Origin: Bacteroides sp. 43_108
Lineage (GTDB): Bacteria > Bacteroidota > Bacteroidia > Bacteroidales > Bacteroidaceae
Assembly (NCBI GenBank): GCA_001915545.1
Contig: MNQS01000122.1
Location: 1-64,000, forward strand
Length of the DNA stretch: 64,000 nt
Direction: 5' to 3'
The translations under genes and the position numbers were made by a program. The notes below the pieces were generated by a model. The model did not search any database, was not told the DNA's origin, and saw only the letters and a list, made by a program, of their open reading frames with translations. Of the stretch, positions 1 to 64,000 are shown piece by piece (the first letter of the stretch is position 1; the number at the start of each line of letters is the position of its first letter).

Positions 1-52
1 CGCCCGCGCCGATGGTACTGCACCGCAATGCGGGAGAGTAGGTCGCCGCCTC
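1..52 (+). rRNA. rrf: 5S ribosomal RNA, 3' end (partial)
   Basis: The window opens inside a 5S rRNA. The stretch containing GATGGTACTGC followed by GGGAGAGTAGGTCGCCGCC is the conserved 3' half of bacterial 5S rRNA (helix IV/loop E and the closing helix I strand). The 5' part lies outside the window, so an rRNA operon precedes base 1. The exact 3' end is estimated from the helix I strand just before the terminator hairpin. Confidence 0.9.
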
Positions 53-60
53 CTTCAAGG

Positions 61-118
61 GTTCTCCCCTTCCTCCGATTCCCGAGCAGGGACGGGGGAA
101 GGGGAGAACTCTTTTTTT
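61..118 (+). terminator. Rho-independent terminator of the rRNA operon
   Basis: GTTCTCCCCTTCC pairs with GGAAGGGGAGAAC across a short loop and is followed by a run of seven T, a strong intrinsic terminator directly after the 5S rRNA. Confidence 0.9.
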
Positions 119-192
119 GTGCGTATGTACATGTACGAGCAGTGTGTAGTTCGGAATTCGTTTGGTTGCCGGCTTCGGACTTGTTTTTCCAA

Positions 193-200
193 TATTTTTG
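193..200 (+). promoter_or_regulatory. -7 box candidate for the AraC-type gene
   Basis: TATTTTTG fits the Bacteroidetes -7 consensus TAnnTTTG and lies about 50 nt before the ATG at 249. No -33 TTTG at the usual 19-21 nt spacing is visible, so this is a weak call. Confidence 0.35.
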
Positions 201-248
201 CTTTTATTTTGCATAGAGAAATTTGATGTCATAAAAACTGAAGCTGTA

Positions 249-656
249 ATGGACAAATCTGTTGATGGTTTTGTGTATGGAAGGCATGTCGAGTCTTCTG
301 TTGTCAATGATATCGGTGACAGAATTTACCATATAATCGTGAATCGAAGAAAGTTCAGAGATTCTGATTATTCTGCCCGATGCTTGGCTGAAGATATAGG
401 AGTTGGACATACGTGCTTGTCAGCAGTTATGCGCATCAGGTTTAAGTGCAGTTATTCAACATTTGTCAACAAGTGCAGAATAAATGAGGCTAAAAAACTT
501 ATGGACTATTCTGAAAACGACAAATATACCTTGGATGACATTTCGCTCATGTCTGGTTTTTCGAACAGACAATCATTTTTCAAGAATTTCAACCGTTTTG
601 CCGGTATGTCGCCTGGTGAGTACAGGAAGAAATTGCGTGAAGGTGGAAAATTGTAA
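249..656 (+). CDS. Small AraC-family helix-turn-helix regulator
   Basis: This 135-residue protein is essentially a lone AraC/XylS DNA-binding domain of about 100 residues: two helix-turn-helix units, the first around the CLAEDIGVG segment and the second in the typical C-terminal block (LDDISLMSGFSNRQSFFKNF, then the FAGMSPGEYRKK tail). There is no N-terminal sensor domain; the residues before the HTH are about 30 and show no fold I recognise. An upstream in-frame TTG (162) would add a hydrophobic leader, but the ATG at 249 is preferred because the HTH needs nothing before it. It lies between the rRNA operon and a peptidase gene on the same strand. Its targets are unknown. Confidence 0.8.
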   Translation: MDKSVDGFVYGRHVESSVVNDIGDRIYHIIVNRRKFRDSDYSARCLAEDIGVGHTCLSAVMRIRFKCSYSTFVNKCRINEAKKLMDYSENDKYTLDDISLMSGFSNRQSFFKNFNRFAGMSPGEYRKKLREGGKL

Positions 657-676
657 AACCTTATAATACTGTTTTA

Positions 677-2716
677 ATGGCAAATTTTTTTAAGATAATG
701 ACTGTATCTATGTTTTTGACAGGAGGTCTCGGTGCAAGTGCGCAGAGTGATGACTTCAAGTATTCTGATGAACGATTTGCAGATCTTCAGATGCTGCGCT
801 ACAAAGTGGATGGATTCGAAGCACTTTCACTTAAGCAAAAAACCTTCATTTATTATCTTACGGAAGCCGCATTGCACGGACGTGATATTCTGTTTGATCA
901 GAACGGCAAGTATAATCTGCGTATACGCAAGATGCTGGAAGCTGTGTATACAGATTTCAAGGGGGATAGGAACTCTGATGAATTCAAGGCTTTTGAAGTA
1001 TATCTCAAAAGGGTTTGGTTCTCAAATGGTATTCACCATCATTACGGATGTGAAAAATTCGATCCGGAATTTTCAGAAAGTTTTTTCAGAAAGGCTGTAG
1101 CTTCTGTAGATAAGTCTTTGCTCCCTTTGGCTGAAGGTCAGACTGTTGAAAACTTGTGCGATGAAATCTGTCCTGTTATTTTTAACCCTGACGTGATGCA
1201 GAAGCGTGTAAACCAGGCTGATGGAGAAGACCTGATACTTACTTCTGCTTGCAATTATTATGATGGCGTGACACAGAAGGAAGCTGAAGATTTCTACAAT
1301 AAGATGCGTGTTCCTAATGACCATGAGCCTATTATGTATGGTATGAACAGCAGATTGGTGAAGACTGCCGATGGAAATATCGTAGAAAAGAAATGGGTTG
1401 CTGATGGTTTATACGGACAGGCAATAAAGAAGATTGTTTATTATCTGGAAAAAGCTGAGCCGTTTGCAGAGAATGAAAAGCAGAAGGCTGTAATACGTAA
1501 ATTGGTTGACTTCTATGAGACCGGTGATCTGAAGATCTTTGACGAATACTCGATTTTGTGGGTTGAAGATACAGATTCTAGAGTAGACTTTGTAAACGGC
1601 TTTATTGAAAGCTACGGAGATCCTCTTGGTCTTAAGAGCAGTTGGGAATCGATTGTTAATTTCAAGGATCTTGAAGCTACTAAGCGAACAGAGACATTAA
1701 GTGCTAATGCTCAGTGGTTTGAAGATCATTCTCCGGTAGATGATGCTTTCAAGAAGGAGAAGGTTAAGGGTATTACTGCAAAGGTAATAACTGCTGCCAT
1801 ATTGGGCGGTGATTTGTATCCTTCTACTGCTATCGGTATAAATCTTCCTAATTCAGACTGGGTTAGAAAAGAGCATGGTTCGAAGTCTGTTACTATAGGT
1901 AATCTTACTGCCGCATACAACAAGGCTGCTATAGGCAGCGGATTCGACGAGGAATTCTGCTATAGCTCTGTAGAGTTGGATCTTTTGAAAAAGTATGGAG
2001 GTCTTACAGATGATTTGCACACCGACCTGCATGAATGTTTGGGACACGGTTCCGGAAAGATGATGCCAGGTGCCAGTGCTGATTCTTTGAAGGTTTATGG
2101 ATCTACTATAGAGGAAGCTCGCGCCGACCTTTTCGGATTGTACTACATGGCTGATCAGAAAATGATAGATCTCGGTCTGATTCCTTTACCTGAGGCGTAC
2201 AAGGCTCAGTATTACAGCTATATGATGAATGGTTTGATGACTCAGCTTGTAAGAATAGAGTTGGGCAACAACATTGAAGAGGCACACATGAGAAATCGCG
2301 CCATCATTGCTCGTTGGGCATACGAAAAAGGAAAGAAGGACAATGTGGTAGAACTTGTCAAGCGTGATGGCAAAACTTTCGTTAAGGTCAACGATTATGT
2401 GAAACTTCGTGAGCTGTTCGGAGCATTGCTTGCAGAGATTCAGAGAATAAAGAGTACCGGCGATTTCAATGCCGCCAGAGATATGGTTGAGAATTATGGC
2501 GTTAAGATAGATCCTGTGCTGCACAAGGAGATTCTCGAACGCTACAAGAAGCTTAATCTTGCTCCATACAAAGGATTTATAAACCCTGTATATACTGCAG
2601 TTAAGGATGCTTCAGGCAACATTACTGATGTAAAAGTTGATTACACTGAATCTTATGAGGATCAGATGTTGAGATACAGCCGTGACTATTCTGATCTGCC
2701 GTATATAAACGAATAA
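677..2716 (+). CDS. Dipeptidyl peptidase III (M49 family), exported
   Basis: Zinc exopeptidase predicted to remove dipeptides from peptide N-termini. The M49 signature HECLGH (HExxxH, residues about 452-457) and the second motif EEARAD (about 479-484), which supplies the third zinc ligand, are both present. The length of 679 residues is normal for the family. The first 22 residues (MANFFKIMTVSMFLTGGLGASA then QS) form a signal peptide, so the enzyme should act in the periplasm or outside. The gene starts 20 nt after the AraC-type gene, and the next gene starts 10 nt after its stop, which suggests cotranscription. M49 enzymes of gut Bacteroidales are often exported in this way. Confidence 0.92.
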   Translation: MANFFKIMTVSMFLTGGLGASAQSDDFKYSDERFADLQMLRYKVDGFEALSLKQKTFIYYLTEAALHGRDILFDQNGKYNLRIRKMLEAVYTDFKGDRNSDEFKAFEVYLKRVWFSNGIHHHYGCEKFDPEFSESFFRKAVASVDKSLLPLAEGQTVENLCDEICPVIFNPDVMQKRVNQADGEDLILTSACNYYDGVTQKEAEDFYNKMRVPNDHEPIMYGMNSRLVKTADGNIVEKKWVADGLYGQAIKKIVYYLEKAEPFAENEKQKAVIRKLVDFYETGDLKIFDEYSILWVEDTDSRVDFVNGFIESYGDPLGLKSSWESIVNFKDLEATKRTETLSANAQWFEDHSPVDDAFKKEKVKGITAKVITAAILGGDLYPSTAIGINLPNSDWVRKEHGSKSVTIGNLTAAYNKAAIGSGFDEEFCYSSVELDLLKKYGGLTDDLHTDLHECLGHGSGKMMPGASADSLKVYGSTIEEARADLFGLYYMADQKMIDLGLIPLPEAYKAQYYSYMMNGLMTQLVRIELGNNIEEAHMRNRAIIARWAYEKGKKDNVVELVKRDGKTFVKVNDYVKLRELFGALLAEIQRIKSTGDFNAARDMVENYGVKIDPVLHKEILERYKKLNLAPYKGFINPVYTAVKDASGNITDVKVDYTESYEDQMLRYSRDYSDLPYINE

Positions 2717-2726
2717 GGAATTGTAT

Positions 2727-3431
2727 ATGTTGGAATCAGATATGCGTGGACTATCGCCTGACGATGCGATCAGACAGCATATAAAAGATATAAAGAAGGA
2801 ACTCCATGCTTTTATGAATGGAGTTGCTTCTTCTAGTATGCGGAATAATGGCATTGACGGTTATAGGGTTATATTCGGCGTTGATGTTGTTCGTTTGAAA
2901 GAATTGGCGTCGGAGTATGGTAAAAATCATGCATTGGCCCAGGAATTATGGAAAGAGAGTGTGCGTGAATGCAAAATTCTTGCAACGATGATTCAGCCGG
3001 TTGAAAGTTTTTATCCTGAAATAGCTGATATATGGGTTTCAGACATAAAGACACAGGAAATGGCCGAGCAGGCTTGCATGAATCTCTTCCAATTTCTTCC
3101 GTATGCTTCTGAGAAGGCTTTTGAGTGGATGGCAGATGAACGTGACTTTGTGCAGATGTGCGGCTTTCTGTTGTGCATACATCTTATGAGACGTGCCGAG
3201 TTCAACGATAGTTCCTTGAATGAGTTCGTAGATCAGGCTTTGGCTTCTTTCCATACGGATTCTACGTCGTTGAAGAAGGTTGTATGGCGGTCGATGTCGA
3301 ATTTTGCAGAACTCTCAGCTGATAATGCGCGCAAGCTTCGGGAGTGTATGATCGGTTATGGATGGGACAAGGATGAAAATCTGAAGCCTTATGTCGATTA
3401 TATTGCGGATTTTGCTAAAGAAGAGGTCTGA
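2727..3431 (+). CDS. Divergent AlkD-like HEAT-repeat protein
   Basis: This 234-residue, all-helical protein resembles the DNA alkylation repair (AlkC/AlkD) superfamily: the block RLKELASEYGKNHALAQELW and the following R/C-rich helix match the usual 'lrxLAkxxgxxxxLAxxLW' repeat. The aspartate of the AlkD active site may be the D of IADIWVSDI, but the conserved Arg of the next helix seems to be replaced (DFVQMCGFLLC), so base excision activity is doubtful. The start at 2727 is chosen because AAGGAA lies 6 nt before it. It follows the M49 gene by 10 nt. A second, more typical AlkD-like gene lies at 6245. Confidence 0.7.
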   Translation: MLESDMRGLSPDDAIRQHIKDIKKELHAFMNGVASSSMRNNGIDGYRVIFGVDVVRLKELASEYGKNHALAQELWKESVRECKILATMIQPVESFYPEIADIWVSDIKTQEMAEQACMNLFQFLPYASEKAFEWMADERDFVQMCGFLLCIHLMRRAEFNDSSLNEFVDQALASFHTDSTSLKKVVWRSMSNFAELSADNARKLRECMIGYGWDKDENLKPYVDYIADFAKEEV

Positions 3432-3451
3432 CAGCAAAAAAAACAATAATA

Positions 3452-3483
3452 TTTGCTGTGGATAGGGAAAAAATATAAATTTG
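3452..3483 (+). promoter_or_regulatory. Promoter of the Fur-family gene
   Basis: TTTG at 3452-3455 and TAAATTTG at 3476-3483 are separated by 20 nt, a perfect match to the Bacteroidetes sigma-ABfr promoter (TTTG-N19-21-TAnnTTTG). The -7 box ends 17 nt before the ATG at 3501. Confidence 0.75.
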
Positions 3484-3500
3484 TATTTCGTATCAGCTGT

Positions 3501-3989
3501 ATGAATATGAATGCCGTGGACATTATGGAGTCTGTAAGAAAAATGTTTGCAGACTACATGGATATGAACAAGTTCAGGAAGACGCCAGAAAGGTTTGCCA
3601 TTCTTGAAACCGTTTATTCAATGCCGGGGCATTTCAATATTGAAGAGCTGTATGAAAAACTGCTGAGCGACGGACATTTTAGAGTGAGCCGGGCTACAGT
3701 TTATAATACAATGGAGTTGATTCTTGATGCCGGTTTGGTGTTAAGGCATCAGTTTTCCGGAACTAGGGTTGAATACGAGAAATGCTTCAATGTGCGCCCG
3801 CATAATCATAAAATATGCATAATGTGCGGAGAAGTATCAGAATTCAGCAACGACGGATTGGACAGAACCATATCGGAAATGAGAATACCCCGGTTCAAAC
3901 AGAGCATGTATTCGCTTTATGTATATGGCTTGTGTTCGAAATGTCAGACAAAAATTAAGCGTGCAAAAAAACAGGAAACTAAAAAATAG
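3501..3989 (+). CDS. Fur-family metal-dependent transcription regulator
   Basis: This 162-residue protein has the Fur fold: an N-terminal winged helix (RKTPERFAILETVYSMPGHF, then VSRATVYNTMELILDAGLV, the recognition helix) and a C-terminal metal and dimer domain with the HNHKICIMCG motif and a second CSKC pair, the two Cys pairs that bind structural zinc. Whether it senses iron, zinc or peroxide cannot be told from sequence. The start at ATG 3501 fits the promoter just upstream; an upstream in-frame TTG at 3453 lies within that promoter. purA begins 6 nt after the stop, so the two are probably cotranscribed, an arrangement I believe is common in Bacteroidales. Confidence 0.9.
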   Translation: MNMNAVDIMESVRKMFADYMDMNKFRKTPERFAILETVYSMPGHFNIEELYEKLLSDGHFRVSRATVYNTMELILDAGLVLRHQFSGTRVEYEKCFNVRPHNHKICIMCGEVSEFSNDGLDRTISEMRIPRFKQSMYSLYVYGLCSKCQTKIKRAKKQETKK

Positions 3990-3995
3990 CAACTT

Positions 3996-5264
3996 ATGAA
4001 AGTAGATGTGCTTCTTGGTCTTCAGTGGGGCGATGAAGGCAAAGGTAAAGTGGTAGACGTCTTGACACCTAATTATGATGTTGTCGCACGTTTCCAGGGT
4101 GGCCCTAATGCAGGTCACACGCTCGAGTTTGAGGGAGAAAAATATGTCCTGCGCTCAATACCGTCTGGTATCTTCCAGGGCAATAAGATAAACATTATCG
4201 GCAATGGCGTTGTTCTTGCTCCAGATTTGTTTATGGAGGAAGCTAAGGCTTTGGAGGCTTCAGGACATGATTTGCGTTCAAGACTTCATATTTCAAAGAA
4301 AGCTCATCTCATAATGCCTACACACCGTATACTCGACGCTGCTTATGAGGCTGCCAAAGGTAAGAACAAGGTAGGTACAACGGGTAAGGGTATTGGCCCT
4401 ACTTATACTGACAAGGTAAGTAGAAATGGTCTTAGAGTCGGCGATATCCTTGAAAATTTCGAGGAAAAGTATGCTGCTCACAAGGCTAGACATGAGGAAA
4501 TGCTGAAAGCACTCAATTATACCAATTATGATATTTCTGAAGTTGAAAAGAAATGGATGGAAGGTATCGAGTACATGAAGCAGTTCCCATTGGTTGACAG
4601 CGAACACGAAATAAACAGATTGCTGAAAGAGGGCAAGAACGTTCTTTGCGAAGGTGCACAGGGCACTATGCTTGATGTTGACTTCGGTTCTTATCCGTTT
4701 GTAACTTCTTCAAACACAATTTGTGCAGGTGCTTGTGTCGGCCTTGGAGTTGGTCCGAATAAGATCGGTGATGTATTCGGTATAATAAAAGCTTACTGTA
4801 CAAGAGTCGGTGCAGGTCCTTTCCCAACAGAGCTGTTTGACGAGACAGGTGCAAAGATTCGTGAGATCGGTCATGAATATGGTGCAGTTACCGGTCGCGA
4901 ACGTCGTTGCGGTTGGATTGACCTTGTTGCATTGAAGTATGCCATTATGGTCAGTGGTGTTACTAAGCTTATAATGATGAAGAGCGACGTGCTTGATGGT
5001 TTCAAGACTGTAAAGGCTTGTGTTGCATATAAGCTTAAGAACGGCGATGTCATTGATTATTTCCCATTTGATATATCTGACGGCGTAGAACCTGTATATG
5101 TTGAAATGGAAGGATGGAATCAGGATCTGACAAAGATGACATCTGAGGCAGAGTTCCCTAAGGCTTTCAAGGATTATATCGCATTCTTGGAGAAAGAGCT
5201 TGAGACTCCGATTTCTATTGTTTCTGTAGGTCCGGACCGTGAACAGACAATCGTAAGAAAATAA
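3996..5264 (+). CDS. purA: Adenylosuccinate synthetase
   Basis: PurA joins IMP and aspartate with GTP to give adenylosuccinate, the first step from IMP to AMP. The N-terminal P-loop variant QWGDEGKGK (residues 10-18) with its catalytic Asp and Lys, the GGPNAGHT loop, the GTTGKGIGPTYTDK segment and GAQGTMLDVDFG are all intact. The length (422 residues) is typical. It follows the Fur-family gene by 6 nt and ends at a strong terminator. Confidence 0.98.
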   Translation: MKVDVLLGLQWGDEGKGKVVDVLTPNYDVVARFQGGPNAGHTLEFEGEKYVLRSIPSGIFQGNKINIIGNGVVLAPDLFMEEAKALEASGHDLRSRLHISKKAHLIMPTHRILDAAYEAAKGKNKVGTTGKGIGPTYTDKVSRNGLRVGDILENFEEKYAAHKARHEEMLKALNYTNYDISEVEKKWMEGIEYMKQFPLVDSEHEINRLLKEGKNVLCEGAQGTMLDVDFGSYPFVTSSNTICAGACVGLGVGPNKIGDVFGIIKAYCTRVGAGPFPTELFDETGAKIREIGHEYGAVTGRERRCGWIDLVALKYAIMVSGVTKLIMMKSDVLDGFKTVKACVAYKLKNGDVIDYFPFDISDGVEPVYVEMEGWNQDLTKMTSEAEFPKAFKDYIAFLEKELETPISIVSVGPDREQTIVRK

Positions 5265-5289
5265 GTCAGTTATAACTGTTATGAATATT

Positions 5290-5338
5290 AGGCTTTTCCT
5301 TATGTCCGCATGTAGGATATGGGAAAAGCCTTTTTTTG
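5290..5338 (+). terminator. Terminator after purA
   Basis: AGGCTTTTCC pairs with GGAAAAGCC around a loop of about 21 nt and is followed by seven T. Confidence 0.9.
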
Positions 5339-5504
5339 TACATTTTGTCAGTATATGTTCTGTATTTTAGTTAATGTTTATGAAGTCTTATGAATTGAAC
5401 TGACAAAATTGATGCAGATAGTATTGCTTTTCTTATTTTTGGCCTGATATTTGTATATGTATTGAATGTAAAAGAAAAATATTATAAACGTAAAAGATTA
5501 ATTT

Positions 5505-6248
5505 ATGGATGCATTTAATTTGGCATTTTATTATGGTGGATATGGAATGGGAGCAAGTGCTATGTATTGGATTCTGTTCATAGGTATAGCAGTTGTCAGT
5601 TTTCTGGTTCAGGCAAATCTGAAGAGCAAATTCAAAAGATATTCAGAGATTCCTTCTTATGGAGGCATGACAGGCAAGGAAATTGCGGAAAAGATGCTTC
5701 ATGACAATGGAATATATGACGTGAAAGTGGTAAGTACAGACGGAATATTGTCGGACCATTATAATCCGGAGACTAAAACTGTCAACTTGAGCGAGGATGT
5801 ATATTCTGGCAGAAATATAGCTGCTGCATCAGTTGCAGCTCATGAGTGCGGACATGCGGTACAGCATGCTTTTGCTTACGGACCTCTTCAGCTGCGTTCA
5901 AGTCTTGTTCCGGTTGTAAGTTTTTCTTCAAAATGGATGACTTGGGTGCTTCTCGCAGGAATGCTTATGATAAGCTATACCGGTTCTGGAACTTTACTCT
6001 TGATTGGTATAATCCTGTTTGCTCTTACAACATTGTTCAGTTTCGTAACATTGCCTGTTGAGATTGATGCAAGCAGAAGAGCAGTTGCTTGGCTTGACAA
6101 GTCGGGAATGACTGACCGTCAGACACATGCTGCAGCGGTTGACGCCCTGCGTTCTGCAGCTTATACTTATGTAGTTGCAGCATTGAGCTCTTTGGCTACT
6201 TTGCTTTATTACATCTCGATATTCTTGGGAGGACGAAGAAGCGAATGA
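5505..6248 (+). CDS. Membrane zinc metallopeptidase, YugP-like
   Basis: A 247-residue inner-membrane protein of the YugP-like zinc peptidase family (Pfam Zn_peptidase_2). The zinc site HECGHAVQH lies at residues 113-121, flanked by a membrane segment near residues 16-35, two more around 145-190 and one near the C-terminus (about 222-240). The PVEIDASRRAVAWL block after the central membrane pair is characteristic of the family and probably supplies the third ligand. Substrates are not known. Its last 4 nt overlap the start of the next gene (ATGA), indicating translational coupling. A -7-like TATTTTTG with a loosely spaced TTG lies at 5409-5441. Confidence 0.88.
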   Translation: MDAFNLAFYYGGYGMGASAMYWILFIGIAVVSFLVQANLKSKFKRYSEIPSYGGMTGKEIAEKMLHDNGIYDVKVVSTDGILSDHYNPETKTVNLSEDVYSGRNIAAASVAAHECGHAVQHAFAYGPLQLRSSLVPVVSFSSKWMTWVLLAGMLMISYTGSGTLLLIGIILFALTTLFSFVTLPVEIDASRRAVAWLDKSGMTDRQTHAAAVDALRSAAYTYVVAALSSLATLLYYISIFLGGRRSE

Positions 6249-6934
6249 TAAGTCAGGAATATATAAAAGATAGTTTGGAAAAAATGGCAGATGCAAAGTA
6301 TCGCGACTTTGTGTCTGCCATTAATCCTTATAATGGCGAGGTGTATGGTGTCCGGCTTCCTTTGCTTCGCAAATTTGCAAAAGAAATTGTCAAGGAAGGA
6401 TATAATGTGGATTTTTTGAACTTGCCGAATGTTGATTCTGTGGAGGAGCGTATGCTTCATGGTTTCGTAATAGGTTATTCAGGTTTTGACTTCAATACTT
6501 TATTGGCGTATATAAAGGATTTTGTTTCAAAGATTGATTGTTGGGCTGTATGCGACAGCTGCTGTTCAACTTTTAAAGGTGTAAAAAAGGATCTTCCTTC
6601 AACATTTTCTTTTTCTTTGGGCTATCTTAAATCCGATAAGGAGTTTGAGCAGCGTTTCGGACTTGTTATGCTGATTTGTTATTTCATTGTTGATGATTAT
6701 ATCGACAGAGTAATAAATGAGCTTAAACAGGTGTCGGTGAATGCGTATTATTCAAAGATGTCGTTGGCTTGGTGTGTTGCTGAATGCTTTATAAAGTATC
6801 CTGAAAAATCTTTGGAACTCGTTCAGGATATGGCGAAAGATATAGATCTCTTCCGTATGACAAAAAGAAAAATTCTCGATTCGTACAGAGTGGATTGTAG
6901 GTACAAGGATATTATACGCAGTATGCAAATGTAG
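6245..6934 (+). CDS. DNA alkylation repair protein, AlkD-like
   Basis: This 229-residue HEAT-like repeat protein matches AlkD DNA glycosylases, which remove bulky or cationic alkylated purines. The N-terminal GVRLPLLRKFAKEI block is the family hallmark. Putative active-site residues are W and D in the CWAVCDSCCS segment (about residues 100-106) and an Arg in the next helix (FEQRFGLVMLICY). The start codon overlaps the stop of the YugP-like gene. It is the more canonical of two AlkD-like proteins here; the other is at 2727. Confidence 0.85.
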   Translation: MISQEYIKDSLEKMADAKYRDFVSAINPYNGEVYGVRLPLLRKFAKEIVKEGYNVDFLNLPNVDSVEERMLHGFVIGYSGFDFNTLLAYIKDFVSKIDCWAVCDSCCSTFKGVKKDLPSTFSFSLGYLKSDKEFEQRFGLVMLICYFIVDDYIDRVINELKQVSVNAYYSKMSLAWCVAECFIKYPEKSLELVQDMAKDIDLFRMTKRKILDSYRVDCRYKDIIRSMQM

Positions 6935-6965
6935 TTAGCAAAAAAAATACTATTTTTGTGCTAAC
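6934..6965 (+). promoter_or_regulatory. Inverted repeat with -7 box upstream of rpoN
   Basis: GTTAGCAAAAA and TTTTTGTGCTAAC form an inverted repeat that starts right after the AlkD-like stop codon and ends 20 nt before the rpoN start. The right arm contains TATTTTTG (6951-6958), a perfect Bacteroidetes -7 box. The A and T runs in the arms would also let the hairpin end transcription. It may be a terminator, an rpoN promoter with an operator, or both; no good -33 box is visible. Confidence 0.5.
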
Positions 6966-6985
6966 TAATAAGATTTGTAGTAACA

Positions 6986-8488
6986 ATGGCGCAATCGCAA
7001 AACTTACATCAGACGCAGACTGAAAGTCAGATCCAGAAGCTGTCACCGCAACAGCTTATGGTGGTGAAACTTGTCGAATTGCCTTTGGCAGATCTGGAGG
7101 AACGCGTAAAAAACGAAGTTATCGATAATGTTGCATTGGAAGAAGGACCTGACAGGGCACATGAGATGGACAGCACTGAGGGTTCTGATATGTCGGAAGA
7201 CGATTACTCTGAAGGACGTATCGATGATGCCAACGGCGACATTGGCGACTATGCCTCTCCTGACGACATTCCATCTTACATTGTCAACAGACGTGAAACA
7301 GAAGGAGTGGAAATCCCTATAGGTGATACGAAGTCGTTCATCGACGACCTTTTGAATCAGATGTCGGAATATGACATAACCGAGCATCAGCGCGATTTGA
7401 TAGAATATCTTATTGGTTCGCTTAATCAGAATGGTTTTATTGACAGGCCGATAGACAGTATTGTTGATGAACTGGTAATTTATCACAATATTGAAACCGA
7501 CGAGAAAGAATTGGAGGAAGCTTTGCATATCCTTCAGGAATTCGATCCGCCGGGAATAGGTGCACGGGATTTGCGTGAATGTCTGCTTATCCAGATACAG
7601 CGTGAGCTGAATGATACCGATTCTTCGAAAAATCCAGAAAAGTATTCTCTTTTGGAACTGGAGTATAAGATAATATCTGATTACTACAATCTGTTTGTCA
7701 ATAAGAATACAGATAAGCTTTTGTCCGTTTTGGAAGTTGACAGCGAAACCTTGCGCAAGGCTTTCGAGAGCATCGGAAAATTGAATCCGCATCCTGGAAG
7801 TGCCTTATGTGAAGCTTCAGATGACCGTGTGCAGACTGTCATACCTGATTTTATCGTAGAAACAGACGGAGATGGAGGCATAAATCTTACACTTAATGAT
7901 GGCGATGTGCCGGAATTGCATGTCAGCCGTGAATATGTCGACCAGCTTTCGGAATATCAGAAGAATCAGAAGAACATGAAGCGTGACGAAAAGGAAGCTT
8001 TTTTCTATACAAAGCAGAAGGTCGATGCTGCGCGCATGTTCATTGATTCGATAAAGCAGAGACGCCACACCTTGTACGTCACGATGAAGGCTATAATAGA
8101 ACTTCAGCACGATTTCTTCATTACACAGGACGATGATGTTCTTAAGCCTATGATTCTCCGTGATGTTGCAGAGAAAGCTCATCTTGACATTTCAACAGTT
8201 TCACGTGTAAGAAACAGCAAGTATGTCATGATTGACGGCAATGTCTATTCGCTTAAACATTTCTTTGAACGTACACGTACAAACTCTGAAGGTGAAGAGC
8301 TTTCTGCCAGAAAGGTTGTGCAGGCAATAAAGGCTCTTATCGACGCTGAAGATAAGTCAAATCCTTATTCGGACGAAAAGATTGTTTCACTATTGACCGG
8401 TATGGGCGTTAATATAAAGCGCCGTACAGTAGCAAAGTATCGTGATGAGATAGGTTATCCGATTGCAAAGTTGAGAAAGAAATTTTAG
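6986..8488 (+). CDS. rpoN: RNA polymerase sigma-54 factor
   Basis: RpoN directs RNA polymerase to -24/-12 promoters and needs an AAA+ activator. All three regions are visible in 500 residues: a glutamine-rich region I (residues 1-50, LSPQQLMVVKLVELPLADLE), an acidic region II (about 55-110), and region III with the core-binding and HTH parts, ending in the RpoN box RRTVAKYRDEIGYP close to the C-terminus. The ATG start gives the expected Q-rich N-terminus. A sigma-54-dependent regulator that could use it is encoded at the right end of this window. Confidence 0.97.
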   Translation: MAQSQNLHQTQTESQIQKLSPQQLMVVKLVELPLADLEERVKNEVIDNVALEEGPDRAHEMDSTEGSDMSEDDYSEGRIDDANGDIGDYASPDDIPSYIVNRRETEGVEIPIGDTKSFIDDLLNQMSEYDITEHQRDLIEYLIGSLNQNGFIDRPIDSIVDELVIYHNIETDEKELEEALHILQEFDPPGIGARDLRECLLIQIQRELNDTDSSKNPEKYSLLELEYKIISDYYNLFVNKNTDKLLSVLEVDSETLRKAFESIGKLNPHPGSALCEASDDRVQTVIPDFIVETDGDGGINLTLNDGDVPELHVSREYVDQLSEYQKNQKNMKRDEKEAFFYTKQKVDAARMFIDSIKQRRHTLYVTMKAIIELQHDFFITQDDDVLKPMILRDVAEKAHLDISTVSRVRNSKYVMIDGNVYSLKHFFERTRTNSEGEELSARKVVQAIKALIDAEDKSNPYSDEKIVSLLTGMGVNIKRRTVAKYRDEIGYPIAKLRKKF

Positions 8489-8532
8489 TTGAATGTCATT
8501 GTACTATTTTCAGGCATTTATGCCATTATTGG

Positions 8533-9165
8533 ATGCTTCTTATGACAAATAAACGTATTATCCAGATTGCAAAATTCTTTTCAGGACTTTTTTCTCCTTT
8601 TTATGCTCCCTTGTGGGCTTTTGCAGGACTATTCTTTTTCAGCTATCTCAGTCTGCTTCCATGGAGCTACAAGACTTTGATATTTGTAATGGTTTATTGT
8701 TTTACGGTTTTTATACCGCGTGTAAGCATAAACATATTCCGGCGTATCAATAAATGGACTCATTGGCAGTTGAGTCACCGTGAGCATCGTCACATGCCAT
8801 ACATTCTTACGCTTATTTCCTATGCAACATGCCTGGTCCTGATGACTCATCTGCGTATGGCTATGTTTATCAGAGGCATTGTTATGGCAGCGTTGGTTGC
8901 TGAAATAATCTGTGTGATTGTGAATGTTTGGTGGAAGGTCAGTACGCACATGGTAGGCGTTGGAGGACTTGTAGGCGCTTTGGTGGCGTTCAGCAATCTG
9001 TTTTATTTCAATCCTATATGGCCTATTTGCGGTTTGCTCCTCTTGTCGGGTATACTCGGTACCAGCCGTATGATTCTGAGGCAGCATTCTTTGGCGCAGG
9101 TGATAGTCGGTTTTGCCATAGGTTTTGTATGCGCAATGACATTCATCCTGATAAGCTGGATGTAA
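8533..9165 (+). CDS. PAP2-like membrane protein with a degenerate phosphatase motif
   Basis: This 210-residue protein has about five or six membrane helices. The C-terminal SRMILRQHSLAQVIVGFAIG block corresponds to the SRxxxxxHxxxD motif of PAP2 lipid phosphatases, and an earlier histidine lies in the WKVSTHMVG loop where PSGH is expected. The final Asp is Gln here and PSGH is absent, so catalysis is uncertain. A second possible start is the ATG at 8542. It follows rpoN by 44 nt and precedes purE by 45 nt. Confidence 0.7.
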   Translation: MLLMTNKRIIQIAKFFSGLFSPFYAPLWAFAGLFFFSYLSLLPWSYKTLIFVMVYCFTVFIPRVSINIFRRINKWTHWQLSHREHRHMPYILTLISYATCLVLMTHLRMAMFIRGIVMAALVAEIICVIVNVWWKVSTHMVGVGGLVGALVAFSNLFYFNPIWPICGLLLLSGILGTSRMILRQHSLAQVIVGFAIGFVCAMTFILISWM

Positions 9166-9210
9166 TTGAAAAGTATAGAAATAGTTATTAATTCACTTAA
9201 TTTAAATTAT

Positions 9211-9720
9211 ATGAAACCAATAGTAAGTATAATCATGGGCAGCACTTCTGATCTTGCTGTAATGGAAAAGGCTGCACAGTTCCTGAATGACATGCAGGTT
9301 CCGTTTGAGATCAATGCATTGTCTGCTCATCGTACTCCAGAGGCTGTAGAACTTTTTGCAAAGGGAGCACGTGAAAGAGGCATAAAGGTCATAATAGCTG
9401 GTGCAGGTATGGCTGCCGCTCTTCCAGGAGTAATTGCAGCAAATACTACATTGCCTGTAATCGGTGTGCCTATCAAGGGTTCTTGTTTTGACGGTATGGA
9501 CGCAATGTTGTCTATCATACAGATGCCTCCTGGAATACCTGTTGCCACTGTTGGTGTAAACGGTGCACAGAATGCGGCCATATTGGCTGTAGAAATGATT
9601 TCGTTGTATGACGAAAAACTCGCTGAAAAATTTGCTGCATACAAGAGCGGGCTCAAGGCAAAGATTGAGAAGGCTAATGCAGATCTTGCAGAAGTGAAAT
9701 TCGATTTCAAGTGCAATTGA
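9211..9720 (+). CDS. purE: N5-carboxyaminoimidazole ribonucleotide mutase
   Basis: Class I PurE moves the carboxyl group of N5-CAIR to C4 in purine synthesis. The GSTSD motif near the N-terminus and SAHRTPE (about residues 41-47) are the conserved nucleotide-binding and catalytic segments; GAGMAAALPGVIAA and PVIGVPIKG follow. The start is ATG 9211, giving 169 residues, the usual length; an in-frame ATG at 9166 would add 15 residues not found in the family. No purK is in the window. It ends in a strong terminator. Confidence 0.97.
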   Translation: MKPIVSIIMGSTSDLAVMEKAAQFLNDMQVPFEINALSAHRTPEAVELFAKGARERGIKVIIAGAGMAAALPGVIAANTTLPVIGVPIKGSCFDGMDAMLSIIQMPPGIPVATVGVNGAQNAAILAVEMISLYDEKLAEKFAAYKSGLKAKIEKANADLAEVKFDFKCN

Positions 9721-9731
9721 TAAGCTGACGT

Positions 9732-9782
9732 GATACGGAACACGGCATTCAGTTTTTGCCTGTGTTCTGTATCTCTTTTTTT
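9732..9782 (+). terminator. Terminator after purE
   Basis: GATACGGAACACGGC pairs with GCCTGTGTTCTGTATC (with wobbles) and is followed by a T run. Confidence 0.85.
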
Positions 9783-9839
9783 ACAACGTTTCTCGTTGGC
9801 TAATTTGAAATTTACGTTATAATTTAAATTTTCTGAATC

Positions 9840-11780
9840 TTGGATCTGTTCAATTATTCACGTCGCGAAACAATCGAGGTTAACATAGGTAATACTGCAT
9901 TGGGAGGGAACAATCCGATCCGTGTGCAGTCTATGACAAACGTTTCTACAAATGATGTTGAAGCGTGTGTGGCTCAGGCAAAACGTATTGTTGATGCCGG
10001 TGGCGAATATGTACGTCTTACAACTCAGGGTGTCAGAGAAGCAGAGAGCCTCAAGGAAATTAATGCAGGCTTGAGAAAAGACGGATATGATGTGCCGCTT
10101 GTTGCTGACGTTCATTTTAATGCAAAGGTGGCTGACGTTGCCGCGCTTTATGCTGAAAAGGTTCGTATAAATCCTGGCAACTATGTCGATCCGGGCCGTA
10201 CATTCAAGCATCTGGAGTATACTGACGAGGAATATGCCGAAGAAATAAAGAAGATAGAATCACGGTTTGTTCCATTTCTTAATATATGCCGTCAAAATCA
10301 TACGGCAATACGTATAGGAGTCAATCACGGTTCCCTTTCTGACAGAATCATGAGCCGTTACGGCGATACCCCAGAAGGAATGGTTGAATCCTGTATGGAA
10401 TTTCTCCGTATATGCGTAAGGGAGAACTTTAAGGATGTTGTCATTTCCATAAAGGCAAGCAATACCGTTGTCATGGTTCGCACGGTGAGATTGCTTGTGA
10501 GTGTGATGGAGAAAGAGGGCATGAAGTTTCCTCTGCATCTTGGTGTTACTGAAGCTGGCGAAGGTGAAGACGGACGTATAAAGTCTGCTTTGGGCATTGG
10601 TGCTCTTCTTTGTGATGGTATTGGTGACACGATACGCGTTTCTTTGACTGAAGCTCCAGAGGCAGAAATACCTGTCGCTTTGAAGCTGAGGGATTATGTA
10701 TTGCGCAGAGAGGGACATCCGTATATACCTGGAGTTCAGTCTGCCAAGTTCGATTATCTGAGACCTTCGAGAAGGAAAACTGTTGCAGTAGGCAATATCG
10801 GAGGCGACAATGTTCCTGTTGTCATTTCCGATAGAATGGACGGAAGATCGGTCGACTCCAAGTCGGAGCTGAAGCCTGATTATATCTATTCGCCAAGACA
10901 ATTGCCAGAGGTTAGGGAAGATTGCGCTTATATTGTTGATGCCGATGTTTGGACCGGCGAAGAAGGTACTTTCCCTGCTTTTGCTCTTGTTCTTCCTGAG
11001 GAACAGCCTGTAAGCGGTGATTTGTCACCTGAGGAAATGGAATATAGAAATTACAAGGACCGTGTTGAATTGAGCAATGCTCTCATCAAGCTTAATGTCG
11101 GTTTGACACAGTGCAGTGCTTCAATCAAGTTCCTTTTCTTGAATTACATGCAGCTCTCGGATGAAATGAAAGCCGTTATTCGTCTTCACCCGGAAGTTGT
11201 TGTCATAAGTCAGACCAATCATAAGAATCGTTTGGGCGAGCACCGTGCATTGGTACACGAGCTTATGGATGCCGATATATGCAATCCTGTGATATTCTTC
11301 CAGCATTATTCTTTCAACGAAGGCGAAAGCGAAGATTTCCAGATTGAATCTGCTGCAGACATGGGTGCGCTTATATTTGATGGTTTGTGCGATGGTATCT
11401 ATTTGTTCAATCACGGCACCTTGCCTCATGAAGTCATTGATTCCACAGCATTCGGCATTTTGCAGGCTGGTCGTCTGAGAGTTTCCAAGACAGAATACAT
11501 CTCTTGTCCTGGTTGCGGACGTACTCTGTATGATCTTGAAGCAACCATAGCACAGATCAAGGTTGCAACATCCCATTTGCGCGGTCTGAAGATTGCAATA
11601 ATGGGCTGCATTGTAAACGGTCCAGGAGAGATGGCCGATGCCGATTACGGATATGTTGGTGCAGGAGTCGGCAAGGTCAGTTTGTATAGACGTAAGGAAT
11701 GTGTAGAAAAGAATATTCCTTCTTCCGAAGCCGTTGCCAAACTGCTCCAGCTTATAGACGATGATATGAAAAATGCCTGA
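9840..11780 (+). CDS. ispG: 4-hydroxy-3-methylbut-2-enyl diphosphate synthase, long form
   Basis: IspG (GcpE) makes HMBPP from MEcPP in the MEP isoprenoid pathway, using a [4Fe-4S] cluster. At 646 residues it is the three-domain form seen in Bacteroidetes, Chlamydia and plants: an N-terminal TIM barrel (FNYSRRE, NPIRVQSMTN), an inserted second domain (about residues 280-530), and a C-terminal cluster domain with CPGCGRT and CIVNGPGE. The start is TTG at 9840: the next upstream codons include an in-frame TGA at 9834, and the first in-frame ATG would cut off the conserved FNYSRRE segment. It is preceded by the purE terminator, so it has its own promoter. Confidence 0.96.
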   Translation: MDLFNYSRRETIEVNIGNTALGGNNPIRVQSMTNVSTNDVEACVAQAKRIVDAGGEYVRLTTQGVREAESLKEINAGLRKDGYDVPLVADVHFNAKVADVAALYAEKVRINPGNYVDPGRTFKHLEYTDEEYAEEIKKIESRFVPFLNICRQNHTAIRIGVNHGSLSDRIMSRYGDTPEGMVESCMEFLRICVRENFKDVVISIKASNTVVMVRTVRLLVSVMEKEGMKFPLHLGVTEAGEGEDGRIKSALGIGALLCDGIGDTIRVSLTEAPEAEIPVALKLRDYVLRREGHPYIPGVQSAKFDYLRPSRRKTVAVGNIGGDNVPVVISDRMDGRSVDSKSELKPDYIYSPRQLPEVREDCAYIVDADVWTGEEGTFPAFALVLPEEQPVSGDLSPEEMEYRNYKDRVELSNALIKLNVGLTQCSASIKFLFLNYMQLSDEMKAVIRLHPEVVVISQTNHKNRLGEHRALVHELMDADICNPVIFFQHYSFNEGESEDFQIESAADMGALIFDGLCDGIYLFNHGTLPHEVIDSTAFGILQAGRLRVSKTEYISCPGCGRTLYDLEATIAQIKVATSHLRGLKIAIMGCIVNGPGEMADADYGYVGAGVGKVSLYRRKECVEKNIPSSEAVAKLLQLIDDDMKNA

Positions 11781-11824
11781 TACGGCTTTTTATGATATTT
11801 TAGTATATTGATTTTATCTAAAGA

Positions 11825-11848
11825 AGGTGGTGGCTTCTGCCGCCACCT
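11825..11848 (+). terminator. GC-rich hairpin after ispG, weak terminator
   Basis: AGGTGGTGGC pairs with GCCGCCACCT around a TTCT loop, 45 nt after the ispG stop. The following CTATATTTG is only moderately T-rich, so termination may be incomplete. Confidence 0.55.
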
Positions 11849-12005
11849 CTATATTTGTTATGATATCTGATGCCAAGCCACAGTCATGCTGTTAAAATTT
11901 GCTTGAAAATACAATAAAGAAAAATAAAACACGTTGTAAATATATTGGATTCTATATATAGGAATGATAAATATTTCTGCATTGGATATTTAAAGAATAA
12001 GTCGA

Positions 12006-12602
12006 ATGATTGAATACGTCAGAGGAATATTGGATGAGCTTACACCGGCCCAGGCAGTAGTGGAATGTTCGGGTGTAGGTTATCTTCTTAACATATCTCT
12101 TAATACATACACGGCAATACAGGGAAAGAGCAACGTGCGCCTGTTTGTCTATGAAGTTATACGGGAAGACTCGTATGTGCTTTATGGTTTTGAATCAAAG
12201 GCAGAGCGTGAAATGTTCACCATGCTCATATCTGTTTCAGGCATTGGAGGAAACACTGCGCGTACGATTCTTTCTGCCTTTTCGTTAAATGAATTGTGCG
12301 ATGTCATTATGACAGGCAATGAACGTATGCTTAAGACTGTCAAGGGTTTGGGCGTAAAAACAGCCCAGCGTGTCATCGTTGAACTTAAGGATAAGGTTGC
12401 TTCATTGGGAGTACCTGTTTCCGGAACGGCTGATGCAGCGATGGCTATTGTGCATTCTGAAGTACACGATGAGGCTATCGAAGCGCTTAAGATGCTTGGA
12501 TTCCCACCAGCTCCTGTAACAAAAGTTGTCCGTTCAATACTGAAGGAAAAGCCCGACAGTCCGGTTGAAGAAGTCGTCAAGATGGCTTTGAAGATGTTAT
12601 GA
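12006..12602 (+). CDS. ruvA: Holliday junction DNA helicase subunit RuvA
   Basis: RuvA binds four-way junctions and loads the RuvB motor for branch migration. The 198 residues show the N-terminal OB fold ([20 protein letters not shown]), the paired helix-hairpin-helix region ([16 protein letters not shown] and [19 protein letters not shown], about residues 75-130) and the C-terminal RuvB-binding domain ([13 protein letters not shown] onward). The length is typical. sprA follows 39 nt downstream on the same strand. Confidence 0.97.
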
Positions 12603-12641
12603 AGGAATAATGATCCAATATATTATACATAAAGAATTGTT

Positions 12642-15600
12642 TTGAAACGTTTTCTACGAAATATAGTTTATCTGGTGCTGATTATGGTCAGCGTGAGTGC
12701 ATTGGCTTCTATGAGCGACAATGTGCTCATGTCGTTGGATATGAGCGGCAGTGCTTCTGATTTGAAAGCCGACAGCGCGGACCTGCAGACAGATACCGTA
12801 AAAAGCAGATATCCGGTAAGAAAGACTGATTATCCCACAGGAGGCGAAGTAGTCGATAATGCCTTGGATCTTTCTGACCCTGAGAATCTCAAGCTTCAGA
12901 CCGGCGACTATGACGAAAGTACCGGTATGTACAAGGTCGGTACTAAATTGGGTGATAATTATCTAAGTGCCCCTTACTTGATGACACCTGAAGAATACTT
13001 GAAATGGACTGAACGTAAGTCGATGAATGCCTATTTCAAGGAACGCAACGATTCCATGTTCGTTACAAAGGGGGAAAATAAGTTTGATTTCACAAATATG
13101 CACTTCGATCTCGGACCAGCAGAGAAGATTTTCGGTCCGGGAGGAGTACAGCTGCGCACGCAGGGAAGTGCCGAAATCAAGTTTGGATATAACTACAAAT
13201 ATACAGACAATCCTTCATTGACTGAACGCAACCGTAAGAATGCAGGTTTTGATTTTGATGAAAAGATAAACCTCAGCGTAAACGCGAAAGTCGGTGATAA
13301 GATGAATTTCAACATAAATTATAATACTGATGCAACTTTCGACTTCGACAGCAAGAACATGAAGCTTCAGTATGAAGGCAAGGAAGATGAGATTGTGAAA
13401 CTTATTGAGGCCGGTAACATATCCATGCCTACCAATTCGTCTCTCATCAAAGGTGCTTCTTCGCTGTTCGGTTTCCGTACCGACCTGCAGTTCGGTAAAT
13501 TGAATATTCAGGCAGTCGTTTCTCAGAAGGAATCGACTTCCAAGACCGTATCTTCGCAGGGAGGTTCGCAATTGTCTCAGTATGAGATAGAAGCCTACGA
13601 CTACGACGAAAACCGCCATTTCTTCCTTTCTCAGTATTTCCGTGATACATACGATAAGGCATGTTCAACATTGCCTAATATTACTTCTGGTATAACAATC
13701 AACAGAATAGAAATCTGGGTTACTAATACTTCAGGTGCCACAGAAAATACACGCGACATTGTCGGATTCGTCGATCTTGGAGAAAACCAGCACATCAGCA
13801 ACAGCATGTGGTCTCCTTCCGGCACACAGCAACCGCAGAACTCATCCAATAATCTTTATTCAACGATAGTCAATAGCTATCCTGATGCAAGAAATATTGA
13901 TATGGTAAGTTCTGTCCTCGATCCTATTCTCGGTGGTGGAATTGATTATGAAAAGGTTGAGAATGCACGTCTGTTGACTTCGTCTGAATATACCCTTAAC
14001 CAGTACCTGGGTTATGTGTCTCTCAAGTCAACTCTTCAGACCAATCAGGTCTTGGCTGTGGCTTTCGAATATACATACGCCGGACAGACATACCAGGTCG
14101 GTGAGTTCTCTTCAGATATGAAGGACAACGATCAGGCACTTTATGTTAAGTTGCTTAAGAACACTTCCAATTCACCGCGTATGGGAAACTGGGACCTTAT
14201 GATGAAGAATGTCTATTCTCTTAATGCATATTCCGTGCAGAAGGAGAAGTTCAAGATGGACATCAAATATCTCAGTGACACCACAGGTGTGTATCTCACA
14301 TATCTTCCTGAAGAGCAGTTCAAGTCTACTACATTGCTTAAGATGATGAACCTCGACAGGTTGGATGATAATCAGAAAACCAATCCTAACGGAAAGTTCG
14401 ACTTTATCGACGGATATACCATTGATGCTCAGTCCGGACGTGTAATCTTCCCGGTTGTAGAACCTTTCGGCGATTGGTTGAGGCAGAAAATCGGAAATGA
14501 TGTTATAGCAGACAAGTATTGCTATGATGAATTGTACGACTCGACGAAGATAACAGCAAAGCAGATTGCTGAAAAGAACAAATTTATATTGACCGGTGAA
14601 TATAAAGCTTCTTCTGGCTCTGAAATAGACCTTGGAAGCATGAATATTCCTCAGGGTTCAGTTGTGGTTACAGCAGGAGGTGTAACCCTTGTGGAAGGCA
14701 CAGATTATACGGTAGACTACAGCTTGGGACGTGTATCCATCATCAACCAAAGTATTATCGATGCTGGAACAAACGTCAGTGTAAGTTTGGAAAGTCAGTC
14801 CGAATATTCAACCATGCGTAAGACCATGCTGGGTTTCAACTGGACGTACGATTTCAACAAGAACTTCCAGATGGGAGGTACCCTGATGCATTTGGGCGAA
14901 AAGCCTTTGACCTCGAAAGTGGCAATGGGAGATGAACCGTTGAACAACACGTTGTGGGGACTCAACCTCAACTGGAAGCAAGAAAGTCAGTGGTTGACAA
15001 ATCTCATAGATAAGATTCCTCTTATAGATGTAAGCCAGCCGTCGAGCATAAGCCTCTCTGCTGAGTTTGCACAGCTTGTTGCTGGCAATGCCAGTGGAGT
15101 GCAGGGCAATGCCTCTTATCTTGATGATTTCGAAAGCACAAAGAACGGCATTGACGTTAGCTCACCGCTTCAGTGGGTACTCTCGTCTACACCTTCAAAT
15201 CTGCAATACGGAACTCTTACCAATGATGTGCGCTACGGATATAACCGTGCCCTTCTTGCATGGTACAATATCGACCCGCTTTTCACGCGCCGAAATTCTT
15301 CTCTTACTCCTAGCCACATCAAAAATGATCTGGACCAGCTTTCCAATCACTATGTGCGCGAAGTTTATGAGCGTGAAGTTTATCCGAACAAGGATACAAA
15401 TATCGGAGAGAGTACAACACTCACCATTCTCAATCTTGCTTATTATCCAACAGAACGCGGTCCTTACAACCTTGACACGGACGTTGACAGGAACGGTCGC
15501 CTTAATGACCCTAAGAAAAGATGGGGAGGTATGATGCGTAAGCTCGATACCAGCGACTTCGAGACTGCCAATGTGCAATACATTGAGTTCTGGATGCTTG

Positions 15601-18600
15601 ATCCGTTTATTTACACAAAGGATGATCCTGCTTACGGCGGAGATTTCTATATAAATCTTGGTGATGTAAGTGAAGACGTTCTTAAGGATGGAAAGAAATC
15701 TTATGAGAGCGGACTTCCTGTCAATGATGCTTCCACATACACTGAAACTGTTTGGGGACGCGTACCGTCTGAGAAGAGCGTTGTATATTCTTTCAGCACT
15801 GAGAGCGGAGCGCGCGAAAAGCAGGATGTCGGTCTCAACGGATTGTCAAGCCAGAACGAAAGATCATATGGCATATATTCTGATTACCTTGCACAGATGC
15901 AGAGCAAGGTTACTCCTGAGGTGTATGACTCTTTGTTTGAAGACCCTGCCGGTGACGATTATCACTATTTCCGCGGTTCTGACTTTGATGCAGCACAGAC
16001 TTCCATTCTTGACAGATATAAGCATATAAATGGAGTTGAAGGCAACTCTCCTAATTCGAATGAATCGGGAGAAAGCTACAGTACTGCCTATAAATCAACT
16101 CCTGATGTTGAGGACGCAAATCAGGACTACACAATGAACGAGTACGAGAATTTCTTCCAGTATAAGGTCAGCATACGTCCTGAAGATATGGTCATCGGCC
16201 GTAACTACATTGTAGATAAACGTGATACGCGCGTACCGCTCCGAAATGGAAATAAGGAAGATGCCACATGGTATTTGTTCCGAATACCTGTAGAGGAATA
16301 CGAGTCTAAAGTCGGCAATATAAGCGATTTCAGCAGTATTCGCTTCATGCGTATGTATCTTACAGATTTTGAAGAGCCTATTGTACTTCGTTTTGCTTCG
16401 TTGGACCTTGTTCGTGGTGAGTGGCGTAATTACACAAGTGCCCTTTATACAGGCGACAAGCCTAGCGACAGCGGAACTCTTGTTACATCGGCCGTCAACA
16501 TTGAAGAAAACAATGATAAGGAACCTGTCAACTACGTTCTTCCTCCGGGCATAAGCCGTGTGCTTGATTCAAGCCAGCCTCAGTTGACCCAGAACAATGA
16601 ACAGGCACTTTCGCTTACAGTAGAGAATCTCTCTTCCGGCGATGCACGTGCAGTTTATAAGACCACAAATGTAGACCTCCGTCAGTATAAGCACCTGCAG
16701 ATGTTTGTTCATGCAAATGCACTTGAAGGAGATGAACTTCTGGAAGACGACCAGATGAGTGTATTCATTCGATTGGGTTCCGACTACAAGAGCAACTATT
16801 ATGAGTATGAGATTCCTCTCAAGCTCACAGCTCCAGGACATTACGACACATATACCAGTGCCGGATGCTATGCCGTATGGCCTGAAGAAAACATGCTTGA
16901 CATTGATTTCAGCTTGTTTACCGATTTGAAAAAGGAACGCAACAAGGCACGTGCTTCTGGTGAAGCTTCATACACGCAGCTCTATTATTCGTACGACCCG
17001 GACAAACCGCAGAACAAGGTAAGTGTGATAGGAAATCCTTCGCTCGGCGAGGTGAAGACCATGATGATTGGTATCCGCAATAATTCACGTAAAACAGGTT
17101 CTGTAGAAGTGTGGGTAAATGAATTGCGAATGCAGGGGTACAATAATGAAGGCGGTTGGGCTGCACAGGGTAATCTCAATGTTCAGCTTTCAGATCTCGG
17201 TTCTGTGAACCTTACCGGACACACCGAAACTGCAGGATTCGGTGGACTGGAAGAAGGTGTGTCAGAGCGCCGCAACGACAATCTCTATGAGTGGAGCATT
17301 ACTACCAGTTTTGAACTCGGCAAGTTCTTCCCTGAAAAATGGATGATGACATTGCCGTTCTACTATTCGTATTCATGGCAGAAAATATCGCCTAAGTACA
17401 ATCCGTTTGACACCGATATGAATTTCAAGGATGCTCTTGATGATTGTGTATCGGATGCAGAGCGCGATTCACTCAGCAGTATTGCAGAGAGAATTACTAA
17501 ATATAAGAATTTCTCGCTCAGCAATTGGAAGTCAAATTATCAGAGTCGTGTGCCTATGCCTTACGACCCTGCCAATTTTGCTTTGAGCTACTCTTATAGT
17601 CAGAAGTTCAACAGTGGTGAGACGACTGTTTATGAGAAGGAAGAGAACTGGCGTGCCAACCTTACTTATAACTATTCTCCGAAGTACAAGACTTGGGAGC
17701 CTTTCAAAAAGCTGAAAGGAAAGTCTAAGTGGCTTGACATCATTAAGGCGCAGAACCTCAACTGGCTCCCTCAGAGCATTTCTTTTGTATCTGATATCAC
17801 ACGCAATTACTATGAATTGCAGGAAAGGGATATCGATGCAGGAACACAGTTGCCTGTTAATTTCTCACAGCAGTTCTTGTGGAACCGCGAGTTGTCTTTG
17901 CGCTGGGATATATTCAAATCTCTGAAGATGAACTGGACCTCGGCCACTCATGCAGAAATTGAGGAACCTTACACGGTTGTCAACAAGAATCTCTATCCAG
18001 ACGAATATGAAGCCTGGAAAGACTCTGTCGTACGCAGTTTGTTGTCTTTCGGACGACCATTGACATATAACTCCACATTCTCTGCATCTTACAAGGTGCC
18101 TATTGAGAAGATTCCTATTTTTGACTGGGTTTCTGCAGATGGAAGCTACAGCTCAAATTATGGATGGACGCGCGGAGTTGAGATGGAAAACGGTACGAAC
18201 CTGGGACATACTGTTACCAGCCAGCGTACATATAACATCAATGGAAAACTCAATTTTGAGAAATTATATAATAAGGTAAAGTTCTTGGAGGAAACGAACA
18301 AACGTTTTGCTGCTTCGACAACACCTTCGAGGACTACATCGCGTAACAGAAGGACCACAAAGAACAAGACAGATAAGAACGATAAGTCTGATGATAAGAA
18401 AAATGCTGCAGATGATTCTAAGAACAAGAAGAACAAAGGTGTGACAAAAGAAATCCAGTTGACTGATACGGCTGATGTCGTATTCAAGCATGGACAGAAC
18501 ACAAAGCGTATTATTGTTCGTGCTACAACCAAGAACGGCAAATCCTATAAGCTGAAATTCAAGAAGACTGATGCAAATACGATAACTATCAAGAACCGCG

Positions 18601-20108
18601 ATACTATGGCATTGCGTGTCTCTGTTGTTGCAAAGCCTAAGCTTGACGATCAGAAGTGGTACAAGACTGCACAGGTTGTTGCTCGCGGTCTGATGCTTGT
18701 TAGGAATGCGAGCGTTACTTATCGCAACACCTACGCAATGACGCTTCCTGGTTTTAGAAATGAAGTCGGTGACGCCTTTGGTCAGAAATCTATAGGAGGT
18801 CTGATGTCGCCTGGATTGGATTTTGCCTTTGGTGCAATCGACGACAGCTACATCGAGAAAGCAGTGCGTCGTGGTTGGCTTATACAGAATGATTCAAGTA
18901 TAACAACTCCGGCTACAACTACTGCATCTGAAGACCTGCAGTTGAAACTGACATTGGAGCCGTTTACAGATTTCAAGGTCGACCTCAATGCAAGTCGTAC
19001 TGTGAATCGTTCAAAGAGCATACAGTTTATGTATGAAGGTTTGCCTACGACTCAGAGCGGAAGTTTCTCTATGACTGTAATTTCTATTGGAACTGCATTC
19101 TCCGGAAGTGGAAATATCAACAACAATTATAATTCGAAACCGTTCAATAAATTCCTCGATAATATCTCGGTTGTAAGGGATAGGGTTGAGAATTTGTATT
19201 CTGATGCGGTTTATCCTGCTGGTGCCGGTGAGTATGCCGGAAAACCTTACGATCCGTCGATCGGCTCTGTGTCTGAATATTCTGCAGATGTTATGGTGCC
19301 TGCATTCCTTTCTGCTTACTGCGGAACCGATGCGTCAAAGACCCCATTGTCGATTTTCCCTTCAGTTCTGAAGATGCTTCCTAACTGGAAAGTCACATAT
19401 AGCGGACTTATTCGTTTGCCGTGGTTCCAGCGTAATTTCAAGAGTTTCAATATAAACCACCAGTACAAGAGCATATATTCTGTCGGAGCATACAACTCTT
19501 ACACGAACTATATGGCATACATGGGCGATTTGGGCTTTATCTCGGATGTGACAACAGGAAATCCGATACCTAGCAGTATGTACAATGTAAGCACAGTTTC
19601 CATCAATGAGTCATTCTCTCCTCTGATTGGTGTTGACATGACTTTCAACAACAGCATGACGGCTAAATTGGAATTCAAGAAGACAAGAGTATTGAATCTC
19701 AGTATGACTTCTGTTGCGCTTACTGAAAGTTATTCGGATGATATTGTTGTAGGCTGGGGATATAAGATAACCAATCTGCGTATAGGTGCTGGCAAGAAGG
19801 CGCGTCGCAGAAGTGATGGTAAAGGCGGCACTACAGCCGGCACTACACACGATCTTAATCTCAGATGTGATTTTTCATACAGAATGCAGAATGCTCTGAA
19901 CAGAAATATCCAGACATGCATTACGACAGCCACAAGCGGAAGTACAGCTTATAAGCTTGCCGTGACAGCCGATTATACTTTGAGCCGTTTGATAACTGTC
20001 AGCGGATATTTTGATTGGCAGCATAACGTTCCGCTCGTTTCTGCCAGCTCTTATCCGACTACAACTATTGATTTCGGATTCAGTATGAAATTCTCTTTGA
20101 CAAGATAA
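12642..20108 (+). CDS. sprA: Type IX secretion outer-membrane translocon SprA (Sov)
   Basis: SprA is the giant outer-membrane beta-barrel through which type IX secretion cargo leaves the cell, also needed for gliding in motile relatives. At 2488 residues it has the expected size. A signal peptide (KRFLRNIVYLVLIMVSVSALA) needs the TTG start at 12642, because later ATGs remove its basic end. The body has many barrel-like beta segments and repeated SprA-type blocks (for instance PGGVQLRTQGSAEIKFGY near residue 170 and the DDFESTKNGIDVSSP block near residue 830). A Lys/Asn/Thr-rich low-complexity stretch at about residues 1890-1935 looks like an exposed loop insertion. The gene follows ruvA and is followed after 16 nt by an unidentified gene. 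Confidence 0.95.
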   Translation: MKRFLRNIVYLVLIMVSVSALASMSDNVLMSLDMSGSASDLKADSADLQTDTVKSRYPVRKTDYPTGGEVVDNALDLSDPENLKLQTGDYDESTGMYKVGTKLGDNYLSAPYLMTPEEYLKWTERKSMNAYFKERNDSMFVTKGENKFDFTNMHFDLGPAEKIFGPGGVQLRTQGSAEIKFGYNYKYTDNPSLTERNRKNAGFDFDEKINLSVNAKVGDKMNFNINYNTDATFDFDSKNMKLQYEGKEDEIVKLIEAGNISMPTNSSLIKGASSLFGFRTDLQFGKLNIQAVVSQKESTSKTVSSQGGSQLSQYEIEAYDYDENRHFFLSQYFRDTYDKACSTLPNITSGITINRIEIWVTNTSGATENTRDIVGFVDLGENQHISNSMWSPSGTQQPQNSSNNLYSTIVNSYPDARNIDMVSSVLDPILGGGIDYEKVENARLLTSSEYTLNQYLGYVSLKSTLQTNQVLAVAFEYTYAGQTYQVGEFSSDMKDNDQALYVKLLKNTSNSPRMGNWDLMMKNVYSLNAYSVQKEKFKMDIKYLSDTTGVYLTYLPEEQFKSTTLLKMMNLDRLDDNQKTNPNGKFDFIDGYTIDAQSGRVIFPVVEPFGDWLRQKIGNDVIADKYCYDELYDSTKITAKQIAEKNKFILTGEYKASSGSEIDLGSMNIPQGSVVVTAGGVTLVEGTDYTVDYSLGRVSIINQSIIDAGTNVSVSLESQSEYSTMRKTMLGFNWTYDFNKNFQMGGTLMHLGEKPLTSKVAMGDEPLNNTLWGLNLNWKQESQWLTNLIDKIPLIDVSQPSSISLSAEFAQLVAGNASGVQGNASYLDDFESTKNGIDVSSPLQWVLSSTPSNLQYGTLTNDVRYGYNRALLAWYNIDPLFTRRNSSLTPSHIKNDLDQLSNHYVREVYEREVYPNKDTNIGESTTLTILNLAYYPTERGPYNLDTDVDRNGRLNDPKKRWGGMMRKLDTSDFETANVQYIEFWMLDPFIYTKDDPAYGGDFYINLGDVSEDVLKDGKKSYESGLPVNDASTYTETVWGRVPSEKSVVYSFSTESGAREKQDVGLNGLSSQNERSYGIYSDYLAQMQSKVTPEVYDSLFEDPAGDDYHYFRGSDFDAAQTSILDRYKHINGVEGNSPNSNESGESYSTAYKSTPDVEDANQDYTMNEYENFFQYKVSIRPEDMVIGRNYIVDKRDTRVPLRNGNKEDATWYLFRIPVEEYESKVGNISDFSSIRFMRMYLTDFEEPIVLRFASLDLVRGEWRNYTSALYTGDKPSDSGTLVTSAVNIEENNDKEPVNYVLPPGISRVLDSSQPQLTQNNEQALSLTVENLSSGDARAVYKTTNVDLRQYKHLQMFVHANALEGDELLEDDQMSVFIRLGSDYKSNYYEYEIPLKLTAPGHYDTYTSAGCYAVWPEENMLDIDFSLFTDLKKERNKARASGEASYTQLYYSYDPDKPQNKVSVIGNPSLGEVKTMMIGIRNNSRKTGSVEVWVNELRMQGYNNEGGWAAQGNLNVQLSDLGSVNLTGHTETAGFGGLEEGVSERRNDNLYEWSITTSFELGKFFPEKWMMTLPFYYSYSWQKISPKYNPFDTDMNFKDALDDCVSDAERDSLSSIAERITKYKNFSLSNWKSNYQSRVPMPYDPANFALSYSYSQKFNSGETTVYEKEENWRANLTYNYSPKYKTWEPFKKLKGKSKWLDIIKAQNLNWLPQSISFVSDITRNYYELQERDIDAGTQLPVNFSQQFLWNRELSLRWDIFKSLKMNWTSATHAEIEEPYTVVNKNLYPDEYEAWKDSVVRSLLSFGRPLTYNSTFSASYKVPIEKIPIFDWVSADGSYSSNYGWTRGVEMENGTNLGHTVTSQRTYNINGKLNFEKLYNKVKFLEETNKRFAASTTPSRTTSRNRRTTKNKTDKNDKSDDKKNAADDSKNKKNKGVTKEIQLTDTADVVFKHGQNTKRIIVRATTKNGKSYKLKFKKTDANTITIKNRDTMALRVSVVAKPKLDDQKWYKTAQVVARGLMLVRNASVTYRNTYAMTLPGFRNEVGDAFGQKSIGGLMSPGLDFAFGAIDDSYIEKAVRRGWLIQNDSSITTPATTTASEDLQLKLTLEPFTDFKVDLNASRTVNRSKSIQFMYEGLPTTQSGSFSMTVISIGTAFSGSGNINNNYNSKPFNKFLDNISVVRDRVENLYSDAVYPAGAGEYAGKPYDPSIGSVSEYSADVMVPAFLSAYCGTDASKTPLSIFPSVLKMLPNWKVTYSGLIRLPWFQRNFKSFNINHQYKSIYSVGAYNSYTNYMAYMGDLGFISDVTTGNPIPSSMYNVSTVSINESFSPLIGVDMTFNNSMTAKLEFKKTRVLNLSMTSVALTESYSDDIVVGWGYKITNLRIGAGKKARRRSDGKGGTTAGTTHDLNLRCDFSYRMQNALNRNIQTCITTATSGSTAYKLAVTADYTLSRLITVSGYFDWQHNVPLVSASSYPTTTIDFGFSMKFSLTR

Positions 20109-20124
20109 ATACTATTGCTGCTAT

Positions 20125-20817
20125 ATGATTTCGGTTGATGTGTTGAGGGCTAAAATAGTTAACAGCGATTGGGACGGCCTTTATCAGTTGTTCGGCAAGA
20201 TGTCGAATTCTGATTTCCGCCGTGCCGAATCTGTTGTGCGCGAAAGTATCATGCCGGAACTTGACGGCTCTGCTTTCTGGCAGGCATATCTGCATCTGCT
20301 TAAGTATAGACACCAGGCTTTCATTACATGTATACTTGGTGCATCTGCGATAGTCAAATCAGGAAGTCTTGATTTTTCTTCAGACGATGCGCATGCTGTT
20401 GCCGCGTTTCTTGATCAGATATCTCCGACTGCATCGCGCAAGGTCATGGATATGTTGCTCCCAATGCTTGTAAGCATAGAGCAGATGGAAGAAGTGTTCA
20501 GGCTGTTTGCTGTAGATGATGAGAAAAGTAGGGTGGTGCACTTGATTAAGATTACATCGCCGCTTGCATATTACATGCTTTTTCTTGCACTTCGCCATTC
20601 GGGTGACCGTGGTCTTGCTTTGCGTTGCTGCATGGCGCTCCTGAAGAAAAAGGACGATCTTTCATGCAATATGACCAGTATCGTGTCACAATATTTCGGA
20701 CTCGATGACGTAAAAATCCCGTTTACTTTAAAACTTAAGCCTTATGAACACAGTTATCTTGAGGCTTCTTACGATAATTTTGTACATTTGTTGACCGGCA
20801 GACGTCCTAGAATTTAG
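20125..20817 (+). CDS. Conserved-looking hypothetical protein downstream of sprA
   Basis: I do not recognise this 230-residue protein. It is predicted mostly helical and soluble, with no signal peptide or membrane segment and no clear enzyme motif. The C-terminus is basic (LTGRRPRI). It starts 16 nt after sprA on the same strand and is probably cotranscribed with it, but a role in secretion is only guessed from position. Codon use resembles its neighbours, so it does not look recently acquired. Confidence 0.75.
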   Translation: MISVDVLRAKIVNSDWDGLYQLFGKMSNSDFRRAESVVRESIMPELDGSAFWQAYLHLLKYRHQAFITCILGASAIVKSGSLDFSSDDAHAVAAFLDQISPTASRKVMDMLLPMLVSIEQMEEVFRLFAVDDEKSRVVHLIKITSPLAYYMLFLALRHSGDRGLALRCCMALLKKKDDLSCNMTSIVSQYFGLDDVKIPFTLKLKPYEHSYLEASYDNFVHLLTGRRPRI

Positions 20818-20890
20818 CGGATGTTTTTTATTATTGCCGGAGACTTAAAATCACTATGACAAACGTTATACAAAACAAAAGATAAAGTTT

Positions 20891-22270
20891 ATGAAGAGAT
20901 TTCTTTTATTGTTCGCTTTTGCCGTTTCGTTGTCGGCAATGGCTGGCGACAGCTGCAGTTTTACTCCTTATTATAAATATCGTGTTTCTTTGGCAGACAA
21001 GAAAATGTCTGCCTACAAGACTTCCCGCCCGGAAGAGTTCCTTTCCGAGAAAGCCATACAGCGTCGTAAGCGTCAGGGCATCAGAATTGACGAAACCGAT
21101 TTGCCTGTGAGCGAAACATATCTCAAGTCTATTTCTGAATCGGGAGTCAAGATTTTGTGCACAAGCAAATGGAACAACACTGTTCTTGTTCAGTGTACCG
21201 ACACCCTAAAGATGAATGCTGTAAGCAGTCTGCCTTTTGTTGAAGGTGTGCGTAGAGTTGCAGTTTATACATCTCCTGCTGTTGTAGATACAACAGACAG
21301 ACGTTCACTGATTGTCAATGATACCGTCGTTTCTGAATATAACTATGGTTCTGCACAGCGCCAGATCGAACAGATTAACGGATTGGCTCTTCATGAACGC
21401 GGATTCCGTGGTGAGGGAATGACTATAGCCATCATTGATGGTGGATTTTATAATGCAGACGTAATTCCGATGCTCGACAATGTACGCATTCTAGGCACTC
21501 ATGATTTTGTAAATCCCAATAGCGATATATATGCGGAAAACAGTCATGGCATGATGGTTCTTTCATGTATCGGCACAAATAAACCCGGCAAGATGGTGGG
21601 TACGGCTCCAGGAGCTTCATTCTGGCTTTTGCGCAGCGAAGACGGTGATACGGAGCAGATGGTCGAGGAGGACTATTGGGCAGCAGCAATGGAGTTTGCC
21701 GACAGTGTAGGAGCTGATGTCGTAAATTCATCATTGGGCTACACCAAGTTCGACAATAGCGCCGACAATATTGAATACCGCGAGCAGGACGGTATTACTC
21801 GCCTTATTTCTCGTACAGCGTCAATGGTTGCATCGAAAGGTATGATATTGTGCAACAGTGCAGGCAACGAAGGTATGGACGCATGGAAGCGAATCGGTTG
21901 TCCGGCTGATGCTCGCGACATTCTCACTGTTGGTGCAGTTGATCGTAAGGGTGTCAATGCACTGTTTTCTTCCTTGGGCTATTCTGCCGACGGCCGTGTG
22001 AAACCAGATGTTGCCACAATGGGAGTTATGTCAACGGTTCTTGATATAACAGGCCGGATTGGTCGAGCAAACGGAACTTCGTTCTCTTCTCCTATACTCA
22101 CAGGAATGGTGGCATGTCTTTGGCAGGCTTTTCCCGATCTTGATGCGTATGAGATAATGGATCTTGTACGTCGTAGCGGTGACCGTGCCGATTATCCTGA
22201 TAATGTCTTTGGATATGGCATTCCAGACTTCGGTCGGGCTTATCGTTTGGGCGTTACAGAAGCTGAATGA
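20891..22270 (+). CDS. Exported subtilisin-like serine protease (S8)
   Basis: A 459-residue subtilase with a signal peptide (MKRFLLLFAFAVSLSAMA). The catalytic triad is intact: Asp in IAIIDGGF (about residue 182), His in ENSHGMMV (about 219) and Ser in NGTSFSSPI (about 397), with the oxyanion Asn in LCNSAGNEG. Residues 20-160 form an N-terminal region of the kind found in Bacteroidetes subtilases (YYKYRVSLADKK onward, with an RRKRQGI segment) and may be a propeptide. There is no T9SS C-terminal tail; it ends soon after the catalytic domain. It lies 73 nt after the previous gene. Confidence 0.93.
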   Translation: MKRFLLLFAFAVSLSAMAGDSCSFTPYYKYRVSLADKKMSAYKTSRPEEFLSEKAIQRRKRQGIRIDETDLPVSETYLKSISESGVKILCTSKWNNTVLVQCTDTLKMNAVSSLPFVEGVRRVAVYTSPAVVDTTDRRSLIVNDTVVSEYNYGSAQRQIEQINGLALHERGFRGEGMTIAIIDGGFYNADVIPMLDNVRILGTHDFVNPNSDIYAENSHGMMVLSCIGTNKPGKMVGTAPGASFWLLRSEDGDTEQMVEEDYWAAAMEFADSVGADVVNSSLGYTKFDNSADNIEYREQDGITRLISRTASMVASKGMILCNSAGNEGMDAWKRIGCPADARDILTVGAVDRKGVNALFSSLGYSADGRVKPDVATMGVMSTVLDITGRIGRANGTSFSSPILTGMVACLWQAFPDLDAYEIMDLVRRSGDRADYPDNVFGYGIPDFGRAYRLGVTEAE

Positions 22271-22325
22271 TTTTCACCTGTTGTGTATATAATAGGTGTT
22301 ATTTGAAAGAATAATAGTATGTATT

Positions 22326-23696
22326 ATGTTTGATTCGGATTTTTCTGTTGATTCTTATGCCGGTGATTCTGCAGGCATGACGTTGTACGAACTCAACAAT
22401 ATGGTTCGTTCGCTGATTGACTCAAGCTTCACCCGTCTTTATTGGGTTCGTGCCGAACTGAGTGAAGTGAGGCAGAATCGCGGTCACTGTTATTTGGAAT
22501 TTGTACAGAAAAGTCCTTCAGGCGATGGCCTTATTGCTAAGGCCAGAGGACAGATATGGGCTTTGCGCTGGCTGATGCTGCGCGAGGCCTTTATGCGTAT
22601 TTCCGGACAATCGTTGTCGTCTGGTATGAATGTGCTGGTGCAGGTTCAGGTGCAGTTCCATGAACTCTACGGTTATTCACTCAATGTGCTCGATATTGAC
22701 CCTTCTTATACGTTGGGCGACATTGCACGTAAGCGAAGAGCTATACTGAAACAGCTGGAGGAAGAAGGCATATTGACGATGAATAAGGAATTGCCAGTTC
22801 CGCGTGTCATTCGGCGCATTGCAGTTATTTCCAGTTCAACAGCAGCCGGTTACGGTGATTTTATGTCTCAGATACGGAATGCTCCATGTCCGGAGGCTTA
22901 CGAAATAAAGCTTTTCGAAGCTTCTATGCAAGGTGCAGCTGTCGAGGACAGTATAATTTCTGCACTCAATGCTGTGGCACTTGACCCTATGCCATGGGAT
23001 GTGGTTGTAATCTTGCGTGGTGGTGGAGCCGCATCCGACCTTACGGCATTCGACAGTTTGAACCTTGCCGAGAATGTGGCACAATTCCCCTTGCCTGTTA
23101 TAACAGGTATTGGACACGAGCGTGACGATACTGTCATTGACCTCATTGCCAATACAAGAGTAAAGACACCTACGGCGGCCGCAGAATTTATAATACATAT
23201 TCAGGAAAACGAGTTGAATCTTCTGACTTCATTGTCCGACAAATTGGCTGTCACCGTTTCTGCAAGGATGAAGTATGAAAATGAAAGATTGCGCGCACTT
23301 ATTTCGCCGATGGCCCCATTGTGCAATCTTTTTTATACACGCGAAAAAGCACGGCTGGAGCGTCTGGCTCAGCGCATAGTACGTTCCTCTGTTCAGACTC
23401 TGGCTTCTGCTGAGGCTGTATTGACTGCAGTTGCACCAAGATTGAAACAGGCAACAGGTAGAATGCTTGATGCAGAAGACCACAAACTTCAGCTCGCCGA
23501 ACAGAAAATATCCGATGCCAGTCCTGAGCGTTTGCTGCGTTTAGGCTACAGCATTACACTTGTCGACGGACATGCTGTCCGCAGTGCTTCCGGACTTCGT
23601 CCTGGACAGGTCATTACGACGGTGCTTGCGTCAGGAACAGTAGAGTCGGAGATCAGAAATATTGATGCAGACAGCAAAATATCCGACGACTTATAG
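22326..23696 (+). CDS. xseA: Exodeoxyribonuclease VII large subunit
   Basis: XseA is the catalytic subunit of exonuclease VII, which degrades single-stranded DNA from both ends. The N-terminal OB fold (LYWVRAELSEVRQNRGHCYLEF), the catalytic region (RIAVISSSTAAGYGDF, DVVVILRGGGAASDL, NVAQFPLPVITGIGHERD, TPTAAAEF), and a coiled-coil C-terminal part are present. ATG 22326 is chosen (456 residues); an upstream in-frame codon at 22296 would add 10 unrelated residues. The small subunit follows 41 nt downstream. Confidence 0.96.
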   Translation: MFDSDFSVDSYAGDSAGMTLYELNNMVRSLIDSSFTRLYWVRAELSEVRQNRGHCYLEFVQKSPSGDGLIAKARGQIWALRWLMLREAFMRISGQSLSSGMNVLVQVQVQFHELYGYSLNVLDIDPSYTLGDIARKRRAILKQLEEEGILTMNKELPVPRVIRRIAVISSSTAAGYGDFMSQIRNAPCPEAYEIKLFEASMQGAAVEDSIISALNAVALDPMPWDVVVILRGGGAASDLTAFDSLNLAENVAQFPLPVITGIGHERDDTVIDLIANTRVKTPTAAAEFIIHIQENELNLLTSLSDKLAVTVSARMKYENERLRALISPMAPLCNLFYTREKARLERLAQRIVRSSVQTLASAEAVLTAVAPRLKQATGRMLDAEDHKLQLAEQKISDASPERLLRLGYSITLVDGHAVRSASGLRPGQVITTVLASGTVESEIRNIDADSKISDDL

Positions 23697-23737
23697 CTGA
23701 AGATAATTATCAACGATGAACAATTAATATAAGATAT

Positions 23738-23965
23738 ATGAAGAAAACAGATAAAAAAGCATCAGAAGAAATACAGCTTACCTATGAGGAAGCTATGGCT
23801 AAACTGGAAGAAATCATTTCCGGAATTGAGAATGGAAAGATGAATGTAGACAGTCTTGCCGAGAATCTCAGGGAAGCTAAGAAACTAACTGCTTTTTGTC
23901 GCGCAAGGCTCACCGGAGTAAACGATGAGGTGAACAGAATTCTTGCGGAAGATGAAGAAAAATGA
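23738..23965 (+). CDS. xseB: Exodeoxyribonuclease VII small subunit
   Basis: This 75-residue helical protein matches XseB, which forms the small-subunit shell on XseA. The TYEEAMAKLEEIISGIENGK block and the following AENLREAKKLTAFCRARL helix are the family signature. Its place directly after xseA confirms the assignment. Confidence 0.95.
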   Translation: MKKTDKKASEEIQLTYEEAMAKLEEIISGIENGKMNVDSLAENLREAKKLTAFCRARLTGVNDEVNRILAEDEEK

Positions 23966-24018
23966 CACATTAATCTTACTTTTTCCATCATTAGCAGTAC
24001 GAATGAGAAAAATATGTG

Positions 24019-24026
24019 TACTTTTG
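24019..24026 (+). promoter_or_regulatory. -7 box candidate for ilvE
   Basis: TACTTTTG fits TAnnTTTG and lies 41 nt before the ilvE start; a -33 TTTG at proper spacing is not evident. Confidence 0.45.
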
Positions 24027-24066
24027 TTAGGTAATTATGTAAAACATTAATAAAAAATATACGAAC

Positions 24067-25089
24067 ATGAGTGAAATGGATTGGACTAGTCTTGGATTCG
24101 GATATCACAAGACTGACTACAACGTACGTTGTTATTATCGTGACGGCAAGTGGGGTGAAATAGAAATCTGCTCCGAGGAAACCATACCTATGCACATGGC
24201 TGCAACATGCCTGCACTATGGTCAGGAGGCTTTCGAAGGTCTCAAGGCATATCGTTGTCCTGACGGCAAGGTGCGTGTGTTCCGTATGGACGAGAATGCT
24301 GCGCGTCTGCAGAGCACATGTCGCGGTATCCTTATGCCTGAAGTTTCTACAGAATTGTTCGAAAAAATGGTTACGATGGCTGTCAGACTAAACAGCCGTT
24401 TCATTCCACCTTATGAAAGTGGTGCAACATTGTATATCCGTCCGCTTCTCGTTGGAACATCAGCACAGGTGGGAGTACATCCTTCTTCTGAATATCTGTT
24501 CCTTATTTTCGTTACTCCGGTAGGACCATATTTCAAGGGCGGATTTGCAACAAATCCTTATGTCATCATCCGAGAGTTCGACCGTGCAGCTCCTCTTGGT
24601 ACTGGTATCTACAAGGTCGGCGGTAACTATGCGGCCAGTCTGCGTGCAAACAAGATGGCGCATGATCTCGGCTATAGCTGCGAGTTTTATCTCGATGCCA
24701 AGGAAAAGAAATACATGGACGAGTGTGGTGCTGCCAATTTCTTCGGTATAAAGAACAATACATACGTTACACCGAAGTCAACTTCTATTTTGCCTTCAAT
24801 AACCAATAAGAGTCTCATGCAGCTTGCTGAAGACATGGGCATGAAGGTGGAGCGCAGACCAATTCCAGAAGAAGAGCTGGCAACATTCGAGGAGGCCGGA
24901 GCATGCGGTACCGCTGCTGTAATCAGTCCTATAGAACGTATCGATGATCTTGAAGGAAAGAAATCGTATGTATTCTCAAAGGACGGAAAGCCGGGACCTG
25001 TGAGCACAATGCTTTACAACAAGCTTCGCAACATACAGTACGGCATAGAACCGGATGTACATAATTGGACTACAGTTGTGATTGAATAA
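24067..25089 (+). CDS. ilvE: Branched-chain amino acid aminotransferase
   Basis: A fold-type IV PLP enzyme that interconverts Val, Leu and Ile with their keto acids using glutamate. The 340-residue length and the motifs GQEAFEGLKAYR, RPLLVGTSAQVGVHP, GTGIYKVGGNYAASLRANK (with the PLP lysine region), DECGAANFFG and the C-terminal GTAAVISPI phosphate-binding block place it in the longer BCAT2-like group. It is preceded by a likely promoter at 24019 and followed by a DUF975 gene. Confidence 0.95.
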   Translation: MSEMDWTSLGFGYHKTDYNVRCYYRDGKWGEIEICSEETIPMHMAATCLHYGQEAFEGLKAYRCPDGKVRVFRMDENAARLQSTCRGILMPEVSTELFEKMVTMAVRLNSRFIPPYESGATLYIRPLLVGTSAQVGVHPSSEYLFLIFVTPVGPYFKGGFATNPYVIIREFDRAAPLGTGIYKVGGNYAASLRANKMAHDLGYSCEFYLDAKEKKYMDECGAANFFGIKNNTYVTPKSTSILPSITNKSLMQLAEDMGMKVERRPIPEEELATFEEAGACGTAAVISPIERIDDLEGKKSYVFSKDGKPGPVSTMLYNKLRNIQYGIEPDVHNWTTVVIE

Positions 25090-25112
25090 ATCGCCTTAAA
25101 ATCTTAGATCTT

Positions 25113-25922
25113 ATGCTTTCCATTTCAGAATTGTCACGACGCGGGCGCGAAAGTCTGCGTGGCAAGTGGGCGGAAACTTCCGTCGCAATATTGGTTGTCG
25201 GAATAATAACTTCTGCTCCTAACCTGATCCTAAACATGTTTACATCGTTTATGACGGCGTTGAGTGGAGGTTCCAGTGCAGCAATTGGGGCTGCCATATT
25301 TATTGCTATGGCAGTTATAGGACTGTCCGTATTGTGTCTGTTGTGGCTTGTTTTCGTTTCTGAGCCAATTAAATATGGTTTGGCTGCGTCATTTCTGAAC
25401 ATGGTACGTAAGGGACGATTTGATTTCTCTGACTTATTGTCTGCAAAGAAGCGCTATCTGCACGTTGTCGGTACAATGTTGCTCCCTGACATCTGTATAA
25501 CTGCATGTGTGCTTGTAGCATTGGTCGTAGGATTGATTTTGAGTTCACCGGTAAGTTTTCTGAACGACATCGACATGACTCTGTCCTATGTACTTATTGC
25601 ATTAGGCGTATGTGTATATGTTGCAGGATTAGTTTATGCAATTATTTTGTCATGTGCATTTGCCATGATTCCATTCATCGCATACGACAATCCAGACAAG
25701 TCGGCAACAGAAGTTATGCGTATGAGCTGCAGGATGATGAAAGGTCGTAAGGTACATCTTTTCCTTTTCGGTCTTTCTTTCATTGGATGGTATATCGTCG
25801 GCATCCTAGCCTTGTTTATAGGTATATATCCAGTGTCAGCATATGTATATTCTTCTTTGACACATTTTTATGAGTCTATAAAAGACGAGAGTACAGTAAC
25901 GGAAAACATAGCTGTAGATTGA
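25113..25922 (+). CDS. DUF975 family integral membrane protein
   Basis: A 269-residue protein with about five or six membrane helices (near residues 25-50, 65-90, 115-145, 155-190 and 210-240). The N-terminal ISELSRRGRESLRGKWAE and the C-terminal ATEVMRMSCRMMKGRK block are typical of DUF975 proteins, whose function is unknown. It starts 23 nt after ilvE. A decayed insertion sequence begins 4 nt after its stop. Confidence 0.85.
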   Translation: MLSISELSRRGRESLRGKWAETSVAILVVGIITSAPNLILNMFTSFMTALSGGSSAAIGAAIFIAMAVIGLSVLCLLWLVFVSEPIKYGLAASFLNMVRKGRFDFSDLLSAKKRYLHVVGTMLLPDICITACVLVALVVGLILSSPVSFLNDIDMTLSYVLIALGVCVYVAGLVYAIILSCAFAMIPFIAYDNPDKSATEVMRMSCRMMKGRKVHLFLFGLSFIGWYIVGILALFIGIYPVSAYVYSSLTHFYESIKDESTVTENIAVD

Positions 25923-25926
25923 TAAA

Positions 25927-26388
25927 ACCCATTGGCGGAATTAAATTAGCGCATATTTAACTCTTCCAATGGGTCTATTATTTTTATAGTTAATGTATTG
26001 CAGTATAGTAAGTGCGCAGATCTTCCCTATAATCCGAGTAAACAATCCGTCAGTATCTTTCGCATAATTCCTTACAACCATAAATTGGTCACACAGTTGC
26101 CAAAACAGTGTCTCAATCCTTTTTCTAGCCTTGGTAAACGAAGAAATACAGGTTTCCATTCCTTCTGATTTTCTCTGTAAGGCACCTCCAGCCTGATATT
26201 GGCCTTTTCAAACAAGTCCAGCTGAACATCGGCACTGATATACCCTCTGTCACCGATAAGCGTACAGTTGCTGTACTCCACCCTTACGTCTTTCAGGTAA
26301 CGGATGTCATGTACACTTGCCTTTGTAAGGTCAAAGGAATGGATGACTCCGCTTAACCCGCAGACTGCATGCAGTTTATATCCGTAAT
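25927..26388 (-). mobile_element. Truncated IS982-family insertion sequence
   Basis: Remnant of an IS982-type element read leftward. Only the C-terminal half of the transposase is left, and the N-terminal side is cut off where a second IS982-type element begins. The outer end is placed at the ACCCATTGG just after the transposase stop; its partner end is missing, so the whole element cannot be delimited. Confidence 0.75.
25941..26388 (-). pseudogene. IS982-family transposase fragment, frameshifted
   Basis: Reading leftward, the frame YYYGYKLHAVCGLSGVIHS continues through a DDE-type region (IGDRGYIS, carrying a catalytic Asp) and then, after a frameshift near 26140-26160, through ARKRIETLFWQLCDQF (catalytic Glu region) to the C-terminus NRPIGRVKYALI. 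The N-terminal third with the first catalytic Asp is absent, so it cannot be active. Confidence 0.8.
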
Positions 26389-27366
26389 AATAACGTGAGT
26401 TCGACGAATTGTAAATGTTTAAGAAATTGGTGATTAGCGAAAAATGTTGTATTTTTATAGTGTTGAATTACAAAGGATTACAAACAATAATCGCTATGAT
26501 CACCGAAAGCAAAGTTATAGAATTATTTTGTATGGCAGATGATTTCTGCAAGTTTTTTGATGCCATGACGGCAAAATATACACTTAAATCCACCACCAAA
26601 CGTCAGTATCATCGCGCTTCAACCATGTCAAAGGCAGAAATCATGCTCATCATGATACTTTTCCACGACTCGGGATACCGTTGCCTGAAGCATTTTTATC
26701 TGTAAAAGGTCTGCAGGCATATGCGCCATCTCTTCCCGAATGTCGTTTCCTATAACCGTTTCGTTGAATTGGAAAAGGAAGTTGCCGTCCAATTGGCCCT
26801 GTTCATCAAGAAGGTGCTTTTGGGCAAATGTACCGGCATCAGCTTCGTTGACAGCACTCCCTTACGGGTATGCAGGAACCAGAGATTCCTTTGGTTCTTC
26901 GGATTCAAATTGCATCTTATATGCAATGAACGTGGAGAACTCTTGAATTTCATGATCACGCCCGGCAATGTGGATGACCGTTCTGGATTACAAATCATTT
27001 ATGGATTTCATCTATGGAAAGCTGGTCGGCGATAAGGGATACATCGGCAAGAATCTCTTTGAAAGATTGTTCGTCGACGGCATACAGCTTATAACCAAGA
27101 TGAAAAGCAATATGAAAGGTGCATTGATGACACTTTCAGACAAACTGCTTCTCAGGAAGCGGGCCATTATAGAAACCGTAAATGATGAACTCAAGAATAT
27201 TGCACAAGTGGAACATTCACGGCATAGAAGCTTTGATAATTTTATTGTCAACCTCTTGAGTGCAATTGCTGCATATTGCTGCTTTCCAAAGAAGCCGTGT
27301 ATCAATGTTACGAGAACAAATGACACATAGCTTGCATTGTTCTGAATTCGTCGAACTCACGTTATT
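26389..27366 (+). mobile_element. IS982-family insertion sequence with inverted repeats
   Basis: The element is bounded by perfect 22-bp inverted repeats, 26389-26410 and 27345-27366, whose core is GTGAGTTCGACGAATT. It is about 980 bp, normal for IS982. No matching target-site duplication flanks it: the other half of the disrupted neighbour IS is not found on the right, so a deletion probably followed insertion. Confidence 0.85.
26415..27330 (+). pseudogene. Decayed IS982-family transposase
   Basis: Three pieces of one transposase are visible. The N-terminal piece ends at an in-frame TAA (26703-26705). The middle piece carries the first catalytic Asp in SFVDSTPLRVCRNQR, which joins straight to WFFGFKLHLICNERGE, about 15 residues shorter than I would expect there. 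A frameshift near 26990 leads to the last piece with KLVGDKGYIGKNLF and RAIIETVNDELKN, the remaining D and E. The element cannot transpose by itself. Confidence 0.88.
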
Positions 27367-27390
27367 TTAGGATTAGACAAAATCATAAGA

Positions 27391-27435
27391 AAAAGCGGAA
27401 GCAATGGACTTTTAAAGCCTGTTGCTTCCGCTTTT
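27391..27435 (-). terminator. Terminator hairpin of the pepT-like gene, repeat copy 1
   Basis: AAAAGCGGAAGCAA and TTGCTTCCGCTTTT form a perfect 14-bp stem whose ends are A and T runs, so it can act in either direction. It lies 39 nt past the stop of the PepT-like gene. A nearly identical hairpin, including loop and flank, recurs at 33760-33804. Confidence 0.85.
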
Positions 27436-27474
27436 GTATTGTTCAACCCAAATCGGTCATTTGGATAAAAGTTT

Positions 27475-28911
27475 TTATTTCATCATTTTTGTGATATTCT
27501 TCACAATGTCTGCTGTTATAAACATCATTTTTACCATATCTTCTACACATACCCATTCATATACACTGTGTGCTGCTTGTTGTGCACTGTATATACAAGG
27601 TCCACCAGGCAGGCCTTTTGCGGCCATCATCGCAGAGGTTGTGCCACCGCGTTCGCTACTTGGCACCATTGTCATGCCATATTTTGCTGCACTTTTAATT
27701 ATAAGTTCTGCTATACCTGGATACATAGTGTAGGCTATATTTTCATATTGTATCATTTCTGTCCCAGCTTCTACTCTCACAAATGGATAGGCTTCCACTA
27801 CAAGCTTTTCGGCATTATGAAGCATCTGTCGCAGAGTATCACCTTCGTTCTTGTCAAAATAGCGTAAGCGTATTTTTACGAGATAGTCTTCTGATATTTC
27901 TTTTCCTGTGCTGTCTGTGGGATGAACCATAGAGTAACAGTGAATATATCCTTGCTTGTTTTTGCTGGCCGAGGGATGTTTGGTTGGATCTATCTGTCCT
28001 ATGAAGTAAGAAGCTGCTGTTAATGCATCACCGTATTTATTTGTAAAACCTTCGCCGGGATGTGCATCATGTCCATGGAAACGGTAAATAATCATCGAAG
28101 CAGTGAAATTTTCAACAGAAAATCTGTCAGGCATATTTCCATCTACATCTATCACTATGTCTGGGTTTCCGTCTACATACTTTGTCTCGAAACGGTCTGC
28201 GGCGCGACCAATGTCCTCATTCTGTGAGAATACCATATAAACGTTGCCGTGTTGTATCTTTTTATTTTTCACAAGTGTCTCAACCAGTCCCACAAGAATT
28301 GTCACTCCTGCTTTATCGTCAGCTCCGAGAAGCGTCGAACCGTCAGATGTTATAATCGTTTTTCCATTGCAGTTTTTCAAATGTGTACCCTCTGGAGTCT
28401 CCGGACTTAGTGTTATGCCCGTAGGCAATTTTATGTCACCACCGTTGTAATTCTCATGTACTATTGGCTTGATATTTTGCCCTGGTGCTTCAGGTGTTAC
28501 GTCAAGATGAGCCATAAACATTACAGAAGGTACATTTGGGTTGTTTATGTTTGAAGGAAGCTTTACATAAACATACTGTTCTGCGCTTCGTGTTATTATT
28601 GCATTACTTCCTTTGCATATTTCACGCAGTTCGTTTTCCAAACATTCTGCCATTTTTATCTGTCCTGGTGTTATTGGAAAAACGTTCATATCGGCTGTGT
28701 CTACGCTTTGGCTACTTATCTTTGAGTAGTTAAGAAAACGATTTTTCGTTTTAGTAATATATGCCTTTAATGGATTTGTAGCTTTATCTGGTGATACGTG
28801 CATTATCTTATTTTTCGCTAATCCGATTCCTTGACCCTTTGCTCCGATTGTTATGATACAAAATGTTGTGACACATATAAATATTACAAGTAATCTGTCT
28901 GTTGGTTTCAT
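27475..28911 (-). CDS. Exported PepT-like M20 peptidase
   Basis: The protein matches PepT (M20B tripeptide aminopeptidase): metal-site segments MAHLDVTPEA, LLGADDKAGV, FSQNEDIGRAADRF, VDVDGNMPD and the DAHPGEGF dimer-domain motif are present. It has 478 residues, against about 410 for cytosolic PepT, and the extra N-terminus includes a signal peptide (LLVIFICVTTFCIITIGAKG), so it should work outside the cytoplasm. The usual GluGlu pair is GluAsp (NED), and the C-terminal RGGTDGA and NFHG motifs are RGGTTSA and AAHS. These differences suggest altered substrate or metal use. It stands apart from the housekeeping genes, next to a region with IS remnants. Confidence 0.85.
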   Translation of the reverse strand: MKPTDRLLVIFICVTTFCIITIGAKGQGIGLAKNKIMHVSPDKATNPLKAYITKTKNRFLNYSKISSQSVDTADMNVFPITPGQIKMAECLENELREICKGSNAIITRSAEQYVYVKLPSNINNPNVPSVMFMAHLDVTPEAPGQNIKPIVHENYNGGDIKLPTGITLSPETPEGTHLKNCNGKTIITSDGSTLLGADDKAGVTILVGLVETLVKNKKIQHGNVYMVFSQNEDIGRAADRFETKYVDGNPDIVIDVDGNMPDRFSVENFTASMIIYRFHGHDAHPGEGFTNKYGDALTAASYFIGQIDPTKHPSASKNKQGYIHCYSMVHPTDSTGKEISEDYLVKIRLRYFDKNEGDTLRQMLHNAEKLVVEAYPFVRVEAGTEMIQYENIAYTMYPGIAELIIKSAAKYGMTMVPSSERGGTTSAMMAAKGLPGGPCIYSAQQAAHSVYEWVCVEDMVKMMFITADIVKNITKMMK

Positions 28912-29148
28912 AGTTGCTAAATTTAATGATAGTTTTCACTTGATGTGTCTGATTTTTATTAATATTAAACCCAAATCTGTTATTAGAAAAATGTACTTCC
29001 TTTTTATTTGAGAATGTTTGCTTTTATAGTAAAATTAGGCATTATACCGCGCAAACAATGGATAAGTACTACTGTTTGCTTACTATTTGTTTGTAAAAAT
29101 CTCTTATGCGATTTGTGTTTAATATATATGAAAGACAATATTTAGTTA

Positions 29149-29748
29149 TTATAGAACTGGAGTCCCACTAGGTGTCCATCTTTTCCATGCATTCTCGTTA
29201 TGAGTTAATCTCAATAAAATAGGAGGATTTGGACAGTTGATAGGAGGGGATGTTTGTTGATAAGGTAATATACAACCCAGTTTAAGAGATTCTATATAGA
29301 TGTACAAAGTTTCTTTACATACATTTGTTATAGTATAAGTTACGCCAAAATTTGTTATTGTTGAATCCTTGCGAAAACAGCTATTTCTAACTTCATGCAC
29401 TTTATATCTCGAAGTTTCTTCATAATCTCGTTTTTTATTGCTATTCGTTTTATTGCGGTTATCGGGAGTCTCACTAAAAGGGAAAGAAACAACTTTTTTA
29501 TGTTCTTCACAAACGTAGTCATACGTCCAATATTTCATATCGCATTTACCATGCTTATTTGTTCTACCATTAAATAAGCATTTCCCACATACAGGACAGT
29601 ATGCTTTTGTGTCACAAGAACTGTGTTTGTCGATGGTGGATTGTGAATTATACGTATTTACCTTTTTATTTTTATAGTCTCTACGAACTTGCCCATAAAG
29701 TGTTATTGTCCCACATATTAGAAACATAAATAAAATAATAATTTTCAT
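29149..29748 (-). CDS. Secreted Cys-rich protein of unknown function
   Basis: I do not recognise this 199-residue protein. It has a signal peptide (MKIIILFMFLICGTITLYG), then a Cys-rich part (CDTKAYCPVCGKCLF, with further Cys in GKCDMKYW and YVCEEHKK, about residues 45-82) that looks like a zinc-ribbon or disulfide module, a charged linker, and a C-terminal beta-rich part ending NENAWKRWTPSGTPVL. It is the last of three AT-rich genes read leftward, 12 nt after the previous one. Base composition is clearly lower in GC than the housekeeping genes, consistent with transfer. Confidence 0.7.
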   Translation of the reverse strand: MKIIILFMFLICGTITLYGQVRRDYKNKKVNTYNSQSTIDKHSSCDTKAYCPVCGKCLFNGRTNKHGKCDMKYWTYDYVCEEHKKVVSFPFSETPDNRNKTNSNKKRDYEETSRYKVHEVRNSCFRKDSTITNFGVTYTITNVCKETLYIYIESLKLGCILPYQQTSPPINCPNPPILLRLTHNENAWKRWTPSGTPVL

Positions 29749-29760
29749 GTACTTATTCTT

Positions 29761-31326
29761 TTAATTAGTTAAACAATCATTTCCATCTTCAAAATAGAGC
29801 AAATCACCTTCTAAAGACAAAAAATAGACCTCGTTCCCATCTACCCAAATTTGCTTTGCTCCATTTTCGTAAAATACAGTTTGTTCACCTTTGGAATTCA
29901 ACCTCAATATGTTGCTATCTGTAGCCACAAGCATTCCCCACGGTGAAAGAATCATATCATTAAGGCCGTCTGTAACATTATATAGTACACATGGTTTTGT
30001 ATTTCCATCTCCAATAGTTAGAATTTTATTGTTTAGTAAAATGTATATATCGTCATTATTAGCTTCTAATTTCCAAACATAAAATGGAATACGACATATT
30101 TCATCATATTTGCGATTTACGATGTCTACTTTATATATTGCAGATATCTCATTATAGAATGCCACAAAAAAGAACGAATTTTCACTATTTGAAAAAATGG
30201 AAATATTATTAGTATCCAATTCTAATAAACATTTTGAGGTACCATCATAAATACTATAAATTTTATTGTCAATTCTGCTAATAAGGTAATTCCCACAAGG
30301 AATAACATAGGTATGCCTTAGATTATCTTTCCATGCAACTTTACGAAGTTGATAATCTTTAAGTACAAGCATGCTATCTTCTAAAATCATAACTGGACCA
30401 CATCCTGGTATCACAAAAATATCAGTAGAATCCAGTAATAGTTCATCATGAGAAATCAATAAAACAGGATAAGGCTTTTTATGTAAGCTTTTTCCGGCTC
30501 CTTCAGGTGATTTGATGTCTACTAATGCCTCTTTTTCTAAAGCAGAAATCCAATCGTCTATTACATCTGGACGAATATCTGTTAGATCAGTAACTGATAT
30601 TTGTGAGGATTTTTCATTTAGTGGAATATTTTTTTGAAGAGAAAACTCTGTTATAATAATTAGTCCTCCATCGTTTTTCTTTTCATCTTTTTGTGGTATA
30701 GTAAAATAATCAGAAGGTTTAAGAGATTCGTCAACAGCTTTTGCACCTTCTGTGGCATGCCAATGGTCACGTTCTACTGCAATCCGGAATTCCTGTTCTG
30801 TTCTCTGATAATAGTTTTGTTTTGCAATCATTTCAGAACGGTCGTCTTCTCTTTTTTTTCTTAATTTTTCCATAACCATACGTTCATGTGCTTTTTGAGC
30901 GGCAATTTTCATCTGTTGACGTCTATATTCCATAAATGATGGTGTTGTTCTTGCTGATGTATTTGATTTAATTTTATTAATTTGACTATTCCGTACTGTG
31001 CTTTGTGCGGAATTTCCGTTTATAAATCTTATCCCGTTTTTACTATTTGTTACTACCACATTGTTAGCATTAGGTTTCTTAAATCCGGCATTTACAACTC
31101 CACCCTTACCATCAGGTCTAACGATAGTACTGATATCTGAATTGCTCATCGACATTAATGATTTCTTCGCGCTATTTGCAAGCCCTGCTGAATATGAGTC
31201 TTTGCAATACAAATCACGTTCTTCCTCCCATTCCTTGCTGTACATGTCGTCATAAAATGATTGGGCATGAAGTTCAATACTGTTAAAAGCATAAACAACA
31301 AGAATCATTAAATAAATATTTTTCAT
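29761..31326 (-). CDS. Large secreted protein with a propeller-like C-terminus, unknown
   Basis: A 521-residue protein with a signal peptide (MKNIYLMILVVYAFNSIELHA). Residues 25-130 are low in complexity (RPDGKGGVVNAGFKKPNANN), 130-200 form a charged helical part (RRQQMKIAAQKAHERMVMEK), and about 270-520 contain repeated short beta units of the type 'NKIYSIYDG', 'NNDDIYILLNNKILTIGDG', 'GNEVYFLSLEGDLLYFEDG', which suggests a beta-propeller. No catalytic motif was seen. It is the middle gene of three, 10 nt from the first and 12 nt from the third. The function is unknown. Confidence 0.7.
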   Translation of the reverse strand: MKNIYLMILVVYAFNSIELHAQSFYDDMYSKEWEEERDLYCKDSYSAGLANSAKKSLMSMSNSDISTIVRPDGKGGVVNAGFKKPNANNVVVTNSKNGIRFINGNSAQSTVRNSQINKIKSNTSARTTPSFMEYRRQQMKIAAQKAHERMVMEKLRKKREDDRSEMIAKQNYYQRTEQEFRIAVERDHWHATEGAKAVDESLKPSDYFTIPQKDEKKNDGGLIIITEFSLQKNIPLNEKSSQISVTDLTDIRPDVIDDWISALEKEALVDIKSPEGAGKSLHKKPYPVLLISHDELLLDSTDIFVIPGCGPVMILEDSMLVLKDYQLRKVAWKDNLRHTYVIPCGNYLISRIDNKIYSIYDGTSKCLLELDTNNISIFSNSENSFFFVAFYNEISAIYKVDIVNRKYDEICRIPFYVWKLEANNDDIYILLNNKILTIGDGNTKPCVLYNVTDGLNDMILSPWGMLVATDSNILRLNSKGEQTVFYENGAKQIWVDGNEVYFLSLEGDLLYFEDGNDCLTN

Positions 31327-31336
31327 ATATTCTTGA

Positions 31337-32863
31337 TTAAAACTTAAGTGATATTCCTAAATTTTCAGATGAAAGTTCAATACTTAATTCTGCATTGTTG
31401 CGAATACTTTGCATTTTCTTTTCATTATATTTCAATATTTTCTTATTAAGTTTTTTTGCAATATTAGGAAACACGATTAAACTGGTCGCTAAACCCGCGG
31501 CTGCAATTCCCAAAGAAGTAAATGCCATAGTTTTGTAGCCTTTGAATCCCATACCATCATCTGAAGGTTTAAATGCAAATGAGCCAAGTCCAAGACCTAT
31601 ACCTGCCCCTGTAATACAGCCTACAACGGTACTCCAACTTCTTAAGTTGCGTGATAGACGGCAAATATTATTAAATTCTTCATCATATATACCTAATTCT
31701 TTTATTTTTTTCTTGGACATAAATAGTTGATTTTCTGTAAATGGCATATTTGATTCATTGTCAAGTCTTAAAAACTTAACATTTTCTTTATATTCATATT
31801 TATCTACGGTATTTAAATTAGATGACTTCTTTTGTATCCGTTGTCCTTTTATATCTACAGACATGATATTGGGTTGTGTTAAAGTCATTGATTGTTCATA
31901 AATATAAATTTTCTTTTTAGATACAGCTATATTATCAAACAGTTTATTGACAAATGTGCTCCCAATTTCTGTAACTATATCAGCTGCCATTTGTTCACTC
32001 ATTGAATGTTCATTTTTTCTTGAAAAATGTCCTACTATGGATGCATTAATATCGCGCGTAGTTTTTCTCAATGATGTAGATAATTCTGCATTTCCTATTG
32101 TTAATTTCTCCGAACTCCAATTTGAATAAAGATTATTCTCCGATACCTCTATTATTAAGTTTGATTCTATGTAATTCGAAAAATCGGAAAAGAGGCCCTT
32201 TTTGAATAGCCTTTTTTGAATATTATAACAAAGGTTTGTAGATATATGAAGCTTTTGAGTATTATCTTGGGTAACGTGTATAATATAGTCAGGGAAAGGA
32301 TCCTTAATTGTCAATTGCTTATCTGATATCCATATTCCTGTAAAGCCTTTAGTATTACGTATAGATTGAAGTTTTTTATTTAATAGGTTTAAATCTTCTT
32401 GTATATTAAGTTTATTTAAATCGGAATAATTAGTTAAACCATTGATTATTTGGTTCAAATAAATTGAATCCATCTTAGATTCTGCTAAGTTAGCTTCCTC
32501 AAAAAAACTTAGATATACTCGTTTGTCATTAGCTGGAGCAATGGAACGAAAAAGATATGATATTTTTTTAACAGCATTAATATTTTCACTGGCAATAAGT
32601 GACTTGACATTTTGGTATAATCGTCCGATTATACTATCTTGAGTGGACTTATTCTGCTTTATATAAAATTGTTTTAAGCGTCCTTCAATTATGTTGCAAG
32701 CTATATCGTTTTCTGTATCTATGTAGGCTACTACTATAGAATCTATTTCAGCCATAGTTTCTGAAATTTCTATATCTGATGTAAGATTATTATTTTTTTG
32801 AGCTGAAACAAATGAGAAATCTGAATACACCCATAATATAAATAGTATAATATAATATTTCAT
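31337..32863 (-). CDS. Secreted or membrane-anchored protein, unknown function
   Basis: A 508-residue protein with a signal peptide (YYIILFILWVYSDFSFVSA). Most of it is mixed charged and polar. Near the C-terminus there are two glycine-rich hydrophobic segments (GCITGAGIGLGLGSFAF and AFTSLGIAAAGLATSLIVF, about residues 415-465), followed by a basic helical tail and LSIELSSENLGISLKF. The segments could span a membrane as a hairpin. It is the first gene of the three-gene AT-rich set. The family is not recognised and no enzyme motif is visible. Confidence 0.7.
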   Translation of the reverse strand: MKYYIILFILWVYSDFSFVSAQKNNNLTSDIEISETMAEIDSIVVAYIDTENDIACNIIEGRLKQFYIKQNKSTQDSIIGRLYQNVKSLIASENINAVKKISYLFRSIAPANDKRVYLSFFEEANLAESKMDSIYLNQIINGLTNYSDLNKLNIQEDLNLLNKKLQSIRNTKGFTGIWISDKQLTIKDPFPDYIIHVTQDNTQKLHISTNLCYNIQKRLFKKGLFSDFSNYIESNLIIEVSENNLYSNWSSEKLTIGNAELSTSLRKTTRDINASIVGHFSRKNEHSMSEQMAADIVTEIGSTFVNKLFDNIAVSKKKIYIYEQSMTLTQPNIMSVDIKGQRIQKKSSNLNTVDKYEYKENVKFLRLDNESNMPFTENQLFMSKKKIKELGIYDEEFNNICRLSRNLRSWSTVVGCITGAGIGLGLGSFAFKPSDDGMGFKGYKTMAFTSLGIAAAGLATSLIVFPNIAKKLNKKILKYNEKKMQSIRNNAELSIELSSENLGISLKF

Positions 32864-33276
32864 AGTTTATAAATGTTTAAAAGTTGGATAACAATGATTT
32901 CTATTATTAGCTTTTACGTTGTGTACTTTTTAAGTGTTCGTATATGCTGTTTTTTTGCATATAGTCTTGTAAATATCAATACGAATTATGTAAAATGATG
33001 GTATACAATAAATTAGCATATTCAAAGTTCTTATCTTTACTGCATATTAAATAACACAGTACCTGCAATATAATTCATCAGACATGCTTTTAGTTGCAAG
33101 GCACCTTGATAACGCATTTCGATAAGAGATGATTATTATCACTGATTTATTTAGAAGTTCTCCAAAGTATGGAACTTCAATTCTAATTAATTACTTTCTT
33201 ATCCATACATTGAAAATTTAAATTCATCTTATAAACTCCCCAAATCAGATTTATAAAATACTAATGATGAGATACT
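32864..33276. other. AT-rich intergenic region before the three-gene set
   Basis: About 410 nt without a credible gene. It is AT-rich and has stops in all frames. It should hold the promoter of the leftward three-gene set, but no full TTTG/TAnnTTTG pair was found. A short hairpin-forming CAAGGTGCCTTG lies near 33097. Confidence 0.5.
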
Positions 33277-33560
33277 AAAAAAGACGTGGGAGTTTCTACT
33301 TCTCGCTTATCCCACGGTCAGGCTCTCGCATTGCCTCTCTCTTAGGATAAGCAACGCAGTCAGCCCACGCCCAGATGATATTATACAAGTAGAAAGAATC
33401 CTATATAAATTCTTTCATTTATAATACACCCAACGTGGACGTTTCGTTGCCTTACCTTCGAAGAGAGTTCAAACTTGCGAGATTTGACCGTCGAAGATAA
33501 CGTTCGTAACGTCCTTTATCAGTAAATAACCCACAGCCCCCCTACGGGCTAACCGAGTCA
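33277..33560 (-). ncRNA. Candidate structured non-coding RNA of about 280 nt
   Basis: The leftward strand could give a compact RNA. In transcript order: a small hairpin (33550-33546 with 33539-33535), a long hairpin closed by GGACGTT/AACGTCC (33514-33508 with 33443-33437) with inner helices at 33500-33491/33461-33452 and 33487-33483/33473-33469, a hairpin at 33426-33379 with nested stem 33416-33409/33399-33392, and a 3' module whose outer helix CGTGGG/CCCACG (33369-33364 with 33290-33285) encloses GCTTATCC/GGATAAGC and ends at a run of six U. One pair in the long hairpin is U-G on this strand but C-A on the other, which favours the leftward transcript. No open frame covers it. Its family is not recognised; the 3' end resembles omega-RNA-type ends of IS200/IS605 elements only loosely. 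Confidence 0.6.
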
Positions 33561-33564
33561 CGGG

Positions 33565-33572
33565 CAAATATA
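33565..33572 (-). promoter_or_regulatory. -7 box of the candidate RNA
   Basis: Read leftward, TATATTTG fits TAnnTTTG perfectly and is followed at once by the GC-rich start of the structured region. The -33 region is AT-rich without a clear TTTG. Confidence 0.5.
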
Positions 33573-33599
33573 ATATATTAAATTTGTTTTGTAAGGATA

Positions 33600-33759
33600 T
33601 TATTCTGTTTTTTTCTAATAATGGAAAATTGTATTGTATATTATTAATGTGAAGTCAAACTTAAAAATATTCTATGATAGGTGTAGATACTCATAATACG
33701 ATATTCTGATTTGATAGGCAGACGAATAAGTCGAATTATGGAGTAGGGGAATAATAGGA
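33600..33759. other. AT-rich spacer
   Basis: Between the candidate RNA and the second terminator repeat. I see no gene or recognisable site in it. Confidence 0.4.
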
Positions 33760-33804
33760 AAAAGCGGAAGCGTTGGACTTTTAAAGTCTGCAGCTTCCGC
33801 TTTT
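33760..33804 (-). repeat. Terminator-like hairpin, repeat copy 2
   Basis: AAAAGCGGAAGC and GCTTCCGCTTTT form a 12-bp stem. The loop core TGGACTTTTAAAG and the right flank TTTTGTATTGTT are shared with the hairpin at 27391-27435. It lies 31 nt past the stop of a gene remnant on the same strand, so it was probably the terminator of a lost gene. Confidence 0.75.
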
Positions 33805-33835
33805 GTATTGTTTGATGTTGTTTATTTCTGCTGTT

Positions 33836-33940
33836 TTACTTTAATCTGATGGTCTTGCTGTTTCCTTGGGTGATTTTTGCATCGTTCAGGTTTATACGCT
33901 TTTCTCCGATTGTGAGTCTGCAATGTCGCATGTATCGCAA
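33836..33940 (-). pseudogene. C-terminal remnant of a lost gene
   Basis: Read leftward, an open frame of about 30 codons ends LTIGEKRINLNDAKITQGN then SKTIRLK and TAA at 33838-33836. The beta-strand-like text resembles the tail of an exported multidomain enzyme, though no family can be named. Its upstream side runs directly into the GC-rich hairpin repeat at 33948 and coding sense is lost there. The downstream terminator hairpin fits a former gene end. Confidence 0.4.
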
Positions 33941-33947
33941 TTTTTCC

Positions 33948-33999
33948 GGGCGCTCGCGGCAAAATTTCCTAGCCCTCGAAATTTTGCTTGTGAGCGCCC
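33948..33999. repeat. GGGCGCTC hairpin repeat, copy 1
   Basis: Outer arms GGGCGCTC/GAGCGCCC (33948-33955, 33992-33999) and inner arms GCAAAATTTC/GAAATTTTGC (33959-33968, 33978-33987) enclose a loop CTAGCCCTC. The same outer arms and an AGCCCTC loop recur at 51676-51731; related arms occur at 61093-61190. Confidence 0.75.
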
Positions 34000-34283
34000 G
34001 CACAGTTCATTTTTCGCGCCCATCTTGTTTTTCGTTCAGCTGTTTCAGACTTTATGCACGCCGACGTTCTTGTCTGAGTTAAGAGGAACTTTTATCTGTT
34101 CTAATAATGGTTGCGTTGTTTTGTTAATCTTGATGGCAGATGTTGTTGTTACGGTCGGCATAATCTGTTGTAGCAATATATGGAGTTTTGCAATGTTGAA
34201 AATAAAAAGCTGCATCGCGCATTTACGGTACAGCTTCTTTTGTATGATATAACTGTGTTGGTTCGAAGGTGGACTTATCTGAT
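34000..34283. other. Intergenic region after the BspA-like gene
   Basis: No credible gene. Read leftward, a hairpin AAGCTG/CAGCTT (34236-34207) followed by TTTTTATTTT may terminate the BspA-like gene about 50 nt after its stop. Confidence 0.5.
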
Positions 34284-35861
34284 TCAGAATGTTACTTTGC
34301 AGGTATAGCCTTTGGCTGTATTCAATATGTATGTGCCCGACGGCATGGACATTTCTGAATCCTTGCCTTTGTAGACCATGCGTCCGCTCATATCGAATAT
34401 GCTGATTATTGCTTTCTCTGGATTTATTATCCTGCTTCCGTCAAAGCTGATGCCTTCTGACATTTCAGTTGACTGTATCGATGCCGGTATTTCCTGATAG
34501 TTCATGAAACTGGACCATCCGATAGCCATTTCGTAGTCGCTGATGTAGTCGAACGGAACGTATATAGGAATGTTCGGGTCGGTATTCTCGAATGTGTATG
34601 ACGTAATCATTGGAGGCACGGTGGCATTGCAATATATTGATGTCAGGTATGTGCCGCTGAATGCATAGTCGCCTATCGAAACGATGCTGGCAGGGAATTC
34701 TATCGTGCTTATTTTCGAACACGTGCAGAACGCCTCGTTGCCTATGGTAGCGACTTTGTTCGGCAATTTTATCTGCTCAAGACTTATGCATCTTTTGAAA
34801 GCTTCGCTGCCGATGCTTTTGACTTCTCTTGGGATGTTTATGTTTTTCAGACCTGTGCAGTACATGAATGTGCGGTCTGCAATGGTTGATATGTTCTCCG
34901 GCAGTTTTATGTCCGTAAGTGTGTGGCAACCGTAGAATGCCCAACCTTCTATCTGTTCGGTTTCTGCCGGTACAGTGTATGACGTGATGTCTGTCTTGTT
35001 GCGAGGATAACAGATAAGTGTACTTTTATCTTTGGTGAAAAGTATTCCGTTGTCGGGTATGAAATGTTGATTGTCTGAAGTAACGTTTATTGCTTTCAGA
35101 CGATCGCTGACAGTGAATGCAAGGTCGCCGATTTCTTCGACTGATGCAGAAATATATGCTTCCTCAAGATAAGGTGCATTATTAAGTGCTCGTTCTTCAA
35201 TTCTTTTTACTCCTTCGGGCACACTGAAGGTCTTGTCGCTCTTTCCTTGCGGATATTTGATGAGCGTTGTTTTGTCGTAATTGTACAGAACTCCGTCTAC
35301 GGAAACGAAGCTTTTATTGCCTGAAGAAACGTCGATGGATGAAAGTGAGTAGCAGTCGTGGAATGCGAGTTTTCCGATATAGCTGACTGCATCTGAAATC
35401 GTTATATCCTTAAGGTCCGAACATAGGCAGAACGCATAGTCGCCGATGTTTTCTACTGACGGGCTTATGTTGATTTCCTTAAGGCTTCCGCATTGGAAGA
35501 ATGCACTCTCCTTTATTTCTTTAAGGCCGTCGCCTATTACGACTTTGTCCAGCGACGAGCAGTTGCTGAATGCGTTCTCACCAATTGTCGCGACATTGTT
35601 CCCGATATATATTTCGTCCAATTTTGTGTATCCCGAGAATGACATACCGTATATGCTTGTGACACGGTAGTCTTTTCCTTCGAAGCTTACAACATCGGGA
35701 ATTGTGATGCTCGACGCTGTGGTAGAACCTCCAGTCACCTGTACTTCCAATTTGTCTTTCGATGTGATCTCGTAATTGACGTCATCTACGGAGAATGATT
35801 GTGCTGTAATTGTTCCGCCTGATGACAAGGCTAGCAAAAGTGTAAAAAGTTTTGTGTTCAT
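34284..35861 (-). CDS. BspA-like leucine-rich-repeat surface protein with T9SS-type tail
   Basis: A 525-residue exported protein with a signal peptide (MNTKLFTLLLALSSGGTITAQS) and about twelve LRR_5 (Treponema pallidum type) repeats over residues 60-440, each with the IGxxAFxxCxxLxxIxIP pattern. The last 70 residues (GSRIINPEKAIISIFDMSGR, then SGTYILNTAKGYTCKVTF) look like a type A T9SS C-terminal sorting domain, so export through SprA and surface attachment are likely. BspA-type proteins bind host matrix or other bacteria. A matching promoter lies upstream at 35916-35947. It stands alone as a transcription unit. Confidence 0.88.
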   Translation of the reverse strand: MNTKLFTLLLALSSGGTITAQSFSVDDVNYEITSKDKLEVQVTGGSTTASSITIPDVVSFEGKDYRVTSIYGMSFSGYTKLDEIYIGNNVATIGENAFSNCSSLDKVVIGDGLKEIKESAFFQCGSLKEINISPSVENIGDYAFCLCSDLKDITISDAVSYIGKLAFHDCYSLSSIDVSSGNKSFVSVDGVLYNYDKTTLIKYPQGKSDKTFSVPEGVKRIEERALNNAPYLEEAYISASVEEIGDLAFTVSDRLKAINVTSDNQHFIPDNGILFTKDKSTLICYPRNKTDITSYTVPAETEQIEGWAFYGCHTLTDIKLPENISTIADRTFMYCTGLKNINIPREVKSIGSEAFKRCISLEQIKLPNKVATIGNEAFCTCSKISTIEFPASIVSIGDYAFSGTYLTSIYCNATVPPMITSYTFENTDPNIPIYVPFDYISDYEMAIGWSSFMNYQEIPASIQSTEMSEGISFDGSRIINPEKAIISIFDMSGRMVYKGKDSEMSMPSGTYILNTAKGYTCKVTF

Positions 35862-35915
35862 AGATAGTTAGATTTTAGTTAATCCGTTATTCTGTTTTGA
35901 CCCCATTCGTAATTG

Positions 35916-35947
35916 CGAATATACGGAAAGAGGGGCACAGATGCAAA
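35916..35947 (-). promoter_or_regulatory. Promoter of the BspA-like gene
   Basis: Read leftward: TTTG (35947-35944), 20-nt spacer, TATATTCG (35923-35916). This is the Bacteroidetes promoter layout with one change (C for T) in the -7 box, about 55 nt before the start codon. Confidence 0.65.
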
Positions 35948-35957
35948 TTGAAAAAAT

Positions 35958-36003
35958 AAAATATCAGCTGACAGGTTCATGATGAACCAATCAACTGATA
36001 TTT
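35958..36003 (-). terminator. Terminator of the TonB-receptor gene
   Basis: Read leftward, AAATATCAG pairs with CTGATATTT, with an inner GGTTCATGATGAACC palindrome, followed by TTTTATTTTTTC. Confidence 0.75.
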
Positions 36004-36079
36004 AAGTGTTATGGATATTCTTTTGAGGCAACAAAATAAATTCTTTATAGTTGACCGCTCATGGAAATGACTTTTGTAA

Positions 36080-38404
36080 TCAGTAGCTGAGCTTTATGCC
36101 TGCATATATTGATCTAGGCATTGATGGGCCGTAGATATATCCGGAATCTCGGTCAGGGCCTTTATCAAAATCGTTCTGATACGAATTGAAAATGTTCTGT
36201 ACGCCGGCATAAGCTTGCAATGTGATGCTTTTGTACAGTTTGAAGTCATATCCAGCCTTAAATCCCAAGTCTATGAAGCTTTTTGTCTTTTCTGTACGGT
36301 TTACGGCTATGTCGCCTTTGTGGTGTTCAATGAGCATACTGCCTGTGTATGTTCCTGAAAGTGACAAGCTGAGTGCGCGTACAGGGTTGTATGTTGTGGT
36401 GAAATAGCCATATAGATCTGGAGTTCTGAACATTTTCTTTTCCATCGGAACATTTGGGTCGTTTTCGCTCCATGAACGTGCTTCCTTGTATTCGGCTTTC
36501 TGAAGTGTGAGTCCGGTCTGGAACTGCCAGATATTCTTCCAAGCGATTTTTCCTTCCAGGGTACATCCATAGACATAAGCTCCCTTCTCATTGCCTCTTT
36601 CTATGATGATTACTCCGTTTTGGTCTGTTCCGATTTCTGTCAGGGCAAAAACGTCAGAGATGTCAGTGTAGAAAACCTCAATCAGAAAGTTGCCTTGCCA
36701 GTTGCCCCAATTGTGGTATATGTCGGCTGAAATGCTGAAGCTTTGTGATTTTTCTTCTTTCAGGTTGTCGGCCAGTTGTATCATGGACACTGTGCCTCCG
36801 ACGTTTTCAACATGCAGGTCTTCGTCGAACGCCTGAGGTGCACGGAAACCGAATGAGTAGCTTGCTCTCAGGTTTATATTCTTTGTCGGATTGAATCTTA
36901 TGTTTGCGCGTGGACTGAATACTGGATTTTTCAACAGACTGTGTTTGTCGATGCGTCCGCCAAGGAGGAAACTCCATACTTCATTGTTCCATTCATTCTG
37001 GACGAATCCGCTGACGGTACGTACGTTCTGCTTGATAAAGCGTTCGCGTCCCCACAAATTGTCATCGAGAATGTCTTGATTGTATTCTGAGCCGACAGTT
37101 AGAGAGGCCGGCATGAATAGACAGCGGTCGAATTTGTAGTTGTATTGTGCACCTGCCATCCATGTCAGGTCTGTCGTATTGCCGTACGATTTCAACTTCT
37201 CTTCAATGTCTTCGCCGCCACCGTAATAGCTGTCGCGGTCGATGTGCTGTGCCGATGCATAAACGCCAAGCTTGTGTTTGTTGTCTGGTGAATACATGTC
37301 GAATTTCAGACCTCCGGTATTTATGCTGTGCTGCGTCTGTTCTGCTATTCTGGCTTCATGAACAGGACGATTCAATTGGTCGCCACCTCTTCGTGATTCT
37401 TGCAGATGGTGATATTCTAAGGTAATCTTGGAGTAGTTGCCTGTTTTAAGAAAGGAGCGCAATCCCACGGTCTGACTTTTTATTTCCGGCAATTCTGTGA
37501 AGCCGTCGCCGTTATGGTCATATCCTGCACGTTCGCGGTTTTGTCCGAATACCGCCAATCCGAGTTTGTGATTGTCCGAAACAAGTGAAGCGTTCACGGT
37601 TGTATTGTTTTCGAAAACCGAGCCATCTGCTATCCCGGTAAGTGTATGCGAGAATTGTGCAGAGTTGCGCAATGGCTCTTTTGTTATGATATTTATGGTT
37701 CCGGCAATGGCCGAAGAACCGAAAAGCGCTGAACCGCCGCCACGCATTACTTCCACGCGGTCTATCATGTTTGCAGGAATCTGCTCAAGTCCATAGACAC
37801 CTGCCAAAGCGCTGAAAATAGGGCGGGAGTCAATAAGTATTTGTGTGTATGGACCGTCAAGTCCATTTATGCGCACTTGCTGAAATCCACAATTCTGGCA
37901 GTTGTTTTCAACTCTGACGCCAGGCTGGAAGTTGAGACCCTGGGCAAGGCATGCCGAATTGGTGTTTTCGAATGTTTTCATTGAAAGCACGTTTACCAGA
38001 GTCGGTGCCATTCTGCGGGTTGTCTCGTTGCGGTTGGCAGAGACGACGACACCGTCGAGCGACACCATGTCTTCTTCAATTTCGAAGTTTACTTCTACAG
38101 TTTGTCCTTTCTCCAATTTGATGGTCTTCTTTACTTTCTTGTATCCGACCAGACTTGCCTCAATGGTGAATGTTCCTTCTGGGAGATTTTTGAGGAAATA
38201 ATGCCCAGTATCGTCTGTTGATGTACCGATTGTAGTACCTGCCAGCTGAATTACTACGTATGGCATGTGCTCCTTCGTGTGCTTTTCTGTAACATGTCCT
38301 ATTACGTTGGTGTCTGTTTCTTTGTCTTTATGCTCGAATGCAAAAGAGTAGTGAGGGAGCAATGTGAGAATTGTTCCCATGATGAATATATATAAAGATT
38401 TCAT
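36080..38404 (-). CDS. TonB-dependent outer-membrane receptor
   Basis: A 774-residue receptor that should take up a ligand with TonB energy. In order: signal peptide (residues 1-22), a carboxypeptidase-regulatory-like domain (about 33-115, IGHVTEKHTKEHMPYVVIQL), the plug (about 130-245, with RINGLDGPYTQILIDSRP and VEVMRGGGSALFGSSAIAG), and the beta-barrel ending YAGIKLSY. A CQNC pair lies in the plug. It is too short for SusC and no SusD is near, so it is more like a metal, heme or cofactor receptor. The upstream gene for a small His-rich protein, 46 nt away, points to metal uptake, which is an inference. Confidence 0.88.
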   Translation of the reverse strand: MKSLYIFIMGTILTLLPHYSFAFEHKDKETDTNVIGHVTEKHTKEHMPYVVIQLAGTTIGTSTDDTGHYFLKNLPEGTFTIEASLVGYKKVKKTIKLEKGQTVEVNFEIEEDMVSLDGVVVSANRNETTRRMAPTLVNVLSMKTFENTNSACLAQGLNFQPGVRVENNCQNCGFQQVRINGLDGPYTQILIDSRPIFSALAGVYGLEQIPANMIDRVEVMRGGGSALFGSSAIAGTINIITKEPLRNSAQFSHTLTGIADGSVFENNTTVNASLVSDNHKLGLAVFGQNRERAGYDHNGDGFTELPEIKSQTVGLRSFLKTGNYSKITLEYHHLQESRRGGDQLNRPVHEARIAEQTQHSINTGGLKFDMYSPDNKHKLGVYASAQHIDRDSYYGGGEDIEEKLKSYGNTTDLTWMAGAQYNYKFDRCLFMPASLTVGSEYNQDILDDNLWGRERFIKQNVRTVSGFVQNEWNNEVWSFLLGGRIDKHSLLKNPVFSPRANIRFNPTKNINLRASYSFGFRAPQAFDEDLHVENVGGTVSMIQLADNLKEEKSQSFSISADIYHNWGNWQGNFLIEVFYTDISDVFALTEIGTDQNGVIIIERGNEKGAYVYGCTLEGKIAWKNIWQFQTGLTLQKAEYKEARSWSENDPNVPMEKKMFRTPDLYGYFTTTYNPVRALSLSLSGTYTGSMLIEHHKGDIAVNRTEKTKSFIDLGFKAGYDFKLYKSITLQAYAGVQNIFNSYQNDFDKGPDRDSGYIYGPSMPRSIYAGIKLSY

Positions 38405-38450
38405 TTTCCGTTATTTAATGTTGTTTGTAATGTGTAATATCAGTTCCTTT

Positions 38451-38798
38451 TCATAACGGAAAGTAAGGAGGACCTCGGGTGTAAATGGCTGTCACCTGAT
38501 GCCTAGGAAGAGAATATGAACAGGCAAAAGTTATACTCCACAATGGTATAAGCCAAAATGGAAGTTCTATGCAGGGTGACGCATCTCCTAAGGTTTGGAA
38601 TGTTGAGAGTTGGAAAATAGTCTTGATTTGTGACTGCGTATGTGTATGTTCTGCTTTGTAGGGATGGGAATGTACGACAACAACGCCGTTCACCACATGG
38701 GAGTGGGTGAACAAACTTATGCCGCACCAATAGTGTGCAAAGAGCAGAAGTAGAAGAGTTGCAATTATCCTATATCTTTTTGCTTTGTTCCTGCACAT
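38451..38798 (-). CDS. Small His-rich exported protein, possible metal-binding partner
   Basis: A 115-residue protein with a hydrophobic segment near the N-terminus (IIATLLLLLFAHYWCGISLF) and then His-rich text (THSHVVNGVVVVHSHPYKAE, then HTHTQSQ), a second hydrophobic part and a C-terminal RGPP motif. The His clusters suggest binding of zinc, copper or nickel. It lies 46 nt upstream of the TonB receptor and both are read from the promoter at 38823. The start is ATG 38798 because an ATG at 38825 would overlap the -7 box. No family is known to me. Confidence 0.65.
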   Translation of the reverse strand: MCRNKAKRYRIIATLLLLLFAHYWCGISLFTHSHVVNGVVVVHSHPYKAEHTHTQSQIKTIFQLSTFQTLGDASPCIELPFWLIPLWSITFACSYSLPRHQVTAIYTRGPPYFPL

Positions 38799-38822
38799 GC
38801 GTAGACTGTGAAATAACGTATG

Positions 38823-38854
38823 CAAAAGTACGTTCTATTGTTAAATATTTGCAA
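38823..38854 (-). promoter_or_regulatory. Promoter of the His-rich protein / TonB receptor operon
   Basis: Read leftward: TTG (38854-38852), 21-nt spacer, TACTTTTG (38830-38823). The -7 box is perfect and lies about 24 nt before the ATG at 38798. No clear Fur box was seen. Confidence 0.65.
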
Positions 38855-38918
38855 TACCTATTTATGAGTATTGTTGTGTGTAAACGTTTGCTGTGGTGGA
38901 GCGGTTATTTAATGTTTG

Positions 38919-39166
38919 AATAACATAGGATTCGGTTCGACAGAGGCAATCTGACAATATAGTTTACGCTCGCCTCTGCGCTGACCTTTCACTATATTTA
39001 AATAATATAGGATTCGGTTCGGCATAGTCAAATTGAAAATTTTGTTTTCAATTTGTCTCTGCGCTCACCTTTCACTATATTTAAATAATATAGGATTCGG
39101 TTCGGCATAGTCGAATTGAAAATTTTGTTTTCAATTTGCCTCTGCGCTCACCTTTCACTATATTTG
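38919..39166 (+). repeat. Three tandem promoter-bearing repeats
   Basis: Three adjacent units of 82-83 nt (38919-39000, 39001-39083, 39084-39166). Each has ATAGGATTCGGTTCG at its start and CTCTGCGCT(C/G)ACCTTTCACTATATTT at its end. Units 2 and 3 are almost identical and contain an inverted repeat of AATTGAAAA with TTTTCAATT; unit 1 has a different centre (a CAGAGGC/GCCTCTG inverted repeat). Only unit 3 ends with the perfect -7 box TATATTTG; units 1 and 2 end TATATTTA. Confidence 0.9.
39135..39166 (+). promoter_or_regulatory. Promoter of trmB
   Basis: TTTG (39135-39138), 20-nt spacer, TATATTTG (39159-39166): a perfect Bacteroidetes promoter 48 nt before the trmB start. The -33 box is within the right arm of the AATTGAAAA inverted repeat, so a bound protein could block it. 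Confidence 0.8.
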
Positions 39167-39214
39167 CCGTGATAAATGTAAATATGGCTGTAATGCTGTT
39201 TTTTTTAATCGTTT

Positions 39215-39973
39215 ATGGGAAAAAACAAACTGGAAAAATTTGCCGATATGGCATCCTACCGTAATGTGGTGGAGTGTCCGTTCTGGAAACTTCAGGCTGA
39301 AGGCTTCGGACTTCGCGGAAAGTGGAATGCCGATTTTTTCGGAAACAATAACCCTATAGTGCTGGAATTGGGATGCGGACGCGGCGAATATACTGTCGGG
39401 TTGGGCAGACGCTATCCGGAAATGAACTTCATAGGGGTTGATATAAAAGGTGCGCGTATGTGGCACGGGGCTTCTGAGGCTTTGCGCGACGGCTTGAACA
39501 ATGTCGGCTTTTTGCGTACCAGCATAGAGTTCATAGACAGTATGATGGGCGAGGATGAAGTGAGCGAGATATGGCTCACGTTCAGTGATCCTCAGATGAA
39601 GAAGGCCACAAAAAGACTTACTTCTACATATTTCATGGAACGTTACAGACGTTTTCTGAAAGACGGCGGTATAATACATCTGAAGACCGACAGCCAATTC
39701 CTTTATACATACACCAAACTGATGGCTGAAAAGAATGGTCTGCCTATTGAGGCTGACACTGCGGACCTGTATGCTGAGGCTCCGGAAAGCGAGGCTGCAT
39801 CTATACAGACTTATTATGAACAGATGTGGCTCGAACGCGGACTTTCAATTAAGTATCTCAGATTTCGTCTGCCGAGAACAGGCGAGTTGGTTGAGCCGGA
39901 TGAAGACATTCCGGTAGATGGCTACCGCTCGTATGGCCATGAGGTGAGAAGCACACGCCAGACTGGACGTTGA
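39215..39973 (+). CDS. trmB: tRNA (guanine-N7-)-methyltransferase
   Basis: TrmB methylates G46 in the variable loop of tRNAs using SAM. The 252-residue protein shows the SAM motif [20 protein letters not shown], the [12 protein letters not shown] strand, the [15 protein letters not shown] segment (the family PDPWPKKRH region, here in a diverged form) and [12 protein letters not shown]. The N-terminal [12 protein letters not shown] segment is usual in Bacteroidetes. It is driven by the repeat-borne promoter at 39135 and followed by an Mrp-type ATPase gene after 52 nt. Confidence 0.93.
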
Positions 39974-40025
39974 GGACTGCTGTGTGCACTTTCGTAAAAA
40001 GCAAATATATATTTATTGAAATAAT

Positions 40026-41126
40026 ATGAACATTTATCCGAAACTTATCATGGATGCGCTCGCTACAGTGCGCTATCCTGGCAATGGAAAGAATCTTGTC
40101 GAGGCCGAGATGATAGAAGATGACCTTCGTATCGACGGCATGAAGGTGAGCTTCTCGATCATTTTCGACAAACCGACAGATCCGTTCCGCAAATCTGTTG
40201 TACGTGCGGCCGAGACTGCAATACATACCTACGTTGACAAGGATGTGGAAGTGACTATAGGTATCAAGTCGCGTATGGAATTGCCTGAAGAACCGGACAA
40301 GCTTCTGCCTGGAGTAAAGAATATCATAGCCGTTTCGAGCGGCAAGGGCGGAGTGGGCAAGTCTACCGTTACTGCCAATCTTGCTGTTGCACTTGCAAAG
40401 ATGGGATATAAGGTTGGTTTGCTTGACGCCGACATTTTCGGTCCATCTATGCCTAAGATGTTCGAGGTTGAGGATGCACGTCCTTATGCAGAGAATGTAA
40501 ATGGACGCGACATGATCATTCCTATTGAAAAATATGGTGTCAAACTGCTTTCAATAGGATTCTTCGTAAACCCAGATCAGGCTACTTTGTGGAGAGGCGG
40601 TATGGCGTGCAATGCTCTGAAGCAGCTTATCGGTGAGGCTTTGTGGGGCGACTTGGACTATTTCATTCTCGATACTCCTCCAGGAACCGGCGATATACAC
40701 CTCACTCTCATACAGTCGCTCGGCATAACAGGTGCCGTCATCGTAAGTACTCCGCAGGAGGTTGCGCTTGCTGATGCGCGCAAGGGCATCAACATGTACC
40801 AGAACGAGAAGGTCAATGTGCCTATCTTGGGACTTGTGGAGAATATGGCATGGTTTACTCCTGCCGAACTTCCGGAGAACCGCTATTACATCTTCGGCAA
40901 GGAGGGATGCCGTCGTTTGGCTGAAGAAATGAATGTACCTCTGCTCGGACAGATTCCGCTTGTTCAAGGTATCTGCGACAGCGGTGACAGTGGAAAGCCT
41001 GCTGTTCTCGATCCTCAGTCGCCTGCCGGCAAAGCATTCATGATGATGGCTGCCAAAGTCGTTACTCAGGTTGACAAGCGCAACATGGAGATGCCGGCAA
41101 CTCAGCCTGTCAAGATGGAACGTTGA
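40026..41126 (+). CDS. Mrp/ApbC-type P-loop ATPase
   Basis: A 366-residue protein of the Mrp/NBP35 group, involved in iron-sulfur cluster delivery. An N-terminal MIP18-like (DUF59) domain (residues 1-90) precedes the ATPase with deviant Walker A SSGKGGVGKST (about 103-113), DADIFGPSMPKM and ILDTPPGTGD. In the region where many homologues have a CxxC cluster-binding motif (after VENM) the sequence is AWFTPAELPENRYYIFGKEG, so that motif is missing. It follows trmB and ends in a bidirectional terminator. Confidence 0.92.
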   Translation: MNIYPKLIMDALATVRYPGNGKNLVEAEMIEDDLRIDGMKVSFSIIFDKPTDPFRKSVVRAAETAIHTYVDKDVEVTIGIKSRMELPEEPDKLLPGVKNIIAVSSGKGGVGKSTVTANLAVALAKMGYKVGLLDADIFGPSMPKMFEVEDARPYAENVNGRDMIIPIEKYGVKLLSIGFFVNPDQATLWRGGMACNALKQLIGEALWGDLDYFILDTPPGTGDIHLTLIQSLGITGAVIVSTPQEVALADARKGINMYQNEKVNVPILGLVENMAWFTPAELPENRYYIFGKEGCRRLAEEMNVPLLGQIPLVQGICDSGDSGKPAVLDPQSPAGKAFMMMAAKVVTQVDKRNMEMPATQPVKMER

Positions 41127-41197
41127 TGATATGTTGTGGACACGCCGTTGATCTTGACGATGTGTTTCTGACTCTTATATTCGCAATATACTAAAAT

Positions 41198-41248
41198 GGG
41201 GAAAGCCTTGCTGCTGGTGCAGACTTGGCTTTCCCCTTTCTCTTTTTT
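41198..41248. terminator. Bidirectional terminator between mrp and the efflux operon
   Basis: GGGGAAAGCC (41198-41207) pairs with GGCTTTCCCC (41227-41236). A T-rich tail follows on the plus side, and TTTTAG on the other. It lies between convergent genes. Confidence 0.85.
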
Positions 41249-41260
41249 ATAGTTTGTTCG

Positions 41261-41554
41261 TCAGATTGTTTTCTCTATGTCCCAAACGAATGCTCTCAGT
41301 CCGAGCATTTCGTAGTCCTTGTCAACCTTATGGAGTCGTTCTAGAAGCGGATCGACTTGAGAATCTTCAACCACACTGAAGATGGCCGAGCACATGGAAG
41401 GCCATGCATGGCTTCCGAAGTGCGGCTCACCGGTTTTCGAACCTCGTCCTTCGACCTGACGGCACATGCTGAAACCGCGGCAGTTGCTTCGGTCGAGAGC
41501 CTCGATGACATTCTCGTATGATGCCTGATCGAATGTTATCATTACGCATTTCAT
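41261..41554 (-). CDS. Small PII-like protein in the efflux operon
   Basis: A 97-residue protein with an alternating beta-alpha pattern like the GlnB/PII ferredoxin-like fold: MKCVMITFDQASYENVIEAL, a loop with SKTGEPHFGSHAWPSMCSAI, then SVVEDSQVDPLLERLHKVDK. No uridylylation site of the GlnB type is seen. It is the last gene of the RND operon, 41 nt after the permease. A regulatory or metal-sensing role is possible but not shown. Confidence 0.6.
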   Translation of the reverse strand: MKCVMITFDQASYENVIEALDRSNCRGFSMCRQVEGRGSKTGEPHFGSHAWPSMCSAIFSVVEDSQVDPLLERLHKVDKDYEMLGLRAFVWDIEKTI

Positions 41555-41595
41555 ATTATTCTTCTGTTATTCTGTTGTTGAATTGTTGAGTGTCG

Positions 41596-44500
41596 TCATT
41601 TTGAATTGCCGTCATCGTCAACTATGAATTTCATTTCTTCGTCTTTATGCTTCTTCCAGTATTCTTCCAGTTCGCGCTGACGGCGCATGCGGCGTCGTTT
41701 GACCTTTACTCCGTTGGCACCGAAGATGCAGAACATGGACGGCACATAAATCAGTGTCATGATTGTTGACACTGTGAGTCCGCCGATGATTGAGATTCCG
41801 AGCGGCTGCCACATTTCGGAGCCTACACCGCCACCTATAGCCATAGGTACCATACCGAGGATGGTGGTGAGTGTGGTCATGAGGATAGGGCGCAGACGGC
41901 TTCGTGCAGCTACGACGGCACTTCGTATGAGTCCCATGCCTCGTTCACGCATAAGCTGGGTGTAGTCGATGAGTACGATACCGTTTTTCACGACAATACC
42001 TATAAGCATGATGCCTCCGAGCATTGACATGATGTTGAGGCTTGTTCCCGTGGCGCACAGTATCAGTATTACTCCTGAGAATGCGAAAAGGATGGAGAGG
42101 ATGATGATGAACGGATAAGTCATTGACTCGAACTGTGCCGCCATGACGATGAATACGAGTATGACGATGAGCACGCCAAGTGTACCCAGGTCGCTGTTGG
42201 AGTCTTGCTGGTCTTCGTATGAACCTGCAACCTGTATGGTCACGCCGTTAGGCTTGTCCATCTGTTCATATATTGCCCTTCCTGCCGCTACACCTTCAGA
42301 GAGCGCATGTCCGTCCTTGAGCACGGCATCGACAGTGACGATACGCTGACGGTCCTTACGCTCGATGGTAGGTGGTATGGACGATTCTGTAACGTTTGCA
42401 ATGTCTCTTACGCGTATGTCCTTTCCTGAAGCATTAGGAATAATCATATTCTCTATGTCGCTTATGCTGATTCGGTCCTGCGGTTCGTAGCGCACTCTGA
42501 TGTCGTATTCTTCTCCGTCTTCGCGATAGTACGACATTAAGCTTCCGTTTATCATGTTGCGCACATGATCGGCTGCTTCGCTCATGCCCAGGCCTTGGAG
42601 AGCCAGCTTGTCGCGGTCGAAATTGACAAGCAATTCCGGCTGGTAATCCGAGCGTGATATGGAAACCTGGCTGACGATGGCGAGTGCCGACAGAGAGTCG
42701 CTGAGTTCGCGTGCAAACTTGTTTGTTGCATCCATGTCGTAGCCGTAAATTTCGAAAGTAGCCGTATTTTGTCCGCCCATAGCACTGCTGCCTCCACCGA
42801 GGTTGATGACGTATTTTGCCAGTTCTGGAGTGTTCTTGCAATCTTCACGCATTTCATCGCAAATCTCAGCAAGGCCCTTTTCGCGTTCGTTTGAAGGTAT
42901 AAGTGAAACATTGAACGATATGATGTGTGTACCGTTATCGCTCAGCGAGGCGAAAGTGTTGTCGTCTCCGGCCTGTCCAATGGTGAAGTTTATAGCTTCA
43001 ATATAGTCTCCGTAGCGCTTCACCCATTTGTCGGTCAGCATTTTTGCCATTTCTTCAGCTTTTTCCACTCGTGTTCCTATGGGCAGCTCGAGCGTTGCTC
43101 CGATACGGCCGTTGTCGTTGGTCGGGAAGAATTCTCCTTTGATGCCCACTGCATTTGCAATCACGATAGAACCGACAAATAAGGCGAAACATCCGCATAT
43201 GACTGTCCAGCGGTGACGCACAGCCCAATTTATTCGTCCGGCATACCAGTCGTCAAGTCTGTTTAGCGATCGTTGTATCGGAGAATAGAGAATCTTGAAC
43301 AGACGGCTCTGTTTTTTCTGGAGCTTGAGCATCTGCGAACATAGCATAGGGGTGAATGAAAGTGCCGATACGGTCGATATGGTCATGATGATGCACATCA
43401 TCCATCCCAACTGCTCGAAGAGCACTCCTGTCATGCCGGTAACCATGGTCAGCGGGAAAAACACTGCTATCATGGTCAGTGTCGATGCTATTACAGATAT
43501 GGCAACCTCGTTGGTGGCATGTATAGATGCCTGTTTCGGATCTGAGCCTCTTTCAATGTGGGTCGTTACGTTTTCCAGCACGACTATGGCGTCATCTACG
43601 ACGCTTCCTATGGAAATGGAGAGGCATGAGAGTGAAACCATGTTGAGAGACCCGTCAGTAGCGAACAGGTATATGAAAGAGGCAATCAGCGACATCGGAA
43701 TTGTTATGCAGATTATTACCGTTGCACGCCAGCGGCCGAGGAATACGAATACAACCAACACTACGAATATGATGGCGTAGACTATGGTCTCGCGCAAAGA
43801 ATCGACGGTGTTGAGTATGTTGTCTGACGTATCGACGATTACGCCCATTTTGATGTCTGACGGAAGATTCTTCTGCAGCTCAGGCATGATTTCCTTCACT
43901 TTCTGGGCTATGGCTACAGAGTTCGCACCGCTCTGCTTCTGTATGACTATCATGGCGCCCTGCTTGCCGTTTGTGAATGTCTTCTGCGCCCGTTCCTCAA
44001 CGTTGTCCACGATGCGGGCTACATCTTTAAGATAGACATTTGTGCCGTTGTGGCTTCCGACGATGACGTTGAGCATCTGTTGCGGATCTTTGAATTCTCC
44101 TTCGCATCTGACGGAGTAGGTAGAAGTTCCGATATCAATGTTGCCGCCGGTAGTGTTCTTGTTTTCTGCTGCTATAGCCGAGCTGACCTGGGCTGCTGAT
44201 ATGCCGTATGCCTCCATTTTCTGAGGGTTCATGTAGATGTTTATCTCTCGCTGAGGTGCACCAGAGATAGACACAGTTCCGACTCCGTCGATTCGGGCGA
44301 GCGGGTTTGCCACATTGTCGTCCAGAATCTTATAGAGGGCCTGCTGGCTTTCTTCTGCCTGAACCGACAGAATGACTATAGGTATCATGTCGCTCGAGAA
44401 CTTGAACAGAATCGGATTTTGTGCCTCTGTCGGCAGTGAGTTGCTCACCATGTCGAGCTTGTCTCTGACATCGTTGGTGAGCACATCTATGTCGTAGCCG

Positions 44501-44790
44501 TATTCAAATTCGAGGGTTACGATTGACACGTTTTCCTTAGAATTGGAGGTGATGTGTTTCAGATGCTCGACCGAGTTGAGTGTGTTCTCGATAGGTCGCG
44601 TCACATTGTTTTCTATATCGCTGGCCGATGCACCGGTATAGTACGTGAGCACCATTATTGTGTTCGTATCAATGTCTGGGTAGAGGTCTACGGGCAGTTT
44701 CTTAAGTGAGAAAAGGCCCAGTATAACTACTGCCAGGAAGCACAGGCTTGTCATTATGGGTCGTTTGACCGCTCCTTCGTAAATGCTCAT
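41596..44790 (-). CDS. RND efflux pump permease (HAE1/AcrB type)
   Basis: Inner-membrane proton-driven drug exporter subunit of 1064 residues. The N-terminal helix (ITSLCFLAVVILGLF-like), two large periplasmic loops, and twelve membrane segments in two repeats are evident. Helix 4 carries the paired Asp of the proton relay (SIGSVVDDAIVVLEN), and the end of the second half has GGIMLIGIVVKNGIVLIDY. The sequence is closer to hydrophobe pumps than to metal pumps. It forms a tripartite system with the adaptor upstream and the TolC-like protein. The C-terminus is unusually charged (RRRMRRQRELEEYWKKHKDE). Confidence 0.95.
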   Translation of the reverse strand: MSIYEGAVKRPIMTSLCFLAVVILGLFSLKKLPVDLYPDIDTNTIMVLTYYTGASASDIENNVTRPIENTLNSVEHLKHITSNSKENVSIVTLEFEYGYDIDVLTNDVRDKLDMVSNSLPTEAQNPILFKFSSDMIPIVILSVQAEESQQALYKILDDNVANPLARIDGVGTVSISGAPQREINIYMNPQKMEAYGISAAQVSSAIAAENKNTTGGNIDIGTSTYSVRCEGEFKDPQQMLNVIVGSHNGTNVYLKDVARIVDNVEERAQKTFTNGKQGAMIVIQKQSGANSVAIAQKVKEIMPELQKNLPSDIKMGVIVDTSDNILNTVDSLRETIVYAIIFVVLVVFVFLGRWRATVIICITIPMSLIASFIYLFATDGSLNMVSLSCLSISIGSVVDDAIVVLENVTTHIERGSDPKQASIHATNEVAISVIASTLTMIAVFFPLTMVTGMTGVLFEQLGWMMCIIMTISTVSALSFTPMLCSQMLKLQKKQSRLFKILYSPIQRSLNRLDDWYAGRINWAVRHRWTVICGCFALFVGSIVIANAVGIKGEFFPTNDNGRIGATLELPIGTRVEKAEEMAKMLTDKWVKRYGDYIEAINFTIGQAGDDNTFASLSDNGTHIISFNVSLIPSNEREKGLAEICDEMREDCKNTPELAKYVINLGGGSSAMGGQNTATFEIYGYDMDATNKFARELSDSLSALAIVSQVSISRSDYQPELLVNFDRDKLALQGLGMSEAADHVRNMINGSLMSYYREDGEEYDIRVRYEPQDRISISDIENMIIPNASGKDIRVRDIANVTESSIPPTIERKDRQRIVTVDAVLKDGHALSEGVAAGRAIYEQMDKPNGVTIQVAGSYEDQQDSNSDLGTLGVLIVILVFIVMAAQFESMTYPFIIILSILFAFSGVILILCATGTSLNIMSMLGGIMLIGIVVKNGIVLIDYTQLMRERGMGLIRSAVVAARSRLRPILMTTLTTILGMVPMAIGGGVGSEMWQPLGISIIGGLTVSTIMTLIYVPSMFCIFGANGVKVKRRRMRRQRELEEYWKKHKDEEMKFIVDDDGNSK

Positions 44791-44845
44791 CTTGTATGTT
44801 TTGAAGTTTTATGTTCTGATTTATTATCTCATTAAACCGTTGCTG

Positions 44846-45859
44846 TCATTTCACTACCTCTACGGCAACACCGTTGGCAAGTCTTGACATTCCGGCTGTT
44901 ACTACTGTTGAGCCTGGTTCTACACCGCTGACAATTTCATATTTTGTTCCGATATGGCGTCCCAGTACAACCTTGTTGTAGCTGACTTTGCCGTTTTTGT
45001 ATACATAAACATAGCGGTCTCCGGCTCCTACCTGTTTTACAATCGATTCGTCCGGCACCATTACGCGGTTTATTGTACCGAAGTTTATGGATGCTCTGGC
45101 AAACATGCCCGGACGGACTTTCTGGTCTGCATTGTTTATTGTTACTTCAACTGGGAATGTGTGGGTTGACGCATCGATTGTAGGATATACTATTGATACC
45201 TTGCCTTCAAATGCTTCACCATTGTATGCATCAAGCGTGATAGCTACCGGCATACCTCGCTTAACCTGCTTGAAGTATGTTTCCGATATGTTGAAAAGTA
45301 ATTTTACAGGATTCAGCTGTTCAATGGTAAGCACTGGCGATGCACTTGAATACATGTCACCGTCGTCGTAGTTTCTTGCTGTCACCACACCGCTTATCGG
45401 ACTGGTCAGTCGGGTGTTCTGCAGAAGCTGTTTGTATTGCGTCTCGTTGACATCAAGCTGAGTCTTTGCGTTGTCCCATTCCGACTTTGATGCTCCACCG
45501 ACTTTGTAGAGCTCATCGGTACGTTTGAATTCCACACGCAGATTCTCAACCTGCAATCCCATCTGTCTAAGATTTGATGCGTCCAGCTGGACCACAACCT
45601 GGCCTTTTTTCACCTGATCGCCTACGTCTACATAGATTTTCTCTATTCTGTAAGGTGTGTTCGGCGCAATGTTGTTCTTGACATCGCTTTCAACTGTTGC
45701 TGTGAACGTTTCTTCTTGCGGAACGTCCTGCATTATGACTTTTTCTATTTTAACTTTCGGCTTTTCTTCTTTCTTGTTTTCTTCTGCATTTTTGTTTCCG
45801 CAAGCGCCAAGCATAAGTGCTGACAGAAACAGAGCCGCTAGTTTCATCTGGCTTTTCAT
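44846..45859 (-). CDS. RND efflux periplasmic adaptor lipoprotein
   Basis: Membrane-fusion protein linking the RND permease to the outer-membrane channel. A lipobox (LFLSALMLGAC, lipidated Cys at residue 20) anchors it. The biotinyl-lipoyl halves flank a helical hairpin (RIEKIYVDVGDQVKKGQVVV and LTSPISGVVTARNYDDGDMY), followed by the beta-barrel and membrane-proximal domains. ATG 45859 gives a proper lipoprotein signal; longer starts do not. Its stop is 55 nt before the permease start. Confidence 0.94.
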   Translation of the reverse strand: MKSQMKLAALFLSALMLGACGNKNAEENKKEEKPKVKIEKVIMQDVPQEETFTATVESDVKNNIAPNTPYRIEKIYVDVGDQVKKGQVVVQLDASNLRQMGLQVENLRVEFKRTDELYKVGGASKSEWDNAKTQLDVNETQYKQLLQNTRLTSPISGVVTARNYDDGDMYSSASPVLTIEQLNPVKLLFNISETYFKQVKRGMPVAITLDAYNGEAFEGKVSIVYPTIDASTHTFPVEVTINNADQKVRPGMFARASINFGTINRVMVPDESIVKQVGAGDRYVYVYKNGKVSYNKVVLGRHIGTKYEIVSGVEPGSTVVTAGMSRLANGVAVEVVK

Positions 45860-45954
45860 AAAATGTATGTTTTTGTTGATTCTTGTCTCTTTTTGTTTAT
45901 AATGACCTTGGTGTTGAGAGTACTGCATTATGCAGGATTACCCCCTATGTAGGT

Positions 45955-47304
45955 CTATTCGTTGTAGGTTTCCCTTCCGAGAGTGTAGTCAAGATCGGCC
46001 TTGTTTGTCAGATAGTCGTATATTGACTGGTTGTATGTAAGTTTGGCCTGTGTGAGTGCCACTTCACTCTGGTTGAGTTCCAGAATTGTACCCTTACCTA
46101 CATCGTATCGCTTTGAAGATATCAGACGAGCTTTGTCGGCCTGTTTAACAGCTTCCTTGTTGCTCTCAACCTGTTTTATGCTTGCGAGCATGTTGTTGGT
46201 ATAGCTTTCTACGGCCATGCTCAGCTGACGTTCAGTGTTTAACCGATTGTCTTCAAGCTGCATGATCTGTATCCGGTTGCTTTTAAGCTTGGTCCAGTTG
46301 CTGGCTTTGAATATAGGAATGTTCAGCGTGAAGACAAATGATGAACTAGGTGCCCAGTCGTATCTGAAAATGTTGAAGCTGCTGTTGTAGAGCGACTGGT
46401 ACTGATAGTTGAGTGAGAATGACAGAGTAGGAATGAAGCTTGTCTGCAAAACCTTGCGTGTCTTTTCCAACAGAGTCTTGTTCAGGTCGAATTGCCTCAG
46501 CTGGCTGTTGTTTGTCAGTTCTTGCTTGCTGGTTTCCGGATCTGCAAGAATCAGTTCGTCTTCATAGTTTTCCAGACGGTCCTTGATGTTCAGTGTGACA
46601 TCCTCGGTTACTCCCATGAGTACTTTGAGCTGCAGTTGTGCCAGCGAGAGTGCTGTCTGGGCCGATGTCAGGCTTGAGCTCATGCTGCGCATCTGCACCT
46701 CGGCGCTGATTTTGTCGTATTCGCTTACGGCACCGTGCACATACTTAGAGTTCACCACATTGAAGTTTTCTTCGCTGATGGCATAGCTCTGTTTCATCAC
46801 TTCGTAGCTGTCCTGCGCCAGCAGCAGCTGGTAGAACGCTTTCGTCACCTGGTTCGTCAGATCAAGTTTTGAAGCTCTCGACTGTTCAAGTGCCAGCTGT
46901 ATGTCGGCCTTTGTCATAGACATGGTCTTGTATACAGCAGGTGCAAAAATCGGAAGGCTCAGCGACACGGCCGCATTGCCGGTGGTTGTTCCGTCCTGTC
47001 CCATCTTGAACGTATTGCCGTTGAGTTTCATCTCGGCCGCCAGGAGCGTATGCGTCAGCGAACCGCTCACGTTGGCTTCCGGGAGAAGCTGTTGCCAAGC
47101 TTCCTTGTCGGCCGTCTTCTTCAGCTCTATTTCCTTGTCTGCCACCCTTATCGTAGGATTCTCGCTCAAGGCAATTTTTATTGCTTCCTTTAGCGTGATG
47201 TCCATCTTGATGGGTGCTGAGGCCGGATCGGTTTGTGCACTTGCACCTGCCGCCCTTAGAATGATGGCTGTGCACATAAGCAGGATTCTACCTTTAGGTC
47301 TCAC
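45955..47304 (-). CDS. TolC-family outer-membrane efflux channel
   Basis: A 449-residue TolC-like protein with a signal peptide (residues 1-23, GRILLMCTAIILRAAGASA) and two OEP repeats rich in long coiled helices (KEAIKIALSENPTIRVADKE in the first; LSMAVESYTNNMLASIKQVE in the second). It is the outer-membrane duct of the RND system. It starts 12 nt after the split TetR-like gene, which fits one operon. Confidence 0.94.
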   Translation of the reverse strand: MRPKGRILLMCTAIILRAAGASAQTDPASAPIKMDITLKEAIKIALSENPTIRVADKEIELKKTADKEAWQQLLPEANVSGSLTHTLLAAEMKLNGNTFKMGQDGTTTGNAAVSLSLPIFAPAVYKTMSMTKADIQLALEQSRASKLDLTNQVTKAFYQLLLAQDSYEVMKQSYAISEENFNVVNSKYVHGAVSEYDKISAEVQMRSMSSSLTSAQTALSLAQLQLKVLMGVTEDVTLNIKDRLENYEDELILADPETSKQELTNNSQLRQFDLNKTLLEKTRKVLQTSFIPTLSFSLNYQYQSLYNSSFNIFRYDWAPSSSFVFTLNIPIFKASNWTKLKSNRIQIMQLEDNRLNTERQLSMAVESYTNNMLASIKQVESNKEAVKQADKARLISSKRYDVGKGTILELNQSEVALTQAKLTYNQSIYDYLTNKADLDYTLGRETYNE

Positions 47305-47316
47305 GTCTCTTTGTTT

Positions 47317-47959
47317 TTATTTGTTGTTTTTCATTTTGTAGCTTTCAATATATTGGTCCAGCAGATCATAACCTTTTTTCGTGCATATTCCGCGGACGCT
47401 CATTATAGAGGCCGAACCGAACAAGTCATCGTAGCTGTACTCAAGGTAGAGCTCGTTGCGCATGATGCTTTCAGCCGTAATTTCCGATATGCGCAGCAAA
47501 ACATTGTAGTTTATGTCATTGCGGAAAAGTCCTTGGGCAATGCCCATGTTGATGAACTTCAGCCCTTCTTTGCTTTTCATTGCGGAAACATCTCTGAAGT
47601 ATTTCTGCACTCTCGAATATTTGTTCAGGTCGCTGAAGAACTGCGGATTGATAGAGCGTATCTCGTCAATTCGCATTTTTTAGCCATTTGGTATACAGTT
47701 CCAAAATGTTGTCTGTCGATTTTATCAGTTCAGAATATAGTTTTGCAGAACGTTTTTCGCTGTATTTGAAGCACTCGACAAGCAGATTCTCCTTGTCCTT
47801 GAACAGTTGGTACAGCGTGCGCTTGGAAATGCCGAGATCAGATGCTATGTCATCCATCTTGACATTTCTTATGCCGTTTCGCGAGAAGTTTTCTATTGCG
47901 TAAGACAATATTCTGTCCTTCTGCTCAGCCTTGCCGTTATCGTTGCAGCGGTCCGTCAT
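47317..47959 (-). pseudogene. TetR-family regulator split by a one-base frameshift
   Basis: The first part (47959-47666) is an intact TetR HTH (YAIENFSRNGIRNVKMDDIA, then SDLGISKRTLYQLFKDKENL) and stops early. The second part (47676-47317) is the ligand-binding domain (EIRSINPQFFSDLNKYSRVQ onward). They meet at a run of six A (47689-47684 by the leftward strand). With five A the frame would continue WLK-MRIDEIRS without break. The total would be about 213 residues, normal for TetR. An ATG at 47676 overlaps the early stop, so re-initiation could make the C-terminal part alone. It heads the efflux operon and is its likely repressor. Confidence 0.85.
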
Positions 47960-48482
47960 CTTATGTGTGATTTAAGGTTCGTGAAATAAAAAGATGTCTC
48001 TATAAGCAGTACCCTCTGTCTGTATATCCTCAACCATCAAGATGGTTGGGCTATATTGTTTAGGGTGATGTTGTTTTCTAGTACATTTGTTCTTTTGTAG
48101 TAGAAAAAGTAGTCGCCAACCTCCCAAATCCTTATATTTAAGGTATCGGATAAGCAAACATAATAAGAAAACTTTTCAGTGCAAAAAAGTTTTCTCGTTA
48201 TGTTTAATTTTCGGATTGCTATTTAGCAAATATTCACAGTGATAAATGTTTGTGAATGTTTTTTCGTTTAATTTTTTAATAAATAGGCACCATTGATGCA
48301 ATAGATTGTAAATTACACATTTTATATATGCAGATGAGGCATATTTTTGAAATCGCACATCGGCGTTGTCATTTTTTGCGCTATCTTTACTGCCGTTTTA
48401 AAACTAATGTTGCAACCGGTTTGAGGTTGTAAATATGAAAATCCATACAGCTTATCTTTTTATTATAATTATATTGAAAAAC
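47960..48482. other. Intergenic region between the efflux operon and the GH105 gene
   Basis: About 520 nt with divergent genes on both sides and no credible gene. It contains CAACCATC/GATGGTTG (48031-48048) and GAAAACTTTT/AAAAGTTTTC (48167-48194) inverted repeats, and rightward -7-like boxes TACATTTG (48082-48089), TATTTTTG (48342-48349) and a near match TATCTTTA near 48380. None has a well-spaced -33 TTTG. Confidence 0.5.
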
Positions 48483-51400
48483 ATGAAGAAAATCTTTTAT
48501 CAGAAAAGAGTAAATCCTTTACTACGAAAAAGTCTAAGATTGTCAGGTTTGTCTTTGGTACTTTCGGGTGCCGCATGTTTGTGGGCTCAGAATGTATGTG
48601 CCCAGGACGAAAGACCTACCAAACAGGAAGTTGCAGAAATCATTCATCGTGTAAACAGGTACTGGCAGACGAATAATCCGTCTCACGGCAATTTCTTCTG
48701 GAACAGGGCTGTGTACCACATCGGAAATGTTGACGCTTATAAGGCCACCGGCGACTGCGGCTATCTTGATTTTTCAACAGCCTGGTCTGAACTCAATTTG
48801 TGGAAAGGTGCCAAGAGCGACGACAAATCTAAATGGAAGTATACTTACGGCGAGAGCGACGAATATGTGCTCTTCGGCGACTGTCAGGTTTGTTTCCAGG
48901 TCTATTCCGATCTTTACAAGGTGATTCCTGAAGATGTACGTATTGCTCGTATGCGCGAGGTTATGGAATATCAGATTACCACTCCTGTTGTCGATTATTG
49001 GTGGTGGGTCGACGGACTGTTCATGGCAATGCCTATTATGACAAGATTGTATTCGATAACCGGTAACGAACAGCTCCTTGAAAAGATGCATGAGTACTGG
49101 GAGTATTCCAACAGTATAATGTATGACTACGATGAAGACCTCTATTATCGCGATGCACGCTACGTCTATCCGGAACATCAGACTTACAGTGGAAAGAAAG
49201 ATTTCTGGGCGAGAGGCGACGGATGGATTTTCGCAGCTTTTGCACGTGTGCTGGCCGACCTTCCGAAAGATGATGCCTATCGTGAAGAGTATATTACATT
49301 CTATAAGGACATGGCAAAGTCGCTTGCCAAGTCACAGCAGTCTGAAGGATATTGGACACGAAGCATACTCGACCCAGACTATGCTCCAGGCTATGAAACC
49401 AGCGGTACGGCTTTGTTTGCTTTCGGATATCTGTGGGGTATCAATAATGGAATCCTTGACGAGAGCGAATACGGAGAAACTGCAAGACGTGCTTGGAAAT
49501 ATCTTTCCGAAACGGCTCTTCATGAGAACGGTCGTGTAGGCTACATACAGCCTATAGGCGACAAGGCTGATCCAAACCAGACTATCGGTGAAAATTCTAC
49601 AGCCGACTTTGGTGTCGGAGCGTACCTTATGGCGACAAGCGAGATGCTCAAGTATGCACAAGGCGAGATGCCGTTGCTCGACCTGCGCATCACGTCGCTG
49701 AAACGTACTGACGAGGGACAGATATATGTTACATTCAATGACACGCTCGATGCTCAGACAGCTTCCGACATATCATGCTATACCATCGACGATAAACCGA
49801 TGACAGGTAGTGTGGAGTTCGACGGAGTGCGTTCGGTTGTCTTGACTCCTGATTTCCAGTTGACCGGAGGCAAACACATTTTTGCAGCATCGGGTATTAA
49901 GGGCGATAACGGACAGATTGCAGGCGAAGGATGTACGGGCACAATAATTTATACTATTGATCTTACACCGTGCAATCCGGATGTAACAGTTAAAGCCATT
50001 GGCAATCAGGAAGGCAATACGCCGGAGAATACCATAGACAACAATCTGGATACTCGCTGGAGTCAGGCCGGCTTGAACCAGTGGATACGCTACGACCTCG
50101 GCGAAGTGCGTAACGTCCGTGCTGTCGATGTTGCATTCTATCTTGGTTCGCAGCGCAAGAGCTATTTCGACATCATGCTGTCGGTAGACGGTAAGGAATA
50201 TACCACAGTGCTTGCCGGATGCGAATCGTGCGGAACAACCGACCAGCTCGAGCGTTTCTCGTTCGACGTTCAGCCTGCACGATATGTCATGCTAAACTGC
50301 AACGGCAATTCGCAGGGCGGTGACAACTGGAACAGTATTACAGAACTGCGTGTGAGCTGGGAAAACGAAATGCTCGACATGATAAAGGTTCCGGGTGAGG
50401 TATACACGCACATCGTATTGCCAGAGCAGGACGGAAAGGGACGACCGATTTCTTGGAAATCATCGGCTCCTGAAATTCTTTCTGCAGACGGATTGGTCAA
50501 CAATCACGAAATTCCTATAGAGGTAGTGCTCACGGCTGATTGTGCTGATGAACATAAGGAATACAATGTGACGGTCATGCCGCGCTATCCTGAGAAATGT
50601 GTTGTCGCAAGCTATGAGTTTGAAGCCGACGATGTATACGATGCCGGCCATGAGGAACGCTGTCTGGTGGACCGCAGCGGTAAGGGACGCGATGCAAGAA
50701 TCATGGGACAGGCTGTAATCGACGGCAAGCTGAACCTGACAGCCAACACGCCCGACGGATTTTGGACAAATGGATATCTCATATTGCCTCAGGGCTTGCT
50801 CGACAGTCTCCGAAGCTACACAGTAGTTGCAGTTGTCAATCCTTCTTCGCTCGATGTTCAGCCGCGTCTCTACGATTTCGGTTCGTCTAGCGGCAACAGC
50901 GTATTTCTTCGTCTGAGTGAATGTGCTGCCGGGATGAAATACAATGCCGGTACAACCACTCTTGTGATGTCGTCCGAACAGCCTCAGATTGGCAGAGACC
51001 AGCTCATGGCTGTTACGTATGATGCAGTGACACATCAGACATGTGTATATATCGATGGAAAGTTGACAGCATCGGAAAACACCATAGTGAATGAGCCGCG
51101 TTCGCTCACATTCATTTCGCCCGATTCGCGCAATTATGTAGGTCGTTCTCAGTGGTGGGACAGCAATGTGGCCAGGGACAATCTTGATTTCTGCGGAACA
51201 ATAGATGACTTCAAGATTTTCTCTATCGCTCTCACTGAAAAGGAGATAGGTGACATGTACAATGGTACAGTAGGAATAAATGATGTAGACGGCATGACAG
51301 ACGGCAGTATAGCACTGGAGAATACGGTTGTATCAAAGGGTGAACCGTTGAGATTGTCGGCCGTTGGACTGTCTTCTGTTCCGTGCCGTGTTTCGGTGTT

Positions 51401-51548
51401 CAGCATGCAGGGAACTCTTGTTTCTGAATCAAATGTTCAGTCGCTTCCATGTTCTATTGAACAGTCGCTTCCTTCGGGATGCTACGTAGTAAGTGTCGCA
51501 GCAGAAGGAACCGGCATCGTTGCTTCACAGAAGTTCATTGTGAAATAA
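48483..51548 (+). CDS. Secreted multidomain GH105-type hydrolase with T9SS tail
   Basis: A 1021-residue exported protein. After the signal peptide (ending near NVCAQ), residues about 35-405 are a GH105/GH88-like (alpha/alpha)6 barrel of the unsaturated rhamnogalacturonyl hydrolase type, with WWWVDGLFMAMP (catalytic Asp region), FWARGDGWIFAAFARVL and YETSGTALFAFGYLWG. Then come a beta-sandwich, an F5/8 type C domain (NTIDNNLDTRWSQAG through QWIRYDLGEVRNV), an Ig-like segment, a LamG-like domain (GTIDDFKIFSIALTEKEIGD) and a T9SS C-terminal sorting domain (SGCYVVSVAAEGTGIVASQK). It should act on pectin or other uronate glycans at the cell surface. No other glycan-use genes are adjacent. Confidence 0.9.
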   Translation: MKKIFYQKRVNPLLRKSLRLSGLSLVLSGAACLWAQNVCAQDERPTKQEVAEIIHRVNRYWQTNNPSHGNFFWNRAVYHIGNVDAYKATGDCGYLDFSTAWSELNLWKGAKSDDKSKWKYTYGESDEYVLFGDCQVCFQVYSDLYKVIPEDVRIARMREVMEYQITTPVVDYWWWVDGLFMAMPIMTRLYSITGNEQLLEKMHEYWEYSNSIMYDYDEDLYYRDARYVYPEHQTYSGKKDFWARGDGWIFAAFARVLADLPKDDAYREEYITFYKDMAKSLAKSQQSEGYWTRSILDPDYAPGYETSGTALFAFGYLWGINNGILDESEYGETARRAWKYLSETALHENGRVGYIQPIGDKADPNQTIGENSTADFGVGAYLMATSEMLKYAQGEMPLLDLRITSLKRTDEGQIYVTFNDTLDAQTASDISCYTIDDKPMTGSVEFDGVRSVVLTPDFQLTGGKHIFAASGIKGDNGQIAGEGCTGTIIYTIDLTPCNPDVTVKAIGNQEGNTPENTIDNNLDTRWSQAGLNQWIRYDLGEVRNVRAVDVAFYLGSQRKSYFDIMLSVDGKEYTTVLAGCESCGTTDQLERFSFDVQPARYVMLNCNGNSQGGDNWNSITELRVSWENEMLDMIKVPGEVYTHIVLPEQDGKGRPISWKSSAPEILSADGLVNNHEIPIEVVLTADCADEHKEYNVTVMPRYPEKCVVASYEFEADDVYDAGHEERCLVDRSGKGRDARIMGQAVIDGKLNLTANTPDGFWTNGYLILPQGLLDSLRSYTVVAVVNPSSLDVQPRLYDFGSSSGNSVFLRLSECAAGMKYNAGTTTLVMSSEQPQIGRDQLMAVTYDAVTHQTCVYIDGKLTASENTIVNEPRSLTFISPDSRNYVGRSQWWDSNVARDNLDFCGTIDDFKIFSIALTEKEIGDMYNGTVGINDVDGMTDGSIALENTVVSKGEPLRLSAVGLSSVPCRVSVFSMQGTLVSESNVQSLPCSIEQSLPSGCYVVSVAAEGTGIVASQKFIVK

Positions 51549-51595
51549 TCTTTCTGTAAACTGACTGTATATTGAACTTGAAGATTTGAATTCTC

Positions 51596-51660
51596 GCGAT
51601 GGCGATGTATCCGGTACGTGTTCTTTGGAACGCATCCGGACCATCGCCATCGCTTTTCTT
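51596..51660 (+). terminator. Long hairpin terminator after the GH105 gene
   Basis: GCGATGGCGATG pairs perfectly with CATCGCCATCGC; inner TCCGG/CCGGA and GTTC/GAAC extend it around a TTTG loop. CTTTTCTTATG follows. Confidence 0.75.
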
Positions 51661-51675
51661 ATGTATTTTCATCTT

Positions 51676-51731
51676 TGCGGGCGCTCGCGTCATCAATTCC
51701 AAGCCCTCGGAATTTTTGTCGCTAGCGCCCG
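51676..51731. repeat. GGGCGCTC hairpin repeat, copy 2
   Basis: Outer arms GCGGGCGCT/AGCGCCCGC (51676-51684, 51723-51731), inner arms AATTCC/GGAATT (51694-51699, 51708-51713), and loop AAGCCCTC. A run of T follows. The loop and arms match the repeat at 33948. Confidence 0.75.
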
Positions 51732-51912
51732 CATTTTTTCTTATGAGCCCTATGCGTTTGAATTCTAGCCGTAAAAAATAACTTGTGGTGATAGATTGGG
51801 GTTACTTTTCATTCTCTTTGTTCATAAAATGCAAGTTTTGCGGATTTCTGGTTTGTTGCAGACCGTATTGTTTGAGTAATGAGAAGTGTAATTCAATTTA
51901 ATCAATATTTAT

Positions 51913-53097
51913 ATGAAACGTTCACTGATGTTGTTTTTTAGGGGGCTGACAGGTATACTTGCAGCTTTGGCCGGATGGTTTACAACCATTCTTGGTATGA
52001 AAGGCGAATCGCGGTACAGCCGTGTGCTTCGTTCTATTGTAGGTACATGTTTTACGGTACTGTTCTTGATTGTAACTCTAGCTATGCTGGCGGAAGCATT
52101 CAGATGTATTTACGACAGATTCGGTTATGACACCGGATACGAGTTGGAAGATGACGGTAATCAGTATCTTTCCCGCGGTTTGACATACCATAACACTGGT
52201 TATGATGATGACGGGTATGTTTTCGACTGCAACGGCAATATACTTATTACCGGCATATCGTGGATTGCCAAACCGTTGGGACGTGATTCGCTTGTCTGCT
52301 ACAGCAACGGTCGCAAGAGAGGATATTTTAATATGTATACAGGGCAAGTGGTGGTCGAGCCGACTTATTCTCATGCGTGGATATTCTCGGATGGGTTGGC
52401 TGCTGTAGACGACAACGGATTGATAAAATTTATTGATGCGGCAGGCAAGGTGGTAATCGATAAAAATATGGCCTACATACCAGGGATGAATGGTTATGTG
52501 TTCCACAACGGCTATTGCGTGGTGCGCGGCAGAGGTGACGACAGGTTTGGTCTGATTGACACTAAGGGCAATTAGGCATTGAGCCCTGAATATTTCAACA
52601 TTATTCCAGTAGACAGCTTTTGGATTGTCGACCGTGGAGGCGAAAGAGCTTTGCTTGGACGTGGCCTGAAAGAAGTTCTGCCTTTCATGCGTGCTGATAT
52701 CGATGTTTACGGCAGGGATATATATGTAACAAAGGAAGATCATACCATCAGTAAATATGACTACAATGGTGTTCTGATTGAGGACTTTTATATTAGTGAT
52801 ATAAGCCGTTTGCTTTATGATACAGATAAAGTGTACAGATGCGAAAGCGGGGAGTACGATTCTGAGGACGGAACTTATGATTGCAACGGCACTGAATTTG
52901 TTCGCGGCGTAGCTTCATGCCTCTGTTATCAGGCTGAATATGGATGGTATGGTCTTATGTCGCCCGACGGGAAAATCATAACCGGACCGATGTATTCCGA
53001 CATCACAGCTGTTGGCCCGGACCTTTATCTTTGCAAGGATGACATGGGCAACGGCATTTTGCTCAACAGTAAAGGTGAGAGGGTAGAGCTGGAATGA
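51913..53097 (+). pseudogene. WG-repeat-like protein interrupted by an amber codon
   Basis: Two open stretches in the same frame, 51913-52575 and 52576-53097, are separated only by TAG at 52573-52575. The reading frame continues with the same repeat style, and at that place WG-type repeats usually carry Trp after 'KGN', so TGG changed to TAG is the simplest explanation. The whole would be 394 residues: an N-terminal membrane region (residues 15-70) and a series of beta repeats (YFNMYTGQVVVEPTYSHAW, DDNGLIKFIDAAGKVVIDK, EYGWYGLMSPDGKIITGPM). The first part still makes a 220-residue membrane-anchored product. The function of such repeat proteins is not known. Confidence 0.75.
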
Positions 53098-53131
53098 AAC
53101 TGTAGAAATTAGTGTTGTATTATTTTTTACA

Positions 53132-53178
53132 GCAAAGGAGGCCTTCAATGTTAAGAAACCTCCTTTGCCATTTTTTTA
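53132..53178. terminator. Terminator between convergent genes
   Basis: GCAAAGGAGG (53132-53141) pairs with CCTCCTTTGC (53159-53168); seven T follow on the plus side and TGTAAAAAATAATAC on the other. Confidence 0.8.
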
Positions 53179-54216
53179 TCTTTTCAGATCGAAGTAAGAG
53201 CAGCGGTAAGAAAATATGAAAGGATAGAAGAATCCGCGAATCATACCTCGTATGCCTTTTGTTTTATTCGGAGATGGGTAGATGTTCTCTCTGTGCTTCA
53301 TGCACAACCAGCAAAGCTTCAGAAGCGACAGCAGACTGTCGCTGAGCATCAGTTCGGCCATTCTGTGCTGCAGAGGATAGCGTGAAGCATCGGCATGGTC
53401 GCGTATGAACGAGTAGAAGAGTTTCCAGTTTGGTTTGCTCTGAAGATTGCGGTAGTTTCTGAGTCCGTACAGATAAGGCTGGTAAGTCGGTTTTGTGTTG
53501 CTGTCTGGAAACAGTTCCTTGTTCTGCTTGAATGCGGCTTCGTCCTCGTGCGAGCGGTGCCAGTTCAGCGGTTCGTCGATTTTTATAATTGCCTTTTCTC
53601 CGTAGAAATAAGAATTTATGACTATGCACCAGTCATAATAAATCTTGTCCATCCATATTTCTTCTCTTTGAACCAGATCACGGCGTACAAGCATGGTGTG
53701 TCCTGCTATGTCGGCAAAGAGCAAAGCCTCTAATGAGCATCGCGGACTGACAATATGAGCAGTCTCCATCTTTTTTCCTCTTGTATGTGCTGAGAAGCAG
53801 ATGTTGTAGTCACCGATTGCATTTACCTGCTTTTCAATCTTTTCGGGCATCCAGATGTCGTCCTGGTCCGATATTGCGATGAAGTCGGCCGTTGCACGCA
53901 TGCATGCAGTCTTGAAGTTGAGATTGAATCCCATGTTGTGCTGATTTTCTATCACCTTCATGAACGGCACTTTAGCCTCGTACTCCCTGAGTATTTCAAG
54001 TGTTGAGTCAGTCGAACAATCGTCCTGCACTATAAGTTCATGTATAGGATAAGTCTGTGCGAGAATGGAATCCAATTGTTCGCGCAGGTATTTTTCTCCG
54101 TTGTATGTACACATGACAACTGCAACGGTCTTTGATTTCATCGTATCGGTCATTTCTGTTGAGATTATTTCTTTTTGTTCTAAAATCAATCTATAGCAGT
54201 CTTTTTTCATCTGCAT
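53176..54216 (-). CDS. Family 2 glycosyltransferase
   Basis: A 346-residue GT-A enzyme. The family signature is clear: VAVVMCTYNGEKYLREQLDS (about residues 31-50), VQDDCSTDSTLEIL, and the metal-binding SDQDDIWMPEKIEKQV. The acceptor-binding half includes LLFADIAGHTMLVRRDL. There is no membrane anchor apart from weak hydrophobic parts near the end. Closest in style to rhamnosyl- or galactosyl-transferases of surface polysaccharide synthesis; the sugar cannot be told. The start may also be ATG 54153 or 54138, closer to the domain; 54216 has AGGAC just upstream. Confidence 0.88.
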   Translation of the reverse strand: MQMKKDCYRLILEQKEIISTEMTDTMKSKTVAVVMCTYNGEKYLREQLDSILAQTYPIHELIVQDDCSTDSTLEILREYEAKVPFMKVIENQHNMGFNLNFKTACMRATADFIAISDQDDIWMPEKIEKQVNAIGDYNICFSAHTRGKKMETAHIVSPRCSLEALLFADIAGHTMLVRRDLVQREEIWMDKIYYDWCIVINSYFYGEKAIIKIDEPLNWHRSHEDEAAFKQNKELFPDSNTKPTYQPYLYGLRNYRNLQSKPNWKLFYSFIRDHADASRYPLQHRMAELMLSDSLLSLLKLCWLCMKHRENIYPSPNKTKGIRGMIRGFFYPFIFSYRCSYFDLKR

Positions 54217-54306
54217 ATTGTCCTGTCACGTACAATAGATATCTTTAGAGACCGCATAATTTATATAGTATTTGTGTTTCGTAAAACCATTTAATAAGGA
54301 TATAAA

Positions 54307-54337
54307 AAAAGTTTCTTAATCGATTGATTAAGAAACT
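54307..54337 (-). terminator. Terminator of tRNA-Leu
   Basis: GTTTCTTAATC and GATTAAGAAAC form an 11-bp stem around a 4-nt loop, and on the leftward strand a T run follows. Confidence 0.8.
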
Positions 54338-54344
54338 TTTCTCG

Positions 54345-54429
54345 TACTCGAAGCGGGACTTGAACCCGCACAACCATTACTGGTCAAGGGATTTTAAGTC
54401 CCTCGTGTCTACCATTCCACCATTCGAGC
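54345..54429 (-). tRNA. tRNA-Leu (anticodon UAA)
   Basis: An 85-nt class II tRNA read leftward. Acceptor GCTCGAA/TTCGAGT, a D arm with GGTAGACACG, the anticodon stem AGGGA/TCCCT with loop CTTAAAA (anticodon TAA), a long variable arm and a TTCAAGTCC T-loop are present. The discriminator is A, as for Leu, and CCA is not encoded. Confidence 0.93.
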
Positions 54430-54454
54430 AACCTCAATTGGTTTTATCCGGGTG

Positions 54455-54462
54455 CAAAAGTA
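54455..54462 (-). promoter_or_regulatory. -7 box of tRNA-Leu
   Basis: TACTTTTG on the leftward strand fits TAnnTTTG, about 26 nt before the mature tRNA 5' end. The -33 region is T-rich. Confidence 0.5.
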
Positions 54463-54514
54463 AGAATTTAAGTTGAAAGTGAAAAGAATTTGGCAACAAT
54501 ATGTTTTGTCGGGT

Positions 54515-54545
54515 ATGCCATTTTGTTTATTTTCGCGTATATAAA
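54515..54545 (+). promoter_or_regulatory. Promoter of the cyclophilin gene
   Basis: TTTG (54515-54518), 19-nt spacer, TATTTTCG (54538-54545). The -7 box has one change from consensus. The leader to the ATG at 54558 would be very short. Confidence 0.5.
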
Positions 54546-54557
54546 GAACTGTTTTTG

Positions 54558-55379
54558 ATGAAAAAGGTATTTTTTTTAGTGCTTATGGCGTGTTGTCTTG
54601 TTGCTGTTTCGTGCAACGGACAGAAGGCTGGTGATGATGGTGATGTGATGATTTTGCTTGAAACCACATCGGGTGACATAAAGTTGAGGCTGTATGGTGA
54701 TACTCCAGGACACCGCGACAATTTTATGAATAATGTGAAGGAAGGGCTGTATGACGGCGTGGCATTCCATCGCGTGATACGCAATTTCATGATTCAGACC
54801 GGCAATCCTGATACACGTCCAGGACAGATTGAGGATACAACCAAGAAAGTTCCTACTATTCCTGCCGAAATAGTATATCCAAAACATTTTCATAGGAGGG
54901 GAGCATTGGCCGCTGCGCGCTACGGCGATGAGGAGAATCCTGATAAAGGTTCAGATAAGTATCAGTTCTATATCGTAACTGGTCGCCGTTATGACGATCA
55001 GATGCTTTCCGGAATAGAAAGCAGTCAGTACGACAAGAAGGTTACTTCTGTGTATGAAAGCTACGTCGATGCCAACGACTCCGTCATCCGTGCCAACCGC
55101 AAGGCTTGGGGACGCGACGGATTGCGCGATTTCCTCGATTCTCTGTCTTATAAGGCCAAGGAATATGTTGCTGCAAATCCTCCTGCAAAGTTTACCGAAG
55201 CTCAATCAGAAGCCTACCGTATCTATGGCGGTGCACCATATCTTGACGGAGACTATACCGTTTTCGGAGAAGTTGTTGAGGGAATGGATGTAGTGGAGAA
55301 GATTGAGAAGGTGCGCACAGATGCCGGCGACAGACCTTTGCAGATTATACGAGTTAAGAAAGCAACTATATTGGAATAA
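54558..55379 (+). CDS. Cyclophilin-type peptidyl-prolyl isomerase lipoprotein
   Basis: A 273-residue protein with a lipoprotein signal (VLMACCLVAVSC, Cys at residue 18), placing it in the inner or outer membrane facing the periplasm. The cyclophilin fold is shown by GDIKLRLYGDTPGHRDNF, VAFHRVIRNFMIQTGNPD, and YTVFGEVVEGMDVVEKIEKV near the end. An insertion of about 80 residues in the middle (around DDQMLSGIESSQYDK to AYRIYGGA) is common in Bacteroidetes. ATG 54558 is chosen since it begins the signal sequence. Confidence 0.92.
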   Translation: MKKVFFLVLMACCLVAVSCNGQKAGDDGDVMILLETTSGDIKLRLYGDTPGHRDNFMNNVKEGLYDGVAFHRVIRNFMIQTGNPDTRPGQIEDTTKKVPTIPAEIVYPKHFHRRGALAAARYGDEENPDKGSDKYQFYIVTGRRYDDQMLSGIESSQYDKKVTSVYESYVDANDSVIRANRKAWGRDGLRDFLDSLSYKAKEYVAANPPAKFTEAQSEAYRIYGGAPYLDGDYTVFGEVVEGMDVVEKIEKVRTDAGDRPLQIIRVKKATILE

Positions 55380-55395
55380 CAATAACTTTTAACGT

Positions 55396-55435
55396 ACGGT
55401 AATGCTTCGTCAGAGGCATTACCGTATTGGTTTTT
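55396..55435 (+). terminator. Terminator after the cyclophilin gene
   Basis: ACGGTAATGC pairs with GCATTACCGT; ATTGG and five T follow, just upstream of the M16 gene. Confidence 0.75.
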
Positions 55436-55452
55436 AACGAATACTTTTTCAG

Positions 55453-56697
55453 ATGCAGATAAACAAACATACATTGTCCAATGGATTGAGAATTGTGCAC
55501 AGTCTCGACGAAGTCACACGCATGGTCGCTGTGAATGTGCTTTACAAGGTGGGTTCGAGAGACGAGAGTCCGGAACATACAGGTTTTGCACATCTTTTTG
55601 AACACCTTATGTTCGGCGGTTCGGTAAATATTCCCGATTACGACAAGCCTCTGCAGTTGGCCAGCGGTGAGAACAATGCATACACCACTGCCGACTATAC
55701 CAATTATTATCTTACTCTTCCTGCCGTCAATGTAGAGACCGCTTTTTGGCTCGAAAGCGACCGTATGCTTTCGCTGGCTTTCACACCGCAGTCCTTGGAG
55801 GTACAGAGAAGTGTGGTCATGGAAGAGTTCAAGCAGAATTACCTTAATCAGCCGTACGGCGATGTGGCTCACCTCATCAATGCCATGGCCTATAAAGTCC
55901 ATCCGTACAGATGGCCTACCATCGGTCTAAAGCTTGATCACATAAAGAATGCATGTATGGACGAGGTGCGCAACTTCTTCTATCGCTTCTATGCGCCGGA
56001 CAATGCCGTTCTGTCGGTTGTCGGAAACATATCTTTCGAGGAAACAGTACGTCTTGCAGAGAAATGGTTCGGCGATATTCCTTGCAGAAATGTTGTCCAC
56101 ACAGCCTTGCCGTCAGAACCGCCGCATCTCCGCCAGAGGCGCAAGACTGTCAGACGCGATGTTCCGGGTGACGTACTTTACATGACGTTCAACATCTGCG
56201 GACGCGGTGAGTCTGATTTCTATGCCTGTGACATGATTTCAGATGTTCTCGCCAACGGACGCTCCTGCCGTCTGCATAAGAATCTGGTCATACGCGACCG
56301 TCTTTTCTCAAGCATCGATGCCTATGTTTCCGGACGTCTGGATTCCGGTCTCCTCTACGTTTTGGGAATGCCTGCCGAAGGCGTTTCGATGAAGGATGCC
56401 GAAGAGGCCGTGTGGAAAGAGCTTGACCGTATGCGTTCCGAACTTGTCACTGAAGATGAACTGGAGAAGGTGAAAAACAAGTTCGAGGCCAACGAGAGCA
56501 TGGAGAATCTCGATTATCAGCGCAGAGCATCGCAGTTGGCCTATTTCGAAATGCTCGGCGATGCGTCCATGCTGAACAGCGAGGTTGAGCGCTACAGCAG
56601 TGTGACAGCCGAAGAACTCAGGCGTGTGTGCCGCAAGGTTCTTACCCGACGCAATTCGAATGTGTTGTATTATTTGTCGAAGAAATCAGCCGAATGA
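55453..56697 (+). CDS. M16-family zinc protease (pitrilysin-like)
   Basis: A 414-residue protein with the inverted zinc motif HLFEH (about residues 47-51) in GFAHLFEHLMFGGS; a downstream Glu (VVMEEFKQN or nearby) gives the third ligand. Two M16 halves are present, the usual size for a single-domain-pair protease of the PqqL/processing-peptidase type. No signal peptide is seen, so it is likely cytoplasmic. It follows the cyclophilin gene but has a terminator between them. Confidence 0.93.
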   Translation: MQINKHTLSNGLRIVHSLDEVTRMVAVNVLYKVGSRDESPEHTGFAHLFEHLMFGGSVNIPDYDKPLQLASGENNAYTTADYTNYYLTLPAVNVETAFWLESDRMLSLAFTPQSLEVQRSVVMEEFKQNYLNQPYGDVAHLINAMAYKVHPYRWPTIGLKLDHIKNACMDEVRNFFYRFYAPDNAVLSVVGNISFEETVRLAEKWFGDIPCRNVVHTALPSEPPHLRQRRKTVRRDVPGDVLYMTFNICGRGESDFYACDMISDVLANGRSCRLHKNLVIRDRLFSSIDAYVSGRLDSGLLYVLGMPAEGVSMKDAEEAVWKELDRMRSELVTEDELEKVKNKFEANESMENLDYQRRASQLAYFEMLGDASMLNSEVERYSSVTAEELRRVCRKVLTRRNSNVLYYLSKKSAE

Positions 56698-56738
56698 AAT
56701 GTTCGATCAGATATAGAAACATTTATTTTCAGAGAAAG

Positions 56739-56787
56739 ACAAATCCGGCAATGGACATGAAAACATGAAGTCCATTGCCGGATTTGT
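56739..56787. terminator. Bidirectional terminator
   Basis: An 18-bp perfect stem, with core AAATCCGGCAATGGAC and GTCCATTGCCGGATTT, between convergent genes; T-rich tails on both sides. It abuts the stop codon of the pseudouridine synthase gene. Confidence 0.85.
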
Positions 56788-57471
56788 TTATTCGTTTAAT
56801 ATACCGTTTTCAAGAGCCTTCCACAGTCTGTCGTCAGGTACAGGTGCGTCAATGCTGATATGTTTCTTTGAAACCGGATGAATGAAATCGATGTGGCGTG
56901 CATGCAGTGATATGCTTCCGTCAGGATTGCTTCTCTCTGCACCGTATTTCAGGTCGCCCTTTATCGGACATCCTATTTTTGAGAGCTGGCATCGTATCTG
57001 ATGATGTCTTCCGGTCATGAGCTGCACTTCCAGAAGTGCATAATGTTCAGAGTAGGCCAGTGTCTTGTATGACAATACGGCTTTCTTTGAGAACTTCACC
57101 TCTTTGTTTTTGGCATACGACTTGTTCAGCTTCTCGTCCCTTACAATCCAGTGAGTCAGCGTGTCCTCTGTCTTCTCCGGTCTGTTCTTCACTATGGCCC
57201 AGTAAGTCTTGTGCACTTCGCCGTTTTTGAACATCTCGTTGAGTCTTGCCAGAGCCTTGCTGGTTCTTGCAAATATCACAAGTCCGCTCACAGGTCTGTC
57301 CAGTCTGTGTACCACTCCCAGAAATACATTTCCCGGTTTGCAATATTTCTCCTTTATGTATTCCTTTACCATTTCAGGCAGTGGCTTATCGCCGGTTTTG
57401 TCTCCCTGCACGATTTCTGAACTGCTTTTGTTGACAATGATAATGTGGTTGTCTTCGTATACGACTTCCAT
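56788..57471 (-). CDS. RluA-family pseudouridine synthase
   Basis: A 227-residue enzyme that isomerises uridine in RNA. The catalytic motif HRLDRPVSGLVIFARTSKA (about residues 56-74) with the active Asp, and later TGRHHQIRCQLSKIGCPIKG, are intact. It begins directly with the catalytic domain (VVYEDNHIIIVNKSS), so it lacks the S4 domain of RluC/RluD and resembles the short RluA/TruC-like group. The target site cannot be told from sequence. It shares the strand with fabG, but a terminator lies between. Confidence 0.92.
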   Translation of the reverse strand: MEVVYEDNHIIIVNKSSSEIVQGDKTGDKPLPEMVKEYIKEKYCKPGNVFLGVVHRLDRPVSGLVIFARTSKALARLNEMFKNGEVHKTYWAIVKNRPEKTEDTLTHWIVRDEKLNKSYAKNKEVKFSKKAVLSYKTLAYSEHYALLEVQLMTGRHHQIRCQLSKIGCPIKGDLKYGAERSNPDGSISLHARHIDFIHPVSKKHISIDAPVPDDRLWKALENGILNE

Positions 57472-57516
57472 TGCTTTTGTTTTTTTGTTGGTCAGTCTGA
57501 TGTCTGAAAAATTCTA

Positions 57517-57559
57517 CAGCCGGTCCGTACACTTTTTCGGAGTGCATTCGGACCGGCTG
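57517..57559 (-). terminator. Terminator after fabG
   Basis: CAGCCGGTCCG and CGGACCGGCTG form an 11-bp stem; on the leftward strand TAGAATTTTTC follows. Confidence 0.8.
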
Positions 57560-57633
57560 CATATTCGCTTTTTACTGCTTTGCTCTGTCCGAAGCCGGGC
57601 AGTGCAGGCTTTTTTATCTTTTTCGGTTCAGAA

Positions 57634-58380
57634 TTACATGTTCATTCCACCGTCAACCTGTATAACCTGTCCGGATACATAGCTTGACATGTCTGAAGCG
57701 AGGAATGTTGCAACATTTGCGATGTCCTCAACTGTACCGCCGCGACGGAGAGGTATCTTAGATACCCATTCTTTTCTTACATCGTCAGGAAGAGCTGCAG
57801 TCATTGCAGTTTCGATGAATCCCGGTGCAATAGCATTTGCTCTGATTCCCTTAGCACCCATTTCCTGTGCGATAGACTTGGCGAGAGCGATGAGTCCAGC
57901 CTTTGAAGCAGAGTAGTTGCACTGTCCTGCGTTTCCGTGTACACCTACGACGCTAGACATGTTGATGATTGAACCGCCGCGCTGGCGCATCATGATTGGT
58001 GTGCAGGCATGTATGAAGTTGAATGCAGACTTGAGGTTCACTGCGATAACAGCGTCCCACTGAGCTTCTGTCATTCTGAGCATAAGTCCGTCCTTAGTGA
58101 TTCCGGCATTGTTTACGAGGATGTCGATTGAACCGAAGTCAGCCTTTACCTGGCTTACAATCTGCTCTGTTTCCTCGAAGTTTGCGGCATTTGACGCATA
58201 TCCTTTAGCTTTTACGCCGAGAGCTGCTATTTCAGCTTCTGTAGCTTTTCCGTTCTCATCGATTACGAGGTCTGTAAATGCTATGTTTGCACCCTCTGAA
58301 GCAAATTTCAATGCTATAGCCTTTCCGATTCCGCGTGCGGCACCTGTTATCAAGGCTGTCTTTCCTGTTAAAAGTCCCAT
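57634..58380 (-). CDS. fabG: 3-oxoacyl-[acyl-carrier-protein] reductase
   Basis: NADPH-dependent reductase of fatty-acid elongation, a short-chain dehydrogenase of 248 residues. The cofactor motif TGAARGIGKAIA (about 12-23), NNAGIT (about 91-96), and the Ser-Tyr-Lys triad (MSSVVGVHG, NYSASKAG) are complete, with the FabG-typical end SYVSGQVIQVDGGMNM. It lies 76 nt after a TetR gene on the same strand, which may control it. Confidence 0.95.
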   Translation of the reverse strand: MGLLTGKTALITGAARGIGKAIALKFASEGANIAFTDLVIDENGKATEAEIAALGVKAKGYASNAANFEETEQIVSQVKADFGSIDILVNNAGITKDGLMLRMTEAQWDAVIAVNLKSAFNFIHACTPIMMRQRGGSIINMSSVVGVHGNAGQCNYSASKAGLIALAKSIAQEMGAKGIRANAIAPGFIETAMTAALPDDVRKEWVSKIPLRRGGTVEDIANVATFLASDMSSYVSGQVIQVDGGMNM

Positions 58381-58456
58381 AATCTTAATTGTTTTTCTTT
58401 TTTGATTATTTGAATATGCTTGTTTTTATATACTTCCCTTTTTTCAGGCCTTCTGC

Positions 58457-59047
58457 TTAAGGCACCAGATTTTTGCCGAGCGATTTGAACACGAGTCTCC
58501 TCACGTAAGGGTAGAGCTCCTCAACATTGTTCACAACGATTCGTCCATAAATATATGGAACTTCGCATCCTTTAAGGCAGAAGTGTGTGATTTCGGCAAT
58601 CAGTTTAACGTTCTTGATGTCGAAAACGCCTTTGTCAACACCCTCATTCATGACTCTGCGGAAGAGCATGATCTCACTTTTGTCGAAATTCTTGCGTACC
58701 TGTTCAATCTTCCATATATCCCGAAAAAATTCTGCTCGAAGAGTTCCATTTCTGTACACTGCTTCCTTGACAATTTCAAGATGTGTGTAGATGAGCTGTA
58801 TCATCTTCTCTTCAGGTGAAATGTCCTTCCTGGCCACTTCGTTCATCCGTTCGTAGAGTCTTTCGAGCTCGGTGTGGATTACTGCGTAGTATATTTCCTC
58901 CTTGCTCTTGAAGTACGTGTAAAGGGTTCTGCGCCCTTTCTCGGATGCAATGGCAATGTCATTCATGGTCGTGTTTTCAAATCCTTTTTTAGCAAAAAGC
59001 TGTCTGGCAATGTCTACCAGCAGATTCCTTGTTTTTGAAACCGCCAT
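58457..59047 (-). CDS. TetR/AcrR-family regulator upstream of fabG
   Basis: A 196-residue regulator. The HTH is DIARQLFAKKGFENTTMNDI, then AIASEKGRRTLYTYFKSKEE (about residues 10-52), followed by an all-helical ligand domain. It precedes fabG by 76 nt on the same strand, so a link to fatty-acid synthesis is likely; in other bacteria FabR-type TetR proteins do this, but homology to FabR is not shown here. A near-perfect promoter lies upstream at 59082. Confidence 0.9.
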   Translation of the reverse strand: MAVSKTRNLLVDIARQLFAKKGFENTTMNDIAIASEKGRRTLYTYFKSKEEIYYAVIHTELERLYERMNEVARKDISPEEKMIQLIYTHLEIVKEAVYRNGTLRAEFFRDIWKIEQVRKNFDKSEIMLFRRVMNEGVDKGVFDIKNVKLIAEITHFCLKGCEVPYIYGRIVVNNVEELYPYVRRLVFKSLGKNLVP

Positions 59048-59081
59048 ATAGTCAAGATTTTTAGTTTATATTTTCCGACCG

Positions 59082-59113
59082 CAAATGTACACAAAAATAG
59101 AAATAATACCAAA
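59082..59113 (-). promoter_or_regulatory. Promoter of the tetR-fabG operon
   Basis: Read leftward: TTTG (59113-59110), 20-nt spacer, TACATTTG (59089-59082). Matches the Bacteroidetes consensus exactly, 35 nt before the start codon. Confidence 0.8.
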
Positions 59114-59193
59114 GAAAAATTGCACTATAAATTTGATTTTGTGCTTAAATGATTGATTTTTAATCTAATGCAAATTGCGCATCTGCACCGTTT

Positions 59194-59715
59194 CTACATC
59201 AGCGAATCTATCCATCCGGCCAAATCCTCATATTCGGCCAGCGGTTTGTCCAGATATATGGCCTTGATGGTGCATGTGCTGTCCGAAATGTATATCTGCG
59301 GAATGTTTGAATAGGCAAAACTGTTGTATAAATTGTTGTTCGTCTGCGGCGAATAGGGCAGGGTCAGACTGTTTTCAGTCCAGTAGCTTTCGATGTCTTC
59401 TGCATTTTCGTTTCGGCTGATGCACAGCATCTTGAAATCATCATCTTCTCCGTACTTCTCATATATGCGCTGCAGTATCGGCAGTTCCTTACGGCAGTCG
59501 CCGCATCCGGTGTTGAAGAACACTATTACCGAAGTCTTTCCTCTGAACGATTCGTCGGTGCACGTGTCGCCCGTGGCTGTGACAGCCGTGAACACCGGCA
59601 GTCTGTCTCCCGGCTTCATACGGCTTCCCGACGGTGCGGAACTTTCCTCTTCTGTTATGCACGACACGGCCGACAATGCCACGGCCGTCGCAAATATCAT
59701 ATTTCTGACATTCAT
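59194..59715 (-). CDS. TlpA-like thioredoxin-fold lipoprotein
   Basis: A 173-residue protein with a lipobox (VALSAVSC, Cys about residue 19) and a thioredoxin-like domain. FFNTGCGDCRKELPIL contains the CxxC pair (CGDC), as in TlpA/ResA reductases, and the cis-Pro loop is near IPQIYISDS. It probably reduces periplasmic disulfides. The gene begins 1 nt after the stop of the DUF3810 gene and is cotranscribed with it. Confidence 0.88.
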   Translation of the reverse strand: MNVRNMIFATAVALSAVSCITEEESSAPSGSRMKPGDRLPVFTAVTATGDTCTDESFRGKTSVIVFFNTGCGDCRKELPILQRIYEKYGEDDDFKMLCISRNENAEDIESYWTENSLTLPYSPQTNNNLYNSFAYSNIPQIYISDSTCTIKAIYLDKPLAEYEDLAGWIDSLM

Positions 59716-59716
59716 A

Positions 59717-60814
59717 TCACTCTTTTTTATTGTTCTTTTCGCGTACCGACATAATCATTCCTATCACCTCGCTGTAGTTCCTGACTCCCGAGCTCACGTT
59801 GTTGCTCTTGAGAAACAGGTCGTACGTCCAGTCCTGCACTGCTCCCACCGTCGGGCTGTACAGTCCTGCCCAGTATTCCCTGATGCGCTTGTGTTTCTCC
59901 AATACCCGTTTGTCTATCGAGTTGGCCCATTCCTTGAAATCCTTTTCGTCGAGCAGGTACAATGCACTCGAAGCCACATACGGCAGTATGCCGAAGTATC
60001 CTCCGTTCTTCACCTGCGCGTTTTCCGACATGCAGCACATGCTGTAGGCCCAGAAGTTGGCTTCGGCCTCACTGCTCACTCCAAGCATGTGTGCCAGTTC
60101 GTGGGCATAGGTGAATGCAAACTGCTCGTCAGGCAGGTCGCCATTAATCTGCATCTCGCAGAAGAACGGCCCCATGTATCCGCTCACGCCCACGCCAGAG
60201 TACAGGCCGTTGAACAGCGTTTTCTTTGGCTCGAACCTGTCCTTTGCCTCGCACAGTCCGTGCAGGTCTCTCTCTCTGTTGTATCCGTCGCGTATATCTT
60301 TCTCAATGTTTTTTCTGTCAATCCGTTTCACGTCCGACTCCTGTTCGCTCCTGTTCAGCTCTAATGTATATTCTTTCAGAAAACTGCGGAATGCCTCCTT
60401 GTCATATTTTGCAGGTTTCACCGACTGCCGTTCATAGAAACTGTCTCTGAAATAGTTAAGTCCCCATCCCCAGTAGAACCATGAATACACGGCCAGCACT
60501 ATTTCCATTTCCGTGATTGCCACGTGTTTCCATTTCAAGTAGCGTACGCGTGCTATGACTGGATACGTTATCAGCATGACCGTAGCCAGCACCACATATA
60601 TTTCTTCAAGCGAATATGTTGTCAGCGACGACACTGCCGACAGTGCAGATGATATGGCGGGATAGAGATGCGAGGCATAGAATTCGCCTCCGCCGGGAAT
60701 GAATCTTACAGCCATCAGTGCCACGAGCGAAACAGCCAGCAAGGTCCGTCTCACCAGCCTGAACTTTCTGGCAGGTGTCCAGTATCTCGTCTGCATGATG
60801 TCCGAGTATTTCAT
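59717..60814 (-). CDS. DUF3810 family membrane protein with HExxH motif
   Basis: A 365-residue protein with three N-terminal membrane segments (about residues 20-40, 60-80 and 95-115) and a large soluble part. HELAH within TYAHELAHMLGVSSEAEANF is a zincin-type motif with the following Glu as a possible third ligand, so it may be a membrane-bound metalloprotease; family function is unknown. ATG 60814 is chosen, since longer starts give unrelated residues and would begin before the likely promoter. The next gene follows after 1 nt. Confidence 0.82.
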   Translation of the reverse strand: MKYSDIMQTRYWTPARKFRLVRRTLLAVSLVALMAVRFIPGGGEFYASHLYPAISSALSAVSSLTTYSLEEIYVVLATVMLITYPVIARVRYLKWKHVAITEMEIVLAVYSWFYWGWGLNYFRDSFYERQSVKPAKYDKEAFRSFLKEYTLELNRSEQESDVKRIDRKNIEKDIRDGYNRERDLHGLCEAKDRFEPKKTLFNGLYSGVGVSGYMGPFFCEMQINGDLPDEQFAFTYAHELAHMLGVSSEAEANFWAYSMCCMSENAQVKNGGYFGILPYVASSALYLLDEKDFKEWANSIDKRVLEKHKRIREYWAGLYSPTVGAVQDWTYDLFLKSNNVSSGVRNYSEVIGMIMSVREKNNKKE

Positions 60815-60892
60815 AGCTGTTGATTTATGTGTATGTATAAGAAATAGGTGTGCATCTTGTTTGCCGTTCCGGCAGACGCGATGCTTCTGTGG

Positions 60893-60900
60893 CAAAGATA
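60893..60900 (-). promoter_or_regulatory. -7 box of the DUF3810 gene
   Basis: TATCTTTG on the leftward strand fits TAnnTTTG exactly, about 80 nt before the start. A -33 TTTG is not evident. Confidence 0.5.
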
Positions 60901-61092
60901 ATAAAAGTAGGAAGCATAACGGTCCGGATGGCATCGACTTTTCGGATAAAAAGTCTGATATGATGGATAAAGTTGCCGGAACGTATGTTTCGGCATCTGT
61001 GCACTGCATCTTTTTTATCTGTACTCGTATAAGAAGAAATCTGTTCTCGCTGCGGAGCTGTTGGTTTAGAACACGCTTGGATTTTGTTTCGC

Positions 61093-61190
61093 GGGCGCTT
61101 GAGTTCTTTTCTTCGGGCGCTCAAAATAAAAATTGCAGGCGCTCGTGGCTGATGTCCCGAGCGCCTGTAATTTCTGTGGCGGGCGCCTGC
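61093..61190. repeat. GGGCGCTC-type repeat cluster, copy 3
   Basis: Several GGGCGCT or AGGCGCT units lie close together. The best hairpin is CAGGCGCTC/GAGCGCCTG (61136-61144, 61159-61167); TTGAG/CTCAA arms and a terminal GGGCGCCTG flank it. It is a diverged or compound relative of the repeats at 33948 and 51676, without the AGCCCTC loop. Confidence 0.6.
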
Positions 61191-61248
61191 GTGGTATGCA
61201 GTGCCGTATATGTGATGGAAAGATGCAGCAGTGTTTGCGCCGAATGAT

Positions 61249-62499
61249 CTATTTGAATTGCAGAGTGAATTTTGTCCATTCGTCGTCGCTTCTGGTCAGC
61301 GCAATTGTACCGTTGTGCAGACGCATGATCTGGCGCGACAGGCTCAGACCGATGCCCGTGCCGTCCTGCTTGGTGGTATAGAATGGCACAAATATTTCTT
61401 CCTTGTTTTCCTTGTTTATCGGTTTGCCGTTATTTGCTACATTGATTACCACATTCTCTGCGAAATCTATTTCTGCCGTAATGTTTATTATTTTGGCTTC
61501 AGCCTGAACGGCATTCTTGATGAGGTTGACCATCACCTGCGCAATCTGGTCTTCGTCGGCATAGAGAAGTATGTCGTCCGACTTCTCTATATAGTCCAGT
61601 TCCACATTGTTCGAAAGGAGTTGTTTGCGTGTAAGTTGTTTCACCCTCTCGATGAGTTCTCTCACGTAGAATGCCTTCTTCACCGGAGTCGACACCCTTG
61701 TGAGCGACCTGTAGGTCTCGACGAATCTTATCAGTCCTTTCGACGAGTCGGCAATCGTGTCCAGACCCACTTTCAGGTCCTTGCGGTTGAGCGGTTCTTC
61801 GTTCGATGCGTTGTCTATTTCGTCCGAGAGCATACGGCTCAGCGAGGCAATCGGAGTTATGGTGTTCATGATTTCGTGGGTAAGCACACGTATCAGTTTG
61901 TTCCACGACAGTTCCTCGTTGTGTGCCATGTCGCCCGTTATGTCGTTCAGTGCAACGATTTTCACGTCCTTGCCCTGCAGTGTAGTTTCCGAAGCTGTTG
62001 CCGACAGCGTCGTCTGTCCCTTTTCGTTGTAGAGCGACAGGCGCATTTCGCCCTTGCCCATTGTGATGTTCTGGAAACATTCCTCCAGTTCGGGACTAAT
62101 GTTCTTCAGCTGTCTGATGTTGCTGAACGTGGCTATTCCCAGCATGTTCAGCGCCGCGTTGTTGGAGTAGACCACACGTCCTTTCAGTTTCTTCGACAAG
62201 TCTATCACCACAATGCCGGTCTTCACCTGGTCGAGCATCTGTCCGTAGAAGCGTTCCTGCTCCATGATTTCCGCCCTTTCGTTTTCGAAAATCTGTCTTA
62301 TTCGGTTGAGCGTCCTGTTGATGTTTCTGTGGAACAGCTTCTTCTCGTTGAATCTGAAGTTCGTTTCCTTGTCCTCCAGCGCATCGAGCGTATAGCTCAC
62401 TTTGCGGTGAACCTTTCTGGCATAGTAGGTGCCAGAAATCAAGGCCGACACGAACGCGACGGCGAGAGCTATGAGTATGGCATTGTCGTAGGAAATCAT
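61249..62499 (-). CDS. Sensor histidine kinase of a sigma-54 two-component pair
   Basis: A 416-residue kinase with an N-terminal membrane helix (ILIALAVAFVSALISGTYYA), a PAS-like region (about residues 80-195), a phospho-acceptor H-box (LTHEIMNTITPI, His about residue 208), and the ATP lid motifs (VNLIKNAVQAE, DGTGIGLSLSRQIMRLHNG). It has little periplasmic sequence, so the signal may be cytoplasmic. It overlaps the response-regulator gene by 4 nt (ATGA), showing translational coupling. Confidence 0.93.
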   Translation of the reverse strand: MISYDNAILIALAVAFVSALISGTYYARKVHRKVSYTLDALEDKETNFRFNEKKLFHRNINRTLNRIRQIFENERAEIMEQERFYGQMLDQVKTGIVVIDLSKKLKGRVVYSNNAALNMLGIATFSNIRQLKNISPELEECFQNITMGKGEMRLSLYNEKGQTTLSATASETTLQGKDVKIVALNDITGDMAHNEELSWNKLIRVLTHEIMNTITPIASLSRMLSDEIDNASNEEPLNRKDLKVGLDTIADSSKGLIRFVETYRSLTRVSTPVKKAFYVRELIERVKQLTRKQLLSNNVELDYIEKSDDILLYADEDQIAQVMVNLIKNAVQAEAKIINITAEIDFAENVVINVANNGKPINKENKEEIFVPFYTTKQDGTGIGLSLSRQIMRLHNGTIALTRSDDEWTKFTLQFK

Positions 62500-63848
62500 A
62501 TATTGTATTTCTTCAGTTTCATGTAAAGGGTAGGGCGGCTTATGTTGAGCGCTTTGGCCACGTGTGTGAGATTGCCGTTATATTTGTCCATGGCTGCGCG
62601 TATGGTCCGTTCCTCCACCATGTCGAGTGTTTCCTCTTTGTCGACAGCGGCAGTTGAGTCGCAGACGGCCACTTCATTGATGTTGAAGTCGCCGGCCTTG
62701 AGCTTAGTCCCTTCAGCCATGATTACAGCCTTTTCCACAGCGTTCTGCAGTTCGCGTATGTTTCCGTTCCATCGGCAGGTCTCAAGAACATTCTTTGCGT
62801 CGTCGCTGAGTCCGAACACCTTGCGGTGGTATTTCTCGGCATATCTTTTCATGAATATCTCTGCCAGCGGCACAATCTCGTCGGTGCGCTCGCGCAGCGG
62901 CGGCAGTTGAATCTGCATGGTGTTTATGCGGTAGTAGAGGTCTTCTCTGAACTCGCCGTCGCGCACCATCTGTTCTATATCCTTGTTTGTCGCACATATC
63001 AGCCTGATGTCCACTGGAGTCGACTGCGAACTGCCCACCTTGCTTACTGTACGGTTCTGCAGAACTCTCAGCAGTTTTGCCTGCAGGTTGAGCGGAATGT
63101 TGCCAATCTCGTCCAGAAACAGCGTGCTTCCGTTGGCCTGCTCGATTTTTCCTGTTCTGTCGGTGTAGGCGTCTGTGAATGCACCCTTCACGTGGCCGAA
63201 GAGTTCGCTCTCGAACAGTGTTTCCGTGATTGCTCCTGCGTCCACGCACACCATCGGCTTGTCGGCCCTTTCCGACATCCGGTGGATTTCTCCTGCAAGC
63301 ACGTCTTTGCCGGTTCCGTTTTCGCCGGTTATAAGTACGCTGGCGTCTGTCGGTGCAATCTTTTCAATCATGCGGTGAATGCTCTCCATGGCAGGACTGC
63401 ATCCCCAATACATCTCTACAGCTGTCTGTTCGGCCTGTTTGACTTTTGCTTTGTCTTGTCCGTCGCATTTGCGGGCGTATGCTCCGTTGAGCGTTTCTAT
63501 AAGCTTGTCGTTGTCCCATGGCTTTACCACAAAGTCGAACGCACCGCGCTTCATGCCCTCGACAGCCAGCGAAATGTCGGCGTATGCCGTGAAGAGCACA
63601 ACTTCAGTTTCAGGTTTTGACTTCTTGATTTCCGAAAGCCAGAACAGACCTTCGTTGCCGGTGTTTGCCGACGAAACGAAATTCATGTCGAGCAGTACGA
63701 CATCAGGGGCAAAATCTCTCAGTTCCGCGTTGATTACGTTTGGAGTCGAGGCGAGCCGTACTTCCTTGAAGTATTTTGTCAGCAGAAGTTTCAGTGTGGC
63801 TCTTATGCCGTTGTTGTCGTCCACAACAAGTATTTTTCCTTTGTTCAT
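62496..63848 (-). CDS. NtrC-type sigma-54-dependent response regulator
   Basis: A 450-residue activator with a receiver domain (residues 1-120, phospho-acceptor Asp54 in VLLDMNF), an AAA+ domain with Walker A GENGTGKD, a sigma-54 contact loop GAFTDA in place of the usual GAFTGA, and FLDEIGNIP (Walker B), and a Fis-type HTH at the C-terminus (LTHVAKALNISRPTLYMKLK). It should work with the RpoN encoded at 6986. ATG 63848 gives the standard receiver start. The gene is first in an operon with the kinase. Confidence 0.94.
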   Translation of the reverse strand: MNKGKILVVDDNNGIRATLKLLLTKYFKEVRLASTPNVINAELRDFAPDVVLLDMNFVSSANTGNEGLFWLSEIKKSKPETEVVLFTAYADISLAVEGMKRGAFDFVVKPWDNDKLIETLNGAYARKCDGQDKAKVKQAEQTAVEMYWGCSPAMESIHRMIEKIAPTDASVLITGENGTGKDVLAGEIHRMSERADKPMVCVDAGAITETLFESELFGHVKGAFTDAYTDRTGKIEQANGSTLFLDEIGNIPLNLQAKLLRVLQNRTVSKVGSSQSTPVDIRLICATNKDIEQMVRDGEFREDLYYRINTMQIQLPPLRERTDEIVPLAEIFMKRYAEKYHRKVFGLSDDAKNVLETCRWNGNIRELQNAVEKAVIMAEGTKLKAGDFNINEVAVCDSTAAVDKEETLDMVEERTIRAAMDKYNGNLTHVAKALNISRPTLYMKLKKYNI

Positions 63849-64000
63849 AAATGTTCCTGAATTGAAGTTTTTTTGTTTTTTAGTAGTATGTCCTGCACAA
63901 TGCCGAGTGTAAATATACGCATTTCTGATTTTTTTCGTCCTAAGGTGCGGGACTAAAAAGCAGACCGGCCGCAGGTGCATAAGAGATTATGCTGTGTGCG
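63849..64000. other. Right edge, upstream of the response regulator
   Basis: Upstream region of the response-regulator gene. A leftward TATATTTA near 63920 resembles a -7 box but lacks the G. Nothing else is recognised before the window ends. Confidence 0.4.

Follow-up and report, generated by a model that had tools for sequence, protein, structure and literature searches.

We present here what is probably (we put it at about 0.7) a family of large, pseudoknotted 5′-leader RNAs of Bacteroidaceae-type bacteria, one without an Rfam match, that would control in cis the gene or genes lying behind it. Most likely it would act as a riboswitch-like switch that decides whether the downstream gene is made. 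Relatives of Bacteroides and Prevotella are the dominant bacteria in many animal guts, and to our knowledge the classes of regulatory RNA known from them are few. The family was found from a single place in the window, by which we mean the whole stretch of DNA that was analysed, 64,000 nucleotides of contig MNQS01000122.1 of Bacteroides sp. 43_108, where an original prediction made from the letters alone had proposed an undescribed structured RNA with its own promoter box and U tail.

Much of that prediction held when the window copy was re-examined (Table 1). The −7 box and the six U are both present, the box being of the type TAnnTTTG, which is the Bacteroidota −7 promoter consensus, and no ORF of 80 aa overlaps the element. 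Folded on the leftward strand, 33564-33277 reaches −109.6 kcal/mol against −78 ± 4.9 for shuffled sequences (z −6.45, none of 200 shuffles as low); because the rightward strand folds less well (−82.7 kcal/mol, z −5.08), the leftward strand is favoured. An Rfam search at the gathering score left the region 33277..33572 without a family and found in the whole window one tRNA, elsewhere, and nothing on the RNA, while at E ≤ 10 the stretch 33000-33800 gave six sub-threshold matches, the best with E 0.23. Other parts of the prediction had to be amended. The claim that the element is richer in GC than its flanks proved one-sided: in 200-base windows the GC content is 0.375-0.435 over the middle of the element and 0.235-0.29 downstream (windows covering 32700-33299), but upstream it drops to about 0.31 and then stands at 0.38-0.47 beyond about 33700. 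The letters of the proposed CGTGGG/CCCACG helix are there, with CCCACG at 33290-33285 (−), but CGTGGG occurs twice 5′ of it, at 33316-33311 and at 33369-33364 (−), and the partner conserved across the family is the farther one. The nearer site, which may be the partner originally meant, has different letters in most other copies of the 24-copy core alignment. Nor does the RNA end at its U tail, since conservation extends about 45 nt farther, up to a leader element ahead of the start codon. Upstream, at 33760-33804, lies an inverted repeat with 22-nt arms that are 82% complementary and 1 nt apart; it may be the terminator of the upstream BspA-type gene (34284-35861), in which case the RNA probably begins its own transcription unit. 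Farther off, the remains of a DDE transposase are spread over several ORFs at 26415-27330, with DDE_Tnp_1_3 on the piece 26721-27035.

Table 1. Parts of the window copy, from the promoter box to the gene cluster.
Part	Position	Strand	Basis or remark
−7 promoter box TATATTTG, Bacteroidota type TAnnTTTG	33565..33572	(−)	
5′ hairpin (P0) and linker, variable between copies	33517..33564	(−)	folding
Conserved RNA core	33274..33516	(−)	covariance model R1, 196.5 bits; the window is among R1's 24 source sequences
Strand a (AAGGACG), pairs with strand b or strand d	33510..33516	(−)	covariation
Kissing loop UCUCGCA (33482-33476) and flanking strand GGUC (33489-33486)	33476..33489	(−)	covariation
Strand b (AACGUCCACG)	33434..33443	(−)	a:b and b:c pairing
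Hypervariable extension, strand b to strand c	33372..33433	(−)	alignments
Strand c (GGCGUGGG), 5′ half of terminator-type helix	33364..33371	(−)	c:d pairing
11-bp inner helix of 3′ domain, 5′ strand	33344..33354	(−)	covariation
Kissing loop UGCGAGA (33330-33324) and flanking strand GACC (33319-33316)	33316..33330	(−)	covariation
11-bp inner helix of 3′ domain, 3′ strand	33303..33313	(−)	covariation
3′ arm GUAGAAACUCCC, complementary to leader element beyond U tail	33288..33299	(−)	arm:leader tests
Strand d (CCCACGUC), 3′ half of terminator-type helix	33283..33290	(−)	pairing with c and a
U tail	33277..33282	(−)	six U
Leader hairpin, 6-bp stem read from the sequence	33230..33255	(−)	GGGGAGUUU at 33241-33233 complements the 3′ arm
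14-codon ORF, where the long gene starts in many other copies	33183..33227	(−)	
508-aa protein, first cluster gene	31337..32863	(−)	
Second and third cluster genes, 521 and 199 aa	29149..31326	(−)	

The first relatives were reached by a scan with the neighbouring Mrp gene, from which 80 of 273 loci were kept. Their record titles name Bacteroidaceae, Prevotellaceae, Paraprevotella, Bacteroides, others and one Roseburia, and the closest Mrp relative is 85% identical in protein. When 20 of these genomes were searched at the DNA level, 12 gave matches at E ≤ 0.1, several in more than one place; three of the 12 are weak (E 0.0026-0.049). RNAalifold on alignment A2 returned 28 nested pairs only, and the covariance model R1, built from the core alignment of 24 copies, likewise holds 28 nested pairs only. 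R1 matched 18 of 20 genomes reached through Mrp loci, with 11 matches in Paraprevotella clara (two weak), 9 in P. xylaniphila, 6 in Mediterranea massiliensis and 3, one of them strong, in Bacteroides ndongoniae; it found no match in two MAGs titled Phocaeicola and Mediterranea. Among genomes sampled from one bacterial family, 155/201 matched at E ≤ 1e-3, and 142 of these 155, counted from the listing, had a best E of 1e-10 or lower; this search scored nine candidates per genome, so that copy numbers are lower bounds. At E ≤ 1e-5 the model matched 5 of 295 genomes sampled from the class, and these five include two genomes of the family sample, G003 and G052, and one marginal match. As a check on specificity, the class sample thus confines the RNA essentially to a single bacterial family, whose Bacteroidaceae-type label rests on record titles.

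For the comparisons below we assembled 106 copies: 20 first-round regions, the window, two Paraprevotella loci, 23 copies out of 30 loci from the family search (the rest repeat first-round copies) and 60 from hand-chosen places in the family-search list. Since these are mostly top-scoring, weak or broken copies are under-represented and the set is not a random sample. Alignment A3 holds 96 of them, with a mean pairwise identity of 51%. Rfam matches around further copies all fell off the RNA, both at the gathering score (12 further loci, three matches) and at E ≤ 0.5 (20 further loci, one sub-threshold match). Homologue search and covariation test together returned a large RNA family with covarying helices. 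With many homologues, strong covariation and no Rfam match, a structured RNA family on the leftward strand, with a promoter-like box and a U tail, is borne out, but not the discrete, stand-alone RNA that had been implied. A shorter subgroup of the same RNA, 220-228 nt long, is formed by L271-L275 and L279, five copies being in Mediterranea massiliensis. A TPP riboswitch (L262:2747-2839) and a FopS-family sRNA (L279:1788-1855) lie near, not on, copies of the RNA.

The strongest covariation in A3 falls on a long-range helix that is absent from R1 (columns 39-42/306-309 and 46-47/299-300, z 12.6-21.3); two sequence subgroups raise covariation values also for non-pairing columns, up to z 16.4 (columns 47 and 300). 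In the letters of the window, whose GGUC is displaced one column in the alignment by a gap, part of this helix is a kissing contact that joins the 5′ hairpin loop (UCUCGCA) to the loop of the 3′-domain hairpin (UGCGAGA), and a 7-bp kissing interaction between two hairpin loops that would hold the core is supported by covariation. The pseudoknotted fold with its two kissing hairpin loops is paired in 97.9% of 4169 cells over the 96 copies, against 90.1% when shuffled and 36-52% in slid controls. Cells changed on both sides number 446 against a shuffled mean of 121.9, and 25 of 44 pairs are changed on both sides somewhere. The inner 3′ helix is paired in 99.1% of cells, with 8 of its 11 pairs changed on both sides; as A3 was fitted to R1, this helix, c:d and the 287-290:302-305 hairpin are biased in favour of the model. 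R1 lacks the kissing helices, a:b and a:d, which A2 was the first alignment to show. They hold in the 73 of 96 copies whose loci lie outside the starting alignment: with the column register taken from all 96 copies, K1 is paired in 248/274 cells (shuffled 52%), K2 in 510/511 (93%), a:b in 484/489 (96%) and a:d in 567/581 (94.5%). All the copies that were folded, the window copy and three others, form the 5′ hairpin P0, and RNAalifold on this hairpin in 72 poorly aligning copies gave no consensus.

Four strands of the RNA, a to d, can be joined in mutually exclusive ways. Over the 96 copies complementarity is found in 99.6% of cells for c:d (with the bias just mentioned), 97.5% for a:b, 96.6% for a:d and 88.0% for b:c, the weakest helix and one whose value stands without a shuffle control; columns 82-89 with 265-271, paired in 92.5%, compete with the inner 3′ helix. 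One set of pairings gives a terminator-type hairpin that ends in a U-run, four U or longer in 92 of 96 copies, and the other set closes the whole RNA as a rod. Because the terminator-type helix and the closing helix exclude each other, attenuation is suggested; the pairings themselves are supported, and that the RNA actually switches between two such states we would call slightly short of an even chance. The rod is the more stable of the two forms in 87/96 copies when pseudoknots are left out; as the energy model then omits the kissing contact in the terminator form, the true balance may differ. The terminator-type helix spans about 73 nt between its strands, which is unusual for an intrinsic terminator; the nearer CGTGGG could give a conventional terminator in the window copy alone.

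In 72 of 106 copies a TAnnTTTG box starts 20-90 nt ahead of the core, against a mean of 4.1 and a maximum of 9 in 50 mononucleotide shuffles. Downstream, when ORFs of 80 aa or more are counted, the nearest one shares the strand of the RNA in 98 copies, lies on the opposite strand in 7 and is missing in 1; it starts 44-86 nt past the core in 69 of the 98, and in 6 of the 7 opposite-strand cases a search of the same strand only gives an ORF of at least 60 aa, 64-76 nt on. Upstream ORFs show no bias, 52 being on the same strand and 46 on the opposite one. Beyond the U-run many copies have, by eye, a hairpin-like leader, and in the window the leader element GGGAGUUU complements the arm just 5′ of strand d (AAACUCCC). 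The duplex of arm and leader has a mean of −14.63 kcal/mol when each of the 106 copies is paired with its own leader, against −12.34 when leaders are swapped (z −9.8). A duplex of at least 6 bp is present in 81/96 copies (swapped mean 52.8, maximum 63 in 200), and at 9 bp or more the excess is weak (8/96; swapped mean 4.2, maximum 8). This covariation across the U-run is our main argument that the functional unit is the read-through mRNA leader, and together with the same-strand gene close downstream it makes an mRNA leader, not a free sRNA or an omega-RNA, the most likely identity of the element. On this sequence evidence we hold it highly probable that the family is a cis-regulatory leader.

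The mechanism that we propose runs as follows. Transcription would begin near the TAnnTTTG box, and the 5′ hairpin and a core of about 245 nt would form, the core being held by the 7-bp kissing interaction. Strand d (CCCACGUC and the U-run) would pair with strand c, giving the terminator-type hairpin, or instead with the 5′ strand a, giving the rod-like closed form, and the choice between c:d and a:d, both of them conserved as complementarities, may be the regulated step. The leader element would be present only in read-through transcripts, where, as its covariation suggests, it would pair with the 3′ arm of the RNA close to the start codon, and this pairing may affect translation. Candidates for the signal are a metabolite, an ion or a protein.

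The genes behind the RNA are varied. Among the commonest 25 of 61 Pfam families on 99 downstream proteins, LRR_5 is found in 6, LytTR in 3 and carboxypeptidase-regulatory-like domains in 5 and 4; among the commonest 25 of 30 NCBIfam families, a Cys-repeat radical-SAM target family is found in 7 and UpxY in 1. The proteins belong to many unrelated families or to none, without an evident common function among the families listed, and as no shared pathway stands out, no ligand can be named. Three genomes (L132, L134, L138) have one and the same series of seven related genes behind the RNA, and in Paraprevotella clara (L269) an additional copy precedes a gene for an UpxY-family antiterminator (NF033644, 113.5 bits, cut-off 100). 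The radical-SAM target family, found in 7/99 downstream proteins, is TIGR04117. Some small proteins behind the RNA have a start like RREFFKKAAK (L144, L155, L157, L159, L168, L170 and L179, loci assigned by eye).

The window copy departs from this arrangement and may be altered: the ATG behind its leader opens 14 codons only, and the gene of the 508-aa protein starts 410 nt past the core. The three genes of the cluster (29149-32863) had been described as encoding unknown secreted proteins; they do have the orientation of the RNA and no Pfam match, but "secreted" is a reading of their N-termini by eye. Homologues of the 508-aa protein occur in one of the 201 family genomes (G163), where they head two paralogous three-gene clusters (L283 and L284). 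One of these clusters is directly preceded by the RNA, with a start 51 nt past the core, which makes a link between the RNA and window-type gene clusters likely; the other is without the RNA, so that the pair offers a natural comparison.

Could the RNA instead be a stand-alone, trans-acting sRNA that is transcribed from a promoter of its own, stops at the U tail and sits near genes by neighbourhood only? The promoter-like box and the U-run would suit such an sRNA, as would the 410 nt to the next long gene in the window, but a same-strand ORF close downstream in 98/106 copies, with no bias upstream, and a leader past the U tail that covaries with an arm of the RNA both speak for a leader, and we regard the sRNA as improbable. 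Leader position and a terminator-like site also fit a cis RNA that senses no ligand itself but brings a protein to the elongation complex. Antitermination of this processive kind is exemplified by the put RNAs, the EAR RNAs and NusG-paralogue systems, and UpxY is the NusG paralogue that antiterminates at Bacteroides capsule leaders. These capsule leaders are found in the same bacterial group, and one copy of our RNA does precede an UpxY-family gene; among 99 other downstream proteins, however, 1 matches UpxY, the rest falling into many unrelated families or none, so that antitermination seems an unlikely explanation, if one to be taken seriously.

Two further readings start from mobile DNA. 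The original prediction had noted that the 3′ end looks vaguely like that of omega-RNAs, and an omega-RNA or other guide RNA left by an IS200/IS605-type element would, like ours, be a structured RNA of a few hundred nucleotides. Yet neither the window copy nor the RNA in 32 further loci has a HEARO or IS605 match in Rfam, for which reason this candidate was rejected; the 3′ end is a U tail and not a variable guide in 92/96 copies, the RNA is arranged as a gene leader, and the ten ORFs around it in the window include no nuclease of the TnpB, IscB or IsrB families, the only transposase being the DDE fragment. We give the guide RNA practically no weight. A promoter-plus-RNA module spreading before genes for its own sake would explain why there are several copies per genome and why some lie on plasmids and on contigs listed as viral; the run of seven related genes kept behind the RNA in three genomes argues against it, and a mean identity of 51% over the 96 copies gives no sign of recent spread. 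A recent mobile element was rejected on that identity, and we consider the module in general very improbable.

A switch-like leader RNA remains our preferred reading. Known riboswitch and attenuator leaders, such as the cobalamin riboswitch with its terminator and kissing loop, share with it the 5′-leader position, a terminator-like stem with a U-run, mutually exclusive helices, a loop-loop pseudoknot and several copies per genome. They differ in that our RNA has no Rfam match, measures about 290 nt plus the leader, has no metabolic theme downstream among the families listed, and pairs with a leader element past the U-run. A leader in 155/201 family genomes before surface, secreted and regulator genes would point to a shared signal. 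As a bolder and tentative proposal, to which we would give rather less than even odds, this may be a new class of pseudoknotted switch RNAs, large and abundant, that occurs in most of the sampled family genomes with up to about 10 copies in each. Such RNAs would convey a single common signal to a regulon of scattered genes (envelope, secreted, peptide-precursor and regulator), by means of an exchange among four strands (a:b and c:d against a:d and b:c) together with a second contact, made to the leader immediately ahead of the start codon.

In the accessible portions of the papers searched we found no description of such an architecture of four-strand exchange and leader contact, and recognised no description of this RNA (PMC8040213, PMC7160235 and PMC2864571 included; most subscription papers lie outside this coverage). 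Bacteroidales-1, Bacteroides-1 and related motifs are structured RNAs of Bacteroidetes that were found computationally (PMC2864571); those with an Rfam number have no match on our RNA, and Bacteroides-2 is listed without such a number. HMP2_1881 is a 108-bp candidate found mostly in Bacteroidetes near radical SAM domains (PMC8040213). It shares a radical-SAM context with our RNA, 7/99 of whose downstream proteins belong to the radical-SAM target family, in a comparison made by description only.

Copies were also found on plasmids and on contigs listed as viral. Searched by blastn, the window RNA has no match among plasmids and phages, and the L134 copy none among plasmids. One RNA copy each, scoring 135.7 bits, is carried by plasmids of Phocaeicola dorei CL06T03C03, a human isolate, and P. 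vulgatus CL10T00C06. On the P. dorei plasmid a hypothetical protein (WP_133300711.1, no NCBIfam or Pfam match) starts 62 nt past the core, with a leader hairpin between them by eye, and this copy makes the RNA testable in a cultured strain. The pattern GAGAAGTAGAAACNCCC picked out 21 stretches of viral contigs (L001-L021), none of which matched the core profile at E ≤ 0.01. Five contigs listed as viral hold a conserved 17-mer, and three of them carry the RNA; record MT839469 carries it as well. On one contig listed as viral (L286:392-8125) the RNA ends 9 nt before an ORF of 577 aa whose EF-Tu domains match GTP_EFTU, and a later ORF has a weak match to a HerA-type ATPase; a reading of one ORF of L286 as Hsp70-like found no NCBIfam or Pfam support and was dropped.
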